The notes under the pieces: model-generated | The model's input: only the letters and a program-made list of their open reading frames with translations | Database searches by the model: none | What the model was told of the DNA's origin: nothing | Translations under genes and position numbers: made by a program | In this document: piece by piece, positions 1 through 60,695 of the stretch | Numbering within the stretch: position 1 is the first letter of the stretch | How the letters are laid out: every line of letters starts with the position of its first letter | Assembly: GCA_019637395.1 (NCBI GenBank) | Contig: JAHBVR010000029.1 | Location: 1 to 60,695 of the forward strand | Length of the DNA: 60,695 nucleotides | Source: Vulcanimicrobiota bacterium | Lineage (GTDB): Bacteria; Vulcanimicrobiota; Xenobia; Xenobiales; JADMJV01 | Reading direction: 5' to 3'

Positions 1-1
1 C

Positions 2-1336
2 TTTAAGGTTCATCTAGAGAATGCGCTGGGGTCCCCCGACGTGACGTTGGACGTCAATGGGGTGGGCGCGAAACCGTTGCGCAAGGAGGATAATGATCCT
101 TTGGATGCGGGGGATTTGCGCGAAGACCAGATCGTCTCGGTTCTTTACGACAGCTCTGGGGGAGGTCGATTCTGTCTGCTGGGGGCCACGGGTTCGGGTT
201 CGCTGAGCGGCACGTTGAATGTCGATCAGGGAGGAACGGGGTCTGACCTGTCCGCCAGTGGCGGGAGCGGCGTGGTTCTGAAGCAGAAGACAGTGGGCGG
301 GAATTTGGTGGCCGAAGCTTTGGTGGCCGCCGATATTCCTGATATCGACATCAGCCAGGTGGAGGGTCTGCAAGAGGAGCTGGATCGCACGGTGCGACTC
401 ATCAGCAGCGCTCCCTCCTACTTGAGCCCCCTTTCGTCTGGTGAGCGCCGAACTCTGATCACGGCTACCAGCAACCATTCGTCCTTGTCCGGTCCCGTCA
501 GCAACCTGTTGAACGGAACGTCCAGCAACGATTTTTACTGGAACAGTGTGGCCATAGCGGGAACCTATGTGCGGTTTGACTTTAAGGCTCCCGTCTTGCT
601 GACCGAGGCCAAATGGCTGCAAAGTACCGCCAGTACTCACGGCAATTGGCAATGGCAAGGGAGCCAGGATGCGAGCACCTGGACCAACATCGGGTCCACC
701 TTTTTGCTAGGAGGGAGTACCAGCCAGACCCTGACGACTTTGTCCGCGAACACTACGGAATACCGCTTTTACCAGCTTGTGGGAGTGTCTGGAACGTGTT
801 CGAGTAGCGCCTACCTCTACGAAGTGCAATTCAAGATCTCGGCAAAGTCTGTTGCAGAAGGGTTGGCCTCGGTTCCGCTCGGTGGTGCCGATGAATTCGC
901 CAGGGGCAACGGGAGTCTCTCGTTCCTGAACGCGGCCGATATGCCGGCCAATCTGCGGCTGATACTTCCCAAAACGGCCTCGCAGACGGTGAATTCCGGC
1001 AATACCGATAAGCTGACCTACAATTTCGCTTCGACCAATGACGGGGCCTTTACGGTTTACTCCAGTGTGCTGACCACGGTAGTGGCTGGCCAGTATCTGT
1101 TCGAGATCCCTTGCTTTGTGTCGGGTGGAACCGATCCATATCACATTTTGATCGCAGTCAATAATACGGTGGTCTACAAAAGCCCGCCGGCGACCACCAT
1201 TGGCCATGCGGTCAAGACGCTCACTTTGGCGGCGGGAAATACCGTGGAGTTTCGACTCAACGCGACCACCGCCAACTGCCTTCTCGATACCACCGATGGC
1301 TATATGAGCACAGCGGTGGTCACTCGTCTCAATTAA
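2..1336 (+). CDS. tail-fibre-like / adhesin-like protein, 5' end beyond window
   Basis: The frame is open to the left edge, so the gene starts outside the window. The first visible residues repeat the last half of the module found three times in the gene at 1593 (FKxxxxNxGxxxLxV, then LxAGDxxxxQIVxVxY, then GGRF), so the two proteins share architecture. A Gly/Ser linker and a short helix (SQVEGLQEELDRTVRL) follow. Next is a discoidin-like (F5/8 type C) beta-sandwich, recognisable by YVRFDF, ASTWTNIG and YRFYQL, and then a C-terminal jelly-roll of C1q type (LTYNFASTNDGAFTV to the stop). Such stacks are typical of phage tail fibres and surface adhesins that bind sugars. I infer receptor binding. 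No signal peptide can be judged because the start is missing. Confidence 0.7.
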   Translation, partial: FKVHLENALGSPDVTLDVNGVGAKPLRKEDNDPLDAGDLREDQIVSVLYDSSGGGRFCLLGATGSGSLSGTLNVDQGGTGSDLSASGGSGVVLKQKTVGGNLVAEALVAADIPDIDISQVEGLQEELDRTVRLISSAPSYLSPLSSGERRTLITATSNHSSLSGPVSNLLNGTSSNDFYWNSVAIAGTYVRFDFKAPVLLTEAKWLQSTASTHGNWQWQGSQDASTWTNIGSTFLLGGSTSQTLTTLSANTTEYRFYQLVGVSGTCSSSAYLYEVQFKISAKSVAEGLASVPLGGADEFARGNGSLSFLNAADMPANLRLILPKTASQTVNSGNTDKLTYNFASTNDGAFTVYSSVLTTVVAGQYLFEIPCFVSGGTDPYHILIAVNNTVVYKSPPATTIGHAVKTLTLAAGNTVEFRLNATTANCLLDTTDGYMSTAVVTRLN

Positions 1337-1362
1337 AATCTATGCAAGGAACCGAGCCAATC

Positions 1363-1533
1363 ATGATGTCTGAGAATAGAACACCCCAGCCGCTAAGGCC
1401 AGGTCGCAAAAGTTGTAAGGCCGCTGCTCTGGCGCGGCTCAAGAAGCTCGAGGGTCGCAGTGTGACTGTGGGCAGGCAGCTCGATGAGCTGCGCGCGATC
1501 TTGACTTTGCTCCTCGAGCAAATGCCGGGCTAG
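1363..1533 (+). CDS. small hypothetical protein in the fibre operon
   Basis: A 56-residue basic protein lying between two fibre-like genes. An ATG at 1363 has AAGGAA about 11 bases upstream. An in-frame ATG at 1342 would lengthen it to 63 residues but has no ribosome site. The C-terminal half (KKLEGRSVTVGRQLDELRAI) should form an amphipathic helix or coiled coil, and the N-terminal part is rich in Arg and Lys. I recognise no family. Its place in the operon, 26 bases after the upstream stop and 59 before the next start, suggests a small chaperone or trimerisation factor for a fibre, but that is only inference. Confidence 0.45.
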   Translation: MMSENRTPQPLRPGRKSCKAAALARLKKLEGRSVTVGRQLDELRAILTLLLEQMPG

Positions 1534-1592
1534 TAAATTTCCAAAAATCAGGGGCTAGCATTGCTATTGCCTCTTTTAGAAAGGTGAAAGAA

Positions 1593-3533
1593 ATGTCCAC
1601 TCCATTAGAGGATGATATGGTCGCTCCGGGCGATCTCATCGAAGCAATCCATATCAGCCAGTTGTTTCCGATTATCGAGGCACTGGAAGAGAATCAAACG
1701 AACTACCGTGAGGATGTCGGCCTGGCCGATGCCTACAAGGTAGATTTTTCGGGCGCGGGTAACGCGAACGAGATCAATGCCTATCAAGCGGGTCAGCAAG
1801 TGGTGTTCAAGGCGGCCCATGCCAATACGGGCGCCTCGACTCTGCAGGTGGCCGGGCCGGCCGGCGATTTGTCCGCCCTACCGCTGACCAAGAACGGCGG
1901 GGAGGACCTCGAGGCCGGCGATATTCAAGCGGGCCAAATGGTGCTGGCCATCTATAACGATGAGGGCTCGGGGCGCTTTGATGCTCTCGGGGTTCTGACC
2001 GGTGGCGACGCCGGCGACGGCAGCGAGTTCTTTCGGGAAGACGATGGAGCCGCCAATGCTTATCAGGTGGATGCCACCGGCATGGGTTCCAATCCTTTCG
2101 TGATCGAGGCCTATGCGCCCGGTCAGTTGGTGGTGTTCAAGGCGGCCCACGCCAATACGGGGGCTTCTACCCTTCAGGTGGTGGCTCCGGGCGGCGCCCT
2201 GTCGGCCAAGGCCCTCACCAAATTCGGCAATACGGTGCTGGAGGCCGGAGATATCCAGGCCAACCAGATCGTGATGGCTGTCTACAACGATACCGGCAGC
2301 GGTCGTTTTGAGATGATGGACGCGCCGCCGACGCTCGAGCCACCGGAGCCACCGGAGTCACCAGAGCCGGAAGATGGCACCGGATTCTATCGAGAGGATG
2401 ATGGATACTCCGATACCTATGAGGTTGACTGTAGCGGATGGGGCTCCAACCCGAACGTGATTTCAGCCTATGAGACGGGACAGTTGATTCTCTTCAGGGC
2501 CGGGTCCAGCAACACAGGCGCGTGCACTTTGGAGGTCTTCGGTCCCGGTGGAGGGTTGGGTTCCAAGGAGCTCACCAAGTTTGGCAGCTCGCCTTTGGAT
2601 GCGGGGGATATCCAGGCCGATCAGATCGTGATGGCTGTCTACAACGATACCGGCGACGGTCGCTTTGAAATGATGGAAGCACGGGCCGCTGGAAGTGGCG
2701 GAGCTGGTGCCTGGCTCTACGGGGACGGGATGGATGGAGATGAGCTCATCGATTCCAACACCGATCTGTGGGAGCACAAGTATTATCGCAATCTCACCAT
2801 CGATCCGGGCGTGTTCGTGTGCACAAACGGTTTCAAAGTTCACGTGAGCGGGACGTTGACCAACAACGGCCTCATTCATAACAACGGTACGGATGGGGAG
2901 GATAGTGTGGGCTCGACTCCAGGCTGGGCCGGACATGGCCGCAACTACGGACAGTTGGCCTGGGAAGGCCACTGGGGCGGAACTGGCAGTCTGCAGGAGG
3001 GCGACACGGTTTACTACGTCGACGAGCAAGCCTATTTTGCCCGGGGGGGTGACGGGGGCGATGGGAGCTACGGTGGTGGCGGCTCGGGGGATGGCGGCAA
3101 TGTTTTCGGGGGGGATCGTTTCTTCATGTCGAGTTCTGCCTTCTTAAGCGGGCTCTACGATGGTGATGCTGCCTGGCATGGGGCCCGCACGATCGGCGGC
3201 GGTATGGGCGGTGGTGGAGGCACCGGAAACGATGATGATGCCGCTGGCGGGTCCGGCGGAGGAAGCGGAGGCATCCTGTGGATTGCCGCTCGTGCCCTGG
3301 CGGGCGACGGTGAGCTTCAGGCCGTTGGCGGAAGTGGCGGCGCAGCTGGTGGAGCGGATGCCGGTGGCGGCGGAGGTGGTGGTGGTGGAATCATCTACTT
3401 GCTGACCGAGGCCACGGAATCTCCGTACAGCTACAACGTCGATGGTGGTATCGGCGGCGCCGGGGGCGGCGGCTCCGGTACCGATGGAGGCGATGGCGAG
3501 ATGGGCCTCTACGTCTTTCGCGGCGGGATGTAA
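1593..3533 (+). CDS. repeat-module fibre protein with glycine-rich C-terminus
   Basis: 646 residues from an ATG preceded by AAAGGTG (an in-frame GTG at 1584 is the alternative). Three copies of a roughly 100-residue module are visible (about 38-140, 147-245 and 265-365). Each has YREDDG, a Val-Asp strand, QxVxFKAAHANTGASTL, LTKxG, LEAGDIQAxQxVxAVYND and SGRFxMM. A Pro/Glu linker separates copies 2 and 3. Residues about 390-470 look like a beta-helix-type start. The last 170 residues are extremely glycine-rich (GGGGG runs), as in the polyglycine-helix receptor-binding domains of some phage adhesins. No signal peptide is seen. The next gene begins two bases after the stop, so expression is coupled to the Fe-S scaffold and radical SAM genes. 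Role inferred: surface fibre or adhesin, and possibly a modification target. Confidence 0.7.
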   Translation: MSTPLEDDMVAPGDLIEAIHISQLFPIIEALEENQTNYREDVGLADAYKVDFSGAGNANEINAYQAGQQVVFKAAHANTGASTLQVAGPAGDLSALPLTKNGGEDLEAGDIQAGQMVLAIYNDEGSGRFDALGVLTGGDAGDGSEFFREDDGAANAYQVDATGMGSNPFVIEAYAPGQLVVFKAAHANTGASTLQVVAPGGALSAKALTKFGNTVLEAGDIQANQIVMAVYNDTGSGRFEMMDAPPTLEPPEPPESPEPEDGTGFYREDDGYSDTYEVDCSGWGSNPNVISAYETGQLILFRAGSSNTGACTLEVFGPGGGLGSKELTKFGSSPLDAGDIQADQIVMAVYNDTGDGRFEMMEARAAGSGGAGAWLYGDGMDGDELIDSNTDLWEHKYYRNLTIDPGVFVCTNGFKVHVSGTLTNNGLIHNNGTDGEDSVGSTPGWAGHGRNYGQLAWEGHWGGTGSLQEGDTVYYVDEQAYFARGGDGGDGSYGGGGSGDGGNVFGGDRFFMSSSAFLSGLYDGDAAWHGARTIGGGMGGGGGTGNDDDAAGGSGGGSGGILWIAARALAGDGELQAVGGSGGAAGGADAGGGGGGGGGIIYLLTEATESPYSYNVDGGIGGAGGGGSGTDGGDGEMGLYVFRGGM

Positions 3534-3535
3534 CC

Positions 3536-3892
3536 GTGTTTTCCCCGCAAACCCGCCGCTATTTTGAGCAGGCCCAGGGATATGGCCAGTTGGACCATCC
3601 CACCCATGAGAGCGTGGTGGGCAAGCGGGAGCACGGCCACTTCTTTCAACTACAGCTAGAAACCGACGCGAACGGCGTCGTGACCAACCTGGCTTTCGAT
3701 TGTCCGCGCTGCGTGCCCGCCATTGCATGTGGAGGCTATCTCTACTTGCGTCTGGTGAGGCGTGGCTCGGACCAGACGATCACGGTGGAGCAGGTCGTCG
3801 ACGCCCTCGGCGGCCTGCCCCCGCAACGTTGCTTCTACGCCTGGATGGCGGTGGAGGCGTTCAACACTTTGAGAGGAGTGGGTGAGCGATGA
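3536..3892 (+). CDS. IscU/NifU-like Fe-S scaffold, degenerate
   Basis: 118 residues from a GTG two bases after the previous stop. It ends in a 4-base overlap (ATGA) with the radical SAM gene. The order of elements follows the IscU/NifU N-terminal fold: a polar start, then HGHFFQLQLETD (the strand that in IscU carries GAPxCGD), then VTNLAFDCPRCVPAIACGG (IscU: FKTYGCGSAIASS), then LPPQRCFYAWMAVEAF (IscU: PPVKxHCSxLAxxAI). Cysteines are at 56, 59, 65 and 99. The first cluster-ligand Cys of IscU is missing and His stands near that place. Known IscU proteins assemble Fe-S clusters on three Cys plus one other ligand. Being translationally coupled to an enzyme that should need several 4Fe-4S clusters, it is probably a dedicated cluster donor or accessory protein. 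Confidence 0.65.
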   Translation: MFSPQTRRYFEQAQGYGQLDHPTHESVVGKREHGHFFQLQLETDANGVVTNLAFDCPRCVPAIACGGYLYLRLVRRGSDQTITVEQVVDALGGLPPQRCFYAWMAVEAFNTLRGVGER

Positions 3893-5064
3893 TTTTATCC
3901 TTGCCGATTCAACAGGAGCCCAAAAGATACGCTCCTGTGCATACTTTGATGCTGTACTTGACGGAAGAATGTAATCTGCGCTGCACTTACTGCTTTGTCA
4001 AAAAGGAACCCAAGTTCATGACCCGGGAGACGGCGTTGCGCACCATCGATTGGCTATTGCAACGCAACATCTCGGGCGGCGAATACGAGCTGCTGGTCAA
4101 TTTCTTCGGCGGGGAGCCCTTCCTGGCGGTGGATTTGATGCAGGAAGTGGTGGACTATGGGCGGCTGGTGCGGCCCAATGTCTACAAGACTTTCAAGTTC
4201 GGGGCCACCACCAACGGCACACTGGCCAACTCGCGGGTGGAAAAGGTGATTCGCGAGGGCGAGCTGGCCTTGATGGTCAGTCTGGACGGCGGGCCCGGAG
4301 CCAGTCGGCTGAGACCGATGGTTTCTGGTCGCGACTCGTATTCGCTGGTGCGCAAGAACCTGCCCAAGCTAGCCGAGTGGGCGCGCTTGTGCACGGCTCG
4401 CGTCACCTTTACTCCGGACAACCTGGAGCTACTCAAGAATGTGCGCGACGTGCTGGACGTGGCGCCGGTAAGGGTGGCGCTCAGTCCGGTGGTGGAGGCG
4501 GATTGGAGCGGCTCGCAGGAGGCGCTGGAGGAGGCGCATCAGGAGCTGGGCGACTGGTTCGCGGCCGAGGTCCGGGCGGGACGGCGGCCCCCTCTGGAGG
4601 TCACCTGGGAGCTTCTCAGGGACTATCGGGAGAGGCTGGTTTGTCAGAGACGTCCGGCCCGGACCTGTCCTGTGGGAGAGGGTCTGATGGCCGTCGACAG
4701 CGCGGGCAACGTGTTGCCCTGCCATCGTTTTCTGCACCGACGCCAGGACTTGCTCGGCGGTGTGGAGGCGGGGGAGTTGCCGGCGGAGCGTTGGCGCTTT
4801 GCGCACCTGACGCGGGCCGAGATTCCCGACTGCCAGGACTGTATCGCTCGCACCGTTTGCGGCGGCGGTTGCCGGGCGGTGGCATTGGATGGCGGCTATG
4901 GGCTGGAGGGCGTTCATCCCAATCACTGCCTGCTGATGCAATCCCAGATGCGCCTGGTGGCGCGACTCTACGAGGAGCTGCGGATGGAAGAGAACTTCTG
5001 TCGGGCGCTGGCTCAGGTCCACTCAGATACCCATTACCAAGAACTCTATCAATTAGGAAGTTAG
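3889..5064 (+). CDS. radical SAM/SPASM peptide-modifying enzyme
   Basis: 391 residues. The N-terminal radical SAM barrel has the CxxxCxxC cluster motif (CNLRCTYC, about residues 28-35), the GGEPF SAM-binding motif (about 73-77) and SLDG. The C-terminal SPASM/twitch region has a further set of Cys: TCPVGEGL, VLPCHRF, DCQDC, CGGGC and NHC, about 260-350. This is the layout of enzymes that bind auxiliary 4Fe-4S clusters and modify peptides or proteins (anSME, PqqE and RiPP-maturase relatives). It sits directly after an IscU-like gene with a 4-base overlap and 13 bases before a Gly/Cys-rich short gene that is the natural substrate candidate; the Gly-rich fibre upstream is a second one. The modification made cannot be told from sequence. 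Confidence 0.88.
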   Translation: MILSLPIQQEPKRYAPVHTLMLYLTEECNLRCTYCFVKKEPKFMTRETALRTIDWLLQRNISGGEYELLVNFFGGEPFLAVDLMQEVVDYGRLVRPNVYKTFKFGATTNGTLANSRVEKVIREGELALMVSLDGGPGASRLRPMVSGRDSYSLVRKNLPKLAEWARLCTARVTFTPDNLELLKNVRDVLDVAPVRVALSPVVEADWSGSQEALEEAHQELGDWFAAEVRAGRRPPLEVTWELLRDYRERLVCQRRPARTCPVGEGLMAVDSAGNVLPCHRFLHRRQDLLGGVEAGELPAERWRFAHLTRAEIPDCQDCIARTVCGGGCRAVALDGGYGLEGVHPNHCLLMQSQMRLVARLYEELRMEENFCRALAQVHSDTHYQELYQLGS

Positions 5065-5077
5065 GAGCACTTTAGCG

Positions 5078-5605
5078 ATGAGACTATGGCCACCCACTTT
5101 TACCAACGGAATTCACAACTCTCTCCATGGCAATGAGATTCCCCATGCGGAAGGGGCCAATTTGAACAAGGCTCTGGCGCTGCTGGAGACCGAGGGAGGC
5201 CTTCTTGGCGGCGGTCCGAGCGCTGATCAGGGCGCCGGCGGCGGCGGCGTGAGCGGCGGCGGCGGCAACGGGGCTCGCGCTCCGGGACCGGCACCGTCAG
5301 GAGGCGGGGGAGCCGGCCCGGGCAGTAGCGGCGGTGTCGATGGTGGCGCGGGAACGCCCGGCGGACGCAGCACCACCGGCACTTGTGGCAAAACGACCGA
5401 TCCGCCTGCACCCGATCCTGAAGATCCGCTGAATCGCGGGGTCTCAGGAGACCGGCTCAATCTCGGCGGCAACGGCGGCACCAACATCCACTATTCGGGC
5501 ACCATGCCGGCGGAGCTTAACCAGACCTGTAACGGTACGGGCAAAGGTACGGATGCCCAAAAGGGCTGCCCGCCCTGCGAAATTATTGGAGGTTTCTTCT
5601 TATGA
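5078..5605 (+). CDS. Gly/Cys-rich small protein, candidate radical SAM substrate
   Basis: 175 residues. The first about 40 residues are not Gly-rich and could act as a leader (NGIHNSLHGNEIPHAEGAN, then LNKALALLETEGG). Residues about 40-100 are almost all Gly, Ala, Ser and Pro. The C-terminal part has ordered-looking stretches and four Cys (STTGTCGKT, LNQTCNGTG, GCPPC) and ends in the hydrophobic tail EIIGGFFL. It starts 13 bases after the radical SAM stop, and its stop overlaps the RHS start (ATGA, 5602-5605), so all three should be co-translated. I know no family for it. It could be a ribosomally made, modified precursor, a structural spacer for the RHS or fibre complex, or a secretion adaptor. 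The leader-like N-terminus and Cys-containing tail favour the first. Confidence 0.6.
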   Translation: MRLWPPTFTNGIHNSLHGNEIPHAEGANLNKALALLETEGGLLGGGPSADQGAGGGGVSGGGGNGARAPGPAPSGGGGAGPGSSGGVDGGAGTPGGRSTTGTCGKTTDPPAPDPEDPLNRGVSGDRLNLGGNGGTNIHYSGTMPAELNQTCNGTGKGTDAQKGCPPCEIIGGFFL

Positions 5606-8600
5606 ATCACATGCTATTCCCCCAACCCATTCGCCTGGATGGCTTTCAAACGATTTTGGGCAGCTGCTCAGACGTGGAAATGCTCCGGGTCAGCATCGGT
5701 AACCTGGTGCGCCGCTACACGGTCGCTCAGGTGGCCAGTGTCGGTCCGGCGCTCAAGTTTGAGCTGACTCACAATGCTCGCGAGAGCTTCTCGGGAACCT
5801 TGGGACCTAGCTGGAGGCACAACTGGATGGCTCATCTGGAGTTCGGCTCTTCGCTGGTGACTTATGAGGACGGCTACGGCAGGCGTCATAACTTCACGGC
5901 ATCCGGCAGCGACTGGGTCTTAAATGAGGGTAACTCGCTGTTTCTGCGCCAAGCTCTGACCGAGGTCTCGGGCCAGTGGCACCTGAAAGGCTTTGCCAAC
6001 GGCGAGGACATGGTCTTTGATTCGGGCGGTAAGCTTTTGCAGGTGGTGGACTCGCACGGGCAGGCGCTGACCTTGCACTACACCAGTTCGCTGCTGACAG
6101 CGGTGGAAGAGCCGACGGGGCGACAGATCACTCTGGCCTATAGCTCCGGTCTGTTGACCAGTATAACCGATCCCCGCGGTCACGTAACCAGCTTTGTCTA
6201 TGGGGCGGACTCCAAGCTGGCTTCGATCATCGGGCCGGAAGGTTGCATGCTTTCCTATGAATACGCCAGCGGTGCGACCAATGGTCGGATCGTGGCGCGG
6301 ACGGATGCGCGAAACAACCGGTATACCTATAGCTACGATGGCAGCGGTCGACTGCTGACAGTGACCAATCCAGCTTCCAAGACGATAAGCTACGCCTATG
6401 GTACCGTGCAGGAGCGCCTGTCTTCGCCTCACTTCTCGGACTTTAAAAATCTGAGTCGAGTGATCTTGACCGATGCCGAGGCGAAAAACTGGGAATATCG
6501 GTTTGATGACGATGGGAATTTGTGGCGAATTCTTGATCCACTGACCCATAATCGGCGATTCTACTGGAGCAACCAGCAGGAGCTGCTGTATGTGGCCGAG
6601 GGCTATGGCGTGAATCAGGCGAATGAACTGGGCCCACAGGATAGTCCCCACAATCGTTTTAACCGATTTATGTATGATGGACTCGGAAATCAGACGGCCC
6701 ATACCGATCCTAACGGTATAATTACGCAGCGCGAGTATGACGCGGAGCACCGTTTGATCACGGTGACTCCCGCGCGAGCCACCAATCAGATCGGAGGCAA
6801 CTGGTTTGACCATTTCGGCAAGGACGGCTTCGTCATGTGCTCGGGCCTGGACGATAGCAGTGACCTGGTGCAGCTGCCTTCCTACATTGATAGCGCCGGC
6901 ATTCTGCCGGGGGAGGAGGCCGATGGCAGCAATGCCTTTGTGCGCTCGCTGCCGAACCTGGAGAGTCATCGCATCGACACGCGCGCGCCCTGGATTCGCT
7001 TGCCGGGCAGTCCGCCCCGCGATACCTATCGGCGTTCGCTGGGCATGTGGAAGACCGAAGAGGAAAGCAAGTCCTTTACCTTCCGTATCCCGGTGCAGGT
7101 GACGGGGGCGTTCAACCTGTCTTTCTACACCCACGCGGCTGACTATCCGTTTGCCAGCGCCAGCACACCGGGCTACGAAAAGACCTATTCCGGCGTTTTC
7201 GGGCGGGACGTAGAAATTTTGGTGACCGACTTCGATCCCCTTACGGGGGAGCCGCGCCGGCAGGTCTTTCGTCAGCCCAACAATGCGGCCGGCTGCTGGA
7301 TTAGCTTCGGCGTCTATGCGGAGGCGGAGAGCTCCATTCGCGTGGTGGTGCGCACCCGCGCCGACATCAGCGAAACCGAATTCCCCTGTATCAACATGAT
7401 CGCTTTTGATCCCATCGAGCAACGCACCACCAACCTGTATTACACGGGAGTAGACCTGACTTCGGTGGTCGATCCGCTCCATCAGGTGACTTCCTTTGAA
7501 TACAACCTGGACGGCACTTTGAAGAAAGTGACGGATGCCAAGAACCGTGATACCGAGTTCTTCTATGAAGATGCGGCTAAGAATCTGACCAGGATTGTGG
7601 ACGCCGCCTCGGGCGAGGTGGTGCTCGGCTACGACGCCAACGGCAACGTGACCCGTTCGGAAGACCAGGATACGCGGGTCAGCACGATGGTTTACGATGC
7701 CAAGAACCGTCTGATTCAGATAACGGATCCGCTGAACCACTCTACTCACTTCCGTTTCGACGGGGCGGGCAATCTGGTGTCGGTGCGGGATGCCAGGGGC
7801 AGGCAGACTTTTCTGGCTTACGACAATCTCAATCGTCTGACGGGCGTTTCCAATGCGGCCGGCCAGGAGACTTTCTTCGCCTACAATGGCAGCGGAAGGC
7901 TGATTAAAGTGACCGATGCCCTGGGGCGCGAGACCGAATTTTCCTACGATGCGGCGGGACGTTTGGTGCAGACCGAAATGGCTGACGGACAAAAGGTTCT
8001 GTATGCCCTGAATGCCGTCAATCGACTGGTTTCCATCACCGGGCCGAATGCGAGTCAGGCCGACTGGGACCAGATCGACCTGACCGGCGCGCTGGATGTT
8101 CTAAATGATGGAAGCGTCGAGGCTCCGGTGATGACCTGGCAGCATACGGATGAGTATGACTACGGAATCAATCCCCTTTATGCCCGCACGAACTTGGAGG
8201 CGCACAGTGGAACCTATAGTCTACCCGTGGTCACGGGCAAAGGCCGATATCTCAATGATATCACCACCTATGCCGGGGGACGCTATGTGGCCAAGGCTTG
8301 GGCCAAGAAGGCAGGGGGCGGAGCTCCGACGGTGGCGGCGAGCATTGCCGCCGAGGTGCGCAACTTCGAGGCCACTTTGGAGACGCAGACGGAACCTGGA
8401 CAGGCTACGGCGGTGGATACCGATTGGACAGAACTGAAGCCTCAGATGGTGCAAATTCCGGGCGACACCCTGGCGGTGCGCACCCAGCCGCCTTTGCGCA
8501 AGCTGAAGTTTCTGGTGGAGAAGACGTCGCCCTCCGACGAGCCCAATACAGCCTATCTGGACGATGCCAGTCTGCATTTGATCAATACCTGCCTGGAATA

Positions 8601-11600
8601 CGATGGGGTGAATCTACGCGAGGTGGGGACCCCCGATGGAGCCCGTTTTCGCCGGGAGTTTGACCGGGTGGGGCGGTTGTGCCGCCTGTCCGACCCGCAA
8701 GGGCGGGTGATTTACCTGAACTACGATAGTCTGGACCGGGTCGTTTCGGTGAGGGACTCGCTGGGACTGACTCTGGCTTACGCGTATGATGAGACCGGGC
8801 AGTTGGTTTCCTTTACCGACGCCAAGAATCAGGTCATGACGTTCGCCTATGACGACTTGGATCGGTTGCTGACCATCACTTATCCCGACAGTAGCACCGA
8901 GGAGTTCGAATATTCGGCGGCCGGTGATCTGCTGAAATATACCGACAATCTGGCTCAGGAGAGGTCTTTTGACTATGACTTCGGGCACCGTTTGACGGGG
9001 GTAACCTATCCGAATTTGGACAGGCTGGTACTGGCCTACGATGAGGTCAATAACCTGGTGTCGCGCACCGAGCGCAACGGCGATGTGGAGAGCTATTCCT
9101 ACGATAAGCTGAATCGGGTTACGCGCTGCAAGTTTACGCCAGACAGCGGTTCTGACTCGAGCGGCTGGGACCTGACTTCCCGTTATGATGAGGTGGGCAA
9201 TCGCACCAGGTTGGCCAACACGGGGGGCGTTCGCTATGACACGGGGGCGCTCTACGGCACGGCTCACTACGGGCAGAATACACCCATCTGGTCGGTGCCC
9301 GAGGAGGGCTTTGATGAGATGAACCGGTTGGTGGAGTTTCAGGATAGCGAGGAAAACAGTACCACTTTCGGCTACGATCTGGAAGGACGGCGCACTTCGG
9401 TCCGCTGCCCCAATGGTACTCTGACGCAAGCCACCTATGATATCGTGGGCAAGCTTTTGCAGCTGCGCACCAGCAAGGAGGAAGAGGAACTGCTGGAGCT
9501 CAACTACGACTACAATCTGGCCGGTGATCGGCTGGCCCAGCAGAGCGAGAAAGCAAGCTGCACTTATCATCTGGACAAGTCCGGGCGATTGGTGGAGGAA
9601 ACCATCAACCGTTGGGTGACCGGCCAGGCCGACCACCTGGCCCAGGGAATCTTGCAGTCTTGCCGGTTGGATTCTGCCAACGCGCGAGTCCAGTTGCTGG
9701 ACCTGGAGGACACCTTCGAGACCCTGAACCTGGACCGCTGGCGCCCGAGCATGGTGGTGGCTCCCGTGGCGTTAGAACCTCGTTTGCTGGGCAACGAGAT
9801 GCGGGTGAACGAAGGCCTTCACATGGTCTATCCGTCTACCTGGTCGGCTTTCCAGTCGGCCTACATTCCGGATGTGGCCTGGTATGGAGCCGGTATGGGA
9901 CCCAAACTTCGCTGTCGCACGGGCCATATGAGCAACGCGACGCAGGAACTGGTGTTGCGTCGCCCCCTGGTCGGGGATTTCGACTTGGTGCTGGAATGGG
10001 ATGGATTTGAATATCCCGAGGGGATCTTGACAGACCCCATGAAAGAGGAATATCCGGAATACCAGTATCTCGGCGCCTTCTTGGAGAATACAGCCGGCCA
10101 GATGATTCACCTCCAGCGCCGTTTCTATTGGGCATACAGCACCAACAATTACTATAATTGGAATGACCTGGGAGCATCCGGTTCGCCGCCTGCCTCAGGC
10201 TCAGGCGGGAAGTTTCGCCTGGCCCGCGTCGGCTCGACGGTGAAACTCTATTTCTGGGACGAGGGGGAGGGGGATTGGGAAATGTGCGGTACCGGCCGGG
10301 CATTTCCCGGAGACCTGGTGCTGAAGATTCGGGGATACTGTCAGCTAGGCTGTATGAATTACCGCATCCTCTCCCTGAGCCATCTGGGCGTGAACCCCGT
10401 GCGGTTTCCGCTGGAAGGCAGCTACGAAAGCGTCCTCTATGACGCCGGCCGGACGGTGCAATGGCAGCGCCTGGCCTGGGCGGAGGAGCTGGAGACGGCC
10501 ACCGACGTGAAATTCCAACTGGCCTTTTCCGAGAACCCGGCCGGACCTTGGGCTTATATCGGTCCGGACGGCACGGCCGGGACCTTCTTCAGTTCGCCGG
10601 CGGGAGAGGTCCTGGATGAGACCCCGGATTTCGCGGGCCGCTACGCCCGCTTCAAGGCGCTTTTGAGCAGCGACGGCCTGGCTACGCCCAAATTCGGTGA
10701 GGTTCATCTCTCGTTTTGGAAGGCAGGAATGTTGGCCAGCGAGGTGCGAAATTACCGGTATGACGAAGCCGGGAACATCGAGAGGGTGACCACCGTGACC
10801 GACGCCGGTTCGACGACGGACGAGCGGACCTACAACGACCTGAACCAGCTCACGGAGCAGGTGGTGGGCGGCGACACCTGGGAATTTTCCTACGATGACA
10901 ATGGAAACATGACCGAGAAGAGCAACGGCATCGAAACCTGGGCCTACGTCTGGAGCGATGAGAACCGCCTGGTTCAGGTGAACGGCACCAGCAGCCTGGC
11001 CGGATTCGGCATGGCCCGCTTCGGAGGCGGCCGCTTTGGCGGCAACCCGGGGAGTGTGACAATCGACTACACCTACGATTCCATGGGCCGCATGCTGACT
11101 CGTAATGATGGTGCCAATTTGACCACTTTTGTTTGGGACCATTGGGACATGATTCGCGAGGTCACTGGTGAGTCTGAGACGGTTTACCACATTCCACAGG
11201 GGCAGATTCTGAGCTTTGTGCGGGATGGGGTAACTTACCAGGCGCATAGCGACGCCCTGGGCAGCATTCGTATGATTACGGATGAGGCTGGGGAAGTGGT
11301 GGCCAGATACGAGTATTCTGGATTCGGGGAAGCCATTTCGGTGACCGAAGATTCAGCGCTCATTGACTTCCCGATGCGGTTTGTCGGGAGTCTCGGTGTG
11401 AGGTTTGACGAGCTGAGCGGCCTAATTTATATGCGTCAACGTTGGTATGATAAGGGGCTAGCGCGATTCTTGTCCAAAGACCCTATCGGATTGCAGGGTT
11501 CGTTTAACTTGTATGCGTACGCAGAGAATGACCCGGCCAGCATTTCTGACCCGTCCGGGCTGCGGCCTCCAGATTTAGGCCTAATGAGGTCTAAACCTCG

Positions 11601-12210
11601 GAGTTTGACAGCAGCGGAGGCAACTGAGCTCTTGAGCATGTTTAAAAGAATTGGGTGTGCCATGCAAATTCCTCCGGAAATGCTGATGGCAATATGGAGG
11701 ACGGAAGGACAGCACTTTATGGATGACGGACTGCCGCCCAATGGTTGGACCTCAAGGGAACTTATGAAGTGGGGGGCTAATATAGCTTTCTCTGATGGCG
11801 CAAGTATCGGTTTCATGGGCGTTTCCCCTACAACAGCTGCTTACTTAGACGGTCAGCTTTCCATACCAGCCGGAAAAAGCTGGCCAGACTTCACTAGTTC
11901 TGAGCGGCGGTCTATGTTCAAGGCGCAACTTACCCCTGCGCAACGAGTCGACACTATCAGTAACTTGGAAAACCCATTTATAAGCACACTCTATGCCGCG
12001 AAGAACATCAACTACCTCAAGGATCAGTTGTTTCCAGGGAAGACAAAAGCGCAGATGACTGACGATGACTGGGGAACTATTGGCGACTGGTATAACATGG
12101 GGGCTAGCGCCCCAGCGCCAGGAAAGCCGCATGGAACAAATGGGTTGAACGTCATCAAATACATGCGTATGGCTCGGCAGAAGAAGCCCGAATATTGCGA
12201 ATGCCGCTAG
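5602..12210 (+). CDS. RHS-repeat polymorphic toxin, lysozyme-like C-terminus
   Basis: 2202 residues, giant RHS/YD-repeat protein. YD repeats (GxxxxxxYDxxGRL type) occupy most of the length and would build a hollow beta shell. Three non-repeat insertions look like carbohydrate-binding or LamG-like beta-sandwiches: about 410-605, 830-995 and 1363-1600. The RHS core ends in FLSKDPIGLQG, NLYAYAENDP and then DPSGL (about 1983-1987), the usual autocleavage boundary. The remaining about 215 residues are a separate domain (see the feature at 11563). No signal peptide and no PAAR domain are seen, so the export route is unknown. It overlaps the Gly/Cys-rich gene by 4 bases and is followed after 35 bases by a membrane-anchored candidate immunity gene. 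RHS proteins of this kind typically deliver toxins between bacteria. Confidence 0.9.
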   Translation: MNHMLFPQPIRLDGFQTILGSCSDVEMLRVSIGNLVRRYTVAQVASVGPALKFELTHNARESFSGTLGPSWRHNWMAHLEFGSSLVTYEDGYGRRHNFTASGSDWVLNEGNSLFLRQALTEVSGQWHLKGFANGEDMVFDSGGKLLQVVDSHGQALTLHYTSSLLTAVEEPTGRQITLAYSSGLLTSITDPRGHVTSFVYGADSKLASIIGPEGCMLSYEYASGATNGRIVARTDARNNRYTYSYDGSGRLLTVTNPASKTISYAYGTVQERLSSPHFSDFKNLSRVILTDAEAKNWEYRFDDDGNLWRILDPLTHNRRFYWSNQQELLYVAEGYGVNQANELGPQDSPHNRFNRFMYDGLGNQTAHTDPNGIITQREYDAEHRLITVTPARATNQIGGNWFDHFGKDGFVMCSGLDDSSDLVQLPSYIDSAGILPGEEADGSNAFVRSLPNLESHRIDTRAPWIRLPGSPPRDTYRRSLGMWKTEEESKSFTFRIPVQVTGAFNLSFYTHAADYPFASASTPGYEKTYSGVFGRDVEILVTDFDPLTGEPRRQVFRQPNNAAGCWISFGVYAEAESSIRVVVRTRADISETEFPCINMIAFDPIEQRTTNLYYTGVDLTSVVDPLHQVTSFEYNLDGTLKKVTDAKNRDTEFFYEDAAKNLTRIVDAASGEVVLGYDANGNVTRSEDQDTRVSTMVYDAKNRLIQITDPLNHSTHFRFDGAGNLVSVRDARGRQTFLAYDNLNRLTGVSNAAGQETFFAYNGSGRLIKVTDALGRETEFSYDAAGRLVQTEMADGQKVLYALNAVNRLVSITGPNASQADWDQIDLTGALDVLNDGSVEAPVMTWQHTDEYDYGINPLYARTNLEAHSGTYSLPVVTGKGRYLNDITTYAGGRYVAKAWAKKAGGGAPTVAASIAAEVRNFEATLETQTEPGQATAVDTDWTELKPQMVQIPGDTLAVRTQPPLRKLKFLVEKTSPSDEPNTAYLDDASLHLINTCLEYDGVNLREVGTPDGARFRREFDRVGRLCRLSDPQGRVIYLNYDSLDRVVSVRDSLGLTLAYAYDETGQLVSFTDAKNQVMTFAYDDLDRLLTITYPDSSTEEFEYSAAGDLLKYTDNLAQERSFDYDFGHRLTGVTYPNLDRLVLAYDEVNNLVSRTERNGDVESYSYDKLNRVTRCKFTPDSGSDSSGWDLTSRYDEVGNRTRLANTGGVRYDTGALYGTAHYGQNTPIWSVPEEGFDEMNRLVEFQDSEENSTTFGYDLEGRRTSVRCPNGTLTQATYDIVGKLLQLRTSKEEEELLELNYDYNLAGDRLAQQSEKASCTYHLDKSGRLVEETINRWVTGQADHLAQGILQSCRLDSANARVQLLDLEDTFETLNLDRWRPSMVVAPVALEPRLLGNEMRVNEGLHMVYPSTWSAFQSAYIPDVAWYGAGMGPKLRCRTGHMSNATQELVLRRPLVGDFDLVLEWDGFEYPEGILTDPMKEEYPEYQYLGAFLENTAGQMIHLQRRFYWAYSTNNYYNWNDLGASGSPPASGSGGKFRLARVGSTVKLYFWDEGEGDWEMCGTGRAFPGDLVLKIRGYCQLGCMNYRILSLSHLGVNPVRFPLEGSYESVLYDAGRTVQWQRLAWAEELETATDVKFQLAFSENPAGPWAYIGPDGTAGTFFSSPAGEVLDETPDFAGRYARFKALLSSDGLATPKFGEVHLSFWKAGMLASEVRNYRYDEAGNIERVTTVTDAGSTTDERTYNDLNQLTEQVVGGDTWEFSYDDNGNMTEKSNGIETWAYVWSDENRLVQVNGTSSLAGFGMARFGGGRFGGNPGSVTIDYTYDSMGRMLTRNDGANLTTFVWDHWDMIREVTGESETVYHIPQGQILSFVRDGVTYQAHSDALGSIRMITDEAGEVVARYEYSGFGEAISVTEDSALIDFPMRFVGSLGVRFDELSGLIYMRQRWYDKGLARFLSKDPIGLQGSFNLYAYAENDPASISDPSGLRPPDLGLMRSKPRSLTAAEATELLSMFKRIGCAMQIPPEMLMAIWRTEGQHFMDDGLPPNGWTSRELMKWGANIAFSDGASIGFMGVSPTTAAYLDGQLSIPAGKSWPDFTSSERRSMFKAQLTPAQRVDTISNLENPFISTLYAAKNINYLKDQLFPGKTKAQMTDDDWGTIGDWYNMGASAPAPGKPHGTNGLNVIKYMRMARQKKPEYCECR
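11563..12207 (+). other. RHS toxin tip: lysozyme/SLT-like domain
   Basis: This is the segment of the RHS protein after DPSGL. Its pattern follows lytic transglycosylases and lysozyme-like hydrolases: IPPEMLMAIWRTEG (helix with a candidate catalytic Glu), GASIGFMGVSPTTAAYLDG (equivalent to SxGLMQxxPxTA), ENPFISTLYAAKNINYL (equivalent to dPxxNixxGaxYL), and WGTIGDWYNMGAS (equivalent to AxAAYNxG). Peptidoglycan would be the substrate in a target cell's periplasm. Codon use is visibly less GC-rich than in the RHS core upstream, as is usual for exchangeable toxin tips. The fold assignment is mine from motif order only. Confidence 0.6.
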
Positions 12211-12245
12211 TCTACCTTGCTGTTGCTGAATGGAGGCCTTAGTCT

Positions 12246-12848
12246 ATGAAACCACGACCGCTGGTATGGGTTTCGCTTCTCACGATATTGCTGGCAAGCG
12301 TGGGGATTTGGTGGTTAAAGGGAGATCCGAAGCAACCTGTTTATGACTGGCGAGAAGTCACGGTCGCTGGTGTTCGAGCAGGATCAAGTCCCAGCCAAGT
12401 AGAGAAGCTGATGGGCAAACCTCTGGAGCGGAAGGGAAAAGAAGGGTCGGTCCAGGTGCGTTACAAGGAATGCTGGCTGAGCATCTCCGACGGTCTCATT
12501 ACGGTAACCGGGAATCAGATTGAACGCCACGGTCACACCATCTTGAAAATACAGAACACCTTCGAGCTGGTTGGTGTCAGGGAGCCAACATCTCTTGATC
12601 ATCCGGTGAACAGAGAAGGGGTCATCGAGTTGTTTGGGGAGCCAGATTCAGACCAACCCAGTTCCGACCGTTCTAGAGGGGATGGTGACAGAGAAATGTC
12701 TTATGGGTCTAAGGCAACGGTTGATTCTTTCAGCTCTCAACCAGAACCCCCTCACGAGCTTATTGTTTCTCTGGACGGCAGCGGACTGGTTGAGAGTTTC
12801 TCTGTTAGGTGGAAGCTACCGCCACCACAAAGTCCATCAACCTCGTAG
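12246..12848 (+). CDS. membrane-anchored candidate immunity protein
   Basis: 200 residues from an ATG preceded by GGAGG (TGGAGGCC). An N-terminal hydrophobic segment (VSLLTILLASVGIWWL) is an uncleaved anchor or signal, putting the rest outside the cytoplasm. The body has two motifs of the kind seen in SmpA/BamE-like small domains: VRAGSSPSQVEKLMGKP and, later, REGVIELFGEP. The C-terminal third is Ser/Pro-rich and probably disordered. It lies 35 bases after the RHS toxin and has the same lower-GC composition as the toxin tip. A peptidoglycan-attacking toxin would need an immunity protein in the periplasm, which fits. Immunity is inferred from position and topology. No immunity family is recognised. 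Confidence 0.55.
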   Translation: MKPRPLVWVSLLTILLASVGIWWLKGDPKQPVYDWREVTVAGVRAGSSPSQVEKLMGKPLERKGKEGSVQVRYKECWLSISDGLITVTGNQIERHGHTILKIQNTFELVGVREPTSLDHPVNREGVIELFGEPDSDQPSSDRSRGDGDREMSYGSKATVDSFSSQPEPPHELIVSLDGSGLVESFSVRWKLPPPQSPSTS

Positions 12849-12864
12849 TTGAAAGGTTCGGGTC

Positions 12865-12938
12865 AAGGCCGGAACCAAACCAGCCCCCAACTTCCTTCCC
12901 GAGGTTGTTGGCCTGGGGCTAAGCCTGGTTCCGGCCTT
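12865..12938. repeat. long hairpin after the RHS operon
   Basis: A perfect 13-bp inverted repeat (AAGGCCGGAACCA at 12865-12877, its complement at 12926-12938) encloses further pairing (AGCCCC with GGGGCT, CAAC with GTTG), so most of the 74 bases can fold into one long stem. A second short hairpin (CCGGCC TTC GGCCGG) overlaps its right arm. It begins 17 bases after the candidate immunity gene. It could be a strong transcription terminator for the RHS operon or a small palindromic mobile element. No T-run follows on the plus strand. Confidence 0.6.
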
Positions 12939-13194
12939 CGGCCGGCCACCAACCCCAATAAGAAAAAAAGATCTAACCCGACGTAGTAGCCGAACCTGTG
13001 GTAAGTTTGGTAACTTGGGAACCTAAGCGAGCAAGTTGTCCAAGTGCTGTGGAAAATGCCCCAGCATTTTTCCACAGGCACGTCACTTCCCACCGGTTTT
13101 GTTGATTTAGGGTGCCCGGGTTGTTAGAGATCGGTCCCGCGCCTAGCGCCATTCTTGTTCGGAAAGGGTCCTTTTCCGAATAAAAGTCACCACA
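12939..13194. other. non-coding scar region with hairpins
   Basis: No credible gene is seen here. Two further hairpins are visible: CTGTGGAAAA at 13047-13056 pairing with 13068-13077 (inner part nearly extends the stem), and TTCGGAAA at 13158-13165 pairing with 13173-13180. Sequence composition is lower in GC than the operons on either side. The hairpins flank the end of a transposase remnant and may be remains of an insertion element or transcription terminators. Confidence 0.45.
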
Positions 13195-13790
13195 CTATGG
13201 TCGTGCATGTTTCGCGCGACGGGGCTTAGGTTGCTTCGGTAGAAAGCGGGCGACTGCAGTCTTGAGCGATCTGGGGTTCCCTTGGAAACGGTTGAAGCGG
13301 CGGGATACTTTCGCGTGTAGCAGCTCCAGAGTCGGGAAATGTCGGTTGTGCGTGGTCGTTCTCTTCGTTAACCTCCAGACGTGTTCAGCGGCGTTGAGAT
13401 CCGGCGAATACGCGAGGCAAGAAGCAGAATTCAATTTCCGCCTGATTGTGGCATCCACCCATTCGCGTACGAATTTCGCGTGATGGTAACGCGCATTGTC
13501 GAGGATCAGGAACACTTTACGACCCTTGTTATGGTGGACCACGCGCTTCACAAACCGCAGGAAGCTGACCCCATTAAACTTCTCAGAAAACTAGAAATGA
13601 AAACGAGGCCGCTCTTCAACGCTAACCGCTCCAAAGGCTTTGATGGACCTTCGGCAAGGTTCACTTTTTACGACTGTTCCTGTCCCTCGGAGCGCCCAGG
13701 TTCGGGTTCTCGAGCCGGATTGCTGGAAGACACACTCGTCTTGGAAAAAAAACAACTCCGCCTTCCTTTCGGGACCGCCGGAGAATCGCA
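13195..13790 (-). pseudogene. IS630-type transposase remnant with in-frame stop
   Basis: Minus-strand DDE catalytic region of an IS630-family transposase. The first Asp lies in FFFQDECVF (about 13740), the second in VFLILDNARYHHA, and the final Glu region in YSPDLNAAEHVW, all in the right order and one reading frame. An amber codon at 13591-13593 splits the frame between RFHF and FSEKFNG. The N-terminal helix-turn-helix is absent, so it is a fragment. Its left part merges with the 3' end of a kinase-like gene, which suggests that insertion or deletion cut both. It cannot make active transposase. Confidence 0.8.
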
Positions 13791-14399
13791 GGGTAGGCTT
13801 TCTCGACCCATTTCTTCTGAATAGCGGCCTTCCAGACAACCGTGAACCCAGTCAGGTATGGAACTCCCCCTTGCCTCGCCCGGCGGCCGACCGCGGAACA
13901 GAAGGTGGAGAACTGCGCCTACCGACCAGATATCTGAGCGCCTAGTCGGCTTCTCTCCTCGTCGCACATCAGGTGAAGCATACTGCCAGCCCGGATCAGA
14001 CTGACCAGCTTCCAAGCGTGCAAAGCCAAAACCCCAGACCTTCAAACCATCGTGGGGAAAGAGCCAGATATTCCCAGGGTGCAGGAACCCGTGGATGACT
14101 CCGTGCTCATGAGCATAACTCACCGCACGCAGTAACGGACCAACCAGCATTTCCTGAAAACGAGCGGTGAAAGCTCGCCGGTCACCGGGAATATTGAGGA
14201 AGTCAGACAAACGAGTCCCAGCCACTGCCTCGGTTAGCAAGTCATCCCGGCGCACGCTATAAATGGCCAGAATGTTTGGATGGCTCAGGCGAGCCGCGGC
14301 TTCATACTCTCGCCTCGGGACGGTTGGGCGAATGCGTCTCAGACAAGCTGGGCGGTTCAACCTCTCGTCGAAGGCGCCGGAAAATTCCCAATCTTTCAT
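13668..14399 (-). pseudogene. degenerate Ser/Thr kinase-like gene, 3' end replaced by transposase DNA
   Basis: The protein-kinase fold is recognisable: EYEAAARLSHPNILAIY (helix C and following strand), AVSYAHEHGVIHGFLHPGNIWL (catalytic loop), WQYASPDVRRG (APE-like) and RRSDIWSVGAVLHLLFRG (DxWSxG). Every catalytic residue is altered. The ATP-binding Lys position reads Arg (CLRRI), HRDLKPxN reads HGFLHPGN, and DFG reads GFG. It could bind partners as a pseudokinase. The last about 45 codons (from about 13800) read through transposase sequence in another frame, so the natural C-terminus is lost. It lies 93 bases downstream of the propeller gene on the same strand. Bacterial kinases often carry such propellers as C-terminal domains. 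Confidence 0.6.
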
Positions 14400-14492
14400 G
14401 ATGATACTATTCCCGCCGCGAACGATTCATCCGGCTACGCCTCCGCGTCGCTTCAGTGTGCCTGCTCGGTCCAGGGTCTAAAGCAGGCGAAC

Positions 14493-15452
14493 TCAGCGAA
14501 AACTACCATACCCCGAGGCTGGTTGGAAGATTGCATGGTTATGATAGCCCGGCCACACTTCGGCGCGGGACTCTTGGAAGTCGATAATGACAGAAGCATG
14601 TTCAATCTTGGCTTCCTTTTTTGAAGGACAATCCGTGGCGTGAGTTAGCTGGGCGACCAGAAAGCGACCATCGCTCGACCAAGCAGGCTTGCACGCATAG
14701 CTGCTTTTGCGCTCGCCTACGGTAACTAGCGGGCCTGTAACCCACGCAAGGCGAGTCAAATCCGTGCCGTCAAGGTTGACGCGCCAGAGTTCATAGTCTC
14801 CATTCAGAAAGGCCACAGACTGGCCGTCGGGGCTGAAGCTGGGGGTTGCCGCTTCCGAGGCTGAACTCAGGAGAGTGAACTCAGGCTCCGAGAACAGTCT
14901 CAGGCAGCCCTCAGCAAATGCAATTCTCTGGCCATCCGGCGAAATCGCAAAATCCACTGGACAGTCAGAAATCAATGTTCTTTCCGACCCTTCCGACCAG
15001 TCGAGTAAGATGAGTTTCTCCTTCATCCAAAAGATGGCCCTGTTGGCTGACAGGCTGGCATCGAGCGTGAAGAACTCGCCCTTAAACAGGGTTCGCTCCA
15101 AGCCTTCGGGTTCGCACAGGACTAGCCGGCCGCCAGCCCTGAAAAGCAGCCTGCCGGTTCGCGCGCAGGACTGAAGGAGCCACATGATGCGCTCGCGCCC
15201 CTCCCAGAGCTTGATCTTTCCATCTCCGTTGTGCTGGAGAGCAAGAACTTGATTGACGTTGCCGTAGTAAACCCACTCTCCATCAGGTGACCACGCGAGC
15301 GGACAGTTGGAACTCTGCCACACGATGTAAAGTTGCCGGGACTCCTGGCCGGCGTTCCGGGTCCAGACTCCGTCGTTCGCGTATGCGATGGGGGGATGCT
15401 CTACCGGGCCGGCCAGCAACCGGAAATCAAAGGCAATTGATATCGGTGCCAC
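14493..15452 (-). CDS. TolB/PD40-type beta-propeller protein
   Basis: 319 residues. Repeated blades have the PD40 signature: LAWSPDGEWVYY, FAISPDGQRIAFAEG, PSFSPDGQSVAFLNG and PAWSSDGRFLVAQ. The number of blades fits one complete propeller. No clear signal peptide is seen; the N-terminus IAFDFRLLAGP may be trimmed relative to the true gene, since the upstream region is short. Propellers of this kind bind proteins or small ligands. It precedes the pseudokinase on the same strand, so the pair may be a split version of kinase-plus-propeller proteins. Composition is less GC-rich than in the genes to its right. Confidence 0.7.
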   Translation of the reverse strand: MAPISIAFDFRLLAGPVEHPPIAYANDGVWTRNAGQESRQLYIVWQSSNCPLAWSPDGEWVYYGNVNQVLALQHNGDGKIKLWEGRERIMWLLQSCARTGRLLFRAGGRLVLCEPEGLERTLFKGEFFTLDASLSANRAIFWMKEKLILLDWSEGSERTLISDCPVDFAISPDGQRIAFAEGCLRLFSEPEFTLLSSASEAATPSFSPDGQSVAFLNGDYELWRVNLDGTDLTRLAWVTGPLVTVGERKSSYACKPAWSSDGRFLVAQLTHATDCPSKKEAKIEHASVIIDFQESRAEVWPGYHNHAIFQPASGYGSFR

Positions 15453-15538
15453 CCACCGGTTCCCCGAAACTGGCCGACCCTTCAGTCTATGTGAATGCCG
15501 GGCAGGGTGAATGACCTGAACTTCTAGAACAACCAGGA

Positions 15539-16366
15539 GTGCTTAATTCCAGTGGAGAGGAAGTGGTCAGGCCGCCGCGGCCGGTTCGGCCGGGGCTGGC
15601 GGTGGTTCTCAGTTTGTTGTGCACGGGAGCGGGACAGTGCTATGCGGGGCGTCCGTTGCGCGGGTTGCTGGTGGTGGCGCTGACCATCGCGGTGGTGCTG
15701 GGGATGGGCCTGCTGTTGGTGGTGGTTGGGCCGCGCACTCCTGTCTTCGATCTGGCGCTCTGGTGCCTTCCGGTATTCCTGCACATTCTGAATGTTTGGG
15801 ATGCTTATCGCTGCGCTCGCGAGCCGGGGGCGCGCCGGGCCCCGGCCGCTCTCTGGTTGCTTTATGTGGCGGCCATGTGGTTGCTTCCCGCTCAGAGCTA
15901 CACGCACCGATTTTTTGATGCGCTGGTGCCGGTGCGCAGTTACTATATTCCCTCCGGCAGCATGGTGCCGACGCTTCAGGTGGGAGATTATTTGCTGACC
16001 AACCGGTTGGGTTTTGAACCGAAGCGCGGCGATATCGTCGTGTTCAGTCCTCCGGATACCTACCACGGCAACAAGTCCGATTTGATCAAGCGTATCGTGG
16101 CCGTGGGAGGCGACGAGGTGGAGGTGCGCGAGGGGGCTCTCTGGCTGAACGGTGTCCGCCAGGACGAGGGCTATATCAAGGAGCCGATGCAAGATAACTT
16201 CGAGAAAAAGAAGGTGGCGCCCGGGCAGTTTTTCATGATGGGCGACAATCGCAATGATTCTTTCGATTCGCGCTATTGGGGCCCGGTGCCCCGGGAGAAC
16301 CTGAAGGGCCGGGCGGTCCGCATCATCTGGTCTGCGCAATCCGGCCACCTGGGTAAGAGTTTGTAA
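15539..16366 (+). CDS. lepB: signal peptidase I
   Basis: 275 residues, S26 family, cleaving signal peptides from secreted proteins at the outer face of the inner membrane. The nucleophile Ser is in PSGSMVPTL (about residue 140) and the general-base Lys in LIKRIVAVGG. The later conserved boxes GDNRNDSFDSRYWG and VPRENLKG are intact. Ahead of the catalytic domain is an unusual N-terminal stretch of about 110 residues with three hydrophobic segments and the motif GAGQCYAGRPLRG, like TM2-type domains, rather than the normal one or two anchors. The start is a GTG at 15539 with AGGAG touching it; a GTG eight or nine codons later is possible. Confidence 0.92.
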   Translation: MLNSSGEEVVRPPRPVRPGLAVVLSLLCTGAGQCYAGRPLRGLLVVALTIAVVLGMGLLLVVVGPRTPVFDLALWCLPVFLHILNVWDAYRCAREPGARRAPAALWLLYVAAMWLLPAQSYTHRFFDALVPVRSYYIPSGSMVPTLQVGDYLLTNRLGFEPKRGDIVVFSPPDTYHGNKSDLIKRIVAVGGDEVEVREGALWLNGVRQDEGYIKEPMQDNFEKKKVAPGQFFMMGDNRNDSFDSRYWGPVPRENLKGRAVRIIWSAQSGHLGKSL

Positions 16367-16400
16367 GCTTTTTTTCAGGTCGCGGATCTAGGTTGCGGTT

Positions 16401-16886
16401 ATGCGAATCGACACACATACAGCCCAGAATCTCCGCCGTCCCGCTGAACGCTTTACCTACGACAATCAGAAACTACAATGTCACGACCCGGCCACCGATG
16501 AGGTGACCTGGTCCGCTCCCCTACCCTGTCAACCCAAGGGCCTGGTGGCGGTGGGTGAGGATTCCCTCGCTTTTGTCACCGTGAGTGGCGGCGAGCGCCT
16601 CACCTGCCTGGATCGTAACGATGGCTCGCTCAAATGGTCCCGCCCTTTCCAAGGCCAGACCATGATGAAGTCGGCTTACTCCGACGGCGATGGTAAATTC
16701 GTCGTGTATGACTCCAACAATTTCGGTTTGCGCGCCTTCGGCGCCGAGGACGGCTGCCAGAAGTGGGTCGCCAATGTGGGTGACTATATGCGGGGCGCGC
16801 CCATCGGTCTGGCCGGTCAACTGGCCATCACCCGCTCCACCTTGAGCGACCTGGTGCAATTCAACACGGAAGGCAAGAGAATTTAG
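16401..16886 (+). CDS. short PQQ-propeller-like protein
   Basis: 161 residues. Repeats resemble PQQ/WD-type propeller blades: CHDPATDEVTWSAPL, CLDRNDGSLKWSRPF and AFGAEDGCQKWVANV, each a strand followed by DGxxxW. Only about three or four blades are present, fewer than a closed propeller needs. It may be truncated, pair with another copy or form an open sheet. No signal peptide is seen, so it is probably cytoplasmic. It follows signal peptidase by 34 bases and its stop overlaps that of the convergent reductase gene by 4 bases. Confidence 0.6.
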   Translation: MRIDTHTAQNLRRPAERFTYDNQKLQCHDPATDEVTWSAPLPCQPKGLVAVGEDSLAFVTVSGGERLTCLDRNDGSLKWSRPFQGQTMMKSAYSDGDGKFVVYDSNNFGLRAFGAEDGCQKWVANVGDYMRGAPIGLAGQLAITRSTLSDLVQFNTEGKRI

Positions 16887-17845
16887 AGGTTGACCGTGCG
16901 CATGAGGTGCTCGGGATAGCGCTCGCCAGCGGTGCTGCCGGGAGGGAAGAGTTGCTCAAGGGCGGCCCGCTGAGTGGGGTCGAGCTGGACCTGGAGCGCT
17001 CCCAGATTTTCGTGCACCCGCTCGAGGCTGCGGGTGCCCGGAATGGGCACGACGTCATTTCCCTGATGAAGCAGCCAGGCCAGGGCCAGTTGGGCGGCGC
17101 TGCAGTTCCACTGAGTGGCCAGTTCGGCCAGTCTGCCAGCGCGAACCAAGTTCTCCTGAAAGTTGTCGCCCTGAAAACGAGGCGCGGTCAGGCGATAGTC
17201 GCCGGGAGCCAGTTGGGTGAGTTGATGGGTCAGGAAGCCGCGGCCGAGAGGACTCCAGGGCACCAGCCCGATGCCCAGCTCGCGGCAGGTGGGCAGAATT
17301 TCGGCTTCGAGGTCGCGCGCCCAGAGGGACCATTCGCTCTGCAAGGCAGCGATGGGATGCACGGCGGCGGCTCTTCTTATGGTCGCAGGCGAGGCTTCGG
17401 AAAGACCCAGTTGGCGAACCAGGCCCTGTTGGACCAGTTCGGCCATGGCGCCCACCGTGTCTTCGATGGGAACCTGCGGATCTACGCGATGCAGGTAATA
17501 TAAATCAAGGTAATCCAGGCCCAGGCGGCGCAGGCTGGCGCGCACGGCCTGTTTGACATAGTCGGGATGGCCTCTGACCTGACGGTCACTACCGGTCTGG
17601 GCTTTGAGGCCGAACTTGCTGGCGATCACCAGGCCCTGGCGGCGGTCGCGCAGGGCCCGTCCGAGCAGTTCTTCGTTGTGACCGTTGCCGTAAACGTCGG
17701 CTGTGTCAAAAAATGTCACCCCGGCGTCAGCGGCGCCTTGCAGCGTGCGGATACCCTGCTCGTCGTCGCTGCCACCGTAGATGCCGGATAAACCCATGCA
17801 GCCGTAGCCAAGGGAACTGACTTGAAGAGGTCCGAGGTGTCGCAT
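16883..17845 (-). CDS. aldo/keto reductase
   Basis: 320 residues from ATG at 17845 (a GTG two codons upstream is possible). It is a typical AKR TIM barrel: LGYGCMGLSG near the start, FFDTADVYGNGHNEELLGRAL with the catalytic Asp and Tyr, IASKFGLK with the catalytic Lys, YYLHRVDP with the catalytic His, and VPIPGTRSLERVHEN for NADPH binding near the C-terminus. It should reduce an aldehyde or ketone with NADPH. The family resembles the plant-like/YakC group. Its start lies back to back with, and slightly overlaps, that of the plus-strand membrane protein, so promoters must lie inside each other's coding region. Confidence 0.92.
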   Translation of the reverse strand: MRHLGPLQVSSLGYGCMGLSGIYGGSDDEQGIRTLQGAADAGVTFFDTADVYGNGHNEELLGRALRDRRQGLVIASKFGLKAQTGSDRQVRGHPDYVKQAVRASLRRLGLDYLDLYYLHRVDPQVPIEDTVGAMAELVQQGLVRQLGLSEASPATIRRAAAVHPIAALQSEWSLWARDLEAEILPTCRELGIGLVPWSPLGRGFLTHQLTQLAPGDYRLTAPRFQGDNFQENLVRAGRLAELATQWNCSAAQLALAWLLHQGNDVVPIPGTRSLERVHENLGALQVQLDPTQRAALEQLFPPGSTAGERYPEHLMRTVNL

Positions 17846-19228
17846 GCCCACCGGTTCTTTTCGGGAGCGTGGGGGTCCTGGTGGAGCGTGCAGAACTTAG
17901 CGGCGGTGGGAAGCTTATTCTGGTTGATACTGCCGGGAGGTTGGCGCTGGCTGGGATGGCTCGGGCTGGCGCAGGCTTTGGAGCTACCGGGCTGGGGAGC
18001 GGTGCGGCTGCTGTTGGTGCAGCTGGCGGCCTGGCGTCACCGGGCCGCTCCTCGGGAAGTGCGCGGGTTGCTGACGCTGGCTTTGCTGTTGGATCGCTGC
18101 CACGCGGCCGAGTGGTCCGGGCAGGATTTTCCCATGGCGCTGGTGCTGTTATTGGGGCTGCCGGCGTCCTGGAAGAGTTGGCGTTCTTTGCTGGCTTACC
18201 TGGGCCTGCTGTGGTTGCTGCAGGGGATATCGGACTGGTACGGCTGGTGGGGCTGGGCCCGCCCGCTGCCGCATTTGCAGGAGACCGGCAGCCGGGCCTG
18301 GTGCGTAGGCTTCCTGGAGCTGGGGCCGTGCGCTTTGCTGGGAGCGGCCCTGAACCGCCCCAAGCTGGCGGCGATTCTGCTCCTGCTGGGTCTGGCTCCC
18401 TGGCCCGGCCCGGTGGCCAGCCGGGCCGAGACGCGGCGCTGGTTGGGCGGGCGCGCGCTGGACCAGCCGGAAGTCAAGCTTTCTGAGGTTTCCGCCGGGG
18501 TGGACTGGTTGCTGCTGTCCAACAATCCGGAACGTTGCCGGGGCTCTCTGGGGGGCACCTTGCTACAGGCCACCACGCCGGCCGGCCGGGGACGAGTGTT
18601 GGTTTCCCATATCAATCTGGGCGCCCCGGCCGATCTGGTGGTGAGCTGCCTGGCCCGAGAGAGTGCGGAAGTGCGGGTGGCGAGCGCTCGTGACGGTTCG
18701 CTCACCGATCCAGGTTCTCTGCTGCTGCGGCCAGCCGGCGAATGGCGGATCCTGGCTGGCTCCTGGGAGTATCGTCTCGAAGGTCTGCTGCTCAATGGAA
18801 TGATGCAACTGGAGGTGAAGAGCGCCGGGGAAATCGAGTGGCGGGTGAGCTGGAACGGGGCCGGCCCGCAGTTGCCGCTGCGCGAGGGCCAGTCGCGCGG
18901 GCTTTTCCGGCGGCCCGATCGGGTGCTTTCCGTGAAGAAGCCGCGGGGAGCCTGGCACTGGCAGAGTCCCTGGTTGGTCAACGAGCAGGGGCAGCCCTTG
19001 TTGGGTAACTACGGTAGTTGTCAGACCCTGGAATTTGAGGCCGAGCGCGCGGGTGAGTTGTGGCTGGTGGCCCGGGGCGGGCTGGTAGGCGCGGTGGACG
19101 GCCAGCCCGGCCCGCTGCTGGCGGCCGGGCAGTCGCGTTGCCTGGTGCGTTTTGGCCCCGGCCCGCAGCGAGTGAGCGTGTGGCTGCCGGTCAACAGCTT
19201 CGCACCCTATAGCCTGGTCTTTCGCTGA
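17837..19228 (+). CDS. membrane protein with C-terminal beta-rich domain
   Basis: About 463 residues from a GTG at 17837 with GAAGAGG six bases upstream; the frame stays open to a TTG at 17822. The first about 210 residues hold several Trp/Leu-rich membrane helices (SLFWLILPGGWRWLGWLGLA, FPMALVLLLGLPASW, LAYLGLLWLLQGISDWYGWW). The remaining half is soluble, Arg/Gly/Leu-rich and probably beta-sandwich, ending in VSVWLPVNSFAPYSLVFR. I recognise no family. The layout resembles membrane proteins with an exposed carbohydrate-binding-like domain. GC content is very high, matching its neighbours. Confidence 0.6.
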   Translation: MSHAHRFFSGAWGSWWSVQNLAAVGSLFWLILPGGWRWLGWLGLAQALELPGWGAVRLLLVQLAAWRHRAAPREVRGLLTLALLLDRCHAAEWSGQDFPMALVLLLGLPASWKSWRSLLAYLGLLWLLQGISDWYGWWGWARPLPHLQETGSRAWCVGFLELGPCALLGAALNRPKLAAILLLLGLAPWPGPVASRAETRRWLGGRALDQPEVKLSEVSAGVDWLLLSNNPERCRGSLGGTLLQATTPAGRGRVLVSHINLGAPADLVVSCLARESAEVRVASARDGSLTDPGSLLLRPAGEWRILAGSWEYRLEGLLLNGMMQLEVKSAGEIEWRVSWNGAGPQLPLREGQSRGLFRRPDRVLSVKKPRGAWHWQSPWLVNEQGQPLLGNYGSCQTLEFEAERAGELWLVARGGLVGAVDGQPGPLLAAGQSRCLVRFGPGPQRVSVWLPVNSFAPYSLVFR

Positions 19229-19350
19229 CCGAAACGCCAGTACCGGTCTGAGGGATCGGGGTGTGCGCAAGTTCCTGATAGACAACCCTCTCGCCGCCAA
19301 CTGGATTCGGATATTCTGTGGACAGAGAAATTCGAAAGCAGGTGGTTCCG

Positions 19351-19671
19351 ATGAAAAAGCACGGATGGATGTCGACAGGCCTTATGCTGGTGGTCATCGC
19401 CGTTCTGCTGGTGGTCATCCTGACGCCCTGGGAAGCGGCGCGCGGCCAACTGCTCCAGTTGCAGGGAAAGGTGACCGAAGTGAATCCGTCCCTACGCAGT
19501 GTTACCGTGCTCAACTCGGAAACCTCGGAACCGGTGGTGCTGCAGCTCGGACGCGATGCCTTCGAGCCGGGCCAGAGTTGGAAGAATCTCCACCAGAAGC
19601 CGCGCGTGAAGGTGGTGGCCACCTATAATTTTGATGGAACGGTGCAGGCTCGCCGTCTGGTTCTGCTGTAA
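19351..19671 (+). CDS. small membrane-anchored OB-like protein
   Basis: 106 residues from ATG at 19351 with AGGTGG upstream (a longer GTG start at 19318 has no better site). One N-terminal membrane segment (MLVVIAVLLVVILTPW) is followed by about 75 residues of strand-rich sequence: LQGKVTEVNPSLRSVTVLN, EPVVLQL and VKVVATYNFDGTVQARRLVLL. This resembles the short DUF5666-like or OB-fold domains of exported proteins. The function is not known. The stop is six bases from the stop of the convergent lytic transglycosylase gene. Confidence 0.6.
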   Translation: MKKHGWMSTGLMLVVIAVLLVVILTPWEAARGQLLQLQGKVTEVNPSLRSVTVLNSETSEPVVLQLGRDAFEPGQSWKNLHQKPRVKVVATYNFDGTVQARRLVLL

Positions 19672-19677
19672 GCGGCT

Positions 19678-20352
19678 TCAGGCGCCGCGCTTCTTGCGGC
19701 GGCTGAGGTACTCGCCGGCGATGGAGGCGACATAGTTTTGCGTTTCCTCGTAAGGAGGCACGCCTCCGCAGCTGGTGACATTGCCCGGGCCGGCGTTGTA
19801 GGCGGCCAGAGCCAGCGAGAGATCGCCGAACTGGCGATACAGGTCGGCAAAGTAGCGCGTTCCCGCAGCTACGTTCTGAACCGGGTCATAGGCGTTTTTG
19901 CAGCCCAGGTCGGCGGCCGTTTCCGGCAGCAACTGCATCAGTCCCTGGGCTCCCACGCCCGAGGTGGCCGAGGGATTGAAGGCCGACTCGTGTTTGACGA
20001 TGATTTCGATGATCAGGGGATCGAGGTTGGCGCGCCGGGCCTCTTCTTCGATCACGGAATTTAATTGAACTTGAGCCGGGGCCCACTGCGAGCCGTCCCA
20101 GGCGGAATAGCTGACGATGCGTTGCTCGAGTTTCCTATGAGCGCTGTCGCTGTAGCTGTAGATGGATTGTGGTCCGCGGGGCGGGGCGGAAGCGCGGAGA
20201 ACTTTGGTGGGAAGGTGCGGAACGCAGTTGCTGTAGCTATTGACGACCTGGCCGGCGGATTTTTCGGAGCCGGTCATTTCGATGCGAGGGCGCGCCTGGG
20301 CGGTGAAAGTAAGCGATAGCAAGGCGAGAATTCCCAACCCGTATTTGTACAT
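19678..20352 (-). CDS. lytic transglycosylase, SLT type
   Basis: 224 residues with a Sec signal peptide (MYKYGLGILALLSLTFTAQA). The catalytic domain is C-terminal: IIVKHESAFNPSATS carries the catalytic Glu, GAQGLMQLLPETAADLG is the GLMQ box, and LALAAYNAGPGNV is the AAYNAG box, followed by ETQNYVASI. The family cleaves the glycan strands of peptidoglycan with 1,6-anhydro product. The linker between signal and domain (about 100 residues) is unassigned. A ribosome site AAGGAG precedes the start. It is divergent from the PBP1A gene with a 145-base gap that should hold both promoters; wall synthesis and cleavage thus sit side by side. Confidence 0.9.
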   Translation of the reverse strand: MYKYGLGILALLSLTFTAQARPRIEMTGSEKSAGQVVNSYSNCVPHLPTKVLRASAPPRGPQSIYSYSDSAHRKLEQRIVSYSAWDGSQWAPAQVQLNSVIEEEARRANLDPLIIEIIVKHESAFNPSATSGVGAQGLMQLLPETAADLGCKNAYDPVQNVAAGTRYFADLYRQFGDLSLALAAYNAGPGNVTSCGGVPPYEETQNYVASIAGEYLSRRKKRGA

Positions 20353-20497
20353 TCAAACTCCTTGGATATTCAAAACTGGCTGGACCTGAGTAACAAGCCG
20401 GCAAGGACGGGAATAGTTCCAACCGGGTACGCAGATACGCAAGACCGGTGAGAAGCAACTCTGGGGAAGGCCCTTAAAGGAGCCTAAGCTGGGAGCT

Positions 20498-22627
20498 ATG
20501 AGGACTCGAGGCTGGCGCCTGGCGCGCACTTTTCTGTTGGCGCTGGCCGTGGCGGCGCTGACCTTTACCTACGCAGGCTACCGCACCGGAAGAGCCATCT
20601 TACGGGACATTGATGAGAGCCTGCCGGACCTCAGTTGGGTGCAGCGTCATCGGCCCGGCAAGATCACCACCGTTTATTCCCGCGAGGGCAAAATAATCGC
20701 CACCCTCAGTGAGCAGCGGCGCAAGGTGGTGAAGCTGGCGCAAGTTTCTCCCCACGTGCTGCGCGCTTTGATCGCGACCGAGGACGCTCGTTTTTACTCG
20801 CATAGCGGGGTGGATTTTTACGGCATCGGCCGAGCGGCGCTGAGTAATTTGCGGCGCGGCGGGGCTTCCGAGGGGGCCAGCACCATCACCATGCAGTTGG
20901 TGCGCCACTATTTCCTGAATCAGGAGCAAAGCTACTGGCGCAAGATTCAGGAAGCCCTGCTGGCCCGGCGCCTGGAAAAGATGCTGAGCAAGGATGAGAT
21001 CCTCATCCGCTATCTGAACGAGGTCTATTTCGGGGCGGGTGCCTACGGCATTCAGTCGGCGGCGGCCACCTATTTCGGCAAATCAGCCAGGCATCTGGGA
21101 CCCGTGGAAGCGGCGCTGGTGGTGGGATTGCTACAGTCGCCCAGCGGCCTCTCTCCCTACAGCAACCCCAACGGCGCCCACCAGCGCACTCTGGAAGTAT
21201 TGGACCGGATGGAGGCTCTCGGCTACCTTACCAGCGCCGAAAAGGCGGAGGGCGTTCGACGCTACGACCACATGGCCCCAAAGCGCCCCCGGCAGTCCAG
21301 CAACGTGGTCAAGTATCCTTATTTTACCAACTACGCGCTCAGCCTGGTGGCCAGGCAGATTCCCCACAATATGCTGTACGAGGGCGGCTTGAGCATTCGC
21401 ACCACCATGGATTTGCGGGCCCAGCGTCTGATCGAGAACGAAGTCACTACCACGCTGAACACCTCCGGGGCGGGCTATGGAGCGGACTCGGCGGCGGTGG
21501 TGTTGATCGACAACGCCAGCGGAGAGATTCGGGCTATGGTGGGAGGGCGCAAATACAGCCCCAAGGATCGCTTCAATCGCGCCTGGCAGTCCCGGTTGCA
21601 GGCCGGTTCTTCTTTCAAGCCTTTCCTTTACGCCACCGCCTTGAGCAAGGGAATGACTCCCGAAACGCGATTTTCCGATGATGCGGTCAAGGTGGCTTTC
21701 GCTGACAGCAACGGCGGGGAACGTTACTGGGAGCCGGCCAACTTCGATCATCGTTCGCGGGGGCAGATTCCTATGCGCGAAGCTTTGAAGCTCTCCCGAA
21801 ACACTGTGGCGGCCCGCATTATCTGCTACACCGGCATCGACCCGATGATCCAGATGGCCCACCGTCTGGGCATTCAGAGCGCGTTGCCCCAGGTGCCCTC
21901 GATTGCCCTGGGAGTCGGTGAAGTGTCTCCCCTGGAGATGGCTACCGCCTACTCCAGCATCGCGCGCGGCGGCCTGTTCTTGCCGGCCACCTGCCTGCGC
22001 AGCGTGCAGACGCCTCAAGGGGAGACTTTCCGCCTGCCGCGCGCCTGGCGCGACCAGGTGCTGGCGCCTGAACAGGACGCGCAGTTGGTGGAAATGCTGA
22101 TGCGCGTGGTCGAGGAGGGCACCGGTGGGGCGGCTCGCTTAAACGGAGTGCAGGTCGCCGGCAAGACCGGAACCACCGACCAGTATCGGGACGCCTGGTT
22201 TGTCGGCTTCACTCCGCGCTACACCATGGCGGTGTGGATGGGCAACAGCAATCACAGGCCCACTTACGGAATGACGGGCGGCAGCCTGCCGGCCGCCCTT
22301 TTTGCCAGGGTCATGAGCCAGTTGGAGGCGGGCACGCCCAAACCGACTTTTGCCGGCTTCCGCTCCCAACCGGAAAGCGTCCAGCTTTGCAAGGTCAGCC
22401 ATCAGCGGGCTACCCCCGGTTGCGCCAAGACCTATCAGGAGCGCTTCTGGCTGGCCGCGCCCGCCGACAGTTGCGAGGACTGCCAGCCCAGGGCCGGACT
22501 CCTGCTGACCAAAGCGGAAGGTCCCCAGTTGGTGCTACAGGAGGCCCCGGAAGCGGGCGGAGTGACTCAGCCAGCCCCCGAACCGGAAGCAGCCTCCGAG
22601 GAAGCGGAAGACTTCGAACTGCAGTAG
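20498..22627 (+). CDS. class A penicillin-binding protein (PBP1A type)
   Basis: 709 residues. An N-terminal anchor (FLLALAVAALTFTYAGY) leads to a GT51 glycosyltransferase with ATEDARFYSHSGVD, GASTITMQLVRHYF and LNEVYFGAGAYGIQSAAATYF. The transpeptidase has SSFKP (active Ser, SxxK), LSRNTVA (SxN) and VAGKTGTTDQYRD (KTG). Together these polymerise lipid II and cross-link peptidoglycan on the outer face of the membrane. The C-terminal tail has four Cys (CKVSHQRATPGCAKT, SCEDCQ) and ends acidic. Length is normal for the family. It is followed 35 bases later by the RNA-repair pair, which is unlikely to be functionally linked. Confidence 0.95.
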   Translation: MRTRGWRLARTFLLALAVAALTFTYAGYRTGRAILRDIDESLPDLSWVQRHRPGKITTVYSREGKIIATLSEQRRKVVKLAQVSPHVLRALIATEDARFYSHSGVDFYGIGRAALSNLRRGGASEGASTITMQLVRHYFLNQEQSYWRKIQEALLARRLEKMLSKDEILIRYLNEVYFGAGAYGIQSAAATYFGKSARHLGPVEAALVVGLLQSPSGLSPYSNPNGAHQRTLEVLDRMEALGYLTSAEKAEGVRRYDHMAPKRPRQSSNVVKYPYFTNYALSLVARQIPHNMLYEGGLSIRTTMDLRAQRLIENEVTTTLNTSGAGYGADSAAVVLIDNASGEIRAMVGGRKYSPKDRFNRAWQSRLQAGSSFKPFLYATALSKGMTPETRFSDDAVKVAFADSNGGERYWEPANFDHRSRGQIPMREALKLSRNTVAARIICYTGIDPMIQMAHRLGIQSALPQVPSIALGVGEVSPLEMATAYSSIARGGLFLPATCLRSVQTPQGETFRLPRAWRDQVLAPEQDAQLVEMLMRVVEEGTGGAARLNGVQVAGKTGTTDQYRDAWFVGFTPRYTMAVWMGNSNHRPTYGMTGGSLPAALFARVMSQLEAGTPKPTFAGFRSQPESVQLCKVSHQRATPGCAKTYQERFWLAAPADSCEDCQPRAGLLLTKAEGPQLVLQEAPEAGGVTQPAPEPEAASEEAEDFELQ

Positions 22628-22635
22628 GCATAATA

Positions 22636-22658
22636 CCTGACCCGCACGAAAGGTCAGG
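22636..22658 (+). promoter_or_regulatory. hairpin covering the hen1 ribosome site
   Basis: CCTGACC at 22636-22642 is the exact complement of GGTCAGG at 22652-22658, with a 9-base loop. The right arm is also the best ribosome-binding sequence for the Hen1 start at 22663. If formed in the mRNA the stem would hide that site, so it may limit translation of the Hen1-Pnkp pair. It could equally be chance or a weak terminator of the PBP gene. Confidence 0.4.
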
Positions 22659-22662
22659 CCTT

Positions 22663-24024
22663 ATGCTGATGACTCTTTCCTGTCAGGCAGGCGCGGATTT
22701 TGAACCGGCCGACCTGGGCTACCTGGTGCACAAGCATCCGGATAAGGTGCAGACTTATGCGGTGGCCCATGGGCAGGTGCACGTATTTTATCCGGAGGTC
22801 AGTCCGCAGCGCTGCCGCCTGAGTATGCTGCTGGAGATCGACCCGGTCGGATTGGTGCGCCGTCCGGGACAGGGCCTGGAGCAGTATGTGAACGACCGGC
22901 CTTATGCGGCTTCCTCGTTTTTCGCGGTGGCCATGAACCGGGTCTTTCGCGATGCGCTGGGTGGGAAATGCAAGGACCGGCCGGAACTGGTGCAGCGACC
23001 CTTGGACCTGGAAGTGCAGTTGTCGGTGGTGCGTTGTTCGCCCGACTATCTGCGCCAGTTATTCTTGCCCCTGGGCTATGCGGTGGAAACTCACAATCAT
23101 CCGCTTGATCCGCAGCTGGGGTGGCAGCAGGGGCCCTATCATACGGTCACCTTGAAGGCGGTCACGCAACTGCACAAGCTGCTCAATCATTTGTATATTC
23201 TGCTGCCCGTGCTCGATCCGCAGAAGCACTATTATGTGGATCAGGACGAGCTGGAGAAGCTGTTGCGCAAGGGCGAGGGCTGGCTGGCCCAGCATCCTTT
23301 GAAGAATTCCATTGTGGAACGGTATTTGAAATTTCGGCCGGGCCTGACCCGGGACGCGCTGGCCCGGCTTCAGGAAACGCCCGAGGACCCGGAGACGGTC
23401 ACTTTGGAGGCGGACGCGGCCGAGGAGCAGCTCGAGAAGCCCATCCGTCTGCACGATGCGCGTCTGAACCGGGTGTGTGAATTGCTCAAGGAATCGGGCC
23501 TGAACCACGTGGTGGATATGGGTTGCGGCACCGGCAAACTGATTTCCCGGTTGCGCAGGTTCCGCCAGTTCCAGCGCATCCAGGCGGTGGATGTTTCCTA
23601 TCAGGCGCTGCTCATGGCCAGGGAGAAAATGCGCGCCGAGGACGCTCGGGTGGAGTTTTTGCACGGGTCTTTGTTATATCGGGATTCGCGCTTGCAGGGC
23701 TGCCAGGCGGTGGCGCTGGTGGAGGTGATCGAGCATCTGGATTTGCCGCGCCTGCGGGCCTGCGAGAAGAATCTCTTTGGCTTTCTGCGGCCTCAGCTGG
23801 TGGTGCTCACCACTCCCAACCGCGATTACAATGTTTTGTTCGAATCGCTGAGCGCGGGCAGCTTTCGCCATCATGACCACCGCTTCGAGTGGACCCGGGA
23901 GGAATTCCGGGAGTGGGGGCTGCGGGTAGCCGGGGCCCACGGTTACCGGGTCGAGTTTGAGGACCTGGGGGATGTGCATCCCGAGCACGGAGCCCCCAGT
24001 CAGATGGGGGTATTTCGGCGATGA
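22663..24024 (+). CDS. hen1: bacterial Hen1, RNA 3'-terminal ribose 2'-O-methyltransferase
   Basis: 453 residues, close to the usual length. The N-terminal half is the bacterial Hen1 accessory domain (YLVHKHPDKVQ, YVNDRPYAASSFFAVAM, LYILLPVLDPQKHYYVDQDE). The C-terminal methyltransferase has VVDMGCGTGKLI for SAM binding, VEVIEHL, TTPNRDYN and HHDHRFEWTREEF, which carry the Glu and His residues that bind metal in Hen1 enzymes. It methylates the 2'-OH at the break site of cleaved RNA before Pnkp seals it, protecting the repaired RNA from being cut again. The start is ATG 22663, as AGGTCAGG lies just upstream; the frame runs further up through PBP sequence with no ribosome site. The stop overlaps Pnkp (ATGA), as expected for a complex of the two. 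Confidence 0.93.
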   Translation: MLMTLSCQAGADFEPADLGYLVHKHPDKVQTYAVAHGQVHVFYPEVSPQRCRLSMLLEIDPVGLVRRPGQGLEQYVNDRPYAASSFFAVAMNRVFRDALGGKCKDRPELVQRPLDLEVQLSVVRCSPDYLRQLFLPLGYAVETHNHPLDPQLGWQQGPYHTVTLKAVTQLHKLLNHLYILLPVLDPQKHYYVDQDELEKLLRKGEGWLAQHPLKNSIVERYLKFRPGLTRDALARLQETPEDPETVTLEADAAEEQLEKPIRLHDARLNRVCELLKESGLNHVVDMGCGTGKLISRLRRFRQFQRIQAVDVSYQALLMAREKMRAEDARVEFLHGSLLYRDSRLQGCQAVALVEVIEHLDLPRLRACEKNLFGFLRPQLVVLTTPNRDYNVLFESLSAGSFRHHDHRFEWTREEFREWGLRVAGAHGYRVEFEDLGDVHPEHGAPSQMGVFRR

Positions 24025-26459
24025 AAATCGAGGTTCCGGAATTCTCTCTGGTGCTGTTGATGGGAGCTTCGGGGTCGGGCAAGTCAAGCTTCGCGCGGCG
24101 CCATTTTTTGCCCACCGAGACGATTTCCTCGGACTTTTGCCGCGGGCTGGTCAGCGATGACGAGAACGACCAGTCCTGTTCGGAGCATGCTTTCGAGATT
24201 TTGCACACCATCGTGGCCAAGCGCTTGCAACTGGGGCGGCTGACGGTGGTCGACGCCACCCATGTGCAGCCGGAAGGGCGCCGGCCGTTGCTGAGCTTGG
24301 CGCGCAAGTATCATGTGCTGCCCTGCGTGATCGTCTTTGATCTGCCCGAGGAGGTGTGCCACCAGCGCAACGCTTCGCGGCCGGACCGCCAGTTCGGTCC
24401 GCATGTGGTACGCAATCATACACGGGCTCTGCGACGTTCGTTGCGGGGCTTGAAGGCTGAGGGCTTTCGCTATGTGTATCGGATGCATTCGACAGAGGAA
24501 GTGGAACAGGCCACCGTCGGCCGGCTCAAGGTCTGGAACGATAAGCGGGAGGAGACGGGTCCTTTCGACATCATTGGGGATATTCACGGCTGCCTGCCCG
24601 AGCTGGAGGCCTTGCTGGAGCGCCTGGGGACGGAACGTAAACTGATCTTTCTGGGCGATCTGGTGGATCGCGGTCCGGACAGTCCGGGGGTGTTACGGCG
24701 GGTGATGGAACTGGTGGGAGCGGGCCGGGCCCTGTGCCTGCCGGGCAATCACGATATGAAGTTGCTCAGGCATCTGAACGGCAAGCGGGTGCAGTTGACC
24801 CACGGGCTGGCCGAGACGGTGGAGCAACTGCAGGCGGAGCCGGCCGAGTTTTTGGAGCAGGTCAAGAAGTTTTTGGACGGGCTGGTCAGCCACTATCAAC
24901 TGGACGGGGGCCGCTTGATCGTGGCTCACGCGGGGCTGAAAGCCGAGATGCAGGGACGCACTTCCGGGGCCGTGCGCGAATTTTGTCTCTACGGCGAAAC
25001 CACCGGGGAGACCGACGAGTTCGGTTTGCCGGTGCGCTGGAACTGGGCGGCCGAGTATCGCGGCAGGGCCACCGTGGTCTACGGGCATACGCCCGTTTTA
25101 GAACCCGAGTGGTTGAACAAGACCATCAACATCGACACCGGCTGTGTCTTTGGCGGTAAGCTGACGGCGCTGCGCTATCCCGAGATGGAGATGGTGCAGG
25201 TGGAGGCGGCGCGGACCTACGCGCAGCCGGTCAGGCCGCTGCAGTCCTCGGCGCCGGGGGTGGAAACGGATGGGCTGGACCTGGCGGATTTCCTGGGGCG
25301 GCGCACGCTGGCCACGCGCTACCTGCGGCGTATGACCATTCAAGAGGATTTCAGTATCGCCGCGCTGGAGTCGCTGTCGCGGTTTGCGGTGGATCCGCGC
25401 TGGTTGATTTATCTGCCGCCCACCATGTCGCCGCCGGAGACCTCCCAGCAGGAGGGCTATCTGGAACATCCGCTGGAGGCGCTGCAGAGCTATCAGGGCA
25501 AGGTGATTTGCCAGGAAAAGCATATGGGCTCGCGAGCGGTGGTGGTGGTGTGCCGCCATCCGGAAGCGGCCGCTCGCCATTTCTGGGACGTTGCCGGGAT
25601 CGGCTGTATTTATACCCGCACGGGGCGGCCGTTTTTCGATGATGCCGAGATGGAGATGGGGTTATTGCAGCGGCTGCAGGCGGCTCTGGAGGTGAGCGGG
25701 CTGTGGGACGAGCTGGGGACTTCCTGGATGTGCCTGGATTGCGAGTTGATGCCCTGGAACCTGAAGGCCCAGGCTTTGCTCAAGGACCAGTACGCGGCCG
25801 TGGGCAGCGCGGCGCTGGCTCATCTGCAGGCGGCCCTGGAAGTGGTGCCTGAGTCGCTGCGTGGGCGGTATCAGCAGAAGTTGGACGACGCTTATCGCTA
25901 TCGGCAGGCCTATCAGCGCTATTGTTGGGACACGCCTACTCTGGAACAGATCCGATTGGCGCCGTTTCACTTGTTGGCCAGCGAGGGGCAGGTGCACAGC
26001 GGGCGGCCGCATCGCTGGCATCTACAGCAGTTCGAGCGGTTAGGGCGACAGGATCCGATTTTTGCGCCCACTGGCTGGCTCGAGTTCTCGCTTGAGGAGG
26101 ACCCGGCCCCGGTGGTGGAGTGGTGGCTGTCGCTGACGGCGTCCGGGGGCGAGGGCATGGTGATCAAGCCGGAGCATTGGCTGGCCCGGGATGAGCACGG
26201 TCTGGTGCAGCCGGCGGTGAAGTGCCGGGGCAAGGAGTATCTGCGCATCATCTACGGGCCCGATTACGATCAGCCAGACCAGTTGCTGCGGTTGCGCAAG
26301 CGCGGACTGGGGCGCAAGCGCTCGCTGGCCTTGCGCGAGTTCGCCCTGGGCCTGGAGGGACTGGAGCGCTTCGTGGCCCACGAGTCGCTGGCCCGGGTGC
26401 ACGAGTGCGCTTTTGGCGTGCTGGCGCTGGAGAGCGAACCGGTCGACCCCAGGTTGTAG
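24021..26459 (+). CDS. pnkp: polynucleotide kinase-phosphatase-ligase (RNA repair)
   Basis: 812 residues, a three-domain enzyme. The N-terminal kinase has the P-loop GASGSGKSS (residues 15-23). The central metallophosphatase has DIHGC, GDLVDRGPDSPG, GNHD and GHTPVLEP (about 185-360). The C-terminal adenylyltransferase-ligase has motif I EKHMGSRA with the nucleotidyl Lys at residue 500 and later GEGMVIKP. It heals 5'-OH and 2',3'-cyclic phosphate ends left by ribotoxins, with Hen1 needed for sealing in the studied systems. The 4-base overlap with hen1 gives equal synthesis. The length is slightly below that of the clostridial enzyme. This is a known system and nothing looks broken. Confidence 0.95.
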   Translation: MKIEVPEFSLVLLMGASGSGKSSFARRHFLPTETISSDFCRGLVSDDENDQSCSEHAFEILHTIVAKRLQLGRLTVVDATHVQPEGRRPLLSLARKYHVLPCVIVFDLPEEVCHQRNASRPDRQFGPHVVRNHTRALRRSLRGLKAEGFRYVYRMHSTEEVEQATVGRLKVWNDKREETGPFDIIGDIHGCLPELEALLERLGTERKLIFLGDLVDRGPDSPGVLRRVMELVGAGRALCLPGNHDMKLLRHLNGKRVQLTHGLAETVEQLQAEPAEFLEQVKKFLDGLVSHYQLDGGRLIVAHAGLKAEMQGRTSGAVREFCLYGETTGETDEFGLPVRWNWAAEYRGRATVVYGHTPVLEPEWLNKTINIDTGCVFGGKLTALRYPEMEMVQVEAARTYAQPVRPLQSSAPGVETDGLDLADFLGRRTLATRYLRRMTIQEDFSIAALESLSRFAVDPRWLIYLPPTMSPPETSQQEGYLEHPLEALQSYQGKVICQEKHMGSRAVVVVCRHPEAAARHFWDVAGIGCIYTRTGRPFFDDAEMEMGLLQRLQAALEVSGLWDELGTSWMCLDCELMPWNLKAQALLKDQYAAVGSAALAHLQAALEVVPESLRGRYQQKLDDAYRYRQAYQRYCWDTPTLEQIRLAPFHLLASEGQVHSGRPHRWHLQQFERLGRQDPIFAPTGWLEFSLEEDPAPVVEWWLSLTASGGEGMVIKPEHWLARDEHGLVQPAVKCRGKEYLRIIYGPDYDQPDQLLRLRKRGLGRKRSLALREFALGLEGLERFVAHESLARVHECAFGVLALESEPVDPRL

Positions 26460-26488
26460 TGGACCGGAGCGGCTATTGGGCGGATGAG

Positions 26489-26690
26489 GTGCGCGATTGG
26501 GCGCTCGGATGTGCGCGAGCTGGCGCACCTGGCGGGAGGTGCGCGATTGGGCGCTCGGATGTGCGCGAGCTGGCGCGCCTGGCGGGAGGTGCGCGATTGG
26601 GCGCTCGGATGTGCGCGAGCTGGCGCACCTGGCGGAAGGTGCGCGATTGGGCGCTCGGATATGCGCGAGCTGGCGCGCCTGGCGGAAGGT
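26489..26690 (+). repeat. four 50-bp tandem repeats of a 40-nt palindromic element
   Basis: Four direct copies start at 26489, 26539, 26589 and 26639 with an exact 50-base period. Each holds a 40-base element with outer arms GTGCGC and GCGCAC and an inner stem GCTCG/CGAGC around ATGTGC, plus a 10-base spacer CTGGCGGGAG or CTGGCGGAAG. In copies 2 and 4 the right outer arm is GCGCGC, which still pairs as a wobble in RNA. The array fills the space between the convergent pnkp gene and the minus-strand gene ending at 26695. It is flanked by near-direct repeats TATTGGGCG(G)ATGAGGTG at 26474-26491 and 26696-26712. A diverged single copy is at 36659. Confidence 0.9.
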
Positions 26691-26694
26691 GTTG

Positions 26695-28101
26695 TTATTG
26701 GGCGATGAGGTGAGCGGGGACGGGGGCCTGGATTTCGATTTCGCCGCCTTCATAGAGCAGGCTGTAGGTGCCGGGGGCACTCTCCTGGGCGCTGACTTCC
26801 TGGTTGCCGTGGTTTTTGGACTGGTAGCTGGCGCTGATTTTGTCGCCCTTGTGGGTGAGCTGGAGCTTGCCTGAGAGGACAGTTTGCTCCAGGCGAATGT
26901 GATTGTCCAGGGTCTGGGTGAGAGTGCCGAAGTGGTTGTTGATGTGCACGCGGCCCTGCTTGTCGACCTGGCCGGGAAAGCTCTGGCGATAGGCGCCGGC
27001 TTCGATGGTGACTTCGTTATCCTGGTTGTGCAGGGAGACGTTGTGGAAGTCGACCCGGGCGGGCAGATCTTCCACGAAGACCGGCGTGAGAACGGAATCC
27101 GGCAGCGGACCGTGACGGACGTCCAGGGTAAGCTTCAGGTCGGAATTTCGTTCGGCGGGGATGACCAGTTTGCCGGGAACTCCGCTGCCGGTGAAGGGCT
27201 GCGGCAGGTCCGGGGTCTGCACGCCGTACCAGCTACGGCCGTAGTCGTTGCGGACGTAGGCGGTGCCGTCGGCGTTGAGCTGCGTTTCGGTGGTGCGGCC
27301 CAGTTCCAGATCTTGCTGGTAAGAGAAGCCGTCGCTATCCCAGGAAACGTCGCTGAGGGCATGGACCTGCATTTTGCCCTGCTGGTCGAAGCGGTATTGA
27401 AAAACGCTGAGGTTGTCCTCGTTCGGGTCACCGTTGTCGACGGCGATAATCGCCTGGGGTTGGTCGACGGTGGGCAGGCTCAGGGTGCCGGGAAAGGTAA
27501 CCGATCTATCGGCCCAACTCATGGTTACTTCCTGCTCGGCGGGGTTCTCGCGCAGGACTATGGGCCGGTCACCGGCGATGGTGACCGAGCGTTCAAGCAG
27601 GTTGGCCGAGCCGGTCTCTTTGATTTCCACCGGGTTTTGGAAAGCGAAGTCGTTGAGGAAGCGGGCGTCGGTGACCCGGTCGCCCTGCACGCTGAGCAGC
27701 GTTTCCGCCTTCTGCTGAGCCAGTTGGCCCAGTTGATCGGCCTGGGCGGAGATGCCCTTGCGGTGGGATTGAGTCAGGCGACTGCCGATCCAGAAGCCGG
27801 CGGCGGCCAGTCCGGCCAGGCCGGCGCTGGCGCCCAAGACGGGCAGGCTGTGATTGGCGAACAGGGCGATGGCCGCGCTGGAGGCGGCTCCCAGGGTCGA
27901 GGCCAGGCCGACTCCCTGGCTGATCCTGGCCGCCAGGGGTTTTTCCGAGGTGGCGCGCCGGTTGGCATGCTCGACCATGTCTCGCACGGTGCCGCCCTGG
28001 AAGCTGTCGACCGCCCGGCGGTCGGCTTCCGGCAACTGGCGCAGCAACTGGTTGCGCGTGAGGTTGAGGGCGGTGGTATTGAGCTGGATTTGCATAGCCA
28101 T
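26695..28101 (-). CDS. hypothetical protein with membrane hairpin and beta-rich C-terminus
   Basis: 468 residues. The first about 60 are helical (LNLTRNQLLRQLPEADRRAV). Two adjacent hydrophobic helices (about 65-105: STLGAASSAAIALFA, VLGASAGLAGLAAAGFWIG) probably form a membrane hairpin. A short coiled segment (DQLGQLAQQKAETLL) leads to about 330 residues of strand-rich, polar sequence, ending in ISASYQSKNHGNQEVSA. I know no family. No N-terminal signal peptide is seen. The minus-strand neighbour upstream is a DUF1444-like gene. The final codons lie against the tandem repeat array, which may have grown from a duplicate of this gene's 3' end. Confidence 0.6.
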   Translation of the reverse strand: MAMQIQLNTTALNLTRNQLLRQLPEADRRAVDSFQGGTVRDMVEHANRRATSEKPLAARISQGVGLASTLGAASSAAIALFANHSLPVLGASAGLAGLAAAGFWIGSRLTQSHRKGISAQADQLGQLAQQKAETLLSVQGDRVTDARFLNDFAFQNPVEIKETGSANLLERSVTIAGDRPIVLRENPAEQEVTMSWADRSVTFPGTLSLPTVDQPQAIIAVDNGDPNEDNLSVFQYRFDQQGKMQVHALSDVSWDSDGFSYQQDLELGRTTETQLNADGTAYVRNDYGRSWYGVQTPDLPQPFTGSGVPGKLVIPAERNSDLKLTLDVRHGPLPDSVLTPVFVEDLPARVDFHNVSLHNQDNEVTIEAGAYRQSFPGQVDKQGRVHINNHFGTLTQTLDNHIRLEQTVLSGKLQLTHKGDKISASYQSKNHGNQEVSAQESAPGTYSLLYEGGEIEIQAPVPAHLIAQ

Positions 28102-28132
28102 GGCAGAGTAACCGATAGGCCTTAAGGATCTC

Positions 28133-28678
28133 TCAAAGTTCCGTGTAAAGGTGCCAGGCCGCCTCGCGCCAGACGAACAGTTCCCGGCTCAGGGCGCGCG
28201 GGCCGGCGTGTTCGTAGGCGGCCTCCAATAATTTGCGCATGGCCAGCTGGCCTTCGAAGTGGTCGGAGCTGGTGAACATGATGCGGTCCCGGCCCGGCAC
28301 GCCCACCACCAGTTCGCCGGTCAGGCGGGTGGCCAGCTGATCCCAGACGTGGTCCAGCAGGAGCAGGCAGGATTCCAGGCCGTTGCCCACTTTGAGGGAG
28401 GTGAAGACGGGGCGGTCGGTTTCCAGGCCGAATTTGAGGCCGCTGATTTCCTGGCCGCTCATGGAGGTAAGGCGGGCGTTCAAATTATCCAGGCCGCGCT
28501 GCCGGAGCAGCGCCGGGTCCAGTCCGAGTTCTTGCACCTGGGCGGTGGTCAGGGCCGGTTCTTCGTCCACTGCAAAGGTAACGCGCAAATCGCCCACCAG
28601 GGGCTGGCTGAAAACATCTCCCTGGACAAGAGAATCTTGCTGCTGAATCCTCGGCAATATCTTCTCCACGTTGAGCAT
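28133..28678 (-). CDS. DUF1444 (YtpQ)-like protein
   Basis: 181 residues. The pattern follows the DUF1444/YtpQ family: LRVTFAVDEEPALTTAQVQELGLDP (a short strand, then a helix with L..G), LDNLNARLT (NL in the conserved helix), GLESCLLLLDHVWDQLA and ELVVGVPGRDRIMFTSS (VPxRD). No signal peptide or membrane span is seen, so it should be cytoplasmic. The family has no known biochemical role. It is 31 bases upstream of the membrane-hairpin gene on the same strand and divergent from the chemoreceptor gene. Confidence 0.6.
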   Translation of the reverse strand: MLNVEKILPRIQQQDSLVQGDVFSQPLVGDLRVTFAVDEEPALTTAQVQELGLDPALLRQRGLDNLNARLTSMSGQEISGLKFGLETDRPVFTSLKVGNGLESCLLLLDHVWDQLATRLTGELVVGVPGRDRIMFTSSDHFEGQLAMRKLLEAAYEHAGPRALSRELFVWREAAWHLYTEL

Positions 28679-28737
28679 GCCGCCCGGTTCTTGAGCCCGG
28701 GGGAGATCTCCCGCCCCTGGCCAAGGCTAATCAACCT

Positions 28738-30372
28738 ATGAGTCAAGAAACTCACCCAAGTTACGCCGCCAAGACGCTGGTGCGAGCGGGACTCCTGACC
28801 ATTATGGCCCTTACCGCCTTGCTGGTGGTGGCCGCTCTGTGGTTGGGAGACCAGATGAACAACCAGTTGGCCTGGACCGACCACACCCACAACGTGCGCA
28901 GCCTGCTCAACCATCTGGAACGCGATCTGCTCGAGGCGGAATCGGCCGAACGGGCTTACCTGTATACCGGCGACGAAGCTCGCCTGGACGATTACAACAG
29001 CGTCCAGAACGTCAGTGGTAAAATCGAGCAGTTGCAGACAGAGGTCTCGGACAATCGCGAGCAGGTCGCTCGGATGGCCGATCTGCGCCAGTTGGTGGAC
29101 GCCAAGCTGACTTTTATGGCTCGTTGCATCTCCCTCAAACGCAACGTTCATGAAATGGAACTGCGCGATTTGATGGCCACCAATACGGGGGTGAAGCTGG
29201 CTCGCGACATCCACAACAAGATCGCGGAGATGTACGGAGTCGAAGCCAGCCTGCTGGAAGTTCGCCGGGGGGCCGTTTCTCGTTCTCAGACCGGGCTTAA
29301 CGTCTTGCTCCTTTTTGGTCTGGGAGTGGAGCTGCTGGTGGGTTTCTCCATTCTGGCCTTCCTGGGCCGGCGGCTGGCCCCGCTGGGACCGGCCGCTGAA
29401 CTGGCCGAACGGATCGGCAGTGGAGATTTGACGGCCGAGCCGCTGGAAGTGCGGGTCTATGACGAGGTGGGCCGAGTGAACTCCAACCTCAATCGGATGC
29501 TGGAAAATCTGCGCGCCAACGCCGATCAAAATCAGGCCCACGCCGACGTGGTCAATCAGGCCACCGCGCGGCTGGCGGCTTCCACCAAAGAGCAAGCCGC
29601 CGCTTTGCAACAACAATCGACGGCTTTACAACAAACCTCGGTCACTCTCGAGGAGCTGAGCCAGAGCGCCAACCAGATCTCGGACCGCTCGCGCGAGGTG
29701 GCCTCGCGCGCCGAAGCCACCGCCCAGGCGGCCGGGGCGGGGCTGGAGTCGGTGCGCAAAAGCGCTCGTTCCACGGCCGAGCTGGTCGAGCAAGTTCAGG
29801 TGGTGGCCGAGCGCATCAACGCCCTGGGCGAAAAGACCGACGCCATCCGTAGCATCGTGCTTTCCGTCAACGATATCGCCGAGCGCTCCAATGTGCTGGC
29901 GCTTAACGCGGCCATTCTGGCGGCGGCCGCCGGCAGCGAAGGCAAGGGCTTCACGGTGGTGGCCAACGAAATGAAGAGCCTGGCCGACCAGTGTAAGGAG
30001 GCCACCATCCAGGTGCGCGATTTACTGGGCGAAGTGGAACGCGGCATTCAGGCCTCGGTGGTGCTGATCGAGGAGGCCGGGCGGCGCGGCCTGGCGGGCA
30101 GCGCCTTCACCGACGAGGCCTCGGTGTCCATTCACCAGTTGAACTCGCAAGTCCACGACGGCACCATGGCCTTCTCCCAGATTGTGGCCGCCACCAGCCA
30201 GCAGAAGCTGGCTTTCGACCAGGTAAGCGAGGCCTTGCTGAGCATTCGCCAGGCCTCCCAACAGACCACGGCCACCACTCAACAGCTCGAAGAAACCACT
30301 CGGGAACTTTATCGCCTGAGCGGGCAACTGGTCAAATCGATTGAGTCTTATCGCCGCAAGCCCGGCCCCTAG
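28738..30372 (+). CDS. methyl-accepting chemotaxis protein with CHASE3 sensor, altered tip
   Basis: 544 residues. TM1 (LTIMALTALLVVAALWLG) is followed by an extracytoplasmic CHASE3-type four-helix domain (VRSLLNHLERDLLEAESAERAYLYTGDEARLDDY), TM2 (LLLFGLGVELLVGFSILAFL), HAMP and a long signalling coiled coil. The hairpin tip is unusual: it reads IAERSNVLALNAAILAAAAGSEGKGF, where receptors normally have NAAxEAARAGE. The Glu, Arg and second Glu used for trimer and CheA contacts are thus replaced by Leu, Ala and Ser. It may signal through a non-standard partner or be weakly active. No che genes are nearby. Confidence 0.88.
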   Translation: MSQETHPSYAAKTLVRAGLLTIMALTALLVVAALWLGDQMNNQLAWTDHTHNVRSLLNHLERDLLEAESAERAYLYTGDEARLDDYNSVQNVSGKIEQLQTEVSDNREQVARMADLRQLVDAKLTFMARCISLKRNVHEMELRDLMATNTGVKLARDIHNKIAEMYGVEASLLEVRRGAVSRSQTGLNVLLLFGLGVELLVGFSILAFLGRRLAPLGPAAELAERIGSGDLTAEPLEVRVYDEVGRVNSNLNRMLENLRANADQNQAHADVVNQATARLAASTKEQAAALQQQSTALQQTSVTLEELSQSANQISDRSREVASRAEATAQAAGAGLESVRKSARSTAELVEQVQVVAERINALGEKTDAIRSIVLSVNDIAERSNVLALNAAILAAAAGSEGKGFTVVANEMKSLADQCKEATIQVRDLLGEVERGIQASVVLIEEAGRRGLAGSAFTDEASVSIHQLNSQVHDGTMAFSQIVAATSQQKLAFDQVSEALLSIRQASQQTTATTQQLEETTRELYRLSGQLVKSIESYRRKPGP

Positions 30373-31922
30373 TAACTATCCAGCGAGTCGGCCCACTTCT
30401 GGTACTGAGCCACCGCTTTGGCGTCGCCCAGGGAAGCACTGAGAGCCACCAGTTTACCCAGTACCAGACCCAGCTCGGGCGAGCGGCTGCCCACCAGCGC
30501 CTGGCGCCGGGAGAGGACCTGGAGCAGCGTCTGAGAGGCTTCTTTGGGGCAGCCCAGGGCCGCGTCTACAGTCGCCAGATCTTCCATGGCCCGGAGCACC
30601 CAACTTTGTTCTCCCCCCGCGCGCACGGCTCGGTTCAGGTGATGGCGGGCCTCCTGGAGTTGTCCCTGCCTCAGCAGACAGTGCCCATACTGAGCTCGCA
30701 CTTCCTCGGAGCGCACCGGGTCGGCGCTCAGGTAGGGCCCGAAGCAACGGGCCGCCCGGGCGAAATCGGCTCGCAGATAGGCGTGTTCGCCGGCTCGGAA
30801 GAGCAACCGCGAGGTGGTGTGGTGGCGGGCGCCCTTGATGGCCAGATGGGCCCGGGCGGCCTCCCAGATCTCCTCGGGGCTGCCTTCAAACTCCGGCGCT
30901 GAGCGGCGCTGCAACAAATCCAGGCGTAGCTGGTCGAGGCGATTGTGCACCCCCAGGGCTTGTTGCAGTTCCAATGCCAGGGCCGGCTGGTTGGCGGCGG
31001 CCGCCCGCTCCAGCGCCCACAAGGCCACCGGGCGCATTTGAGCGGGTCGCCAACCACCCAGAAACAGCTCCAGAGCCTCATCCAGCCCGCGCCTCAGTTG
31101 AGCCTGAAGATAGGCGCAAATCCGCTCGTAACGCTCATTCTCCACGATCGACTGGAGGGACAGATCGCGATCGAGTTCGGCGCAGGCGATCCACATTTGC
31201 ATGCCCAGTCCCTCGAGATGGAACGGCAGGGGCATTTCGTAGCCGCGCCCCAGGTAAATCCAGCGGCAGGTCTCGGGAAGGTCACCCAACCAGAGACTGG
31301 CCTGTAAGGGAGCGGAATGGGCCAGTTGGTGGCGGGCCGGATGCTCGCCCCCGCTCAGGCCGCCGCCCAGCTCCAGGACGAAACAGGAATCCGGCGCGGC
31401 CAGGGAGGCCGACACGCGCCGCCCCTGCGACCAGACTTCGACCGGGCACTCGATGAAGACGCCGGCCAGAGCCTCCAGTTCCCCGCCGGGCCGGCACTCC
31501 ACCGTGAAAACCGTCTCCTCGCCGGCGAATTCCCCGAGTGCGAACTCCTTGGAATAGCGGCCCTCGTGGCCGCCGCTGCGCAAGCGCACCGTGCCGGCCA
31601 CTCCCAGGGCGGCGTTCAGGCCCAGCGCCAGTTCGCGCAAAGCCGGCTGATCGCGTCCGGAGAACAGTCCCTCCAGGGGATTGGCCAGCAGTTCGCGGGG
31701 CAGCACCACTCCCTCGCCGCGAATTTCCAAGTGGCCGGCCTGCGCCCGCAGGTGGACCACGCACGCCCCCATACCGATCAGGAAGCACACCAGGTTGAGC
31801 ACGTAGTGGCGCGGGTTGGGCAGGGCGTAGTCGCGCAATAGCTCGCGGGCGCGGGCTGGATCCATGGTGAAACGGCCCTGTGAATCGAACTCGCCCTGCT
31901 CCAGGTATTGGCTAAGATCCAT
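30369..31922 (-). CDS. TPR protein with possible GHKL-like N-terminal domain
   Basis: 517 residues. The first about 190 have an alpha/beta pattern that faintly recalls Hsp90/GHKL ATPase folds (YVLNLVCFLIGMGA, LEIRGEGVVLP, LRELALGLNAALGVAGTVRL), but the Asn and glycine motifs are not convincing. Residues about 270-510 are helical repeats of TPR kind: YLRADFARAARCFGPYLSAD, GHCLLRQGQLQEARHHLNRA and AALGCPKEASQTLLQVL. No signal peptide is seen. The stop overlaps the chemoreceptor's stop by four bases in convergent orientation. A second TPR protein starts divergently at 31997. Function unknown; scaffolding is likely. Confidence 0.55.
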   Translation of the reverse strand: MDLSQYLEQGEFDSQGRFTMDPARARELLRDYALPNPRHYVLNLVCFLIGMGACVVHLRAQAGHLEIRGEGVVLPRELLANPLEGLFSGRDQPALRELALGLNAALGVAGTVRLRSGGHEGRYSKEFALGEFAGEETVFTVECRPGGELEALAGVFIECPVEVWSQGRRVSASLAAPDSCFVLELGGGLSGGEHPARHQLAHSAPLQASLWLGDLPETCRWIYLGRGYEMPLPFHLEGLGMQMWIACAELDRDLSLQSIVENERYERICAYLQAQLRRGLDEALELFLGGWRPAQMRPVALWALERAAAANQPALALELQQALGVHNRLDQLRLDLLQRRSAPEFEGSPEEIWEAARAHLAIKGARHHTTSRLLFRAGEHAYLRADFARAARCFGPYLSADPVRSEEVRAQYGHCLLRQGQLQEARHHLNRAVRAGGEQSWVLRAMEDLATVDAALGCPKEASQTLLQVLSRRQALVGSRSPELGLVLGKLVALSASLGDAKAVAQYQKWADSLDSY

Positions 31923-31996
31923 CGGGGAAGATTCTCGCTTGCTTTAGAAGCTCCGCCTGGCCAGGACGCAACCGGTGCGGCCGAGAAATAGCTTCG

Positions 31997-32995
31997 GTGA
32001 GCCTCTGCCCCGATTGCCATCAGGATACCGGAGCGACCGAATTTTGCCGGCGCTGCTTCCGCTCGCTGGAACCCACCCCGGCGGGGCGCTTCTCGGCCTT
32101 ACTCGAACAAGGAATGACCCGCCCCGCGCCTCCCTCCCAGTGGGCGGGGCCCGACTTGCTGGCGGTGACCTTTCAGCCCAGGCCGGACGGGCGCCGCCGT
32201 AAGGTCTTCGTGAAGCTGAGTCAACTGGCGGCGGTAGGGTTGGCGCTGGTCGGGTCGGTCGCCGGTCTGCACCTTTACCAGCAGCAAAAATACCGGGAGG
32301 GGGTTCAGCACCGGCTCAACGGCGTGGCCCTGATGCGTCAGGGCGACTTCGAGGGAGCGCACCGCCAGTTGGAGGCCGCCCCCGAGGAAGCGGAGACTTA
32401 TCGAGCGCGCGCCGAACTGGCCGTAGCCGAAGGCCGGTGGCTGGAAGCGGCCGAGCTGTTTCGCAAGATTTCGGTCGATGACGCCGAGGTCAACGCTCAT
32501 GTGGACGCGGCCGCTCAAGAACGAGCTCAGGCTCTGGTCAAGGAAGCACGCCAAAGCCATGATACCGCTCGTGCCTTGAGTTTATCCGACCAGGCCGAGG
32601 CGTTGCTCGACCAGCACCACGCCCGGCCCCAGCAGCGGGCGGCGGTTCATTTCTTGCGCGCGACCCTGTTTGAAAAGCTGGCGCTTCGTTCGGAAGCGGT
32701 GGCTGAATTACAAACCGCCCTACAGTTGGATCCGGCTCACTCCCCGGCCCGCCAGTTGCTGGCGCAATTGACGCCGCGCCCGCGACCCGGTGCGCCGGTG
32801 GTGCACCGGCCGGTAACGCAGCCGCGCACGCTCCCGTCGGTGGAAGTGCCGCGTATGCAGACTCAACCGGGTTACCCCACCTACCAACCCCCGGAGGAGG
32901 ACCTGGAAGACGGGTTGGAAACGCCCGACCCCAACCGGACTCGTTCCAGACCGAACGGACAAAGGCGTTTTCTGAGGAAACCTGCTCGAAATTGA
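31997..32995 (+). CDS. zinc-ribbon, single-membrane-span TPR protein
   Basis: 332 residues from a GTG. The N-terminus has a zinc-ribbon signature CPDCHQDTGATEFCRRC. A membrane helix is at about 75-90 (LAAVGLALVGSVAGLHLY). It is followed by helical TPR-type repeats (RQGDFEGAHRQLEAAPEEAE, VAEGRWLEAAELFRKI, LRSEAVAELQTALQLDPAHSPARQLLAQL) and a basic Pro/Arg-rich tail. The zinc ribbon would be cytoplasmic and the TPRs outside. This layout is common for proteins that gather complexes at the membrane. The gene before it is divergent and the next plus-strand gene follows after 80 bases. Confidence 0.65.
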   Translation: MSLCPDCHQDTGATEFCRRCFRSLEPTPAGRFSALLEQGMTRPAPPSQWAGPDLLAVTFQPRPDGRRRKVFVKLSQLAAVGLALVGSVAGLHLYQQQKYREGVQHRLNGVALMRQGDFEGAHRQLEAAPEEAETYRARAELAVAEGRWLEAAELFRKISVDDAEVNAHVDAAAQERAQALVKEARQSHDTARALSLSDQAEALLDQHHARPQQRAAVHFLRATLFEKLALRSEAVAELQTALQLDPAHSPARQLLAQLTPRPRPGAPVVHRPVTQPRTLPSVEVPRMQTQPGYPTYQPPEEDLEDGLETPDPNRTRSRPNGQRRFLRKPARN

Positions 32996-33075
32996 GGGGC
33001 TACCAGGAATGGAGCAGGCTGATTCCTCACTGAGAAGGCCCAGGACCCTCCTCCAGCCGGAACGAAGGGCCCGGG

Positions 33076-33948
33076 ATGCGCTGCCTGATTCTGGTTTTGC
33101 TGCTGCTGGCCGGTCCGGCCTGGTCGGCTCCCCGCGAATGGGAGATCAAAGCCGGGCACCGCAAGGCGTTGCTGGGACTGGGACTGCCTCTGTACACGCT
33201 GCCTGAGGCCTCGGGAGCGACCTACCGCAAATCCATCCTCGAGTTCTCGCCGGGTTCCCGCTATTACCAGATTCAATACTGGACCCGCCAGGATCCGGTG
33301 GTCGGCGACCCGGTCGTCTATTGCTCCAATCATCGCTACGCCCTGACCGAGGTGGGCAAGCCTTTGGAAACGCAACAAATCCTGGCCGGTCCTTTCGGTT
33401 CGCTGACGGTGAGCCGCTATAAGAAGGTTTGCCGCACCGGCTGGCTGAAACGCCGGGGGGCCTGGGTCCAGGTCGAGTCGGAGTGCGAGAATCTGGCCCG
33501 CTTCGGGCAGTTGCTCGAGCAGTTCCAGGTCACTCCCGGAGCGGCGCGCCGCGCGGCTCGCCTCGAGGCCATCCGAGCCACCGGTTTGGACGCCTATGAA
33601 GTGCCCGGTCTGGCCGTGAAACTGACCACCATTGAATACGACCCGTTTCGCGCCTGGAATCGCTACTCGGTGGCCTATGCGGACGGCCTGACCCAAGATC
33701 TGACTCAGGGAGGCATCGGAGATGTGGGGGCGGGCTTTGAGCATCCTTCGCGCCGCGAAGCGGAAGTGCGCGCCGGCGGCCTGCGTCTCCTGGCCTGTAT
33801 GGCTCCGTCCAGCTACCTGAAGGGCAAGCCGATGTTCTGTTACACCGAGTGGTGCAAGCTGCCCAAAGGTTATCTTCATTTGCGCCGCCAGAGCGGAGAT
33901 TTCGAGGGGTTTCGCCAGCGGGTATCCCGTCTGAGGAGAGTACCGTGA
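33076..33948 (+). CDS. secreted hypothetical protein
   Basis: 290 residues with a clear signal peptide (MRCLILVLLLLAGPAWSAPR). The mature part has several Cys (YCSN, KVCRTGWLK, ESECEN, LACMAP, MFCYTEWC) that could form disulfides after export, and ends in a basic helix. I recognise no domain. It overlaps the next gene by four bases (GTGA), so the two are translated together and may form an envelope pair. Confidence 0.6.
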   Translation: MRCLILVLLLLAGPAWSAPREWEIKAGHRKALLGLGLPLYTLPEASGATYRKSILEFSPGSRYYQIQYWTRQDPVVGDPVVYCSNHRYALTEVGKPLETQQILAGPFGSLTVSRYKKVCRTGWLKRRGAWVQVESECENLARFGQLLEQFQVTPGAARRAARLEAIRATGLDAYEVPGLAVKLTTIEYDPFRAWNRYSVAYADGLTQDLTQGGIGDVGAGFEHPSRREAEVRAGGLRLLACMAPSSYLKGKPMFCYTEWCKLPKGYLHLRRQSGDFEGFRQRVSRLRRVP

Positions 33949-34382
33949 AACGAATCCTGCTCGGTTTGAGCATAACCTGTATAGTCTGGGCCCAGGAACC
34001 GGACCAACCTCCCATGCTCGACCTGGACGCCGTGCCGGCCGGCGGGGCTATGCGCGGCCTGCCTATACGCGGAGTGGATATTCGCGGCATTGGAGACGGC
34101 TCGGCTCACCACTTCTTCTACGTGGTCAAATCCGGTCCGGGGATGCTGTTGCTGCAACTGCAGGCGCGTGCCCGCGAAGGCGCCACCACTGTCAAGGTGC
34201 GTCTGCAGGATGAAAAAGGGCTGGATTTGAGCCAGGTCGAGGCTCTGGCCGGGAGCCAGGACTCCGTCTTGGAGTCAAGCCACTATCAGTGCGAGGAGGC
34301 GCGCACCCTGCACCTGCACGTCAACATCGATCCCAACGCCGGCCCCTATAGCCTGACCGTAACCGGGCCGCTTACCAAGTAG
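33945..34382 (+). CDS. small secreted beta-rich protein
   Basis: 145 residues from a GTG at 33945 that overlaps the previous stop, with GAGGAGA nine bases upstream. It has a short signal peptide (ILLGLSITCIVWAQ). The mature part is strand-rich: HHFFYVVKSGPGMLLLQLQA, TTVKVRLQD and TLHLHVNIDPNAGPYSLTVTG, like bacterial pre-peptidase C-terminal or similar jelly-roll domains that bind surfaces. The function is inferred only at that level. It overlaps the convergent repeated membrane protein by 11 bases. Confidence 0.6.
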   Translation: MKRILLGLSITCIVWAQEPDQPPMLDLDAVPAGGAMRGLPIRGVDIRGIGDGSAHHFFYVVKSGPGMLLLQLQARAREGATTVKVRLQDEKGLDLSQVEALAGSQDSVLESSHYQCEEARTLHLHVNIDPNAGPYSLTVTGPLTK

Positions 34383-35754
34383 AGTAGCGAGCCGCCAGAT
34401 AACCGCCCACGCCCAGCGCGAGGCAAGCTCCGCCGGCCAGCGGGTTGTTGAAGAGGAACCGGGCCGAGGGCACTACCACGTGGTCCAAGAAAGGTTCGAT
34501 GGTGCTCTGCAGCACTTTGCGCCCGGCCGTCTCCAAACCGGGAATGTGCGCGCCGGCGCCCACCGTGAAGAGTCCGCCCGCGCCCAGGGTGGCCGAGGCC
34601 AGGCCTTGGCCGGCCGCATTCATCAGGTCACCCCGGCGGGCCGAGTCGACGGCCGAGCGACCCATGGCGTAGCTGGTCACTCCCATCCCCAGGCCCAGGC
34701 CGGTGAGGGTGGCGTCACCCAAAAAGCGGGAAGCGGCCTGCATGCCGACCGCGTCGGCAGCCACCGCCAGGCCGCCGGGGATAAGCCCGGCCGCGGCCGT
34801 CAGTCCCAGGCTGTTGAGGGGGCGAACACCTGATTTCTGGATATTTTGCGCACTGCTCTTCAAGGCCGAAGCGCCCGTGCCGGTGAGAGCGGTGGCCAGC
34901 ATCAACGGGCCGTGCTCGGTAAGCAATCCTTCGGTGGCTTTCAGTCCCAGGCCGTGTCCGGCCAGTTGCAGGCCGCCCAGGCCGGCCGTGACCGCACCCA
35001 TTCCTTCAGCCAGAGTGACGAAGTCGTTGCCACCCTTTTTGAAATTGTGGGCGGCTTCGCCGGCCAGTTGGACTGCGCCGCCGACCAGCAGGGCGCCGGC
35101 GGCCACCGAGCCCACGCCGCCGGCGGCGAGAGCCTTGACGGTGCCGGTCAGGGCCTGGTCCACAACGGGAATTTGGAAGTTGCGTCCGATCAACTCGACT
35201 CCGCCCAGGGTGGCGGCGGCTGAAGTGACGCCGCTGGCCAGGCCCAGCGAGAGATTGCGCGCCCGGGACTCGCCCTGGGCGGCCGCCTGGAAGCGCTGGA
35301 CGGCGAATTTACCAGCGGCCACGCCGCCTCCGGCCACGGCTACGCCGAGCAGGCCCTGACCGTTCTCGGCCAGTTTTCGAAGCGGGGTCGAGAAAGCTTG
35401 ATCGAGGACGGGGATGTTGAGCGAGTGGCCCACGATTTCCAGTCCGCCCAGGGTGCCGGCCGCGCCCGCGGCCAGTTTGGCGGTGCCTTTGAAGGGCCGC
35501 TCGGGCAAGTCATTGACGACGGCGTCGTGGGCGGCCAGAGCCGAGACGGCGGCCAGGCCGAGTCCGGCGGCGGGGGCGATTCCATATTGGGCCACTTTGG
35601 CGAAAGCTTCGGATTGGACCGAAGCGCCCGCCATCACCACAGTGCCGGCGGTGGCGGCCACGCCGGTGAGGACTTTGTTCTCGCGGACGATCTTCCCGAC
35701 CTTACTGTGTTTGAGCTGTTGGTAAGGGGTATTTACGGGCGGCTGAATTTTCAC
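34372..35754 (-). CDS. internally repeated hydrophobic membrane protein
   Basis: 460 residues, very rich in Gly, Ala and Leu. A unit of about 80-95 residues recurs: LGGLEIVGHSLNIPVLDQA, LGGVELIGRNFQIPVVDQAL, LGGLQLAGHGLGLKATEG and GGLFTVGAGAHIPGLETAG, each followed by a basic or small-residue helix and a hydrophobic Gly/Ala segment. The IP(V/G)LDQA loop is kept in most copies. There is no signal peptide; the N-terminus is VNTPYQQLKHSKVGKIVREN. The copies suggest four or five rounds of duplication, giving a multi-helix membrane or lipid-binding protein. No family is recognised. Confidence 0.6.
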   Translation of the reverse strand: MKIQPPVNTPYQQLKHSKVGKIVRENKVLTGVAATAGTVVMAGASVQSEAFAKVAQYGIAPAAGLGLAAVSALAAHDAVVNDLPERPFKGTAKLAAGAAGTLGGLEIVGHSLNIPVLDQAFSTPLRKLAENGQGLLGVAVAGGGVAAGKFAVQRFQAAAQGESRARNLSLGLASGVTSAAATLGGVELIGRNFQIPVVDQALTGTVKALAAGGVGSVAAGALLVGGAVQLAGEAAHNFKKGGNDFVTLAEGMGAVTAGLGGLQLAGHGLGLKATEGLLTEHGPLMLATALTGTGASALKSSAQNIQKSGVRPLNSLGLTAAAGLIPGGLAVAADAVGMQAASRFLGDATLTGLGLGMGVTSYAMGRSAVDSARRGDLMNAAGQGLASATLGAGGLFTVGAGAHIPGLETAGRKVLQSTIEPFLDHVVVPSARFLFNNPLAGGACLALGVGGYLAARYSTW

Positions 35755-35796
35755 GCCGAGATGATATGGCCGCTCCCTGAAAGAAGTCTAAAAAAT

Positions 35797-36645
35797 ATGC
35801 AACGCAATGATTTGACCTTCGGGGGCCGCGCCGCCTGGCACTATCCGGCGGAGTCCAACTGCTGCGTGGTGATGGGCCACGGCTTGGGAGGCACCCGCGA
35901 AGGAGGGCTGGCCCGGTATGCGGAGCGTTTCCAGAAGGCCGGTTTGCATTCGCTAGTTTTCGACTATCTCCACTTTGGTGATTCGCAGGGCGAGCCGCGC
36001 CAGCTCGGCTCCATTCCCCGGCAGCTCCAGGATTGGCAGGCAGCCGTGGATTACGCCCGTAAGCTTCCGGGGGTGGAACGCATCGCGCTGTGGGGAACAT
36101 CGTTTTCTTCGGGGCACGTTTTGATGACCGCCGCGCGCAATCCCGAGATCGTGGCCGTGATCGCCCAGAATCCCATGGTGGACGGGCGGGCCGCTTTTCT
36201 GCAGGCGGCTCGCCGGGTGGGGCCGTGGCTGGTGCTGAAGACGACTCTGTGGGCTCTGGCCGACGCGCTGGCTGGATGGGTGGGGCGACCGCCTTTGACC
36301 ATGCCGATTGCGGCCCGGCCGGGAGAACTGGGTTTTTTGACCGCGCCCGACAGCCTGCCGGGGTATACGGCCCTGGCGCCCGTCTACGCACGCAACGAGG
36401 TGTCCGCCCGCATGGCCCTGACCACCGCCGGCTACCGACCCAATCAGGTGGCGCTGCATTGCCCGCTGTTGCTGCAGGTGTGCCAGCACGATTCGGTGGC
36501 TCCGGTGTTCTCCGCCTTGGAGCTGGGCCGGCGACTGCATGCCGAGGTGGAGACCTACCCCATCGGCCACTTTGATATCTACTTCGGCGAACACTTCGAG
36601 CGCTGCGTGCAGTCGCAGGTGCGCTTCCTCCGGGACCATCTGTAG
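35797..36645 (+). CDS. alpha/beta hydrolase
   Basis: 282 residues from ATG 35797 with GAAAGAAG upstream; in-frame ATGs at 35761 and further up lack ribosome sites and overlap the divergent gene. The hydrolase fold has an oxyanion region MGHGLGG, nucleophile Ser in WGTSFSSGH (GxSxS, about residue 100), acid Asp in CQHDSVAP and His in PIGHFDIY. It is like the hydrolases of the DUF1749/2-succinyl or dienelactone-like groups. The substrate is unknown. There is no signal peptide, so it is cytoplasmic. It is followed by a single palindromic repeat and the MarR operator. Confidence 0.85.
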   Translation: MQRNDLTFGGRAAWHYPAESNCCVVMGHGLGGTREGGLARYAERFQKAGLHSLVFDYLHFGDSQGEPRQLGSIPRQLQDWQAAVDYARKLPGVERIALWGTSFSSGHVLMTAARNPEIVAVIAQNPMVDGRAAFLQAARRVGPWLVLKTTLWALADALAGWVGRPPLTMPIAARPGELGFLTAPDSLPGYTALAPVYARNEVSARMALTTAGYRPNQVALHCPLLLQVCQHDSVAPVFSALELGRRLHAEVETYPIGHFDIYFGEHFERCVQSQVRFLRDHL

Positions 36646-36658
36646 ATATCCCCGGGGG

Positions 36659-36698
36659 GTGCGCGAAATCGCGCTCACATGTGCGTGAGCGGGCGCAC
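36659..36698 (+). repeat. single copy of the 40-nt two-stem element
   Basis: 40 bases with the same ends and length as the units at 26489: outer arms GTGCGC and GCGCAC, inner stem CGCTCAC/GTGAGCG around ATGTGC. It is identical to the array unit at 32 of 40 positions. One changed pair (A-T here, G-C in the array) keeps the inner stem. It lies 14 bases after the hydrolase stop, so like the array it is at a gene 3' end. Confidence 0.8.
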
Positions 36699-36739
36699 GG
36701 GGGGGGTCGGGCGGCCTGGCGAGCGGTGACCAAGGGCAA

Positions 36740-36777
36740 ATATATGAAGAAAAACTTGGTAGTTTACCTTCATATAT
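36740..36777 (+). promoter_or_regulatory. MarR operator / promoter region
   Basis: A perfect 10-bp inverted repeat (ATATATGAAG at 36740-36749, complement at 36768-36777) with an 18-base spacer. The spacer has an inner GGTA/TACC pair. It ends 14 bases before the MarR start and is the only AT-rich stretch here. A regulator binding there would block transcription of its own operon with the exporter, as is usual for MarR proteins. No confident -35/-10 spacing is claimed. Confidence 0.7.
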
Positions 36778-36791
36778 GTTAGAGTGTGTTT

Positions 36792-37223
36792 ATGGACTTG
36801 GCGGGACTGGCGATGGAGCTGCAGTTGCTGAATGGCAAGCTGCGGCGGCGTTTGCGGGCGCAGGCGACGATTGGTGATTTGACTCCTTCGCAGATTGCGG
36901 TGCTGGTGTATTTGGAGCGCTGCGAGGGTGGGGCTACGGTGACCGAGTTGGCGCAGGCCGAGGGGGTGCGCTCGCAGTCGATGGGAGCCACGGTGGCTGG
37001 CTTGCAGGCGGCCGGTCTGGTGGTGGGAGAGCCGGACCCCAACGATGGCCGAAAGACTTTACTTTTTTTGACTCCGGCCTGCCGGGAGCGGCTGGCGCGG
37101 GGGCGCTCGGTGCGCCGCGATTGGCTGGCGCATGCCATGGAGGCGCAACTTTCCGGGGAGGAATTGCAACATTTGGCCGCAGCCGTGGAGCTGCTGAAAA
37201 GAGTGGTGGACTATGATTCCTGA
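36792..37223 (+). CDS. MarR-family transcriptional regulator
   Basis: 143 residues from ATG 36792 with AGAG eight bases upstream (a GTG two codons earlier is possible). It has a winged helix-turn-helix core: LTPSQIAVLVYLERC, ATVTELAQAEGVRSQSMGATVAGLQAAGLV and then the wing PDPNDGRKTLLFLT, which has the conserved DxRxxxxxLT. A long C-terminal dimerisation helix follows. MarR proteins repress nearby genes until a ligand binds. It overlaps the MFS exporter gene by 11 bases and has a palindrome right upstream, so it probably controls both. Confidence 0.92.
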   Translation: MDLAGLAMELQLLNGKLRRRLRAQATIGDLTPSQIAVLVYLERCEGGATVTELAQAEGVRSQSMGATVAGLQAAGLVVGEPDPNDGRKTLLFLTPACRERLARGRSVRRDWLAHAMEAQLSGEELQHLAAAVELLKRVVDYDS

Positions 37224-38424
37224 GACCTTCCGTTCGCTACGGAGGTTTAATTATCGACTTTATGCCGGCGGCGCGCTGGTTTCCAACGTGGGCACCTGGA
37301 TGCAACGCATCGCCCAGGACTGGCTGGTGCTGACTCAACTGACCAACCACAACGCCACCGCCGTGGGCATTGTGATGTCTTTGCAGTTCGGCCCGCAGAT
37401 TTTTCTGATGCCCCTGACCGGCTGGGCGGCCGACACGTTTGACCGGCGCAAGCTGCTGATGCTGACCCAGGGGGCCATGGGGCTGCTGGCTTTGGGCCTG
37501 GGGACCCTGTGCCTGCAAGGGTTGGCCCGGCTGGAGCACGTCTACTTTTTCGCCTTGATGCTGGGCTGCGTGGCCGCCTTCGATGCTCCCGCCCGGCAGG
37601 CATTTGTGTCGGAACTGGTGGGGGAGGACGACCTTTCCAATGCAGTCGCTTTGAACTCGAGTTCTTTTAATGCCGGCCGTTTGATCGGGCCGGCCGTGGC
37701 CGGGGTGCTGATTCCGGTGCTGGGCACGGGCGGCGTCTTTTTGATCAACGCGGTTTCTTTCGCGGGCGTGCTGACGGCTCTGAGCTGTCTGCGCGTGCAC
37801 GAACTGCTGGCGCCGGTGCGGGGGCCGCGCGGGCGTTTGCTGGACGGCTTCCGCTATGTCTGGGGGCGTCCCGATTTGAAGGCCATGTTGTTGATGATGT
37901 TTCTAATCAGCACTTTCGGCCTGAATTTTCCCATCTTTATCTCCACCATGGCGGTCAGCGTCTTTCATGTCGGCCCGGACCAATTCGGCTTGCTGAGTTC
38001 GATGATGGCCATCGGTTCGGTGACCGGGGCGCTGCTCTCGGCCAGTCGGGCCCGGCCGCGGCCGGAACTGCTCTGGGCGGGAGCGGGCCTGTTCGGGTTG
38101 GGCTGCACCCTGGCCGCGTTGATGCCGGCCTACTTTCTCTTCGCACTGGCGCTGATGTTGATCGGGGTGTCGGCTCAGACTTTTACCACCACCGTCAACG
38201 GTTGCGTGCAACTGGGCAGCGAGCCGGCCATGCGGGGGCGGGTGATGGCCATCCTGATGGCCATGGCCTGGGGTGGAACGCCCATCGGGGCGCCACTGGT
38301 GGGTTGGGTGGCCGATCACCTGGGAGCACGCTGGGCTCTGGGAGTAGGCGCGGCCGCAGGTATGGTGGCCGCCTGGGTCGGCTTCAAGATGATCGCAAGA
38401 GGCCGCGTTCCAAGCCCTGCGTGA
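37213..38424 (+). CDS. MFS exporter (MFS_3 / EntS-like)
   Basis: 403 residues, about 12 membrane helices. The N-terminus (FRSLRRFNYRLYAGGALVSNVGTWMQRIAQDWLVL) and the loop GWAADTFDRRKLLM are typical of the MFS_3 group of drug or siderophore exporters. Later PARQAFVSELVGEDDLSNAVALNSSSFNAGRLIGPAVAG is the long conserved segment of that group. The driving force should be protons. Being co-translated with MarR it probably exports a toxic small molecule that the regulator senses. The 3' end overlaps a decayed LuxR-type fragment on the other strand. Confidence 0.92.
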   Translation: MIPETFRSLRRFNYRLYAGGALVSNVGTWMQRIAQDWLVLTQLTNHNATAVGIVMSLQFGPQIFLMPLTGWAADTFDRRKLLMLTQGAMGLLALGLGTLCLQGLARLEHVYFFALMLGCVAAFDAPARQAFVSELVGEDDLSNAVALNSSSFNAGRLIGPAVAGVLIPVLGTGGVFLINAVSFAGVLTALSCLRVHELLAPVRGPRGRLLDGFRYVWGRPDLKAMLLMMFLISTFGLNFPIFISTMAVSVFHVGPDQFGLLSSMMAIGSVTGALLSASRARPRPELLWAGAGLFGLGCTLAALMPAYFLFALALMLIGVSAQTFTTTVNGCVQLGSEPAMRGRVMAILMAMAWGGTPIGAPLVGWVADHLGARWALGVGAAAGMVAAWVGFKMIARGRVPSPA

Positions 38425-38600
38425 CGGCTTCCGTGCGGCTGCTCACCTTCATCTTGTGAAAGAGGCTGTTGAGGTCCCTTCGGTGATTTCAAGCCGGGCG
38501 GCGATCTCTTTATTGGAAAGGCCCAGAGCGACTTGTTCCCGCACCTGCTGCTCTCGATTGCTCAAGGGGGTTTGATTCAGGCGCAGCCTTTCCAGCAATT
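38384..38600 (-). pseudogene. LuxR-type helix-turn-helix remnant, frameshifted
   Basis: The minus strand encodes a LuxR C-terminal DNA-binding domain: LSNREQQVREQVALGLSNK then EIAARLEITEGT. After EGT the frame slips by one missing base near 38472-38475 and continues, in the next frame, as NSLFHKMKVSSRTEAVTQG, the rest of the same domain, ending at 38384 inside the MFS gene. No receiver or other domain is present upstream, so only about 70 residues of a regulator survive. Confidence 0.75.
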
Positions 38601-38611
38601 CGAGGCGGCGC

Positions 38612-38712
38612 TCGTCGCCACGGCGGTGAAGACGCCGTTGCGGATAGCCAGCGCCTCGGCCTGGGGTCGAGCCGGGTCGAGGGTGGCGATTTTGGCATAG
38701 CCGGGTGGGGGT
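38612..38712 (-). pseudogene. amidohydrolase N-terminal remnant
   Basis: A short minus-strand stretch reads KIATLDPARPQAEALAIRNG followed by VFTAV, which matches the first strands of YtcJ-type amidohydrolases. It stops at once after a shift into the LuxR-like fragment. Only about 30 codons survive. Confidence 0.4.
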
Positions 38713-38733
38713 CCGGCGGAAATATATCAATGG

Positions 38734-39087
38734 TTATAGGCCGTATTGGTCCATTTCTTCGAGGACGCTTTCGTCGATGCCGAAATCTTGGCCGAGCCGG
38801 CGCAGCAGAGCCATCTCGCCGGGATGGAACCAGCGGTCGGTCAGGGCCAGGTGGAGGAGTTGCATGACCAGATCCATGCGGTCGGAACTGTCGGCCAAGA
38901 TGTCTTTGAGTTCGGAGATGTCGGGGAAGTCAACGGGTTGGCGTAACCATTGGCGGGCCAGTTCGGCGTCCATTTCTTCTTCGTCGAAGAGTTCGTCGAG
39001 GATTTGCAGTTGGCGGGGGTCGAGGAAGCCGTCGGCCCAGGCCATGGAGATCAGCGCTTGCAGCAAGATCAGCCGGTGGGAATGCAT
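38734..39087 (-). CDS. TerB-like small helical protein
   Basis: 117 residues, all-helical and acidic. The start LILLQALISMAWADGFLDPR resembles TerB/DUF533-type domains, which begin with a helix and A.ADG. A second similar repeat follows with HLALTDRWFHPGEMALLRRL, so it is two half-domains. A metal-binding or protein-docking role is known for some TerB proteins; none is proved here. A related protein of the same layout is at 49516. It lies between remnants and the SGNH gene. Confidence 0.6.
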   Translation of the reverse strand: MHSHRLILLQALISMAWADGFLDPRQLQILDELFDEEEMDAELARQWLRQPVDFPDISELKDILADSSDRMDLVMQLLHLALTDRWFHPGEMALLRRLGQDFGIDESVLEEMDQYGL

Positions 39088-39123
39088 GAGGGCGCCTTTG
39101 CAGCGGGCCGGGAAGAACCCTGG

Positions 39124-40185
39124 CTACCTGGAGAGCAGGCCGGGGCCCAGCGCCTGGGCGGCGATGCGGTGCTCCTGCGGGCTCCAGTGCCCTTCGCTGA
39201 GCAGTTTTTTGCCGGACTTTTGAAAGGCGGGGCGGAGCTGGATGCAGGGGCTGTGCAGGCGAGCGCACAGGTTCTTGAGTAAGGTTTCTTCGCGATTCAG
39301 ATCGGGGCTGGGGTCGCGCAGTTCTTCCAGCACGGGCATGTAAAAGTAAATCGGCCGGGCCGGGATGGCCCGCACGGTTCGATCGAATTCCTCGAGCAGA
39401 GCGCCGGCCAGCTGCTCGGACTCCTGGCGGCGTTCTTCCGCTCCGTGCAGCTTGGTGGCGAGCAGGCTGAGCAGGTCGAGCATTTTAAGCTGAAAAGGTT
39501 CGGCCGCCATCACCTGCTGAGCGGTCGGCACCGGGCTGTTTTGCAGCTCCAGTTGCCCGTTATTCAGGCGGAAGCGCGGTTTGGCGGCGTCGCGGAAAGC
39601 CAGCCGGTCGCGCGCCAAATCCAACTTGTTGAAGGCCAGCAGGACCACGTCGGGATGGTATTTGACACCTTCCTCCTTGAGATAGAGGAGCATCTGGTCA
39701 TAGCCGTAACCGCGCACGCCAAAATTCATGATCTCGGCCTGGGGAAATTGTTCGGCCAGGTAAGCCAGGTAGGTTTCGTCGTCACTGACCTCTTCGCCGA
39801 AGGTGAAGGAGTCGCCGAAGACGGCCAGCCGCTGCTGGCCCGGGTTCTTTGCGTAAGCGAACTCGCGCCGCCCGCGCAGACCGTGGGCGTTGGTGTTGAG
39901 GAATTTGTCGGGATGGGTGGGCATGCAGTGCACGTCGCGCAGGTTCGGAGAGATGCTCCAGCCGCGAGTGGGGCTGTACTGGTGGCAATAAAAGACGGCC
40001 TGGTCGTCGGGACGGGCGCGTTGAGCGAACCAGAGGCGCCAGAAGCGCTCATTATCATCGCTGTAGAGCTTGAGCACGAACTGCTCGTGGCGCACGGCCA
40101 AGCGCAGGCAGGCTTCAAAGAAAAGCAGCACGGAAAACACGTACACGATCAGGAAAATTCGGCGCCGAGTAAGCACTGGCGCCAT
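39124..40185 (-). CDS. membrane-anchored SGNH/GDSL-type hydrolase
   Basis: 353 residues. One N-terminal membrane helix (IFLIVYVFSVLLFFEACLRL) is followed by a periplasmic SGNH fold. Block I is VFGDSFTFGEEV with the nucleophile Ser in GDSF, the Gly block is MNFGVRGYGYDQ, the next is LLAFNKLD in place of GxND, and the last block is GHWSPQEHRIAAQAL, with the His of DxxH replaced by HWSPQEH. It probably acts as an acyl or acetyl esterase on a polysaccharide or lipid, as relatives in exopolysaccharide export do. Length and order are ordinary for the family. Confidence 0.75.
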   Translation of the reverse strand: MAPVLTRRRIFLIVYVFSVLLFFEACLRLAVRHEQFVLKLYSDDNERFWRLWFAQRARPDDQAVFYCHQYSPTRGWSISPNLRDVHCMPTHPDKFLNTNAHGLRGRREFAYAKNPGQQRLAVFGDSFTFGEEVSDDETYLAYLAEQFPQAEIMNFGVRGYGYDQMLLYLKEEGVKYHPDVVLLAFNKLDLARDRLAFRDAAKPRFRLNNGQLELQNSPVPTAQQVMAAEPFQLKMLDLLSLLATKLHGAEERRQESEQLAGALLEEFDRTVRAIPARPIYFYMPVLEELRDPSPDLNREETLLKNLCARLHSPCIQLRPAFQKSGKKLLSEGHWSPQEHRIAAQALGPGLLSR

Positions 40186-40313
40186 TTCTGCCCGGGTCCT
40201 GGGGGTCCTCCCCAGGCCTGTTCATCCATAGGATACTTTAGGCTACACCTAGAATTACGCAAGGGAGTGGTTCCAGCCAGCCACGAAAGGCGTTCTGACA
40301 GGAGGATTGGTCC

Positions 40314-40688
40314 ATGTCGTTAGATATCGAGATTTTCAAGCGAGAGAATGGCCGCTGCCACATAGGACTGAATGGTCGGTTGGATACACATACTTCGCCT
40401 CAACTGGAGGTCAGTCTGGCCGAGCTTAGCCCCGCTGAATTCCCTCTACAAATACTGGACATGGAGAAACTGAATTACATCAGCAGCGCCGGTCTGCGCT
40501 GCGTCTTCAAAGCCAAAAAAGCCGTGGTTGCCGGAGGCGGTCGCCTGTTGCTGGTCAATGTGCTGCCTCAGGTTAAAAAAGTGCTGGATATCATCAAAGC
40601 TTTACCGGCCGAAGAAGTGTTCGCCAGCTACGCCGAGATGAACGAATACCTGGACAAAATAGAAAAGCAAAGTGTGGCAGGACATTAA
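40314..40688 (+). CDS. STAS anti-sigma-factor antagonist
   Basis: 124 residues, a single STAS domain: ISSAGLRCVFKA carries the Ser that is phosphorylated in SpoIIAA/RsbV. The start has a perfect AGGAGG eight bases upstream. Known members bind an anti-sigma kinase when unphosphorylated and release the sigma factor. It is the first gene of a run ending at 47876, which includes a PP2C-type phosphatase suited to dephosphorylate it. No RsbW-like kinase is in the window, so the switch must be completed elsewhere. Confidence 0.9.
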   Translation: MSLDIEIFKRENGRCHIGLNGRLDTHTSPQLEVSLAELSPAEFPLQILDMEKLNYISSAGLRCVFKAKKAVVAGGGRLLLVNVLPQVKKVLDIIKALPAEEVFASYAEMNEYLDKIEKQSVAGH

Positions 40689-40713
40689 ATCCTATTTGAT
40701 ATATTTCTAGCAG

Positions 40714-43700
40714 GTGGAATCCGAGGACGGCCAGGCAAACCTGCTAACGACAATGGACCAACTGCCACTGGTTATCTTCCGCCGTTCGGCGCAAAAAGAC
40801 TTTGAAATGCAGTATCTCAGTTCAAGAATTGTCCAACAGTTGCATAGCCCTCTTAACGATTTGCTCGGGTCCGGCTTTGACCGCCTGGTCCACGGAGAAG
40901 ACCAGGCCTCCCTGCGGGCAACGCTGGAGCGGGGCTGTGAGCAGGAGGGAGCCTACCGGGCAGCCTATCGACTCGACCGGCAATGGGTCACGGAATTTGG
41001 GCAACGAGACGGGCAGCATCTGATCGGGCATCTGCATTTCGGCCTGACCCGCCAAGCCGAGCCAGAGCGGCGCCAACTGGACCTGGAACGCAAGCTGCGG
41101 TCCATCTTCGAAAGCCCGGAAGTGATGACGGTCATTCTCACTCCGGAGGGGCTGATTTATGCAGCCGGCCCGGCTCTGCGCGCCCACCTGGGAGATCACC
41201 TGCGCGGCCAGTCTCTGCAGGAACGGTTGCGAGAACACCGGGGAGAAGCGGTGGCCGAGCGCTTCGGCACGGCTTTGCGGCTGGCGGGACAGGGTTCAAC
41301 CCAGAGCCTTGAACTGGAATGGGGGGAAGCCGACTTCCAGGTAACCATTTCTCCCATCGCCGAGGATCATCAACTGCAGTTTTACTACGTCAATTGGCTG
41401 GACATTACTCAACGCAACGCCAACCGCGACTACATGCGCCAATCCGAACAAAATCTGCAGGATCTCTTCCAGGCCACGGCTGCAGCCATGCTGGTGGTGC
41501 GCGCAGGCAAATTGGTGCAGTGCAATCCGGCCGCTCTGCAGTTGCTGGGAGCCGGCCGGGCGGACGAGGTGGTGGGCCGTTCGGTCCGCGAATTCCTGAG
41601 CAATGCTCAGGAGTCGGGCGTCTTCGAGAGCGAACTGCAGCGCCTGGACGGTAATTCGCTGCAGGTGGAAGTCACCATCACTCCCCTGCTTTTTGCCGGA
41701 CGCAGTCACTTGCTTTATGGCTGCTACAATTTGACCGCTCAGAAGAATATCCAGGAGGCCCTGCAGGCGGCCATGGAAACGGCCGAAAACGCCAATCGCG
41801 CCAAGTCTTCTTTCCTGGCCACCATGAGCCATGAAATTCGCACGCCGCTGAACGGTATTATCGGCCTGCTCCACCTGGCCCGTCAAAGTCCCCAGCGGGA
41901 GCGCCAGCTCGACTACCTGGAAAAACTGGAGCGCGCCGCTCAGGGTTTGTTGCGCATCATCAATGACGTGCTGGATTTTTCTAAAATCGAAGCCGGCCAG
42001 CTGCATCTGGAGATCGATGACTTCGAGCTGGACGGAGTGCTCGATCAGGTCACTCACATGATTTCGGTATGGTCCAAGGATAAGCCTGATCTGCATTCCC
42101 ACTTTGACGTACAGCCGGGGCTACCGCGCAAGCTGCGCGGTGATTCCTTGCGCCTCACCCAGATACTCATGAATCTGTGCAGCAACGCGGTCAAATTTAC
42201 TCAGCAGGGGGAAGTCACCGTTTCGGTGCGCCGGCGGGCCCAGGACGATTCCACCGTGCTGCTCGAGTTCTGTGTCAGCGACACCGGCATCGGCATGAGT
42301 GACCGCCAATTGGAACGAACTTTCGTGCCTTTCAGCCAGGCCGACAGTTCCACCACGCGAATCTACGGAGGCACCGGTCTGGGGCTATTCATCACCAAAC
42401 GCTTCGTGGAGTTGCTGGGCGGTTCGATCGGGGTGGAGTCCAGGCCGGGGGAAGGCAGCCGCTTCACCTTTACAGCCCGTTTCGCGCTCACCCAGGCCTC
42501 CGCCTCACCCGAGTTGCAAGGCCTGCGCGTGCTGGTATTGGATGAAAACGACGCCTCACGCCAAAACTTTCAGGGCGTGCTGGGCCGTTTGGGATGCCAC
42601 TACCAGTTGCTCAAGTCGGCCGAGCAGGCGCTTTACCTGGCCGCTGAGGCTCGCTTCCAGGTGGTGGTGCTGGATGGGCGCCTGGAACAGGTCGACGAGA
42701 TCTTTGAGTGCTTGAAGCTACACGAAGGCCTGAAGGACGCTCTGTTTCTGAGGCTGGCCCGGCTGGATGAACTGGCCGGCGCTTATCGTCAGGGGTTTGA
42801 CGGGGTCATGACCAAACCGGTGAGTGAAACCAGCTTTTCCCAGGCCGTTGAAGCGGCCCGGCTGCGTCGCAGCAACAACCAGGCCATTACCGACGGACTG
42901 GACCGGCGTTGGGGCGAAGGCCACGTGCTGCTGGTCGAGGACAATGACATCAATCAGGAAGTGGCCCGCGAAATTCTGCGCCTCTTCGGTTTGCGGGTAA
43001 CCCTGGCCACCACCGGCCAGGAAGCTCTGGAAGCGCTGGAGCGTGAGTCTTTCGACCTGGTCCTGATGGATTTGCAGATGCCCGAAATGGATGGACTGGA
43101 GGCCACCCGCCGCGCGCGCGGGCTGGGCCATCGCCTGCCCATCGTGGCTATGACCGCCAACGCCCGCCGCGAAGATCGCGAACTTTGTCTGGCCGCGGGC
43201 ATGGACGATTATTTGAGCAAGCCCATCAATCCGGAAGCCCTGGCCCAACTGCTGCGCCAATATCTACAAGCAGGCAGCCCGCCGGAGCCGGAGCCGGTGG
43301 TGGAAGAAGCCGACTTTCCGGCCGTCGACGGAGTCAATTGCCAGGCGGGCCTGAGCCGCCTGGGCGGCAATCGGCGGCTCTACCGTTCCCTGCTCCTGCA
43401 ATTCGCGCGCCGCCAGGCCGGCTCGGGAGCCCGTCTGGCCGCCGCCCAGGGCGAGGAACTGCGCGCGCTGGTGCACACGATCAAAGGGGCCGCGGCCAAT
43501 CTGGGCGCCGAGATATTATCCGCTCACTGCCATCTTTTTGAAGAAGGGCGCCTGGAAATCGGAGTGCTGCGCCAGGAACTGGAAAGAGTGGTGGAGGCGG
43601 CGCTGGGCCTGGAAGAAGTGGATCTGTCTCGCCAGAAGTCCGGCAAGGTGCTCAATCAGGCGAAGGTAAGCTCGTTGCTGTCGCGTTTGCGCGACTTGCT

Positions 43701-43854
43701 CGAGCACGATCTGGGGGAGGCGTTTGTCACCCTCGATGAGGTGGTCCAGGAAATGGAGGGTACGGCATTGGCGCCGCAGGCAGTGCAACTGAAGGTATGG
43801 ATGGAAGAATTTGAGGTCGATCGGGCCCGGGCCCTGGTGGATGAGCTGATATGA
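40714..43854 (+). CDS. hybrid histidine kinase: PAS, HisKA, HATPase, two REC, HPt
   Basis: 1046 residues from a GTG (an ATG 13 codons later is possible). Up to three PAS-type sensor regions occupy about 1-350; one has [16 protein letters not shown]. HisKA has [13 protein letters not shown] with the phospho-His. The ATPase has [16 protein letters not shown] and [10 protein letters not shown] first REC (about 610-710) keeps VVVLDGRL with one Asp but lacks a full acidic pocket (LDENDAS). The second REC (about 735-855) is complete: [30 protein letters not shown]. The C-terminus has an HPt with [12 protein letters not shown]. No membrane helix is seen, so it senses a cytoplasmic signal. It overlaps the next gene by 4 bases. 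Confidence 0.93.
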
Positions 43855-44906
43855 AGGCTCGCCTGCTGGTCATCGACGATACCCCCTCCAACATTCACGT
43901 GTTGTTGGAGGGGTTAAAGGATCTGTATTCGATTACCGCCGCCACGCGCGGTGATCGGGGACTGGAACTGGCTCGCACCCAACCCCCCGATTTGATCTTG
44001 CTGGACGTGGTCATGGACGGCATGGACGGTTACGAGGTCCTGGCCGCTCTGCGCGAAGACGTGCGCACGGCCAACATTCCGGTCATGTTCGTCACCGCTC
44101 AGACCGACCCCAAGGATGAGGAACGCGGACTGGCGCTGGGAGCCGTGGATTATATTACCAAGCCCTTTCGTATCAGCGTGGTGCGGGCGCGCATCCAAAA
44201 TCATCTGGAACTGAAGTCCCACCGCGACCGCCTGGAGCAGATGGTGCAAGAGCAGGTGCGCGAGACGATTAACTCCCATATCACCACCATTTTCGCCATG
44301 TCCAAGCTGGCCGAATCGCGCGACGATGAAACCGGCACTCACCTGGAACGCACCCGACAATATTGCCGCTTGCTGGCCAGACGTTTGCGCCTGACCGGGG
44401 GATATCCTGACCTGGTGGACGAAGATTTTATCCATCGTATCTTTCAGGCCAGTCCCCTGCACGACATTGGTAAAGTGGCTATTCCCGACGGCATCTTGAA
44501 AAAACCGGGCAAGTTGACTGAGGACGAGTTCGAAATCATGAAATCTCACACGCTGCGGGGCGCCGAGACGCTGGCTTCGGTGACGGAAAATCACCCGCAC
44601 AACGAATTTATCCAATTCGGCCTGCAGATCGCGCGCTCACACCACGAAAAATGGGACGGCAGCGGCTACCCGGACCGGTTGCGGGGGCCGGAGATTCCCT
44701 TATCCGCGCGCATTATGGCCGTGGCCGACGTTTACGACGCGCTCACCAGTAAGCGCTGCTACAAGGATGCCATGAGCCATGAAGAGGCCCGCGAGATCAT
44801 CCGGGCCCAGAGCGGCTTCCATTTCGAACCGTTGCTGGTGGAAACTTTTCTGGCCATCGAGGACGAGTTTCAAGAAATTCTACGCGGATATCGAGGTATC
44901 GAATGA
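43851..44906 (+). CDS. response regulator with HD-GYP c-di-GMP phosphodiesterase
   Basis: 351 residues. The REC domain has LLVIDDTPSN, LILLDVVMDGMDG with the phospho-Asp, and ITKPF. The HD-GYP domain has DDETGTHLERTRQYC, HDIGKVAIPD, HHEKWDGSGYPDRLRG (the GYP) and ADVYDALTS. It should hydrolyse c-di-GMP when phosphorylated by the hybrid kinase just upstream, lowering c-di-GMP and changing surface behaviour. Start and stop overlap both neighbours by four bases. Confidence 0.95.
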   Translation: MKARLLVIDDTPSNIHVLLEGLKDLYSITAATRGDRGLELARTQPPDLILLDVVMDGMDGYEVLAALREDVRTANIPVMFVTAQTDPKDEERGLALGAVDYITKPFRISVVRARIQNHLELKSHRDRLEQMVQEQVRETINSHITTIFAMSKLAESRDDETGTHLERTRQYCRLLARRLRLTGGYPDLVDEDFIHRIFQASPLHDIGKVAIPDGILKKPGKLTEDEFEIMKSHTLRGAETLASVTENHPHNEFIQFGLQIARSHHEKWDGSGYPDRLRGPEIPLSARIMAVADVYDALTSKRCYKDAMSHEEAREIIRAQSGFHFEPLLVETFLAIEDEFQEILRGYRGIE

Positions 44907-46096
44907 ACCGACCACGGGTGCTCATTGTCGACGATACCCCCGAAAATATTCGCGTGCTCATGGCTCATCTAAAGGGCAGTTGCGACGTATTGGCGGCCAC
45001 CAGCGGTTCCAAAGCGCTGGATTTCGCGCGGGCTCTGCCACGTCCGGATTTGATTTTGCTGGATGTGATGATGCCCGGCATGGACGGCTACGAAGTGCTC
45101 GCGACCCTGCGTCAGGAAGCGGCCACGGCCGCCATTCCGGTCATTTTCGTGACCGGACTGAACGACGTGGGGGACGAGGAGCGTGGTCTGAAGCTGGGCG
45201 CGGTGGACTACATCACCAAACCGTTCCACGGGGAACTGGTGCGGGCCCGCGTGCACAATCAGTTGGAGCTGAAGCGCCACCGCGACTATCTGGAAGAGGA
45301 AGTGGCCCGGCGCACCGAGGCGCTGCTGGTGGCCGAGCGCGTCCAGCAACGCCTCGAAGGGGAACTGGACGTGGCCAGCCGCCTGCAGCAGTCGATGTTG
45401 CCGGCTCGTCTGTTTGCCGATCATCGGGGCCTGGGCTGCCGCCTGGCCACCTATCTGCAGGCGGCTCGGGCCGTGGGCGGCGATTTGTTCGATTACTTTT
45501 TCGTGGACAAGCAGTCGCTCTTTTTTTTACTCGGAGACGTTTCCGACAAGGGGGTTCCGGCGGCCTTGTTCATGGTGCGGGTGCGCACGCTGTTGCGGAC
45601 ATGGGGCCCTCGAACCAGCGACCCGGCCGCCCTTTTGCGTCTGATGAACGAGGAACTCTGCCAGGAGAATCCGGCTTGCATGTTTGTGACCATGGTGTGC
45701 GGACTGCTGCACATGGATACGGGCTCGGTTCTGTTGGCCCGGGGTGGACACGAGCACCCCATTTTGGTGGGACCGGGCGCTCAGGCGCGGGCGGTGGAAT
45801 TCGAAGGCGGGCCGGCGCTGGGGTTGTGCGAAGGGGTGGACTTTGTGAACTACTCACTGCAAATGAGTCCAGGACAATCGCTGGTTTTTTATACGGACGG
45901 GGTATCGGAGGCGTGCAACTCGGGGCAGGCCCAGTTTGGCGAGGAACGACTGCTGCAGGCCCTGCAGGAACTGGCCGACAACGAGGCGGCCTCGATGGTC
46001 TCCGGACTCTGTGAGCGCCTGGGCGAATTCGTTGGCGGCGCGGAACCGTCTGATGACATTACTCTGTTGATTTTGCAGGGGCATCAGAATGTCTGA
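44903..46096 (+). CDS. response regulator with SpoIIE/RsbU-type PP2C phosphatase
   Basis: 397 residues. REC: LIVDDTPENIR, LILLDVMMPGMDG, ITKPFHG. A coiled linker (RTEALLVAERVQQRLEGELDVASRLQQ) leads to a PP2C-like domain with ARAVGGDLFDYFF, LLGDVSDKGVPAALFM, LARGGHEHPILV, and SLVFYTDGVSEA. The metal-binding Asp residues of this family are in place. It should dephosphorylate the STAS antagonist at 40314 when its receiver is phosphorylated. It overlaps the upstream HD-GYP gene by 4 bases and the next by 8. Confidence 0.95.
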   Translation: MNRPRVLIVDDTPENIRVLMAHLKGSCDVLAATSGSKALDFARALPRPDLILLDVMMPGMDGYEVLATLRQEAATAAIPVIFVTGLNDVGDEERGLKLGAVDYITKPFHGELVRARVHNQLELKRHRDYLEEEVARRTEALLVAERVQQRLEGELDVASRLQQSMLPARLFADHRGLGCRLATYLQAARAVGGDLFDYFFVDKQSLFFLLGDVSDKGVPAALFMVRVRTLLRTWGPRTSDPAALLRLMNEELCQENPACMFVTMVCGLLHMDTGSVLLARGGHEHPILVGPGAQARAVEFEGGPALGLCEGVDFVNYSLQMSPGQSLVFYTDGVSEACNSGQAQFGEERLLQALQELADNEAASMVSGLCERLGEFVGGAEPSDDITLLILQGHQNV

Positions 46097-47876
46097 GCCG
46101 ACGGTGCGCATCCTGCTGGTCGAGGACGACGTCAACGATGCCGAGTTGTTTCAATTATTATTTGAAAGTGAAGGCCTGCGGGCCGATATCGAACGGGTCG
46201 ATCAGAAGGACGAATTTGAGCAGGCGCTGCTGAGCGGCAATTGCGATGTGATTTTGTCCGACTACAACATGCCGGGCTTCAGCGGTTTGGAAGCTCTACG
46301 GTTATATCGCCAGGTGGGGTTGGAGATTCCTTTTCTGCTGGTATCGGGCACCATCGGTGAGGAAGCGGCCGTAGCCTGTCTCAAGGCCGGCGCTCATGAC
46401 TACGTGATGAAGCGTAATTTAAAGCGCCTGGTGCCGGCCATCCGCAGGGCGCTCCAGGACTACTCCGACCGGGCCGCTCATCGCCTGATGCAGAAGCGCT
46501 ACGAGCAGATCGTCGAGAAGGCCTCGGAAGGCATCTGCATCATGAATTCCCTGGGCGAACTGCAATTCGCCAACAAACGGCTGGCCCAAATTCTCGGCTG
46601 TTCCCCGGAGGCGCTGCCGGGCTTTCGCCTGCTGGAGCTACCCGTGCCGTTGCCGGAGGGGCCGAGTCTGATGCATTTGAGCGGGCCCCTGGGTGGGAAA
46701 GCCATTTGGGGCAGTTTGACCCTGGCTCATTTGAGCGATGGCCTGGTGCTGGGCATGCTCACCGATATGACCTTCACCAAGCAACTGGAAATGCAGTTGC
46801 AGCAGGCCCAGAAGATGGAGGCGGTGGGGCGCCTGGCCGGAGGCATCGCTCACGACTTCAATAATTTGCTTTCGACCATTATCGGCTTCACCGAGATTGC
46901 CCAGGAGGAATTGGAACCCCAGGGTGAGGCCGGCAGCTGCTTTGAGGAAGTGCTGCGGGCGGCCCGGCGCGGGGCGGCCCTGACCCGCCAGCTCCTGATC
47001 GTGGGGCGGCGCCAGGCGGCGGCTCCCGAGGTGATGGGCATCAATCATGGGGTCGAGGAATTGCTCCAGATGCTGCGGCGGCTTTTAGGCCCGGACGTGG
47101 AGCTGGAGGTGCGTTGCACGGCCTGCCCCGACATGATTTTGTTGGACCGCACCCATTTCGCCCAGGTGCTGATGAATCTGGTCATCAATGCCCGCGACGC
47201 CATGCCCACGGGCGGAACCATCCGTATCGTCACCGACAACCAGGACGAGCAGGTACGCCTGACGGTCAGCGACCAGGGGGTGGGCATGAGCGAGGAAATC
47301 CAGGCCTCGATTTTCGAGCCGTTTTTCACCACCAAGGAAGCCGGCAAGGGCACCGGCCTGGGCCTGTCCACCGTTTACAGCATCATCCAGCAGAGCGGCG
47401 CTCAGTTGGAACTGAAGTCACGCCCGGGAGAAGGCGCTACTTTTATCATCAGCTGGCCGCTGGGTGAGGGAACGGTGCCGTCGGAGCGGGTGGCCCGTCC
47501 GCCCGCCAGCCAGGGGCAAAGCCGGACGATTCTGGTGGCCGAAGATAGCCAGCCGGTGCGCCAGGTGTTCGTGGCCCTGCTGGAGCGCCAGGGCTACCAG
47601 GTGCTGCAGGCCGCCGACGCGGGCGAGGCCTTGCAGGTGGAAAAAGAGCATAAGGGCAATCTCGATTTGCTGCTCAGCGACGTGATGATGCCGGGCCTGA
47701 AGGGTCCGGAGTTAGCCCGGCTGCTGCGGGCGCGCCGTCCCGAGATGCGGGTGATTTTGACTTCGGGCTTCGGCAGCGCCGTCGACGATCCGGAGGATCA
47801 GGCGGATTCGTTTTTGGAGAAACCGGTGGAGGCTCAGCGCCTGCTGGAGTCGGTGCGTGACGTCCTCGGAGTGTGA
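46089..47876 (+). CDS. REC-PAS-histidine kinase-REC
   Basis: 595 residues. The N-terminal REC has [13 protein letters not shown] and [14 protein letters not shown], with K replaced in part (YVMKRNLK). A small PAS region follows ([20 protein letters not shown]). HisKA has [17 protein letters not shown] with the phospho-His, typical of the HDFNNLL group. The ATPase has [17 protein letters not shown] and GTGLGLSTV. The last REC has [13 protein letters not shown]. It ends the signalling operon. As a kinase with receivers at both ends it can both take and give phosphate within the relay of the hybrid kinase. It has no membrane span. Confidence 0.93.
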
Positions 47877-48501
47877 GCGCTGGTTGGCCTCGGTAGGCAT
47901 GGCCACCGTACTGCCGGGAAAGGCGGGCCTGTGGCCCTGCATGTTGTGGGAGGCCCAGGGTCATCGCGGGCCTTTTTCGGGCTGGGATGAGGCTTTTCAG
48001 AACGTGTGGAGCTGGAAGGACGAATGGCCGGCCCGGGGTCTGGCCTGGGCCGGCCATTTGCTGGGGTCGCAGGTGATGCTGGTGCATGTTTCGTTGTTGC
48101 CGGTGTTCTTGGGGGCCCGCGGCCGCCTGGACGTCGAGGAACTGTATGAAGAAGGCGGGCTGAGTCAACCGGCCATACGGGTTTACCGGTATCTTAAGGC
48201 GGCTTCGCCAACGGTGGGGCGGGCCGAGTTGCGTTCCGCCCTGGGGTTTACGGCGCCGGTTTTCGACAAGGCCTGCCGCGACCTGGAGCGATTGCTGGTG
48301 ATCACCCGCTGCGGCACGGTGACCGAGGGCCCGGGCTGGGGAGCCAATGCCTACGCGCTGGTGGAGCGGCATTTTGCCGAGATTTCTCCGCTGAGCCATG
48401 GGCCGGCCCGGGCGGCCCTGGCCGAAGCGTTGCGGCGGGCGGCGCCGGCAGCGACCGAGGTGCAGTTGCGGCGCTGGAGCCGGGCCCTCAGCGGTGGATG
48501 A
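47857..48501 (+). CDS. AlkZ-related protein
   Basis: 214 residues from a GTG at 47857 with GGAG seven bases upstream, overlapping the kinase gene by 20 bases; an ATG at 47899 would cut off a matched N-terminal segment. The segments LWPCMLWEAQG, SWKDEWPARGLAWAGHLLG and MLVHVSLLPVFLGARG recall the AlkZ-related family (LPSLWEA, WxWKDELPARGLAWYG), related to the HTH_42 glycosylases that open DNA cross-links. A winged-helix part (LSQPAIRVYRYLKAASPTV, GRAELRSALGFTAPVFDKAC) follows. I infer a DNA-binding or repair role; the glycosylase catalytic residues are not recognised. Confidence 0.55.
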   Translation: MTSSECERWLASVGMATVLPGKAGLWPCMLWEAQGHRGPFSGWDEAFQNVWSWKDEWPARGLAWAGHLLGSQVMLVHVSLLPVFLGARGRLDVEELYEEGGLSQPAIRVYRYLKAASPTVGRAELRSALGFTAPVFDKACRDLERLLVITRCGTVTEGPGWGANAYALVERHFAEISPLSHGPARAALAEALRRAAPAATEVQLRRWSRALSGG

Positions 48502-49477
48502 TGGGCGTGTGGCCTCGATAGTCAGAGCGGATTTCGCTGTCGGAGTAGTTGAGGTTGTAAGTGCGGTGACCTTTTTGTTCGACGCGGAAGCCGTTCTCGG
48601 TCCGGGTGATGGTCTGGGGGCGGCTGCTGTAGCCTTCCGTGACGGTGATGGTGTTGCCCTGTTGGGTGATGACGTCGGGGCGGTAGGTGTATTTTTGCAG
48701 GTGGATGGTGTTGTCCTGACGCTTGAGGGTATGCGTCTGGCGCCCGTAGCGGTAGATTTCCACGCCGTTGCCGTTCTGCCTGATCTCGTAGCGGGCCCGG
48801 TTCCAGTCACGGATCTCCAGGCCGTTGGGGGTACGCACCACTTCGTCGCGGACACGTTTGCCGGACATGGTTTGCAGGCTGGAGCCGTTACTCCGGAAGC
48901 CGTCGGGAGAAAGGCGGGTGGTGCTGAGGCTGCCGTCGGCGTTGCGCGTCAGGGTGGGGCTGCCGAACCAGCGTCCCTGGGAGTCGCCCAGGCGAGCTTC
49001 CTGGAAGCGGGTGAGACCGACTTCCTGACCCATGGCCAGTTGGGGCACGAATACCAGGTTATCATTGATGTCACGGAAAAGGCCGGCGCCCATGTAGGTA
49101 CCCACCGGGCTGTAGGGGTCGTTGCTTTCGGAGCTGGTCTGATTGCCGTCCATGTCGGTGGAGTAAGTGGTGCTGGTGGAGCGGTCCAGGTCGATGCGCG
49201 GCACACCTTCGGGCAGAATCATCAACTGCGGATCTTCCAGGGGCAGCGGAGTGGCGGCCTGGATGGGCTGGACGGGCGGGGCCTGGGTGCAGCCGGTCAG
49301 GGCCGCTCCGCCGGCCAGCACGATCATAGCGGTGCCGGCCCAGCCCCAGGGACCGCGAGTTTCGTGTTCGGCCGCCTGGAACTGATCGCCGGGCAGTTGT
49401 GGTGCGATTTTGGGAGCCGGCCTGGTCGTCTGGGACCTGTGAGCCAGCGGCGAGGTGTTGGTGTTGATGGCGCTCAT
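48488..49477 (-). CDS. putative lipoprotein or anchored beta-rich protein
   Basis: 329 residues from ATG at 49477 (a longer start at 49495 is possible). A basic, polar N-terminus of about 40 residues precedes a hydrophobic stretch ending in a Cys (AMIVLAGGAALTGC), like a lipobox but placed late, so a membrane anchor is as likely. The rest is strand-rich with repeated short patterns (RNADGSLSTTRLSPDGFRS, NGVEIYRYGRQTHTLKRQD, QGNTITVTEG, RTYNLNYSD), perhaps YD-like or beta-solenoid repeats. No family is recognised. It overlaps the 3' end of the AlkZ-related gene. Confidence 0.5.
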   Translation of the reverse strand: MSAINTNTSPLAHRSQTTRPAPKIAPQLPGDQFQAAEHETRGPWGWAGTAMIVLAGGAALTGCTQAPPVQPIQAATPLPLEDPQLMILPEGVPRIDLDRSTSTTYSTDMDGNQTSSESNDPYSPVGTYMGAGLFRDINDNLVFVPQLAMGQEVGLTRFQEARLGDSQGRWFGSPTLTRNADGSLSTTRLSPDGFRSNGSSLQTMSGKRVRDEVVRTPNGLEIRDWNRARYEIRQNGNGVEIYRYGRQTHTLKRQDNTIHLQKYTYRPDVITQQGNTITVTEGYSSRPQTITRTENGFRVEQKGHRTYNLNYSDSEIRSDYRGHTPIIHR

Positions 49478-49515
49478 ACCCGGAGCGTGACACACGGCCC
49501 TGAAAATTCCATGAA

Positions 49516-49863
49516 CTAGTTGCTCAGTTCGCGCCGCATCTTTTCCACTTTTTCGGGACTGAACTCCAGGTGTTGAGCCAGCCGGCTGATCAAATCCTGT
49601 TCGTTGCTATGCAGGGCTCCGTCGCTCTGCAGTATGCGCAGCACCTCGCGCATGACTTCTTCGCCGGCCCCGCCCACGCTGAGGCGGTTCAGCACCTCTT
49701 CGAACTCCACCGTGGGAGCGCTCAGGCAAGCTTCGATTTGGGAGACGCTGACGCAGCCGTTAGCCAGCACGCGGCGTAAAAAGAGGGCTTCTTTTTCGGC
49801 CAGTTGGCCGTCCGCCCAGGCGGCGGCCACCAGCAGTTCTTGAATAGGCGACAGGTTGCTCAT
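49516..49863 (-). CDS. TerB-like small helical protein, second copy
   Basis: 115 residues. LLVAAAWADGQLAEKEALFL has the TerB-type A.ADG after the first helix; a second half ends in ILQSDGALHSNEQDLISRLA with the same SDG spacing. It is alike in layout to the protein at 38734, with two half-domains. A C-terminal coiled segment follows. No tel/ter operon partner is here. It lies between a lipoprotein-like gene and a decayed caspase gene. Role unknown. Confidence 0.6.
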   Translation of the reverse strand: MSNLSPIQELLVAAAWADGQLAEKEALFLRRVLANGCVSVSQIEACLSAPTVEFEEVLNRLSVGGAGEEVMREVLRILQSDGALHSNEQDLISRLAQHLEFSPEKVEKMRRELSN

Positions 49864-49903
49864 GGAAGCGGGCGTTCGCCCACCCTTGGAGGGGGGCCTG
49901 CCA

Positions 49904-50603
49904 TTATTTTCGGGTCCAGTCGATGTCGAAGCCGCCCGATTCGTAGTGGAGATGAGCCTTGTTAGCTTGCAACTGGCAGCTACCCACTCGGCGAAGGGCG
50001 AAGCCGGAGGATCCTGGTGGGAACGAGAATTGGTGGCGGCCGCCGGGGGTCGGTTCATGGTAGGTAATGGCTTTGTCGGTCAGCGCCCGGTAGGGCGTTT
50101 GCTGATGGTTGTTTTCGTCGGCCGCAGCCGACACGGCTTTGGGCAGATAGTCGAGCAAATGCTGTAAGGTGACCGGAGGCTTAGCGCTCAAGCCTTTGAG
50201 CAGGCAGGCGGTGAAGTAGCCGTGACCGCCGCCCTCGGTAGGCGCGCTGGCCGGACAGGCGCTGTTGGTCGAGCGTGACCAGGAAGACGGGGGGAGCCTT
50301 GAGGGGTTTGTCCTCCTGCTGCACGCCGTGCCCGGAGAAGAAAAACCACCGTATCCTCGGGCACGACACGCTCGCGCAGCCAGTCCAGGCGGAAGAGTAC
50401 GTTGACTCGGTTGGGGTAGTCGTCGTTGGAGGTCAACTCGAACACCTTGTCATACTGCAACTCGCGAAAGGCGCCGGCCACGGCGCAACGTAAGGGAGTG
50501 ATGTCCGGGCGTTCATAGCGGTCGATCCGACCAGCACCGCATAGCGTTTGCCCTCGGCGTGGACCAGCGCGCCCAGGGCCAGGACCATCAGCAAGCTGCG
50601 CAT
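49904..50603 (-). pseudogene. secreted caspase-like peptidase, decayed
   Basis: Reading the minus strand in three frames restores a caspase (C14) protein. A signal peptide (MRSLLMVLALGALVHAEGKR) leads to YAVLVG, then after one lost base IDRYERPDITPLRCAV and LQYDKVFELTS, NVLFRLDWLRERVV. After another lost base in a T-run comes FFFSGHGVQQED with the catalytic His. The frame shifts again to SAPTEGGGHGYFTACLLKGL, the C-terminal caspase box. The stretch between His and that box is too short and the usual Cys nucleophile block (DxCxSG) is not recognisable. Three separate lesions and the loss of the Cys say it is dead. Confidence 0.75.
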
Positions 50604-50659
50604 GCGCGAGCCAGTTCGTCGCAGCAGGCGGGGTGCCTTTCTGAGAGGAATGTCTGTCT

Positions 50660-51490
50660 ATGCGCGCTTTGGTGGTGATGGCGGTGTTTTGCCTGCTGCT
50701 GGCCGGGCCGGTGGCGGCCCAGACGGTGGAGAAGCGCCAGATGGCGGGGCGGCCGGTGATGATCTGGTTGCCCAAAAGTTCGCTCCGCGCGCCGGTGGTG
50801 ATTTTCTCCCACGGTTGGCGCGGGGTCAACCATCAGTCGGCGCCGTTGATGCGGGCGCTGGCCAGGGCGGGTTATGTGGTGGTGGCTCCCAATCATAAGG
50901 ACGCCTTGTTCGGCACGGGCATCCCCCCCGATCCGCAGGTGAGTTTCGATGAACCCACCATGTGGACGGCCGATACCTATCGCGATCGGGCCGAGGACCT
51001 GGCTTCGGTCTGGGCGGCTTTGAAGTCGGAGTATAAGAACCGTGTCGATCCAGAGCGACTGGTGCTGATGGGGCATTCGCTGGGCGGCTATACGGCCATG
51101 GGTCTGAGCGGAGCGGTGCCGGCCTGGGACAGCTACGGCTTCAAGCCTCGGGCGGTGGTGTGTTTCTCCCCTTTCACCACGCCCTATTTGGCACATGGTT
51201 CGCTGGCGTTGCGGGCGCCGGTGATGTATCAGGGCGGGAGCGAGGACGATTTTATTACTCCGCCGGTGGCGCGACCCGATGGGACTTACGCTCGCAGCAG
51301 CAAGCCCAAGGTTTTCGTGGAGTTTGAGGGGGCGGTGCACACTTCCTGGAGTGTGCTGGATCCCGATTATGAAGAGCCGATCGAGGCCTACACGCTGGCC
51401 TTTCTGGATCACTTCGTGAAGGGGAAGCCGCTGGCGCCGATCTTGCGTCAGCGGCCGGCCGGCGTCAGCGATTTACGCCTTGAGGAGTAA
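50660..51490 (+). CDS. secreted alpha/beta hydrolase (PAF-acetylhydrolase/dienelactone-like)
   Basis: 276 residues with a signal peptide (MRALVVMAVFCLLLAGPVAAQ). The fold has VVIFSHGWRG (oxyanion), GHSLGGYTAMGLSG with the nucleophile Ser, GGSEDDFITPP with the acid Asp and EGAVHTSWSV with the His. A large lid contains TMWTADTYRDRAEDL. This is the layout of periplasmic PAF-acetylhydrolase-like esterases. Substrate unknown. It is convergent with a LysR gene whose stop overlaps it by 18 bases. Confidence 0.82.
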   Translation: MRALVVMAVFCLLLAGPVAAQTVEKRQMAGRPVMIWLPKSSLRAPVVIFSHGWRGVNHQSAPLMRALARAGYVVVAPNHKDALFGTGIPPDPQVSFDEPTMWTADTYRDRAEDLASVWAALKSEYKNRVDPERLVLMGHSLGGYTAMGLSGAVPAWDSYGFKPRAVVCFSPFTTPYLAHGSLALRAPVMYQGGSEDDFITPPVARPDGTYARSSKPKVFVEFEGAVHTSWSVLDPDYEEPIEAYTLAFLDHFVKGKPLAPILRQRPAGVSDLRLEE

Positions 51491-52279
51491 TTGAGCCATT
51501 TTCCGGGCGGCCGGTCGTTGATAGGCCTGGGGTAAGATCACCTGATATTGGATGCCGGGCAGTTCGGCCAGCGGTTTGGCCAGGAAGCCTGGCGGCGGGG
51601 GACAGAAGGAGTTGACGATGGCCAGGCCCATGCCCAGGGACACGAAATGCAGCGTAAGTTCCCAGCCGATGGCCTCGGCCGCCACCTGATAGGGCGGAAG
51701 GGCGCTGTCGAGCAGCTTTCTTTGCGGGCGGTCGGCGGGCGGGACGATGAGCTGAAGGTCCCGGCAGTCTTTGAGCTTGAGATGGCGTTTTTTGCCCAGA
51801 GGATGGTCTTTGGGCAGCAGCAAGACCTGGCCGATTTTTTGAAAAGCATGGAGTTCCAGGTGGGTGGTGTCGGCCGGGCGGGGACCTACGGCCAGGTCGG
51901 CGTGACCGATTCTTACGCTTTCGGCGCCGCCGAGCAGCAGTTGAGCGGGTTCTTTCAGTTGCTTGAGGGCCGGCCCGAGCAGGTAGAGGTAGGCGCCCTG
52001 GCCGGCGGCCAGGCGCAGCGGCTGATCGGGTTGGTCGCGGCGGAAATCCTGAAAGCGAACCTCGATTTCTCGGGCGAAAGCAGCCAGTTTTTGGCCCTGG
52101 ACGGTGAGCTGGAGCTGGCGGCCCTGCTTGATGTAGAGCTGGCTGCCGAGGGATTTGGAAAGCTCCTGGATCCTGGTGTGCAGGGCCGGTTGCGAGAGGT
52201 GGAGCCGCTCGGCCGCGTGCGTGAAGTTCAGGGTGTCGGCGAAGACGCGGAAGGCTTTGAGAGTTTCCAAGCTATTCAT
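51473..52279 (-). CDS. LysR-family transcriptional regulator
   Basis: 268 residues, slightly shorter than usual. The N-terminal winged helix has LKAFRVFADTLNFTHAAERLHLSQPALHTRI (the standard LysR signature). The rest is the two-lobe ligand-binding part with LLLPKDHPLGKK and FVSLGMGLAIVNSF (equivalent to VaaGlGial). It may control the neighbouring hydrolase, but LysR targets are usually divergent and this one is convergent, so that is uncertain. The plus-strand HAD-like gene lies in the divergent position, 65 bases from its start, and is the better target candidate. Confidence 0.9.
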   Translation of the reverse strand: MNSLETLKAFRVFADTLNFTHAAERLHLSQPALHTRIQELSKSLGSQLYIKQGRQLQLTVQGQKLAAFAREIEVRFQDFRRDQPDQPLRLAAGQGAYLYLLGPALKQLKEPAQLLLGGAESVRIGHADLAVGPRPADTTHLELHAFQKIGQVLLLPKDHPLGKKRHLKLKDCRDLQLIVPPADRPQRKLLDSALPPYQVAAEAIGWELTLHFVSLGMGLAIVNSFCPPPPGFLAKPLAELPGIQYQVILPQAYQRPAARKMAQLLLKA

Positions 52280-52343
52280 GTAGCCTATAGCTTATCGATT
52301 ATTGGTAGTTCTCCTGGATAGCCAGGTTCTTTATGCTTTGGCC

Positions 52344-52841
52344 ATGAGAAACAAAGTTCTGGGTGTGGACGTCGGTGGCGTGATCATCGACCGGCAAAAC
52401 GACCGTGCCGACACCTCCTTTTTCGGTCCTAACTATCTGCAGACTTCCGCGGTCGAGGGGGTTTTCGACTGCCTGCGAGCGGCCGGCGAGGCTGGATTTC
52501 AAGTGCATTTGGTGAGCAAATGCGGGCAGAATACTCAGCGCAAAACGCTGGAGTGGCTGGCTTATCAGCATTTCTATGAGCGCACCGGAGTGGACCCGGC
52601 GCGGGTGCACTTCTGCCGCACCCGGCCCCAGAAGGCGCCCATCTGCACAGCTCAGGGAATCACCCACTTTGTCGATGATCGGCTGGATGTGCTCGAATAC
52701 CTGGAGGATGTCGGCGAGCTGTTTTTGTTTCAGCCCAATGATCAGGATGAGGCGCGCTGGTATTCTTCGAGGCATCGGTCGCGGCTGGTCAAGAGCTGGC
52801 CGGAGGTGCTTGAAGAAATTGCGGGGGCACCCTGTCGGTGA
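52344..52841 (+). CDS. HAD-like hydrolase
   Basis: 165 residues from ATG 52344. A HAD pattern is present: GVDVGGVIIDRQND at the start (motif I DxxGV), VHLVSKCGQNT (motif II Ser), and then RRPQKAPICTAQGITHFVDDRLDVL, with a Lys and the paired Asp of motif IV. The motif I nucleophile looks like Asp in VDVGGV, with the second Asp position replaced by Gly, so phosphatase action may be weak. It overlaps the convergent kptA gene by 53 bases. Both ends are on opposite strands, which is rare in a compact genome. Confidence 0.65.
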   Translation: MRNKVLGVDVGGVIIDRQNDRADTSFFGPNYLQTSAVEGVFDCLRAAGEAGFQVHLVSKCGQNTQRKTLEWLAYQHFYERTGVDPARVHFCRTRPQKAPICTAQGITHFVDDRLDVLEYLEDVGELFLFQPNDQDEARWYSSRHRSRLVKSWPEVLEEIAGAPCR

Positions 52842-53331
52842 GCCAGACGCCGTTCTCGGAGCAGTAGAAGGGGTGGCCCTGCTGGTGCATTTTTCCAGCC
52901 TGGATGGTCAGAATGACGGGCTGGCCGCGGCGTTGCCCGACCTGAACGGCGGTCTGGGGATCGGGGGAAAGGTGCACGTGGTGGCGCTTGCCTTTGTGCA
53001 AACCTTCTTTGAGAATGGAAGCCAGGCTGGTCCGGGGGGTGCCGTGATAGAGAAGGGCCGGCGGGACCTGGGGCTGCAGTTCCAGGTCCACCGGCACGCT
53101 ATGGCCCTGGTTGGCCCGTATGCGGGTGCCGTCCAGGGCGAAGCGTTGTTTGTCGCTGGTCCGGGTGACTCGTTCCAGGTCTTCGGGAGTGGCCTGAATT
53201 CCCTCGAGCTTTAGTTTCTGGAGCAGGTCATTTTGCTCCACCCAGCCGCCGGCTTGAAGTTGCAGGCCGAGTTCGTGGGGCGCGTGGCGTAGATAGTAGC
53301 TGAGCGCTTTGCTGAGTTGGTGGTCGTCCAT
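52789..53331 (-). CDS. kptA: RNA 2'-phosphotransferase KptA/Tpt1
   Basis: 180 residues, full family length. The N-terminal wing has LSKALSYYLRHAPHELGL (conserved RH), and the catalytic half has RIRANQGHSVPVDL, LYHGTPRTSLASIL and HHVHLSPD, then GVWLTDRVPP. It moves an internal or terminal 2'-phosphate of RNA to NAD+. In fungi this finishes tRNA splicing. In bacteria the source of 2'-phosphate RNA is unclear. It is the third RNA-repair-type protein in the window, after Hen1 and Pnkp. The 3' end overlaps the HAD-like gene. Confidence 0.92.
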   Translation of the reverse strand: MDDHQLSKALSYYLRHAPHELGLQLQAGGWVEQNDLLQKLKLEGIQATPEDLERVTRTSDKQRFALDGTRIRANQGHSVPVDLELQPQVPPALLYHGTPRTSLASILKEGLHKGKRHHVHLSPDPQTAVQVGQRRGQPVILTIQAGKMHQQGHPFYCSENGVWLTDRVPPQFLQAPPASS

Positions 53332-53382
53332 GGGGTTACCTTGGCATGGAACCCGGCCAGGGTCAACCAGGTTGGAGGCTCT

Positions 53383-53787
53383 ATGCGTAAATTGTTCCTA
53401 TCCGCTATTGTGGGCGCCGTGTGCGCCGCCGCCTATGCCGATGTCGCCGTCGAGGATGTGCTGGCCCGGCGCGAGGGACCCGACATCAATGTACGGGTGA
53501 CCGTCAACAATCCAGCCAAAGCCACCCAAAAGGGACCGGTGAAGATCACCCTGTCGGTGCGCCAGAGCAGCAACGATGCCTGGCAGGTCATCAAGACCTG
53601 GACGGACATTTCCAAATTGGCCGGCGGCAACCGCGTCTCGCGCGACTTCTTCCAGGCCAATCACCCGCTGCTGCGCCAACTGGCCGAGCAGGGCGCCTTT
53701 GAAATTCGGGCCGTGGCCGAGGCCCCCGGAGCCCCCAAAGTGGGCGAAAAAGTGGTATCCTGGAAGGACACTTTGAAGGGCAAATAG
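53383..53787 (+). CDS. small secreted hypothetical protein
   Basis: 134 residues from ATG 53383 with TTGGAGG upstream. It has a signal peptide (LFLSAIVGAVCAAAYADV). The mature domain looks like an immunoglobulin-like beta-sandwich: INVRVTVNNPAK, GPVKITLSVRQ and AFEIRAVAEAPGAP. No function is known. Seven bases separate its stop from the stop of the convergent carboxypeptidase. Confidence 0.6.
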   Translation: MRKLFLSAIVGAVCAAAYADVAVEDVLARREGPDINVRVTVNNPAKATQKGPVKITLSVRQSSNDAWQVIKTWTDISKLAGGNRVSRDFFQANHPLLRQLAEQGAFEIRAVAEAPGAPKVGEKVVSWKDTLKGK

Positions 53788-53794
53788 GCCCTGG

Positions 53795-54808
53795 CTATTT
53801 GTCGAGGGACTGGCGGATAAAGGCGAAGTTGGCCTGCAGAGCCGGTTTGAGCAACTCTTCCAGGTCTTGCGCGGGCGGCTGGAAGCTGTTGCCCACCTCC
53901 AGGGTCATGGCCTGGATACCATGGGCCTGAAGTAGCTCCATGGAATTTCCGGTCATGACGTAGAGTTTGGCGCCGCTCTGGAATTTATACTGATTGGTCG
54001 GGTTCATGGTGACGTTGAGGGCCGTGTATTCTTCTTCGGTGGCGTTGGCCGGATAGAGCAGCCAGTTGCCAAAACCGTGGTTATCGAGCACGGCCCTGGT
54101 CCTGGCGCGCTTGAGTTCCAGATTGATCATGGCCTGTACTTCAGGCTCGGAAGCGCCCTGGGGGCCCCGGTAGGTCTCGGAGCCGGGGCGGTCGGAGGCG
54201 CCCACGTCGTCGGTTCTCTCGCCGGGAGAGTCGCCGGGCCGCCGGTAGAGTTCGGGATGCTCGGCATCGGCGTAGTTGCGGTTGAGGTCGACGCCGGCTT
54301 TGTTGGCCCGGTAGAGGTTGTCGTGGTCGCGGCTGTATTCGTAGCCGTCCGGGTTGACCAGGGGCACGATCCAGATTTCACGGTCGTCGGGCGGGGTGAG
54401 CAGGTCAGCCAGTTTGAGAGGGACCATCAGGCTGGCCCATTCCCGGGCGTGGTGCCCCCCGGTGACGATGATGGCGGGCTGTTCGCCTTCCGCTCTGGTG
54501 CCGATTCTCAGCGCCCAGATATCGCGCTTCTCCAGGGATTTGCCCAGACTGATCAGTTGGTAGTGGGGCCTTTGGGCCAGGGTCTGGAGGTTCTGAGTGA
54601 GCTGTTCGTAGCTGGGATAGAGATCGCGCTCGGGCAGCCGGGTGTCGGTGAGAGAATATTTCCACTCGGTGAGAACGCGGCCTTTCAGCTTCAGCTCTTC
54701 ATCGGAAACAAAATAGTCACCGTTCTTGTCGAGTCTTTTGGCCAGGTCTTGAGATTCTTGGCGGATGGGGATTTTGTTTTGATTGAGTTCCAGAGTGTAG
54801 GGGGGCAT
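53795..54808 (-). CDS. M14 zinc carboxypeptidase with EF-hand-like start
   Basis: 337 residues. An EF-hand-like loop is at the N-terminus (DKNGDYFVSDEE). The M14 domain then follows with HHAREWAS (zinc His and Glu), WIVPLVNPDGYEYS, VDLNRNYAD, LDNHGFGNW (zinc His) and MTLEVGN (catalytic Glu). It should remove C-terminal residues from proteins or peptides. No signal peptide is visible at the chosen start; as M14 proteins with such loops are usually exported, the true start may be different. Neighbours are small secreted or DOMON-like genes. Confidence 0.85.
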   Translation of the reverse strand: MPPYTLELNQNKIPIRQESQDLAKRLDKNGDYFVSDEELKLKGRVLTEWKYSLTDTRLPERDLYPSYEQLTQNLQTLAQRPHYQLISLGKSLEKRDIWALRIGTRAEGEQPAIIVTGGHHAREWASLMVPLKLADLLTPPDDREIWIVPLVNPDGYEYSRDHDNLYRANKAGVDLNRNYADAEHPELYRRPGDSPGERTDDVGASDRPGSETYRGPQGASEPEVQAMINLELKRARTRAVLDNHGFGNWLLYPANATEEEYTALNVTMNPTNQYKFQSGAKLYVMTGNSMELLQAHGIQAMTLEVGNSFQPPAQDLEELLKPALQANFAFIRQSLDK

Positions 54809-54851
54809 TATTTCTAGGAATGAGCGGCGGCTTGCGGAAGTTCCCCCGGCT

Positions 54852-55298
54852 ATGGAGTGTGATTGGTACGGCCAACGGACCGGATTTCCACTGAAATGGT
54901 CGCTGGAGGTGGTGGGTTCTCGGCTGGAATTTGCGTTTGAATGCGGCTGTCCGGCCGCTTGCGAGGAGGTCAGCGGCTTCGTCGAGGGACTGTGGCGGCG
55001 GGATGTGGCGGAGTTTTTTTTGATTGCCGCGGATGGCTCCTACCAGGAATTCAATCTGAGTCCGACGGGCGCCTGGTGGAGCGCGCGCTTTCGTGGATAC
55101 CGGGATCAGGAGCGCGAGTGCCGCTGTACTTCGGTAGTGACTTCCGCCGGGCGCTCGCGCGCGGGCTGGAAGGCTTGGCTGTCCATTGCCGTGGCTGAGG
55201 TGATAGCCTGGGAGCGCTTTCAGGTGACGGCCATTTTGGGGGGCCGGTATTTTTCCACCGGGAAATGTTCCGGGGAGCCTGACTTTCACAAATTTTAA
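54852..55298 (+). CDS. DOMON-like domain protein
   Basis: 148 residues. The pattern VEGLWRRDVAEFFLI, YQEFNLSPTGAWWSARF and RGYRDQE matches the small DOMON-like family (LW..D..E.Fl, Y.EFNfSP.G.W, YR). The domain is one beta-sandwich that may bind a heme or sugar in relatives. No signal peptide is seen. It is convergent with the PPOX-type gene and the two are separated by a hairpin. Confidence 0.65.
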   Translation: MECDWYGQRTGFPLKWSLEVVGSRLEFAFECGCPAACEEVSGFVEGLWRRDVAEFFLIAADGSYQEFNLSPTGAWWSARFRGYRDQERECRCTSVVTSAGRSRAGWKAWLSIAVAEVIAWERFQVTAILGGRYFSTGKCSGEPDFHKF

Positions 55299-55307
55299 GA
55301 AAAAAGC

Positions 55308-55362
55308 GGCGCCGCCCCTGGGATTGGTGCTAGTGTGGGGGAGGAAGAAACGGGGCGGCGCC
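55308..55362 (-). terminator. likely intrinsic terminator
   Basis: An 11-bp inverted repeat (GGCGCCGCCCC at 55308-55318, complement at 55352-55362) with a 33-base loop, followed on the minus strand by a run of T (AAAAAA at 55300-55305 on plus). It lies just after the minus-strand stress-protein gene and also near the end of the plus-strand gene. The long loop makes it less certain than the terminator at 60587. Confidence 0.6.
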
Positions 55363-55369
55363 TGGAAAC

Positions 55370-55837
55370 TTAAAAGGCGTTAACGGTCACGGGCTCGTGG
55401 ATCTTGGGTTCCTCGCCCTTGACGTAGGCCCTGGCCATTTCAACCCAGGTGCCGATGCGCCCGTGCTCCGGCTCCCAGTAGGTGGCCGTTTCGGGTGTGA
55501 CGTGAATGAGCACCAGTCCGGATTGCTCGGGGCCGTCGGGAAACCAGATCTTCCAGTCTTCCTGCCAGAGTTGCTGGATTCTGGCTTTGTCCTGATCAAG
55601 ACGGGCTTTGCCCGAGAGGCTGACCCAGGCGCGGCTGCCCGGATGGTAGTAAGCCAGGTTGATGCGCGGGTCTTTTTGCAGGTCTTCGATCTTGGCCGTT
55701 TCCATGGCGGCTACGAACCAGATGGGCGAATCCGGCTGGGGTTTTTGTGTAGCCATGGGACGCGAGTGGAGGTGGCCGTCACGGCCCATGGTGGTCATCA
55801 TGGCGGTATCGAATTTTTGGATGAGATCGTTGAGCAT
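55370..55837 (-). CDS. PNPOx-fold general stress protein (GSP26-like)
   Basis: 155 residues. The split-barrel flavin fold shows as IQKFDTAMMTTMGRDGHLHSRPMA, SPIWFVAAMETAKIEDL, INLAYYHPGSRAWVSLSGKA and the C-terminal WEPEHG. Family members bind FMN or F420 and react with pyridoxal-like or stress substrates; none is proved here. It starts 12 bases downstream of the metallopeptidase's stop on the same strand, so they probably share a transcript. A hairpin ends it. Confidence 0.88.
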   Translation of the reverse strand: MLNDLIQKFDTAMMTTMGRDGHLHSRPMATQKPQPDSPIWFVAAMETAKIEDLQKDPRINLAYYHPGSRAWVSLSGKARLDQDKARIQQLWQEDWKIWFPDGPEQSGLVLIHVTPETATYWEPEHGRIGTWVEMARAYVKGEEPKIHEPVTVNAF

Positions 55838-55849
55838 GGTCTTTCTCCT

Positions 55850-56656
55850 TTAGAGGTTGTTGGTATTGAACGTATCGCCCTGAGCGGGGTCGCCGGACTC
55901 GAGGCCCTTCTTGAACCAGCGCACGCGCTGTTCCGAGGTTCCGTGGGTGAAGGAGTCGGGCACCACGTAGCCCTGGCCTTCCTTCTGCAATTTGTCATCG
56001 CCCACCGCCGAGGCGGCCTGCAGGCCTTCCTCGAGGTCACCCATTTCGAGCAGGTTCTTTTCGCGGGCGTAGTGAGCCCAGACACCGGCGTAGAAGTCAG
56101 CTTGTAACTCCAGCCGTACCGACATCTGATTCTTTTGGGTGGCGCCGGCCCTTTGCATGAGAGAGTGGACCTTTTGGAGAGTGCCCAGTTCGTTCTGGAC
56201 GTGGTGGCCCACCTCATGGGCGATCACGTAGGCCTCGGCGAAGTCGCCGGGAGCGCCGATTCTTTCGGTCAGTTCTTTATAAAAATCGAGATCGATGTAG
56301 ACTTTGCGGTCTTCACCGCAGTAAAAGGGCCCGACGCTGGCGCTGGCCCGGCCACAGGCGGATTCGGTGGCTCCGCGGAAGAGCACCAGATGAGGGTCGC
56401 TGTAGCCGGGGACGAGTTTGCGCCAGACGTCTTCGGTGCTGGCCAGGACTTTGGAGACGAACTGCTTCTCCTGGTTGTCCTGCGCGGTGATGGGCTTGCT
56501 GGTCGTGGTGGGTGGTATGACAGCCCTTGGGTCAACCCCGAAATACATGGCGACCAGGGCTAAGACGAGAGTGCCCAGTCCGCCGCGGACCACTCCCCCA
56601 CCGCTTCCGCGGCGGTCCTCTACGTTGCTGCTTTCTCTGCTGCCTTCCAATAACAT
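55850..56656 (-). CDS. neutral zinc metallopeptidase (YpfJ/Zn_peptidase family)
   Basis: 268 residues with one N-terminal membrane anchor (VVRGGLGTLVLALVAMYFG). The catalytic part has VFRGATESACGRASASVGPFYC, then VIAHEVGHHVQNELG (HExxH) and ELQADFYAGVWAH (second metal ligand), typical of the putative neutral zinc metalloprotease family (COG2321). The last part has GDDKLQKEGQGYVVPDSFTHGTSEQRVRWFKKGL, also typical. It is bound to the membrane with the active site outside. Substrate unknown. Confidence 0.92.
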   Translation of the reverse strand: MLLEGSRESSNVEDRRGSGGGVVRGGLGTLVLALVAMYFGVDPRAVIPPTTTSKPITAQDNQEKQFVSKVLASTEDVWRKLVPGYSDPHLVLFRGATESACGRASASVGPFYCGEDRKVYIDLDFYKELTERIGAPGDFAEAYVIAHEVGHHVQNELGTLQKVHSLMQRAGATQKNQMSVRLELQADFYAGVWAHYAREKNLLEMGDLEEGLQAASAVGDDKLQKEGQGYVVPDSFTHGTSEQRVRWFKKGLESGDPAQGDTFNTNNL

Positions 56657-56744
56657 GGGCTTAGTGTAGGCAGATTCTCCGGCGGTTACGAGGGACTGGA
56701 ATACCTTTCAGGAGGTTTTCAGGGCTGCTGGTTAACCTTGGGGA

Positions 56745-58169
56745 ATGCGGATAGGGAATCTCGTGGTGAAGATCCCGCCCGGAGCGTCCTTCAGTGAGCT
56801 AGATGCCAAAGTGCGAGACGGCGAAATTGCCGGCTACCGCCAGGATGGCGACCAGGTCATCATTGAACTGACCCCCCGGTCGGATGTGGAAAAGCTGAAG
56901 GCTTTGGCCTTACCGCGGGCTTCTTTGGGTGTCTGGCAGAAGCTGTCCCAGGTTTTGATTCCCCCCAATCGCGAGGAGACGTGTGCTCCCGAGTATTTGA
57001 AATTGCGCGCCTGGCAGGTGGCCGGTGGGGTGGTGGGCGGAGCCCTGGGTTATTGCGGCGCGACCGTGCTTTTTAATTCACAGCAAGCCTCTTTTCCCAA
57101 TGGCCAGGGCATCGCCATGGCGGGCGCCTGGAACTCCTACGTGGGCCTGGCCGCCAATACGGCCGCCTCGATGACGGTGGCCCGCAAGGGGGACGTGGAC
57201 CCGAAACGGGTGGCCTTATATGCGGGACTGTGGTCGACGGCCAATACCTTCGCTCAGTACGCCGGCGCGGTCTACTTACCGGCCCAGCATCTGCCGGTGT
57301 CTTTAGCCCTGAATGTGAGTGGGGCTTTTTCCGGCAACCTGGGCGGAGCGGCGGGAACGCACGTGGCCAACCATATGGTAGTGGAGCATGCCCGCGGCAC
57401 GGTGGGGGCCATTAATGGCAACCAGGATCGTTTCGCAGGTTTGTTGGGAACGCCGCTGGGCATTGGAGTGCAGTATGCCTGTTCGGCGGCCGGTTTGCAT
57501 CCGACCCTGGCGCCGCTGGGGATCTTGGGCGGCGCCCTGCTGTTTTGCAATTTGCAGCAAATCAATGCGATGCGTTTCGAGAGTGTGGACCGCGCGCAGT
57601 TGGAGAAGCTGGTGGGGTCGTTGCTTGAGGGTAAGGAGCCGGCTTCGGTCGAGGCTTCCGGCTTGTGGGGGACCGTCAAAGAAGTATTTGCGCCGGCTGC
57701 CGCCCAGGAAGGCTCGGTGCGGCATCTGACTTCGGCGGCCCCCCTGTTGCAGGAGGGGCGGGTGGCGATGCTGGCCTCCGAGGATTACCTGGTGGGCTCT
57801 TCGGGATTGGTCTTTCGTCAGAACTGCAGCGTGAATTCCTTGATTCGCGGGGTGGCGCACGCGTTGATGTTGCAGAAGTGCGCCCCGTTGGGTGAGCTGG
57901 CCGAACAGGTGGCTCCCGGCCAGGGCGAGTTACTGCTGACGGAACTGAGCTACCGGGCCCTTCCCGGGGGCTCTTCCTGGAAGGACCAGTTGAGCTTGAA
58001 GGGCTGGCATATTCATCCGACCAAGTTGCAGGTGGGCGTGGAGCAGAAATGGCGTGGCAAGCCTTACCAGGTGGAGGCGATTTCGGCTAAGGAATTTTCT
58101 GATTTACTGGCGGCGCCTTCGGCCGATGCTCTGAAGGCGGTGATGCAGGGCAGTCCTCTTTTGCCCTAG
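56745..58169 (+). CDS. hypothetical membrane-associated protein
   Basis: 474 residues. The N-terminal 80 residues (VKIPPGASFSELDAKVRDGE, VIIELTPRSDVEKLKALAL) look like a small alpha/beta domain. A central region of about 250 residues has several Gly/Ala-rich hydrophobic segments (VAGGVVGGALGYCGATVLF, GIGVQYACSAAGLHPTLAPLG). The C-terminal 130 residues are soluble and alpha/beta (YLVGSSGLVFRQNCSVNSL, KLQVGVEQKWRGKPYQVEA). I know no family. It has no signal peptide. The layout is like the unassigned protein at 34372 only in its Gly/Ala-rich nature. Confidence 0.55.
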   Translation: MRIGNLVVKIPPGASFSELDAKVRDGEIAGYRQDGDQVIIELTPRSDVEKLKALALPRASLGVWQKLSQVLIPPNREETCAPEYLKLRAWQVAGGVVGGALGYCGATVLFNSQQASFPNGQGIAMAGAWNSYVGLAANTAASMTVARKGDVDPKRVALYAGLWSTANTFAQYAGAVYLPAQHLPVSLALNVSGAFSGNLGGAAGTHVANHMVVEHARGTVGAINGNQDRFAGLLGTPLGIGVQYACSAAGLHPTLAPLGILGGALLFCNLQQINAMRFESVDRAQLEKLVGSLLEGKEPASVEASGLWGTVKEVFAPAAAQEGSVRHLTSAAPLLQEGRVAMLASEDYLVGSSGLVFRQNCSVNSLIRGVAHALMLQKCAPLGELAEQVAPGQGELLLTELSYRALPGGSSWKDQLSLKGWHIHPTKLQVGVEQKWRGKPYQVEAISAKEFSDLLAAPSADALKAVMQGSPLLP

Positions 58170-58235
58170 CCTAAGATAATCAACCGATCCCTTTTGCACT
58201 GGTCAGAGTCTGACCTGAAAGGGATTGGAGGTCGC

Positions 58236-58469
58236 ATGAAGTTTCGTTACACCACTCCCAACTGGGCCAACGTTTTCATGGGCTACGATCTTGGATCGTT
58301 CACTATCCTGGCTGGAGTGGTCGAGTTGGCGCGAGTCTTATGGCTGTTGCTCGGCCTGGGCTTCCACGTGAATATCAACTATTCCGGTTCACTGGGCATG
58401 ACTGGATTTATCCTGGCGCTCTTCGGCCTCCCTTTCTTTGGGGCGCACAGAAGCTCATGGCCCAACTGA
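58236..58469 (+). CDS. small membrane protein
   Basis: 77 residues from ATG 58236 with GGATTGGAGG seven bases upstream. There are two likely membrane helices (LAGVVELARVLWLLLGLGF and MTGFILALFGLPFFGA). Function unknown. It lies 66 bases after the previous gene and 22 bases before the stop of the convergent gene. Confidence 0.55.
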   Translation: MKFRYTTPNWANVFMGYDLGSFTILAGVVELARVLWLLLGLGFHVNINYSGSLGMTGFILALFGLPFFGAHRSSWPN

Positions 58470-58491
58470 AAGCCTGGCGGCTGGCTGGCGT

Positions 58492-60147
58492 CTAAAGGCA
58501 GAGCCAGCGGAACCAGATAGGGTGGCGTTGGCAGTACCAGTGGAGAATTTCTTTGAGTTTGCCGGGATTTTCAATCAAAGTCGGCGGGATGCGGTCAAAA
58601 TGAATTTGCATCCGATCGTCTCCGGGGAATTCCAGGGCCTCGGCGCACAGAGTCTGAAGTTCGTTGCGGATGCGGCCGGAGTCGGAGATTTTGACAGCCC
58701 GGCTCTGGTAGTCTTCGCCGGCCAGAAAACGGTTGAGCAGCGGCTGGAAGATGGACTTGCTGTTTTCTTCTCCCTGGATGAAGCGTAGCGTCAGAGTGAC
58801 GCGCTTGTCCGCTTTGGGTGAGGCCAGGCGCACGGTGACCTGGTAGATGTCTTTGTCGATTTTTTTGACTCCAGGGATGCCTGAGTAGGGGTCGGGACCC
58901 ATGGCTCCGGCCAGGGCCAGCACGTCCCATTGCTTCTCAGGGAAAAAATCGTCGGCCTGGAGGATGGCTTTAGTGACGGGCAGGCCGGCTTCTTGGGCGT
59001 CCTTAAGTCTCTCCGGGTGCTTGAGTTCCTCTTCGATGGGCAGTTTGAAGCTGCCGGTGAGGATGGCCAGCGAAACATCGAGATCGAGCACGGGCCCCAG
59101 GCTGGCGGCTTGCAGGGCTTCGGCGGAGGCGGCATAACCGTCGACGATGTAGACCTTGTCTCCGTGCCGGCCGACCAGGTAGGTGGGGGCGTAGGTACCC
59201 GAATCGGTGAAGGCTGGTAGGCCGCTGGGGAGGAGGTCACCGTCGTTTATGAGGTGGACGCCGAGGTCCTTCCAGGTCTGCCAGAGGGTGCCCAGGCGAG
59301 TCTGGCGGGATTTGCCGCCCAGAGTCCAGACATGGACGTTTTCCGCCGGGATTTCGTAGGTCTTCTGAATGGCTTCCAGGACCTTTTTGCGCGGGGTGCG
59401 GAAGTCGATGAGAATGGAATCTTCAGCAGCCGTCTCGACGACCTTTTTCGGCAGAACGAGAGTGCCTGTATAGCCTTCGTAGGGACGCGTGACCTGAAGG
59501 GGTTGATTGAAGAGGTGCAAGACCGTCATCGGGCCGCTGTCTTTGCCCAAAGCGAAACGGCTGGTGTTCTCCAGGGTGTCGATGGCCGCGCCCCAGACGG
59601 TGATGCGCCGGTTCTGCAGGTCGTGGCGGAAGTGCTCGTGGGTGTAGTGGGGGTCGTTGAGCAGGCGCTTGACTTTGGCGTCGACCTGGCGGGCCACTTC
59701 GGGGCGGGCGTAGACACGGCCGAAGCCGAGCTGCGGGTTGGCGCCCATTTCCGGGGTCTCGCCGGCTTTAGGCATGAGGCCTTCGCCCAGGCTGACCATG
59801 ATGGCGTGGTTCTCGGGGAGGTGACGGGTGAGGTACCAGAGACCCTCCGACATGGCGTAGGCGGAGATCGCGTCGGCGTCTTTTTTGACGACGTTAAGGC
59901 CGGCTTTGTCCAGGTCTTTGCCGTCCCCGAAGCGACCGAAGAGCCGGGTGCCGAGGGCGGTGACGGCCTGGGTCATGGCCAGCATGCGTTCGACATGGCC
60001 GTTTACGAAGGACATTTCTTGTGGTCTGGTCGGGGGGTTCTTGGTATAGACGGTCTCGACGTCCTCCAGCCAGAGGTGAAATCTTCCCAGAATGGGGCGG
60101 GTGTCGAAGGCCCATTGGGCTAAGTGGTCGCGGCGGTCCTGTGTCAT
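58492..60147 (-). CDS. hypothetical cytoplasmic protein
   Basis: 551 residues from ATG 60147 (GCAGG upstream); a longer start at 60291 has no ribosome site and overlaps the thioesterase. There is no signal peptide or membrane span. Conserved-looking stretches are IMVSLGEGLMPKAGETPEMG, GVHLINDGDLLPSGLPAF, VYIVDGYAASAEALQAASLG and LALAGAMGPDPYSGIPG. The pattern EGE/DGD-like plus a GG.. .A.A..LG stretch might recall a sugar-phosphatase fold such as GlpX, but the match is too weak to name. It is divergent from the PaaI-type gene. Confidence 0.5.
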   Translation of the reverse strand: MTQDRRDHLAQWAFDTRPILGRFHLWLEDVETVYTKNPPTRPQEMSFVNGHVERMLAMTQAVTALGTRLFGRFGDGKDLDKAGLNVVKKDADAISAYAMSEGLWYLTRHLPENHAIMVSLGEGLMPKAGETPEMGANPQLGFGRVYARPEVARQVDAKVKRLLNDPHYTHEHFRHDLQNRRITVWGAAIDTLENTSRFALGKDSGPMTVLHLFNQPLQVTRPYEGYTGTLVLPKKVVETAAEDSILIDFRTPRKKVLEAIQKTYEIPAENVHVWTLGGKSRQTRLGTLWQTWKDLGVHLINDGDLLPSGLPAFTDSGTYAPTYLVGRHGDKVYIVDGYAASAEALQAASLGPVLDLDVSLAILTGSFKLPIEEELKHPERLKDAQEAGLPVTKAILQADDFFPEKQWDVLALAGAMGPDPYSGIPGVKKIDKDIYQVTVRLASPKADKRVTLTLRFIQGEENSKSIFQPLLNRFLAGEDYQSRAVKISDSGRIRNELQTLCAEALEFPGDDRMQIHFDRIPPTLIENPGKLKEILHWYCQRHPIWFRWLCL

Positions 60148-60183
60148 AAGGCCTGCGATTCTTGGGGTGAGCGAGGGGTTCCT

Positions 60184-60585
60184 GTGGAGTGTCGGGTTAC
60201 GGAGAGTTTTGCGCGCCAGACGTTCATGGCCACCCTGGGAGCCTCGTTGGTTTCGGTTGTGCCGGGCGAGGTGGTCATAGAACTGGGGCATCGGGAGGTC
60301 CTGGTGCAGCAGAACGGGTTTCTACATGCAGGCGTGACTACGGCGGTCATGGATTCAGCCTGCGGCTACGCGGCTTTGACGATGATGTCCCCGGATGCCG
60401 ATGTGCTGAGCGTGGAGTTCAAGGTGAACCTGCTGGCGCCGGCGGTCGGCTCGAGCTTTCGGGCCGTCGGGCGGGTGGTCAAGTCGGGGCGAACTCTGAC
60501 GGTGTGCCAAGGCGAGATGGTGGCGCTGGATTCGGGCAAGACGGTGGCGCTGATGACGGCTACGATGATGGCGGTGCGTAAATGA
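60184..60585 (+). CDS. PaaI-type thioesterase (hotdog fold)
   Basis: 133 residues from a GTG at 60184 with GAGGGG five bases upstream; a longer GTG at 60124 would overlap the divergent gene. The hotdog core has NGFLHAGVTTAVMDSACGYAAL (the HGG-like box with HAG and Asp) and VEFKVNLLAPAVGSSFRAVGRVVKSGRTLTVCQGEM, typical of PaaI/4HBT proteins that hydrolyse acyl-CoA. It has an intrinsic terminator directly after the stop, so it is the last gene of its transcript. Confidence 0.9.
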   Translation: MECRVTESFARQTFMATLGASLVSVVPGEVVIELGHREVLVQQNGFLHAGVTTAVMDSACGYAALTMMSPDADVLSVEFKVNLLAPAVGSSFRAVGRVVKSGRTLTVCQGEMVALDSGKTVALMTATMMAVRK

Positions 60586-60586
60586 A

Positions 60587-60609
60587 AAAAGCACCTTTGC
60601 GGTGCTTTT
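60587..60609 (+). terminator. intrinsic terminator
   Basis: A perfect 9-bp stem (AAAAGCACC at 60587-60595, GGTGCTTTT at 60601-60609) with a TTTGC loop, beginning two bases after the thioesterase stop. A T-run ends the right arm and an A-run the left, so it could work on both strands. The rest of the window (60610-60695) holds no gene that I can support. Confidence 0.9.
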
Positions 60610-60695
60610 GGCTCTTTGGCAGCTGGATAATCAATTTGAGTAGCTTCACTTGAGTATCGACAGAGATACGAGTTTGCGAAACGGTGTTCCAAACT

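What the first reader, a model, noticed from the sequence alone, without database searches (positions are those of the whole stretch)
5078..5605. Possible new modified-peptide precursor
A 175-residue protein with a non-Gly leader of about 40 residues, a Gly/Pro/Ser core and a Cys-rich end with GCPPC and a hydrophobic tail. Its size and place match substrates of SPASM enzymes, yet it is longer than most known precursors and is co-translated with a toxin.
Basis: inference. Interest (0 to 1): 0.6.

Follow-up and report, generated by a model that had tools for sequence, protein, structure and literature searches.

The report
Enzyme-paired glycine-rich partner of RHS toxin
A small glycine-rich protein gene sits between a peptide-stapling radical enzyme and a large toxin-like RHS gene and always travels with both, suggesting a chemically modified toxin partner rather than an ordinary secreted peptide.

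Summary
The ORF at 5078-5605 is real and selected (dN/dS 0.37 against its closest orthologue). It follows a complete radical SAM/SPASM gene (3889-5064) and overlaps the start of an RHS gene (5602-12210) by 4 bases. Six cassettes with this order were found: three in the window's genome, three elsewhere. A profile of the ORF family finds five places in 28 genomes, each directly downstream of one of the five enzyme copies found in 149 genomes of the phylum. Enzyme, ORF and RHS N-terminus diverge in step; the upstream NifU-like protein does not. The classical peptide-natural-product reading is weaker: the leader is less conserved than the Gly core, the enzyme has no room for an RRE, and GCPPC and the hydrophobic tail are not conserved. 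Best reading: a modified protein subunit working with an RHS toxin, QhpD/QhpC being the closest analogue. The bond, its sites and the function are inferred. An alternative substrate, an invariant Cys at the RHS N-terminus, is not excluded.

The parts
5078..5605 (+). Gly-rich, Cys-containing 175-aa protein: proposed substrate of the SPASM enzyme
   Evidence: no family in Pfam, NCBIfam (only a chance-level hit), PHROGs or PADLOC
5078..5197 (+). N-terminal leader-like part, residues 1-40, moderately conserved
5198..5371 (+). Gly-rich core, residues 41-98, the most conserved part
5372..5602 (+). variable C-terminal part with Cys103, Cys151, Cys167 (conserved in window, G002 and L025) and Cys164 (not conserved)
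5588..5592 (+). GGAGG, likely Shine-Dalgarno of the RHS gene, inside the codons of the hydrophobic tail
   Evidence: sequence; ends compared
3889..5064 (+). radical SAM/SPASM enzyme, 391 aa, CX3CX2C and seven SPASM cysteines invariant in five copies, no N-terminal RRE
3536..3892 (+). NifU/IscU-like 118-aa protein, overlaps the enzyme gene; belongs to the upstream exchangeable module
5602..12210 (+). RHS/YD-repeat protein, 2202 aa, with Rhs-associated core and a C-terminus that varies between cassettes
11563..12207 (+). C-terminal region of the RHS protein after the core, presumed toxin domain; no family found
12246..12848 (+). 200-aa protein with N-terminal membrane-like segment, possible immunity protein (position only; BamE match below cut-off)
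1584..3533 (+). phage-fibre-like Gly-rich protein
   Evidence: weak or unnamed tail families
41..1336 (+). fibre-like protein, possibly incomplete at the contig start; F5/8 type C-like stretch below cut-off

Best explanation
The ORF encodes a dedicated substrate of the radical SAM/SPASM enzyme next to it. The enzyme most likely installs one or a few cross-links from its cysteines (thioether chemistry is the best guess from the enzyme's relatives) onto an otherwise unstructured Gly-rich protein. The product is not a free peptide antibiotic but a protein partner of the RHS toxin encoded immediately downstream, used in its assembly, capping or delivery within a phage-fibre-derived cassette. Shown: gene order, co-occurrence, co-divergence, selection on the ORF, intact enzyme motifs. 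Inferred: that the ORF is the substrate, the bond, its sites, the role with RHS, and that RHS is a toxin.
For: Six of six cassettes have the order enzyme - Gly-rich Cys protein - RHS. The profile of the ORF family finds 5 places in 28 genomes, all behind the enzyme copies, and the enzyme profile finds 5 copies in 149 genomes. Two NifU-like/fibre cassettes without the enzyme also lack the ORF (L140, L161). Pairwise identities correlate: enzyme-ORF rho 0.75, enzyme-RHS 0.87, ORF-RHS 0.65, NifU-like with any -0.10 to -0.18 (15 and 10 pairs, not independent). The best NCBIfam relatives are maturases of Cys-containing peptides or proteins (PapB, Nif11, SCIFF, QhpD). The ORF is predicted unstructured (pLDDT 37). 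Precedent: QhpD puts three Cys-to-Asp/Glu thioethers into QhpC, a protein of about 14.9 kDa (tagged, leader included) with a 28-residue leader that becomes a subunit of a larger enzyme (PMC7876137, passages), and qhpC directly follows the QhpD gene.
Against: The leader is less conserved than the core. There is no RRE: models with an N-terminal region of 70-90 residues align only from about position 73-91 on. No acceptor residue is conserved next to the cysteines, and the CX3D motif of PapB is not conserved. Cys positions differ between the window group and the C5/C32 group. Six cassettes from few lineages are not six independent cases. The RHS N-terminus carries its own invariant Cys.
Confidence: 0.5

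Rival explanations
1. A conventional leader-core RiPP: the product is trimmed after the Gly-Gly region near residue 40, exported and acts as a bacteriocin-like peptide, with the RHS gene a separate weapon in the same operon.
For: SPASM enzyme of peptide-maturase kin; Gly-Gly at the leader-core border in window, G002, C5 and C32; the genome has two Peptidase_C39 matches elsewhere.
Against: No protease, exporter, RRE or immunity gene of a RiPP cluster recognised in the cassettes; leader less conserved than core; strict linkage to RHS; the C39 matches lie on another contig and about 11 kb from the C32 enzyme.
Confidence: 0.2
2. The enzyme's substrate is the RHS protein itself: Cys22 in its N-terminal tail (DGYQT-like motif, then Cys, with CX3E in five of six) is modified, and the Gly-rich protein is a structural or chaperone partner.
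For: Cys22 is invariant in six of six and CX3E present in five of six, the spacing PapB uses (Cys-X3-Asp/Glu; PMC9413430 passages); enzyme and RHS N-terminus co-diverge most closely (rho 0.87); this RHS N-terminus was found only in enzyme-bearing cassettes, apart from one weaker match (G018) that does not cover residues 1-25.
Against: Two other RHS cysteines (215, 413) are invariant too, so Cys22 is not unusual; the Gly-rich ORF sits between the two genes and is equally strictly linked.
Confidence: 0.15
3. The Gly-rich protein is an unmodified flexible spacer, fibre-tip or export factor for RHS, and the SPASM enzyme acts on something else, such as the fibre protein.
For: Low complexity, predicted disorder, Gly core under the strongest constraint.
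Against: Fibre and NifU-like genes occur without the enzyme and the NifU-like protein does not co-diverge with it; at least three Cys are kept in all six Gly-rich proteins.
Confidence: 0.15

Closest known systems
QhpD/QhpC (quinohemoprotein amine dehydrogenase maturation)
   Same: SPASM enzyme gene directly before a small Cys-containing, mostly coil protein with an N-terminal leader, then a large partner gene; enzyme similarity 141 bits to TIGR03906
   Different: below the 453-bit cut-off; no amine dehydrogenase genes; substrate is Gly-rich without fixed Asp/Glu acceptors; enzyme lacks the N-terminal region
PapB/PapA ranthipeptide system
   Same: best-scoring NCBIfam model, 217.7 bits
   Different: below the 340-bit cut-off; no repeated CX3D motifs; no RRE; RHS-linked
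Nif11-like peptide maturase systems
   Same: second-best model, 179.8 bits
   Different: below the 518.7-bit cut-off; no Nif11 leader in the ORF
CXXX-repeat SPASM systems (TIGR04115) and phage tail-module SPASM enzymes beside Cys-repeat proteins
   Same: SPASM gene beside a low-complexity Cys protein near tail-fibre and lysis genes
   Different: many Cys repeats instead of 3-4 Cys; enzymes form separate clades
RHS polymorphic toxins; type 10 secretion (holin/endolysin release of Tc toxin)
   Same: RHS body with variable C-terminus; orthologous cassettes start with a small membrane protein and an M15 endolysin-like gene
   Different: a SPASM enzyme and Gly-rich protein are added; the small membrane protein has no holin match and no spanins were recognised

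Membership tests
Radical SAM/SPASM enzyme | CX3CX2C plus SPASM cysteines and domain score | tested here: met
   TIGR04085 42.9 bits over cut-off 27; ten cysteines invariant
PapB ranthipeptide family | enzyme over the NF047865 cut-off (340 bits) | tested here: not met
   217.7 bits; L025 220.5
PapB ranthipeptide family | CX3D/E motifs in the precursor | tested here: not met
   no conserved acceptor; only the non-conserved C164-X3-E168 in the window
Nif11-type RiPP | Nif11 leader domain and enzyme over cut-off | tested here: not met
   no Pfam/NCBIfam leader match; 179.8 of 518.7 bits
SCIFF | six Cys in a short peptide and enzyme over cut-off | tested here: not met
   3-4 Cys in 149-201 aa; 161.7 of 425 bits
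RiPP precursor in general | leader more conserved than core | tested here: not met
   57/76/43% and 66/87/39% for leader/core/tail
RiPP precursor in general | RRE in the enzyme or beside it | tested here: not met
   enzyme begins about 17 residues before the radical SAM domain and no PqqD-like gene was recognised in the cassettes; no dedicated RRE search was available
RiPP precursor in general | modified in the cell | not testable with these tools
   needs mass spectrometry
QhpC-like SPASM substrate protein | enzyme over TIGR03906 cut-off, dehydrogenase partners | tested here: not met
   141.3 of 453 bits; no such genes recognised nearby
RHS/YD-repeat protein | RHS repeats and Rhs-associated core | tested here: met
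   PF05593 340.7 bits, TIGR03696 69.2 bits over 32.5
NifU/IscU scaffold | NifU_N fold match and three ligand cysteines (ligand positions recalled) | tested here: inconclusive
   PF01592 26.4 bits over 22; PDB IscU E 1.4e-13; first IscU cysteine replaced, second and third kept, extra Cys present

The most novel reading that the evidence does not exclude
A radical SAM/SPASM enzyme chemically staples a Gly-rich protein that is a working part of a phage-fibre-derived RHS toxin machine. With the phage tail-module SPASM/Cys-repeat pairs, it would belong to a wider practice: radical-made cross-links in tail- and toxin-linked structural proteins rather than in small peptide natural products.
Probability: 0.3. 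Interest if true: 0.8.

Novelty: new variant of a known kind. Interest (0 to 1): 0.55.

Why it matters
SPASM enzymes are known mainly from peptide natural products and a few enzyme subunits (own knowledge; QhpC). One inherited as a unit with an RHS toxin and a Gly-rich partner would extend radical-based protein stapling to toxin delivery, and gives a compact three-gene system in which substrate, bond and role can be tested directly. The paper searches found no report of SPASM enzymes paired with RHS toxins (open-licence PubMed Central papers only).

Tried and rejected
Homologues beyond Eremiobacterota: the genome-contig scan gave 14 loci, of which only 3 (G002's record, L025 and CPR1's record) carry this clade of enzyme. 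The viral scan gave 80 loci at 22-39% best-segment identity; of the 48 viral rows put in the tree none falls in this clade. NifU-like and ORF queries found no relative in viral contigs, the ORF none in phage records, and the RHS N-terminus none in plasmids. The enzyme's relatives in phage records and plasmids are all under 60% identical.

NifU-like protein as a dedicated enzyme partner: rejected, since it also stands in cassettes without the enzyme (L140; more weakly L161, 20.5 bits) and does not co-diverge. In C5/C32 it is 98% identical with dS 0.10 against 1.44 for the enzyme, which suggests recombination there.

Toxin identity: no informative Pfam, NCBIfam or PDB match; the AlphaFold model is poor (pLDDT 45.6) and was not searched. 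A lysozyme-like motif was suspected from memory only. Structure of the ORF: no confident residue. One search scanned only + strand ORFs, although some genome-search loci hold the enzyme on the - strand; one search repeated it on the enzyme's strand for 12 genome loci (11 with an enzyme ORF) and none had a Gly- or Cys-rich small neighbour by the stated thresholds. The tree dropped L027 and 13 of 61 viral representatives for length.

Full report
Setting. The window is contig C22 of a 7.66-Mb genome. The closest named relative by this locus is a Candidatus Eremiobacterota MAG (JALHOV01; L024 = G002). Around the finding the + strand reads: fibre-like proteins (41-1336, 1584-3533), NifU/IscU-like protein (3536-3892), radical SAM/SPASM enzyme (3889-5064), the finding (5078-5605), RHS protein (5602-12210), and a 200-aa protein (12246-12848). 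The genes are tightly packed, with overlaps at 3889-3892 and 5602-5605.

The ORF. It is coding: dN/dS against the G002 orthologue is 0.37 over 172 codons, compared with 0.16 for the enzyme, 0.26 for the NifU-like protein and 0.14 for the N-terminal RHS stretch. It has three parts. Residues 1-40 (1-50 in the C5/C32 paralogues) are 57% and 66% identical in the two close pairs; the Gly core is 76% and 87%; the C-terminal part is 43% and 39%. Against the more distant L025 the leader is 28-29%, the core 56-60% and the tail 30-37% identical. Cys103, Cys151 and Cys167 are kept in window, G002 and L025; Cys151 and Cys167 align also in CPR1. C5 and C32 keep three Cys elsewhere, the last again near the C-terminus. 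Cys-Pro near the C-terminus occurs in five of six; the window has Cys-Glu. AlphaFold with four rows gives pLDDT 37 and no structure, which fits a flexible substrate but equally a linker. In 10 stretches 79 ORFs of 100-260 aa were counted and 6 have at least 18% Gly: four are copies of this ORF and two are others (the C5 copy was read there with a longer start and fell outside the size range).

Co-occurrence. The enzyme search of 98 genomes with E up to 1e-30 gave 14 places, 5 of them at 45% identity or more. The enzyme profile at E up to 1e-60 found 5 copies in 3 of 149 genomes of the phylum: three in the window's genome (C22, C5, C32), one in G002, one in G006 (CPR1). A sixth, L025, is on a contig labelled Bryobacter sp. 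MAG; misbinning was not tested. All six have the Gly-rich ORF directly after the enzyme and an RHS gene after that. The ORF profile found exactly the five copies in 28 genomes; recall of these is by construction, absence elsewhere is the information. The RHS N-terminus found the same five plus one weak partial match, G018. Four genomes of the same genus or family, G001 and G003-G005, have no enzyme of this clade, so the cassette is accessory.

Unit of inheritance. Pairwise identities of enzyme, ORF and RHS N-terminus correlate (rho 0.65-0.87, 15 pairs), whereas the NifU-like protein correlates with none (10 pairs; CPR1 left out because its copy is partial). The nominal p values ignore non-independence. 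In C5/C32 the NifU-like gene is nearly identical while its neighbours are not. Two cassettes without the enzyme exist: G002 C430, NifU-like gene then a 1041+ aa protein without Pfam match; and G005 C70, fibre, weakly NifU-like frame, RHS of 1700 aa. Both lack the Gly-rich ORF. I read this as a fibre/NifU-like head with exchangeable payloads, one payload being enzyme + Gly-rich protein + RHS.

The enzyme. The CX3CX2C motif and seven SPASM cysteines are invariant in five copies. NCBIfam ranks PapB, Nif11, SCIFF and QhpD maturases first, all below cut-off. The nearest solved structure by sequence is 5wgg (1.8e-49), named as CteB in PMC7876137. The six enzymes form one clade (100/100) on a long stem whose place among QhpD/NlpM-like and phage enzymes is unresolved (71 rows). 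There is no room for an RRE.

Mechanism. The nearest working precedent is QhpD/QhpC: a SPASM enzyme puts thioethers into a leader-bearing, mostly coil protein that then becomes a subunit of a larger complex (PMC7876137, passages). PapB shows Cys-to-Asp/Glu chemistry with loose spacing (PMC9413430, passages). By analogy the Gly-rich protein is cross-linked at Cys and then serves the RHS protein. The acceptors are not conserved, so the bond type is a guess. A rival is RHS Cys22, invariant in six of six with CX3E in five. RHS C-termini diverge sharply (31% in residues 2001-2200 against about 70% overall, C5/C32), as expected of polymorphic toxins, but no toxin family was recognised.

Release. Orthologous cassettes begin with a small membrane protein and an M15 endolysin-like protein. 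In the window's genome such a pair ends contig C24 just before a fibre start; adjacency to the window is plausible but not shown. Holin/endolysin release is known for Tc toxins (PMC10847048, passages). The small protein has no holin match, so this is a lead only.

Side observation. Of 61 distinct viral SPASM enzymes (from 80 loci), 38 have a Cys-rich protein within 3 kb on the same strand; 47 of 483 near ORFs against 7 of 468 far ORFs are Cys-rich (near Cys-rich ORFs were counted on the + strand only, far ones on both). The neighbours scanned in three of the five inspected loci match tail or endolysin families, and one of the five phage enzymes scanned is a TIGR04115 member (455 bits, cut-off 350). 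This resembles the window's arrangement in neighbourhood, not in sequence.

Literature. Searches for radical SAM with SPASM, Rhs and precursor peptide (0 papers) and with polymorphic toxin/RHS (1 paper, which has no radical SAM hit) found no such pairing; one search read passages of that paper. Phage-tail searches listed papers that looked incidental from titles and abstract starts; none of those was opened.

Noticed in passing
L038, L042, L045, L047, L049, L051-L053, L055, L057, L058, L060, L062 and others (38 of 61 distinct viral loci): Phage SPASM enzymes stand beside Cys-repeat proteins (CxC, CxxC, SCxGxC repeats); in the loci inspected this is within the tail module near fibre and lysis genes.
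   Followed up: partly
L019:12583-12927 and L020:12568-12912: The NifU-like genes of two paralogous cassettes are 98% identical (dS 0.10) while the enzymes beside them have dS 1.44: likely recombination at this gene.
   Followed up: partly
window 3536-3892 and homologues: IscU-like protein with altered Cys set (CPRC...AIAC; first IscU ligand lost) in fibre-RHS cassettes with and without the enzyme; its role is unexplained.
   Followed up: partly
L140:3752-6874: Open-ended 1041+ aa protein without Pfam or NCBIfam match directly after a NifU-like gene, with a low-complexity N-terminus and CGAC.
   Followed up: no
RHS N-terminus, window 5602-5690: N-terminal tail with DGYQT-like motif and invariant Cys22 in all six RHS proteins of these cassettes.
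   Followed up: partly
G000:C24:45625-46877: Membrane-protein/M15 pair and a fibre start at a contig end; may be the missing upstream part of the window's cassette.
   Followed up: partly
G000:C32:95432-95851: Short Peptidase_C39-like frame about 11 kb from the C32 cassette's enzyme.
   Followed up: no

Follow-up and report, generated by a model that had tools for sequence, protein, structure and literature searches.

The window analysed here, a stretch of 60,695 nucleotides, is one contig (JAHBVR010000029.1) of the 7.66 Mb genome of a Vulcanimicrobiota bacterium. It carries an RHS polymorphic toxin gene that is preceded by a conserved cassette and followed by a candidate immunity gene, with the following features:

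3536..3892, forward strand: NifU_N-like protein of 118 aa (Pfam PF01592, E 8.6e-6), conserved with the cassette
3889..5064, forward strand: radical SAM/SPASM protein of 391 aa, most like peptide maturases (the NCBIfam PapB-type model matches with E 2.4e-64, short of its cut-off)
5078..5605, forward strand: Gly-rich protein of 175 aa, which overlaps the RHS start codon and holds an equal position before RHS at loci L170, L171 and L214
5602..12210, forward strand: RHS polymorphic toxin gene, 2202 aa, with the shell at residues 1-1987 and the tip at residues 1988-2202
11314..11562, forward strand: Rhs-associated core, the end of the shell (profile match)
11533-11562, forward strand: PxxxxDPxGL cleavage motif PASISDPSGL, the last residue of which is 1987
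11563..12210, forward strand: toxin tip, 215 aa (residues 1988-2202), an orphan sequence, mostly helical in a low-confidence model, with GH23-like ordered motifs
12232-12236, forward strand: GGAGG ribosome site of the P0002 gene, within the 35 nt between the tip end and this gene
12246..12848, forward strand: candidate immunity gene (product P0002), 200 aa, with an N-terminal membrane anchor and tandem BamE/BLIP-like domains, as modelled
13195-13551, reverse strand: transposase-like fragment, probably a remnant, in a GC-poor stretch beyond the immunity gene

The boundaries that the original prediction had drawn for the RHS reading frame, its tip and the next reading frame proved right. RHS/YD repeats, an Rhs-associated core and a PxxxxDPxGL motif with a predicted aspartate dyad, the features of RHS membership, are all present in the 2202-aa protein. 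The RHS_repeat profile (Pfam PF05593) matched it in 18 stretches (E 2.1e-104), and the Rhs_assc_core was found at residues 1905-1987 (E 3.2e-19; TIGR03696 69.2 bits versus a cut-off of 32.5). Two aspartates of the core, D1960 and D1983, spaced by 23, would by analogy constitute the counterpart of the D1324/D1346 dyad of RhsA. The PxxxxDPxGL motif has been described as the site where RHS cocoons sever their C-terminal toxin (PMC8765631), and self-cleavage of the window protein is accordingly predicted from this motif to occur after DPSGL-1987. Scans with Pfam and NCBIfam revealed no PAAR, signal peptide or WXG delivery element in the protein. Such an element is missing from some RHS toxins, and its absence therefore still allows membership among RHS polymorphic toxins. 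A contractile sheath as the delivery machine was considered and rejected, as the profile search found no phage-type sheath protein (PF04984, Phage_sheath_1) in the source genome. The window protein shares its repeats, associated core and PxxxxDPxGL motif with RhsA, Tse15 and Serratia Rhs (PMC8765631, PMC11461821, PMC10539506; catalogue PMC3482391), along with the variable tip, the adjoining immunity gene and the exchange of tips on a conserved shell. It differs from them in lacking PAAR or a signal peptide in our scans and in the NifU-like, radical SAM/SPASM and Gly-rich genes that precede its shell.

A change of base composition after DPSGL had been claimed from the sequence, and our analysis bears this out with regard to the level, though not to the exact place, of the change. 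The GC content falls from 0.580 in the shell to 0.506 in the tip, and 0 of 1771 shell stretches of 648 nt were as low, but the fall starts about 500 nt before DPSGL (0.532 in the last 500 nt of the core), with no sharp step at the motif itself. The next gene, at 0.522, is likewise poorer in GC than the shell, as had been stated for both elements, and GC3 drops from 0.712 in the shell to 0.542 in the tip and 0.527 in the next gene. Farther downstream, the GC content stays at 0.54-0.56. A low-GC tip or next gene was also found at several further RHS loci within the genus, e.g., L032, L035 and L044, as is expected of modules gained separately from the shell.

Comparison of related RHS loci for tip exchange, which had been proposed as a check, gave a positive result. 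Among the 16 RHS core matches of the source genome, L170 and L171 are complete cassettes whose shells agree with each other at about 75% and with the window shell at about 40%, the similarity running through nearly every block as far as residue 2000. Past residue ~2000, the three proteins have no real similarity, and the gene that follows encodes a 103-aa protein without family at L170 and a DUF4288 protein (Pfam E 2.4e-10) at L171. Tip and next gene have been swapped together on the conserved RHS shell between L170 and L171. Because of the core and its PxxxxDPxGL motif, this exchange and the joint low GC of tip and next gene, we consider it very probable that the two form a polymorphic toxin/immunity module. 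The predicted pairing of a toxin tip with a cognate exported immunity gene is thus backed by the sister loci and, in addition, by the proposed-immunity class to which the product of the next gene is assigned below.

P0002 is predicted to be anchored and to face the periplasm, in agreement with the original prediction. A single N-terminal hydrophobic helix (modelled at residues 5-24) is followed by a globular domain, and the periplasmic orientation is suggested by MKPRP ahead of the helix. When P0002 alone was compared with Pfam BamE, it reached 16.0 bits, below the gathering cut-off of 23.2; distant exported relatives occur in the genus, and the one at L168 passes this cut-off. A leave-out HMM, for which 18 BamE-like proteins from the phylum were used and RHS-linked members were excluded, matched P0002 with E 2.8e-11. 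The family profile reached BamE structures with E 8.7e-6 and BLIP with E ~1e-3. P0002 is placed by this profile relation in the BamE/BLIP-like superfamily. BLIP is a tandem inhibitor of beta-lactamase, and its repeat is related to BamE. Contrary to BLIP and BamE/SmpA, P0002 is anchored by an N-terminal helix without lipobox, and its target is not beta-lactamase.

The AlphaFold2 model of P0002, computed with 20 relatives (pLDDT 84.3, pTM 0.74), contains two helix-plus-strand units, the second repeat being barely visible by sequence. Among the 50 PDB matches listed by Foldseek, BtiO (9uu1) was the sole one with a probability above 0.9, none to BamE being that high; the match (probability 0.99, E 0.086, TM 0.46 by target) covers 74 columns only. 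BtiO of Bacteroides fragilis is a T6SS immunity protein. Matches of P0002 to a 584-aa ORF family (L003, L004, L031) were dismissed as chance, the ORF being a large unrelated protein.

A 2025 study (PMC12419801) put forward fast-evolving BamE-like proteins with a membrane anchor as the most widespread immunity proteins against lipocone toxins and others that act in the periplasm. P0002 resembles these proteins in being fast-evolving, membrane-anchored, BamE-like and adjoined to a polymorphic toxin; it differs in its tandem BLIP-like form and in a partner tip that is not recognised as a lipocone, and the loci compared here differ further in including cytosolic members (L054, L133). We hold with good confidence that P0002 is a BamE/BLIP-like immunity protein.

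The leave-out BamE-like profile also matched genes located directly after the tips of other RHS genes:

L172, 7521-7973: exported, E 3.5e-16, next to a CHAT-like tip (CHAT match E 0.0087)
L173, 653-1162: weak match, E 0.005
L054, 703-1107: no signal peptide, E 2.9e-7
L133, 4720-5181, in another bacterium: no signal peptide, E 2.5e-7, next to a papain-like tip

Weaker matches after RHS tips were seen at L034 and L114. The tips at L172 (7973-8455) and L173 (133-681), each with an exported BamE-like protein next to it, contain a His/Cys pair like that of CHAT/caspase-type peptidases.

In RHS loci, BamE/BLIP-like proteins seem to provide a general scaffold for immunity, in exported or cytosolic form. 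An alternative reading is that the tip works inside the target's cytosol and that the exported BamE-like gene encodes an ordinary envelope protein, adjoining by chance and not involved in immunity. Exported BamE-like proteins are indeed widespread in the phylum, and most of those viewed lie away from RHS genes. We nevertheless regard a chance neighbour as quite improbable: several RHS genes (L172, L173, L054, L133) have a BamE-like gene immediately behind them, the P0002 gene begins 35 nt after the tip with a similarly low GC content, and no close copy of it was found elsewhere in 148 genomes of the phylum.

Conservation of the next gene beside unrelated tips had been named as an observation that would speak against the pairing. 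The P0002 gene itself was not found with other tips, whereas its fold class does follow CHAT-like and papain-like ones. The immunity reading of P0002 is unweakened by this. Since BamE-like genes follow unrelated tips, however, an exported neighbour gives no independent evidence for a wall-cutting tip, which is also a warning that such a neighbour does not reveal the target of a toxin; periplasmic anchoring indicates where P0002 would work, and its likeness to BamE is silent on the activity of the tip.

The tip had no match in the family libraries and no related Pfam match up to E 10; weak Pfam matches to Zn_ribbon_9 and MPAB_Lcp were rejected as chance. Searches of viral contigs, genome contigs, phages and plasmids gave chance-level matches only, and about 1,350 genomes (149 of the own phylum and about 400 of each of three other phyla) yielded no homolog. 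Nor was there any related tip among at least 79 RHS loci from many phyla on genome contigs fetched by the RHS core. By these searches the tip is classed as an orphan sequence. AlphaFold2 on the single tip sequence without homologs yielded an all-helical model of untrustworthy arrangement (pLDDT 45.9, pTM 0.32), with which Foldseek found no match. The overall design of the locus, an RHS polymorphic toxin with its immunity protein, is already known, and the warhead is the part without detectable relatives.

The lysozyme-like pattern described for the tip was examined by a motif-order test, in which five ungapped SLT blocks from eight SLT proteins of the source genome were placed in fixed order with free spacing. 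The motifs assigned in the tip are as follows:

11668..11715, forward strand: motif A IPPEMLMAIWRTEGQH, gapless alignment to the SLT ES block
11704-11706, forward strand: candidate catalytic glutamate E48 of the tip (E2035), within motif A, putative function
11791..11847, forward strand: motif B SDGASIGFMGVSPTTAAYL, counterpart of SLT GAxGLMQLMPxTA, the strongest block (score 17.4)
11974..12030, forward strand: motif C PFISTLYAAKNINYLKDQL, counterpart of the SLT N(I/V)xxGxxYL helix (block score 6.6)
12076..12114, forward strand: motif D TIGDWYNMGASAP, counterpart of SLT AAYNAGPG, with Y177 and N178 of the tip (block score 2.1)

With a score of 32.8, the tip exceeded all of the 2083 + 2044 unrelated protein windows, all 2044 reversed windows and all 3000 shuffles, which corresponds to p ~0.0005-0.005 (about 2,000 windows) or, by Gumbel extreme-value fit, 0.004-0.005. 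Without the strongest block (B, GLMQ), 2.9% of windows score as well as the tip. The block alignment places GASIGFMGVSPTTAAYL of the tip on SLT GAxGLMQLMPxTA, with the tip pattern G-M-P-TA, and DWYNMG falls on SLT AAYNAG. The tip departs from the SLT consensus in that its glutamate precedes G, not S, and G stands in place of the GLMQ glutamine. In the whole-profile SLT tests (local HMM and semi-global PSSM), the tip scored ordinarily, similar to many unrelated proteins and not significantly, and SLT homology by these two methods was rejected.

The part of the lysozyme-like claim that found support is the order of the motifs, which outscored all unrelated windows; family assignment did not, as neither a family match, nor homologs, nor a raised SLT profile score was obtained in these searches. 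The order of GH23 motifs in the tip appears to be more than chance, yet it is no proof of fold. Relative to the GH23 lytic transglycosylases (Slt/MltC/G-type lysozyme, Pfam SLT PF01464), compared by sequence motifs alone, the tip seems to share the five-motif order and the positions of the catalytic Glu and of YN, and differs by the missing significant profile score, by EG versus ES and GFMG versus GLMQ, and by longer insertions. Because the SLT profile test failed, we leave the tip outside the GH23 family, although it may work like a GH23 enzyme; a wall-cutting, GH23-like tip is the reading we moderately favour.

The same data could be explained by a toxin that acts in the periplasm with a different helical fold, such as a lipocone-type lipid-head-group enzyme or another envelope enzyme, with the GH23 motif order arising by chance and P0002 still serving as the immunity protein. 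The all-helical (low-confidence) AlphaFold2 prediction, the non-significant SLT profile tests and the tie of membrane-anchored BamE-like immunity to lipocone and other lipid-head-group toxins (PMC12419801) are consistent with such a toxin. It is considered unlikely in view of the ordered GH23 motifs that outscore all unrelated windows, of a lipocone signature (His, Glu and Asp on successive helices) that is not evident by eye in a tip with two histidines only, H51 and H189, and of the lack of any lipocone family match for the tip in Pfam.

Still less probable, in our estimation remotely so, is a tip that is a degraded or inactive remnant. The locus adjoins a broken transposase, the fragment at 13195-13551 downstream of the P0002 gene, and lies near the contig end, and there are no conserved tip homologs to show selection; on the other side stand the open 2202-aa frame, the intact cleavage motif, the intact downstream gene with a good ribosome site, and the candidate catalytic residues of the tip, which are in place.

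The best explanation of the locus as a whole, to which we assign a probability of roughly 60%, is an RHS toxin/immunity pair in which a GH23-like wall-cutting tip is plugged by the anchored BamE/BLIP-like P0002. The RHS shell would most likely enclose the tip and sever it after DPSGL-1987 by an aspartyl autoprotease, as the motif suggests. The freed 215-aa tip is probably a very divergent enzyme of the GH23/lysozyme superfamily which, once delivered to a rival, would cleave the glycan strands of peptidoglycan in its periplasm, with E48 (E2035) as the putative catalytic acid. P0002, by its modelled fold and anchor a tandem BamE/BLIP-like protein that is attached to the inner membrane and faces the periplasm, may protect the producer and its kin by binding the tip and plugging it, as BLIP plugs beta-lactamase. 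Tip and immunity gene travel together as a low-GC module onto the conserved shell, as the locus comparison shows. As an idea, a lysozyme-superfamily warhead with cognate immunity is shared with Tse3-Tsi3 (PMC3792639), the WHIX effectors (PMC12135965) and Tox-Glucosaminidase (PMC3482391); contrary to these systems, to which no sequence relation of the tip was found, the window uses an RHS shell instead of a WHIX or free effector and an immunity protein that is, as far as seen, from another family.

If this explanation is true, an orphan family of wall-cutting warheads joins the RHS toxins in a little-studied phylum. It would also back the 2025 proposal of BamE-like proteins as a widespread immunity scaffold and extend it to cytosolic proteins and to tandem BLIP-like forms whose neighbouring tips are CHAT-like or papain-like.

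The upstream cassette may be more novel than the toxin/immunity pair. NifU_N-like, radical SAM/SPASM (SPASM match of the 391-aa protein 42.9 bits, above the cut-off of 27) and substrate-like Gly-rich protein genes stand in the same order directly before RHS genes at four loci, three of them in the source genome and at least one in a sister genome:

window, 3536-5605
L170, 14287-16428
L171, 14782-16913
L214 (sister genome), ~4300-6371

Our literature search revealed no paper linking radical SAM with Rhs polymorphic toxins. The recurrence of the cassette before RHS genes suggests a role for a radical-SAM-modified protein in the loading or delivery of RHS toxins. That such a protein helps to load or deliver them, and that tandem BamE/BLIP-like proteins are a general plug-type immunity that serves tips of unrelated kinds in the periplasm as well as in the cytosol, is a tentative and rather doubtful proposal.

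Phage tail-fibre-like proteins were observed before the cassette, joined in the sister genome by a Phage_holin_6_1 domain protein (Pfam E 3.5e-7); the genes concerned lie in the window (41-1336 and 1584-3533) and at L170 (16788-18581), L214 (2001-4286) and L216 (1262-2185). These neighbours suggest a phage-tail-like element as the carrier or the origin of the RHS cassettes. In two genomes of the genus, BamE-like genes also have homologous beta-propeller-like proteins (GPVDHPPIAYA..., CPLAWSPDGEWVYY) nearby:

window, 14493-15452, reverse strand: beta-propeller-like protein
L180, 117-1073: beta-propeller-like protein
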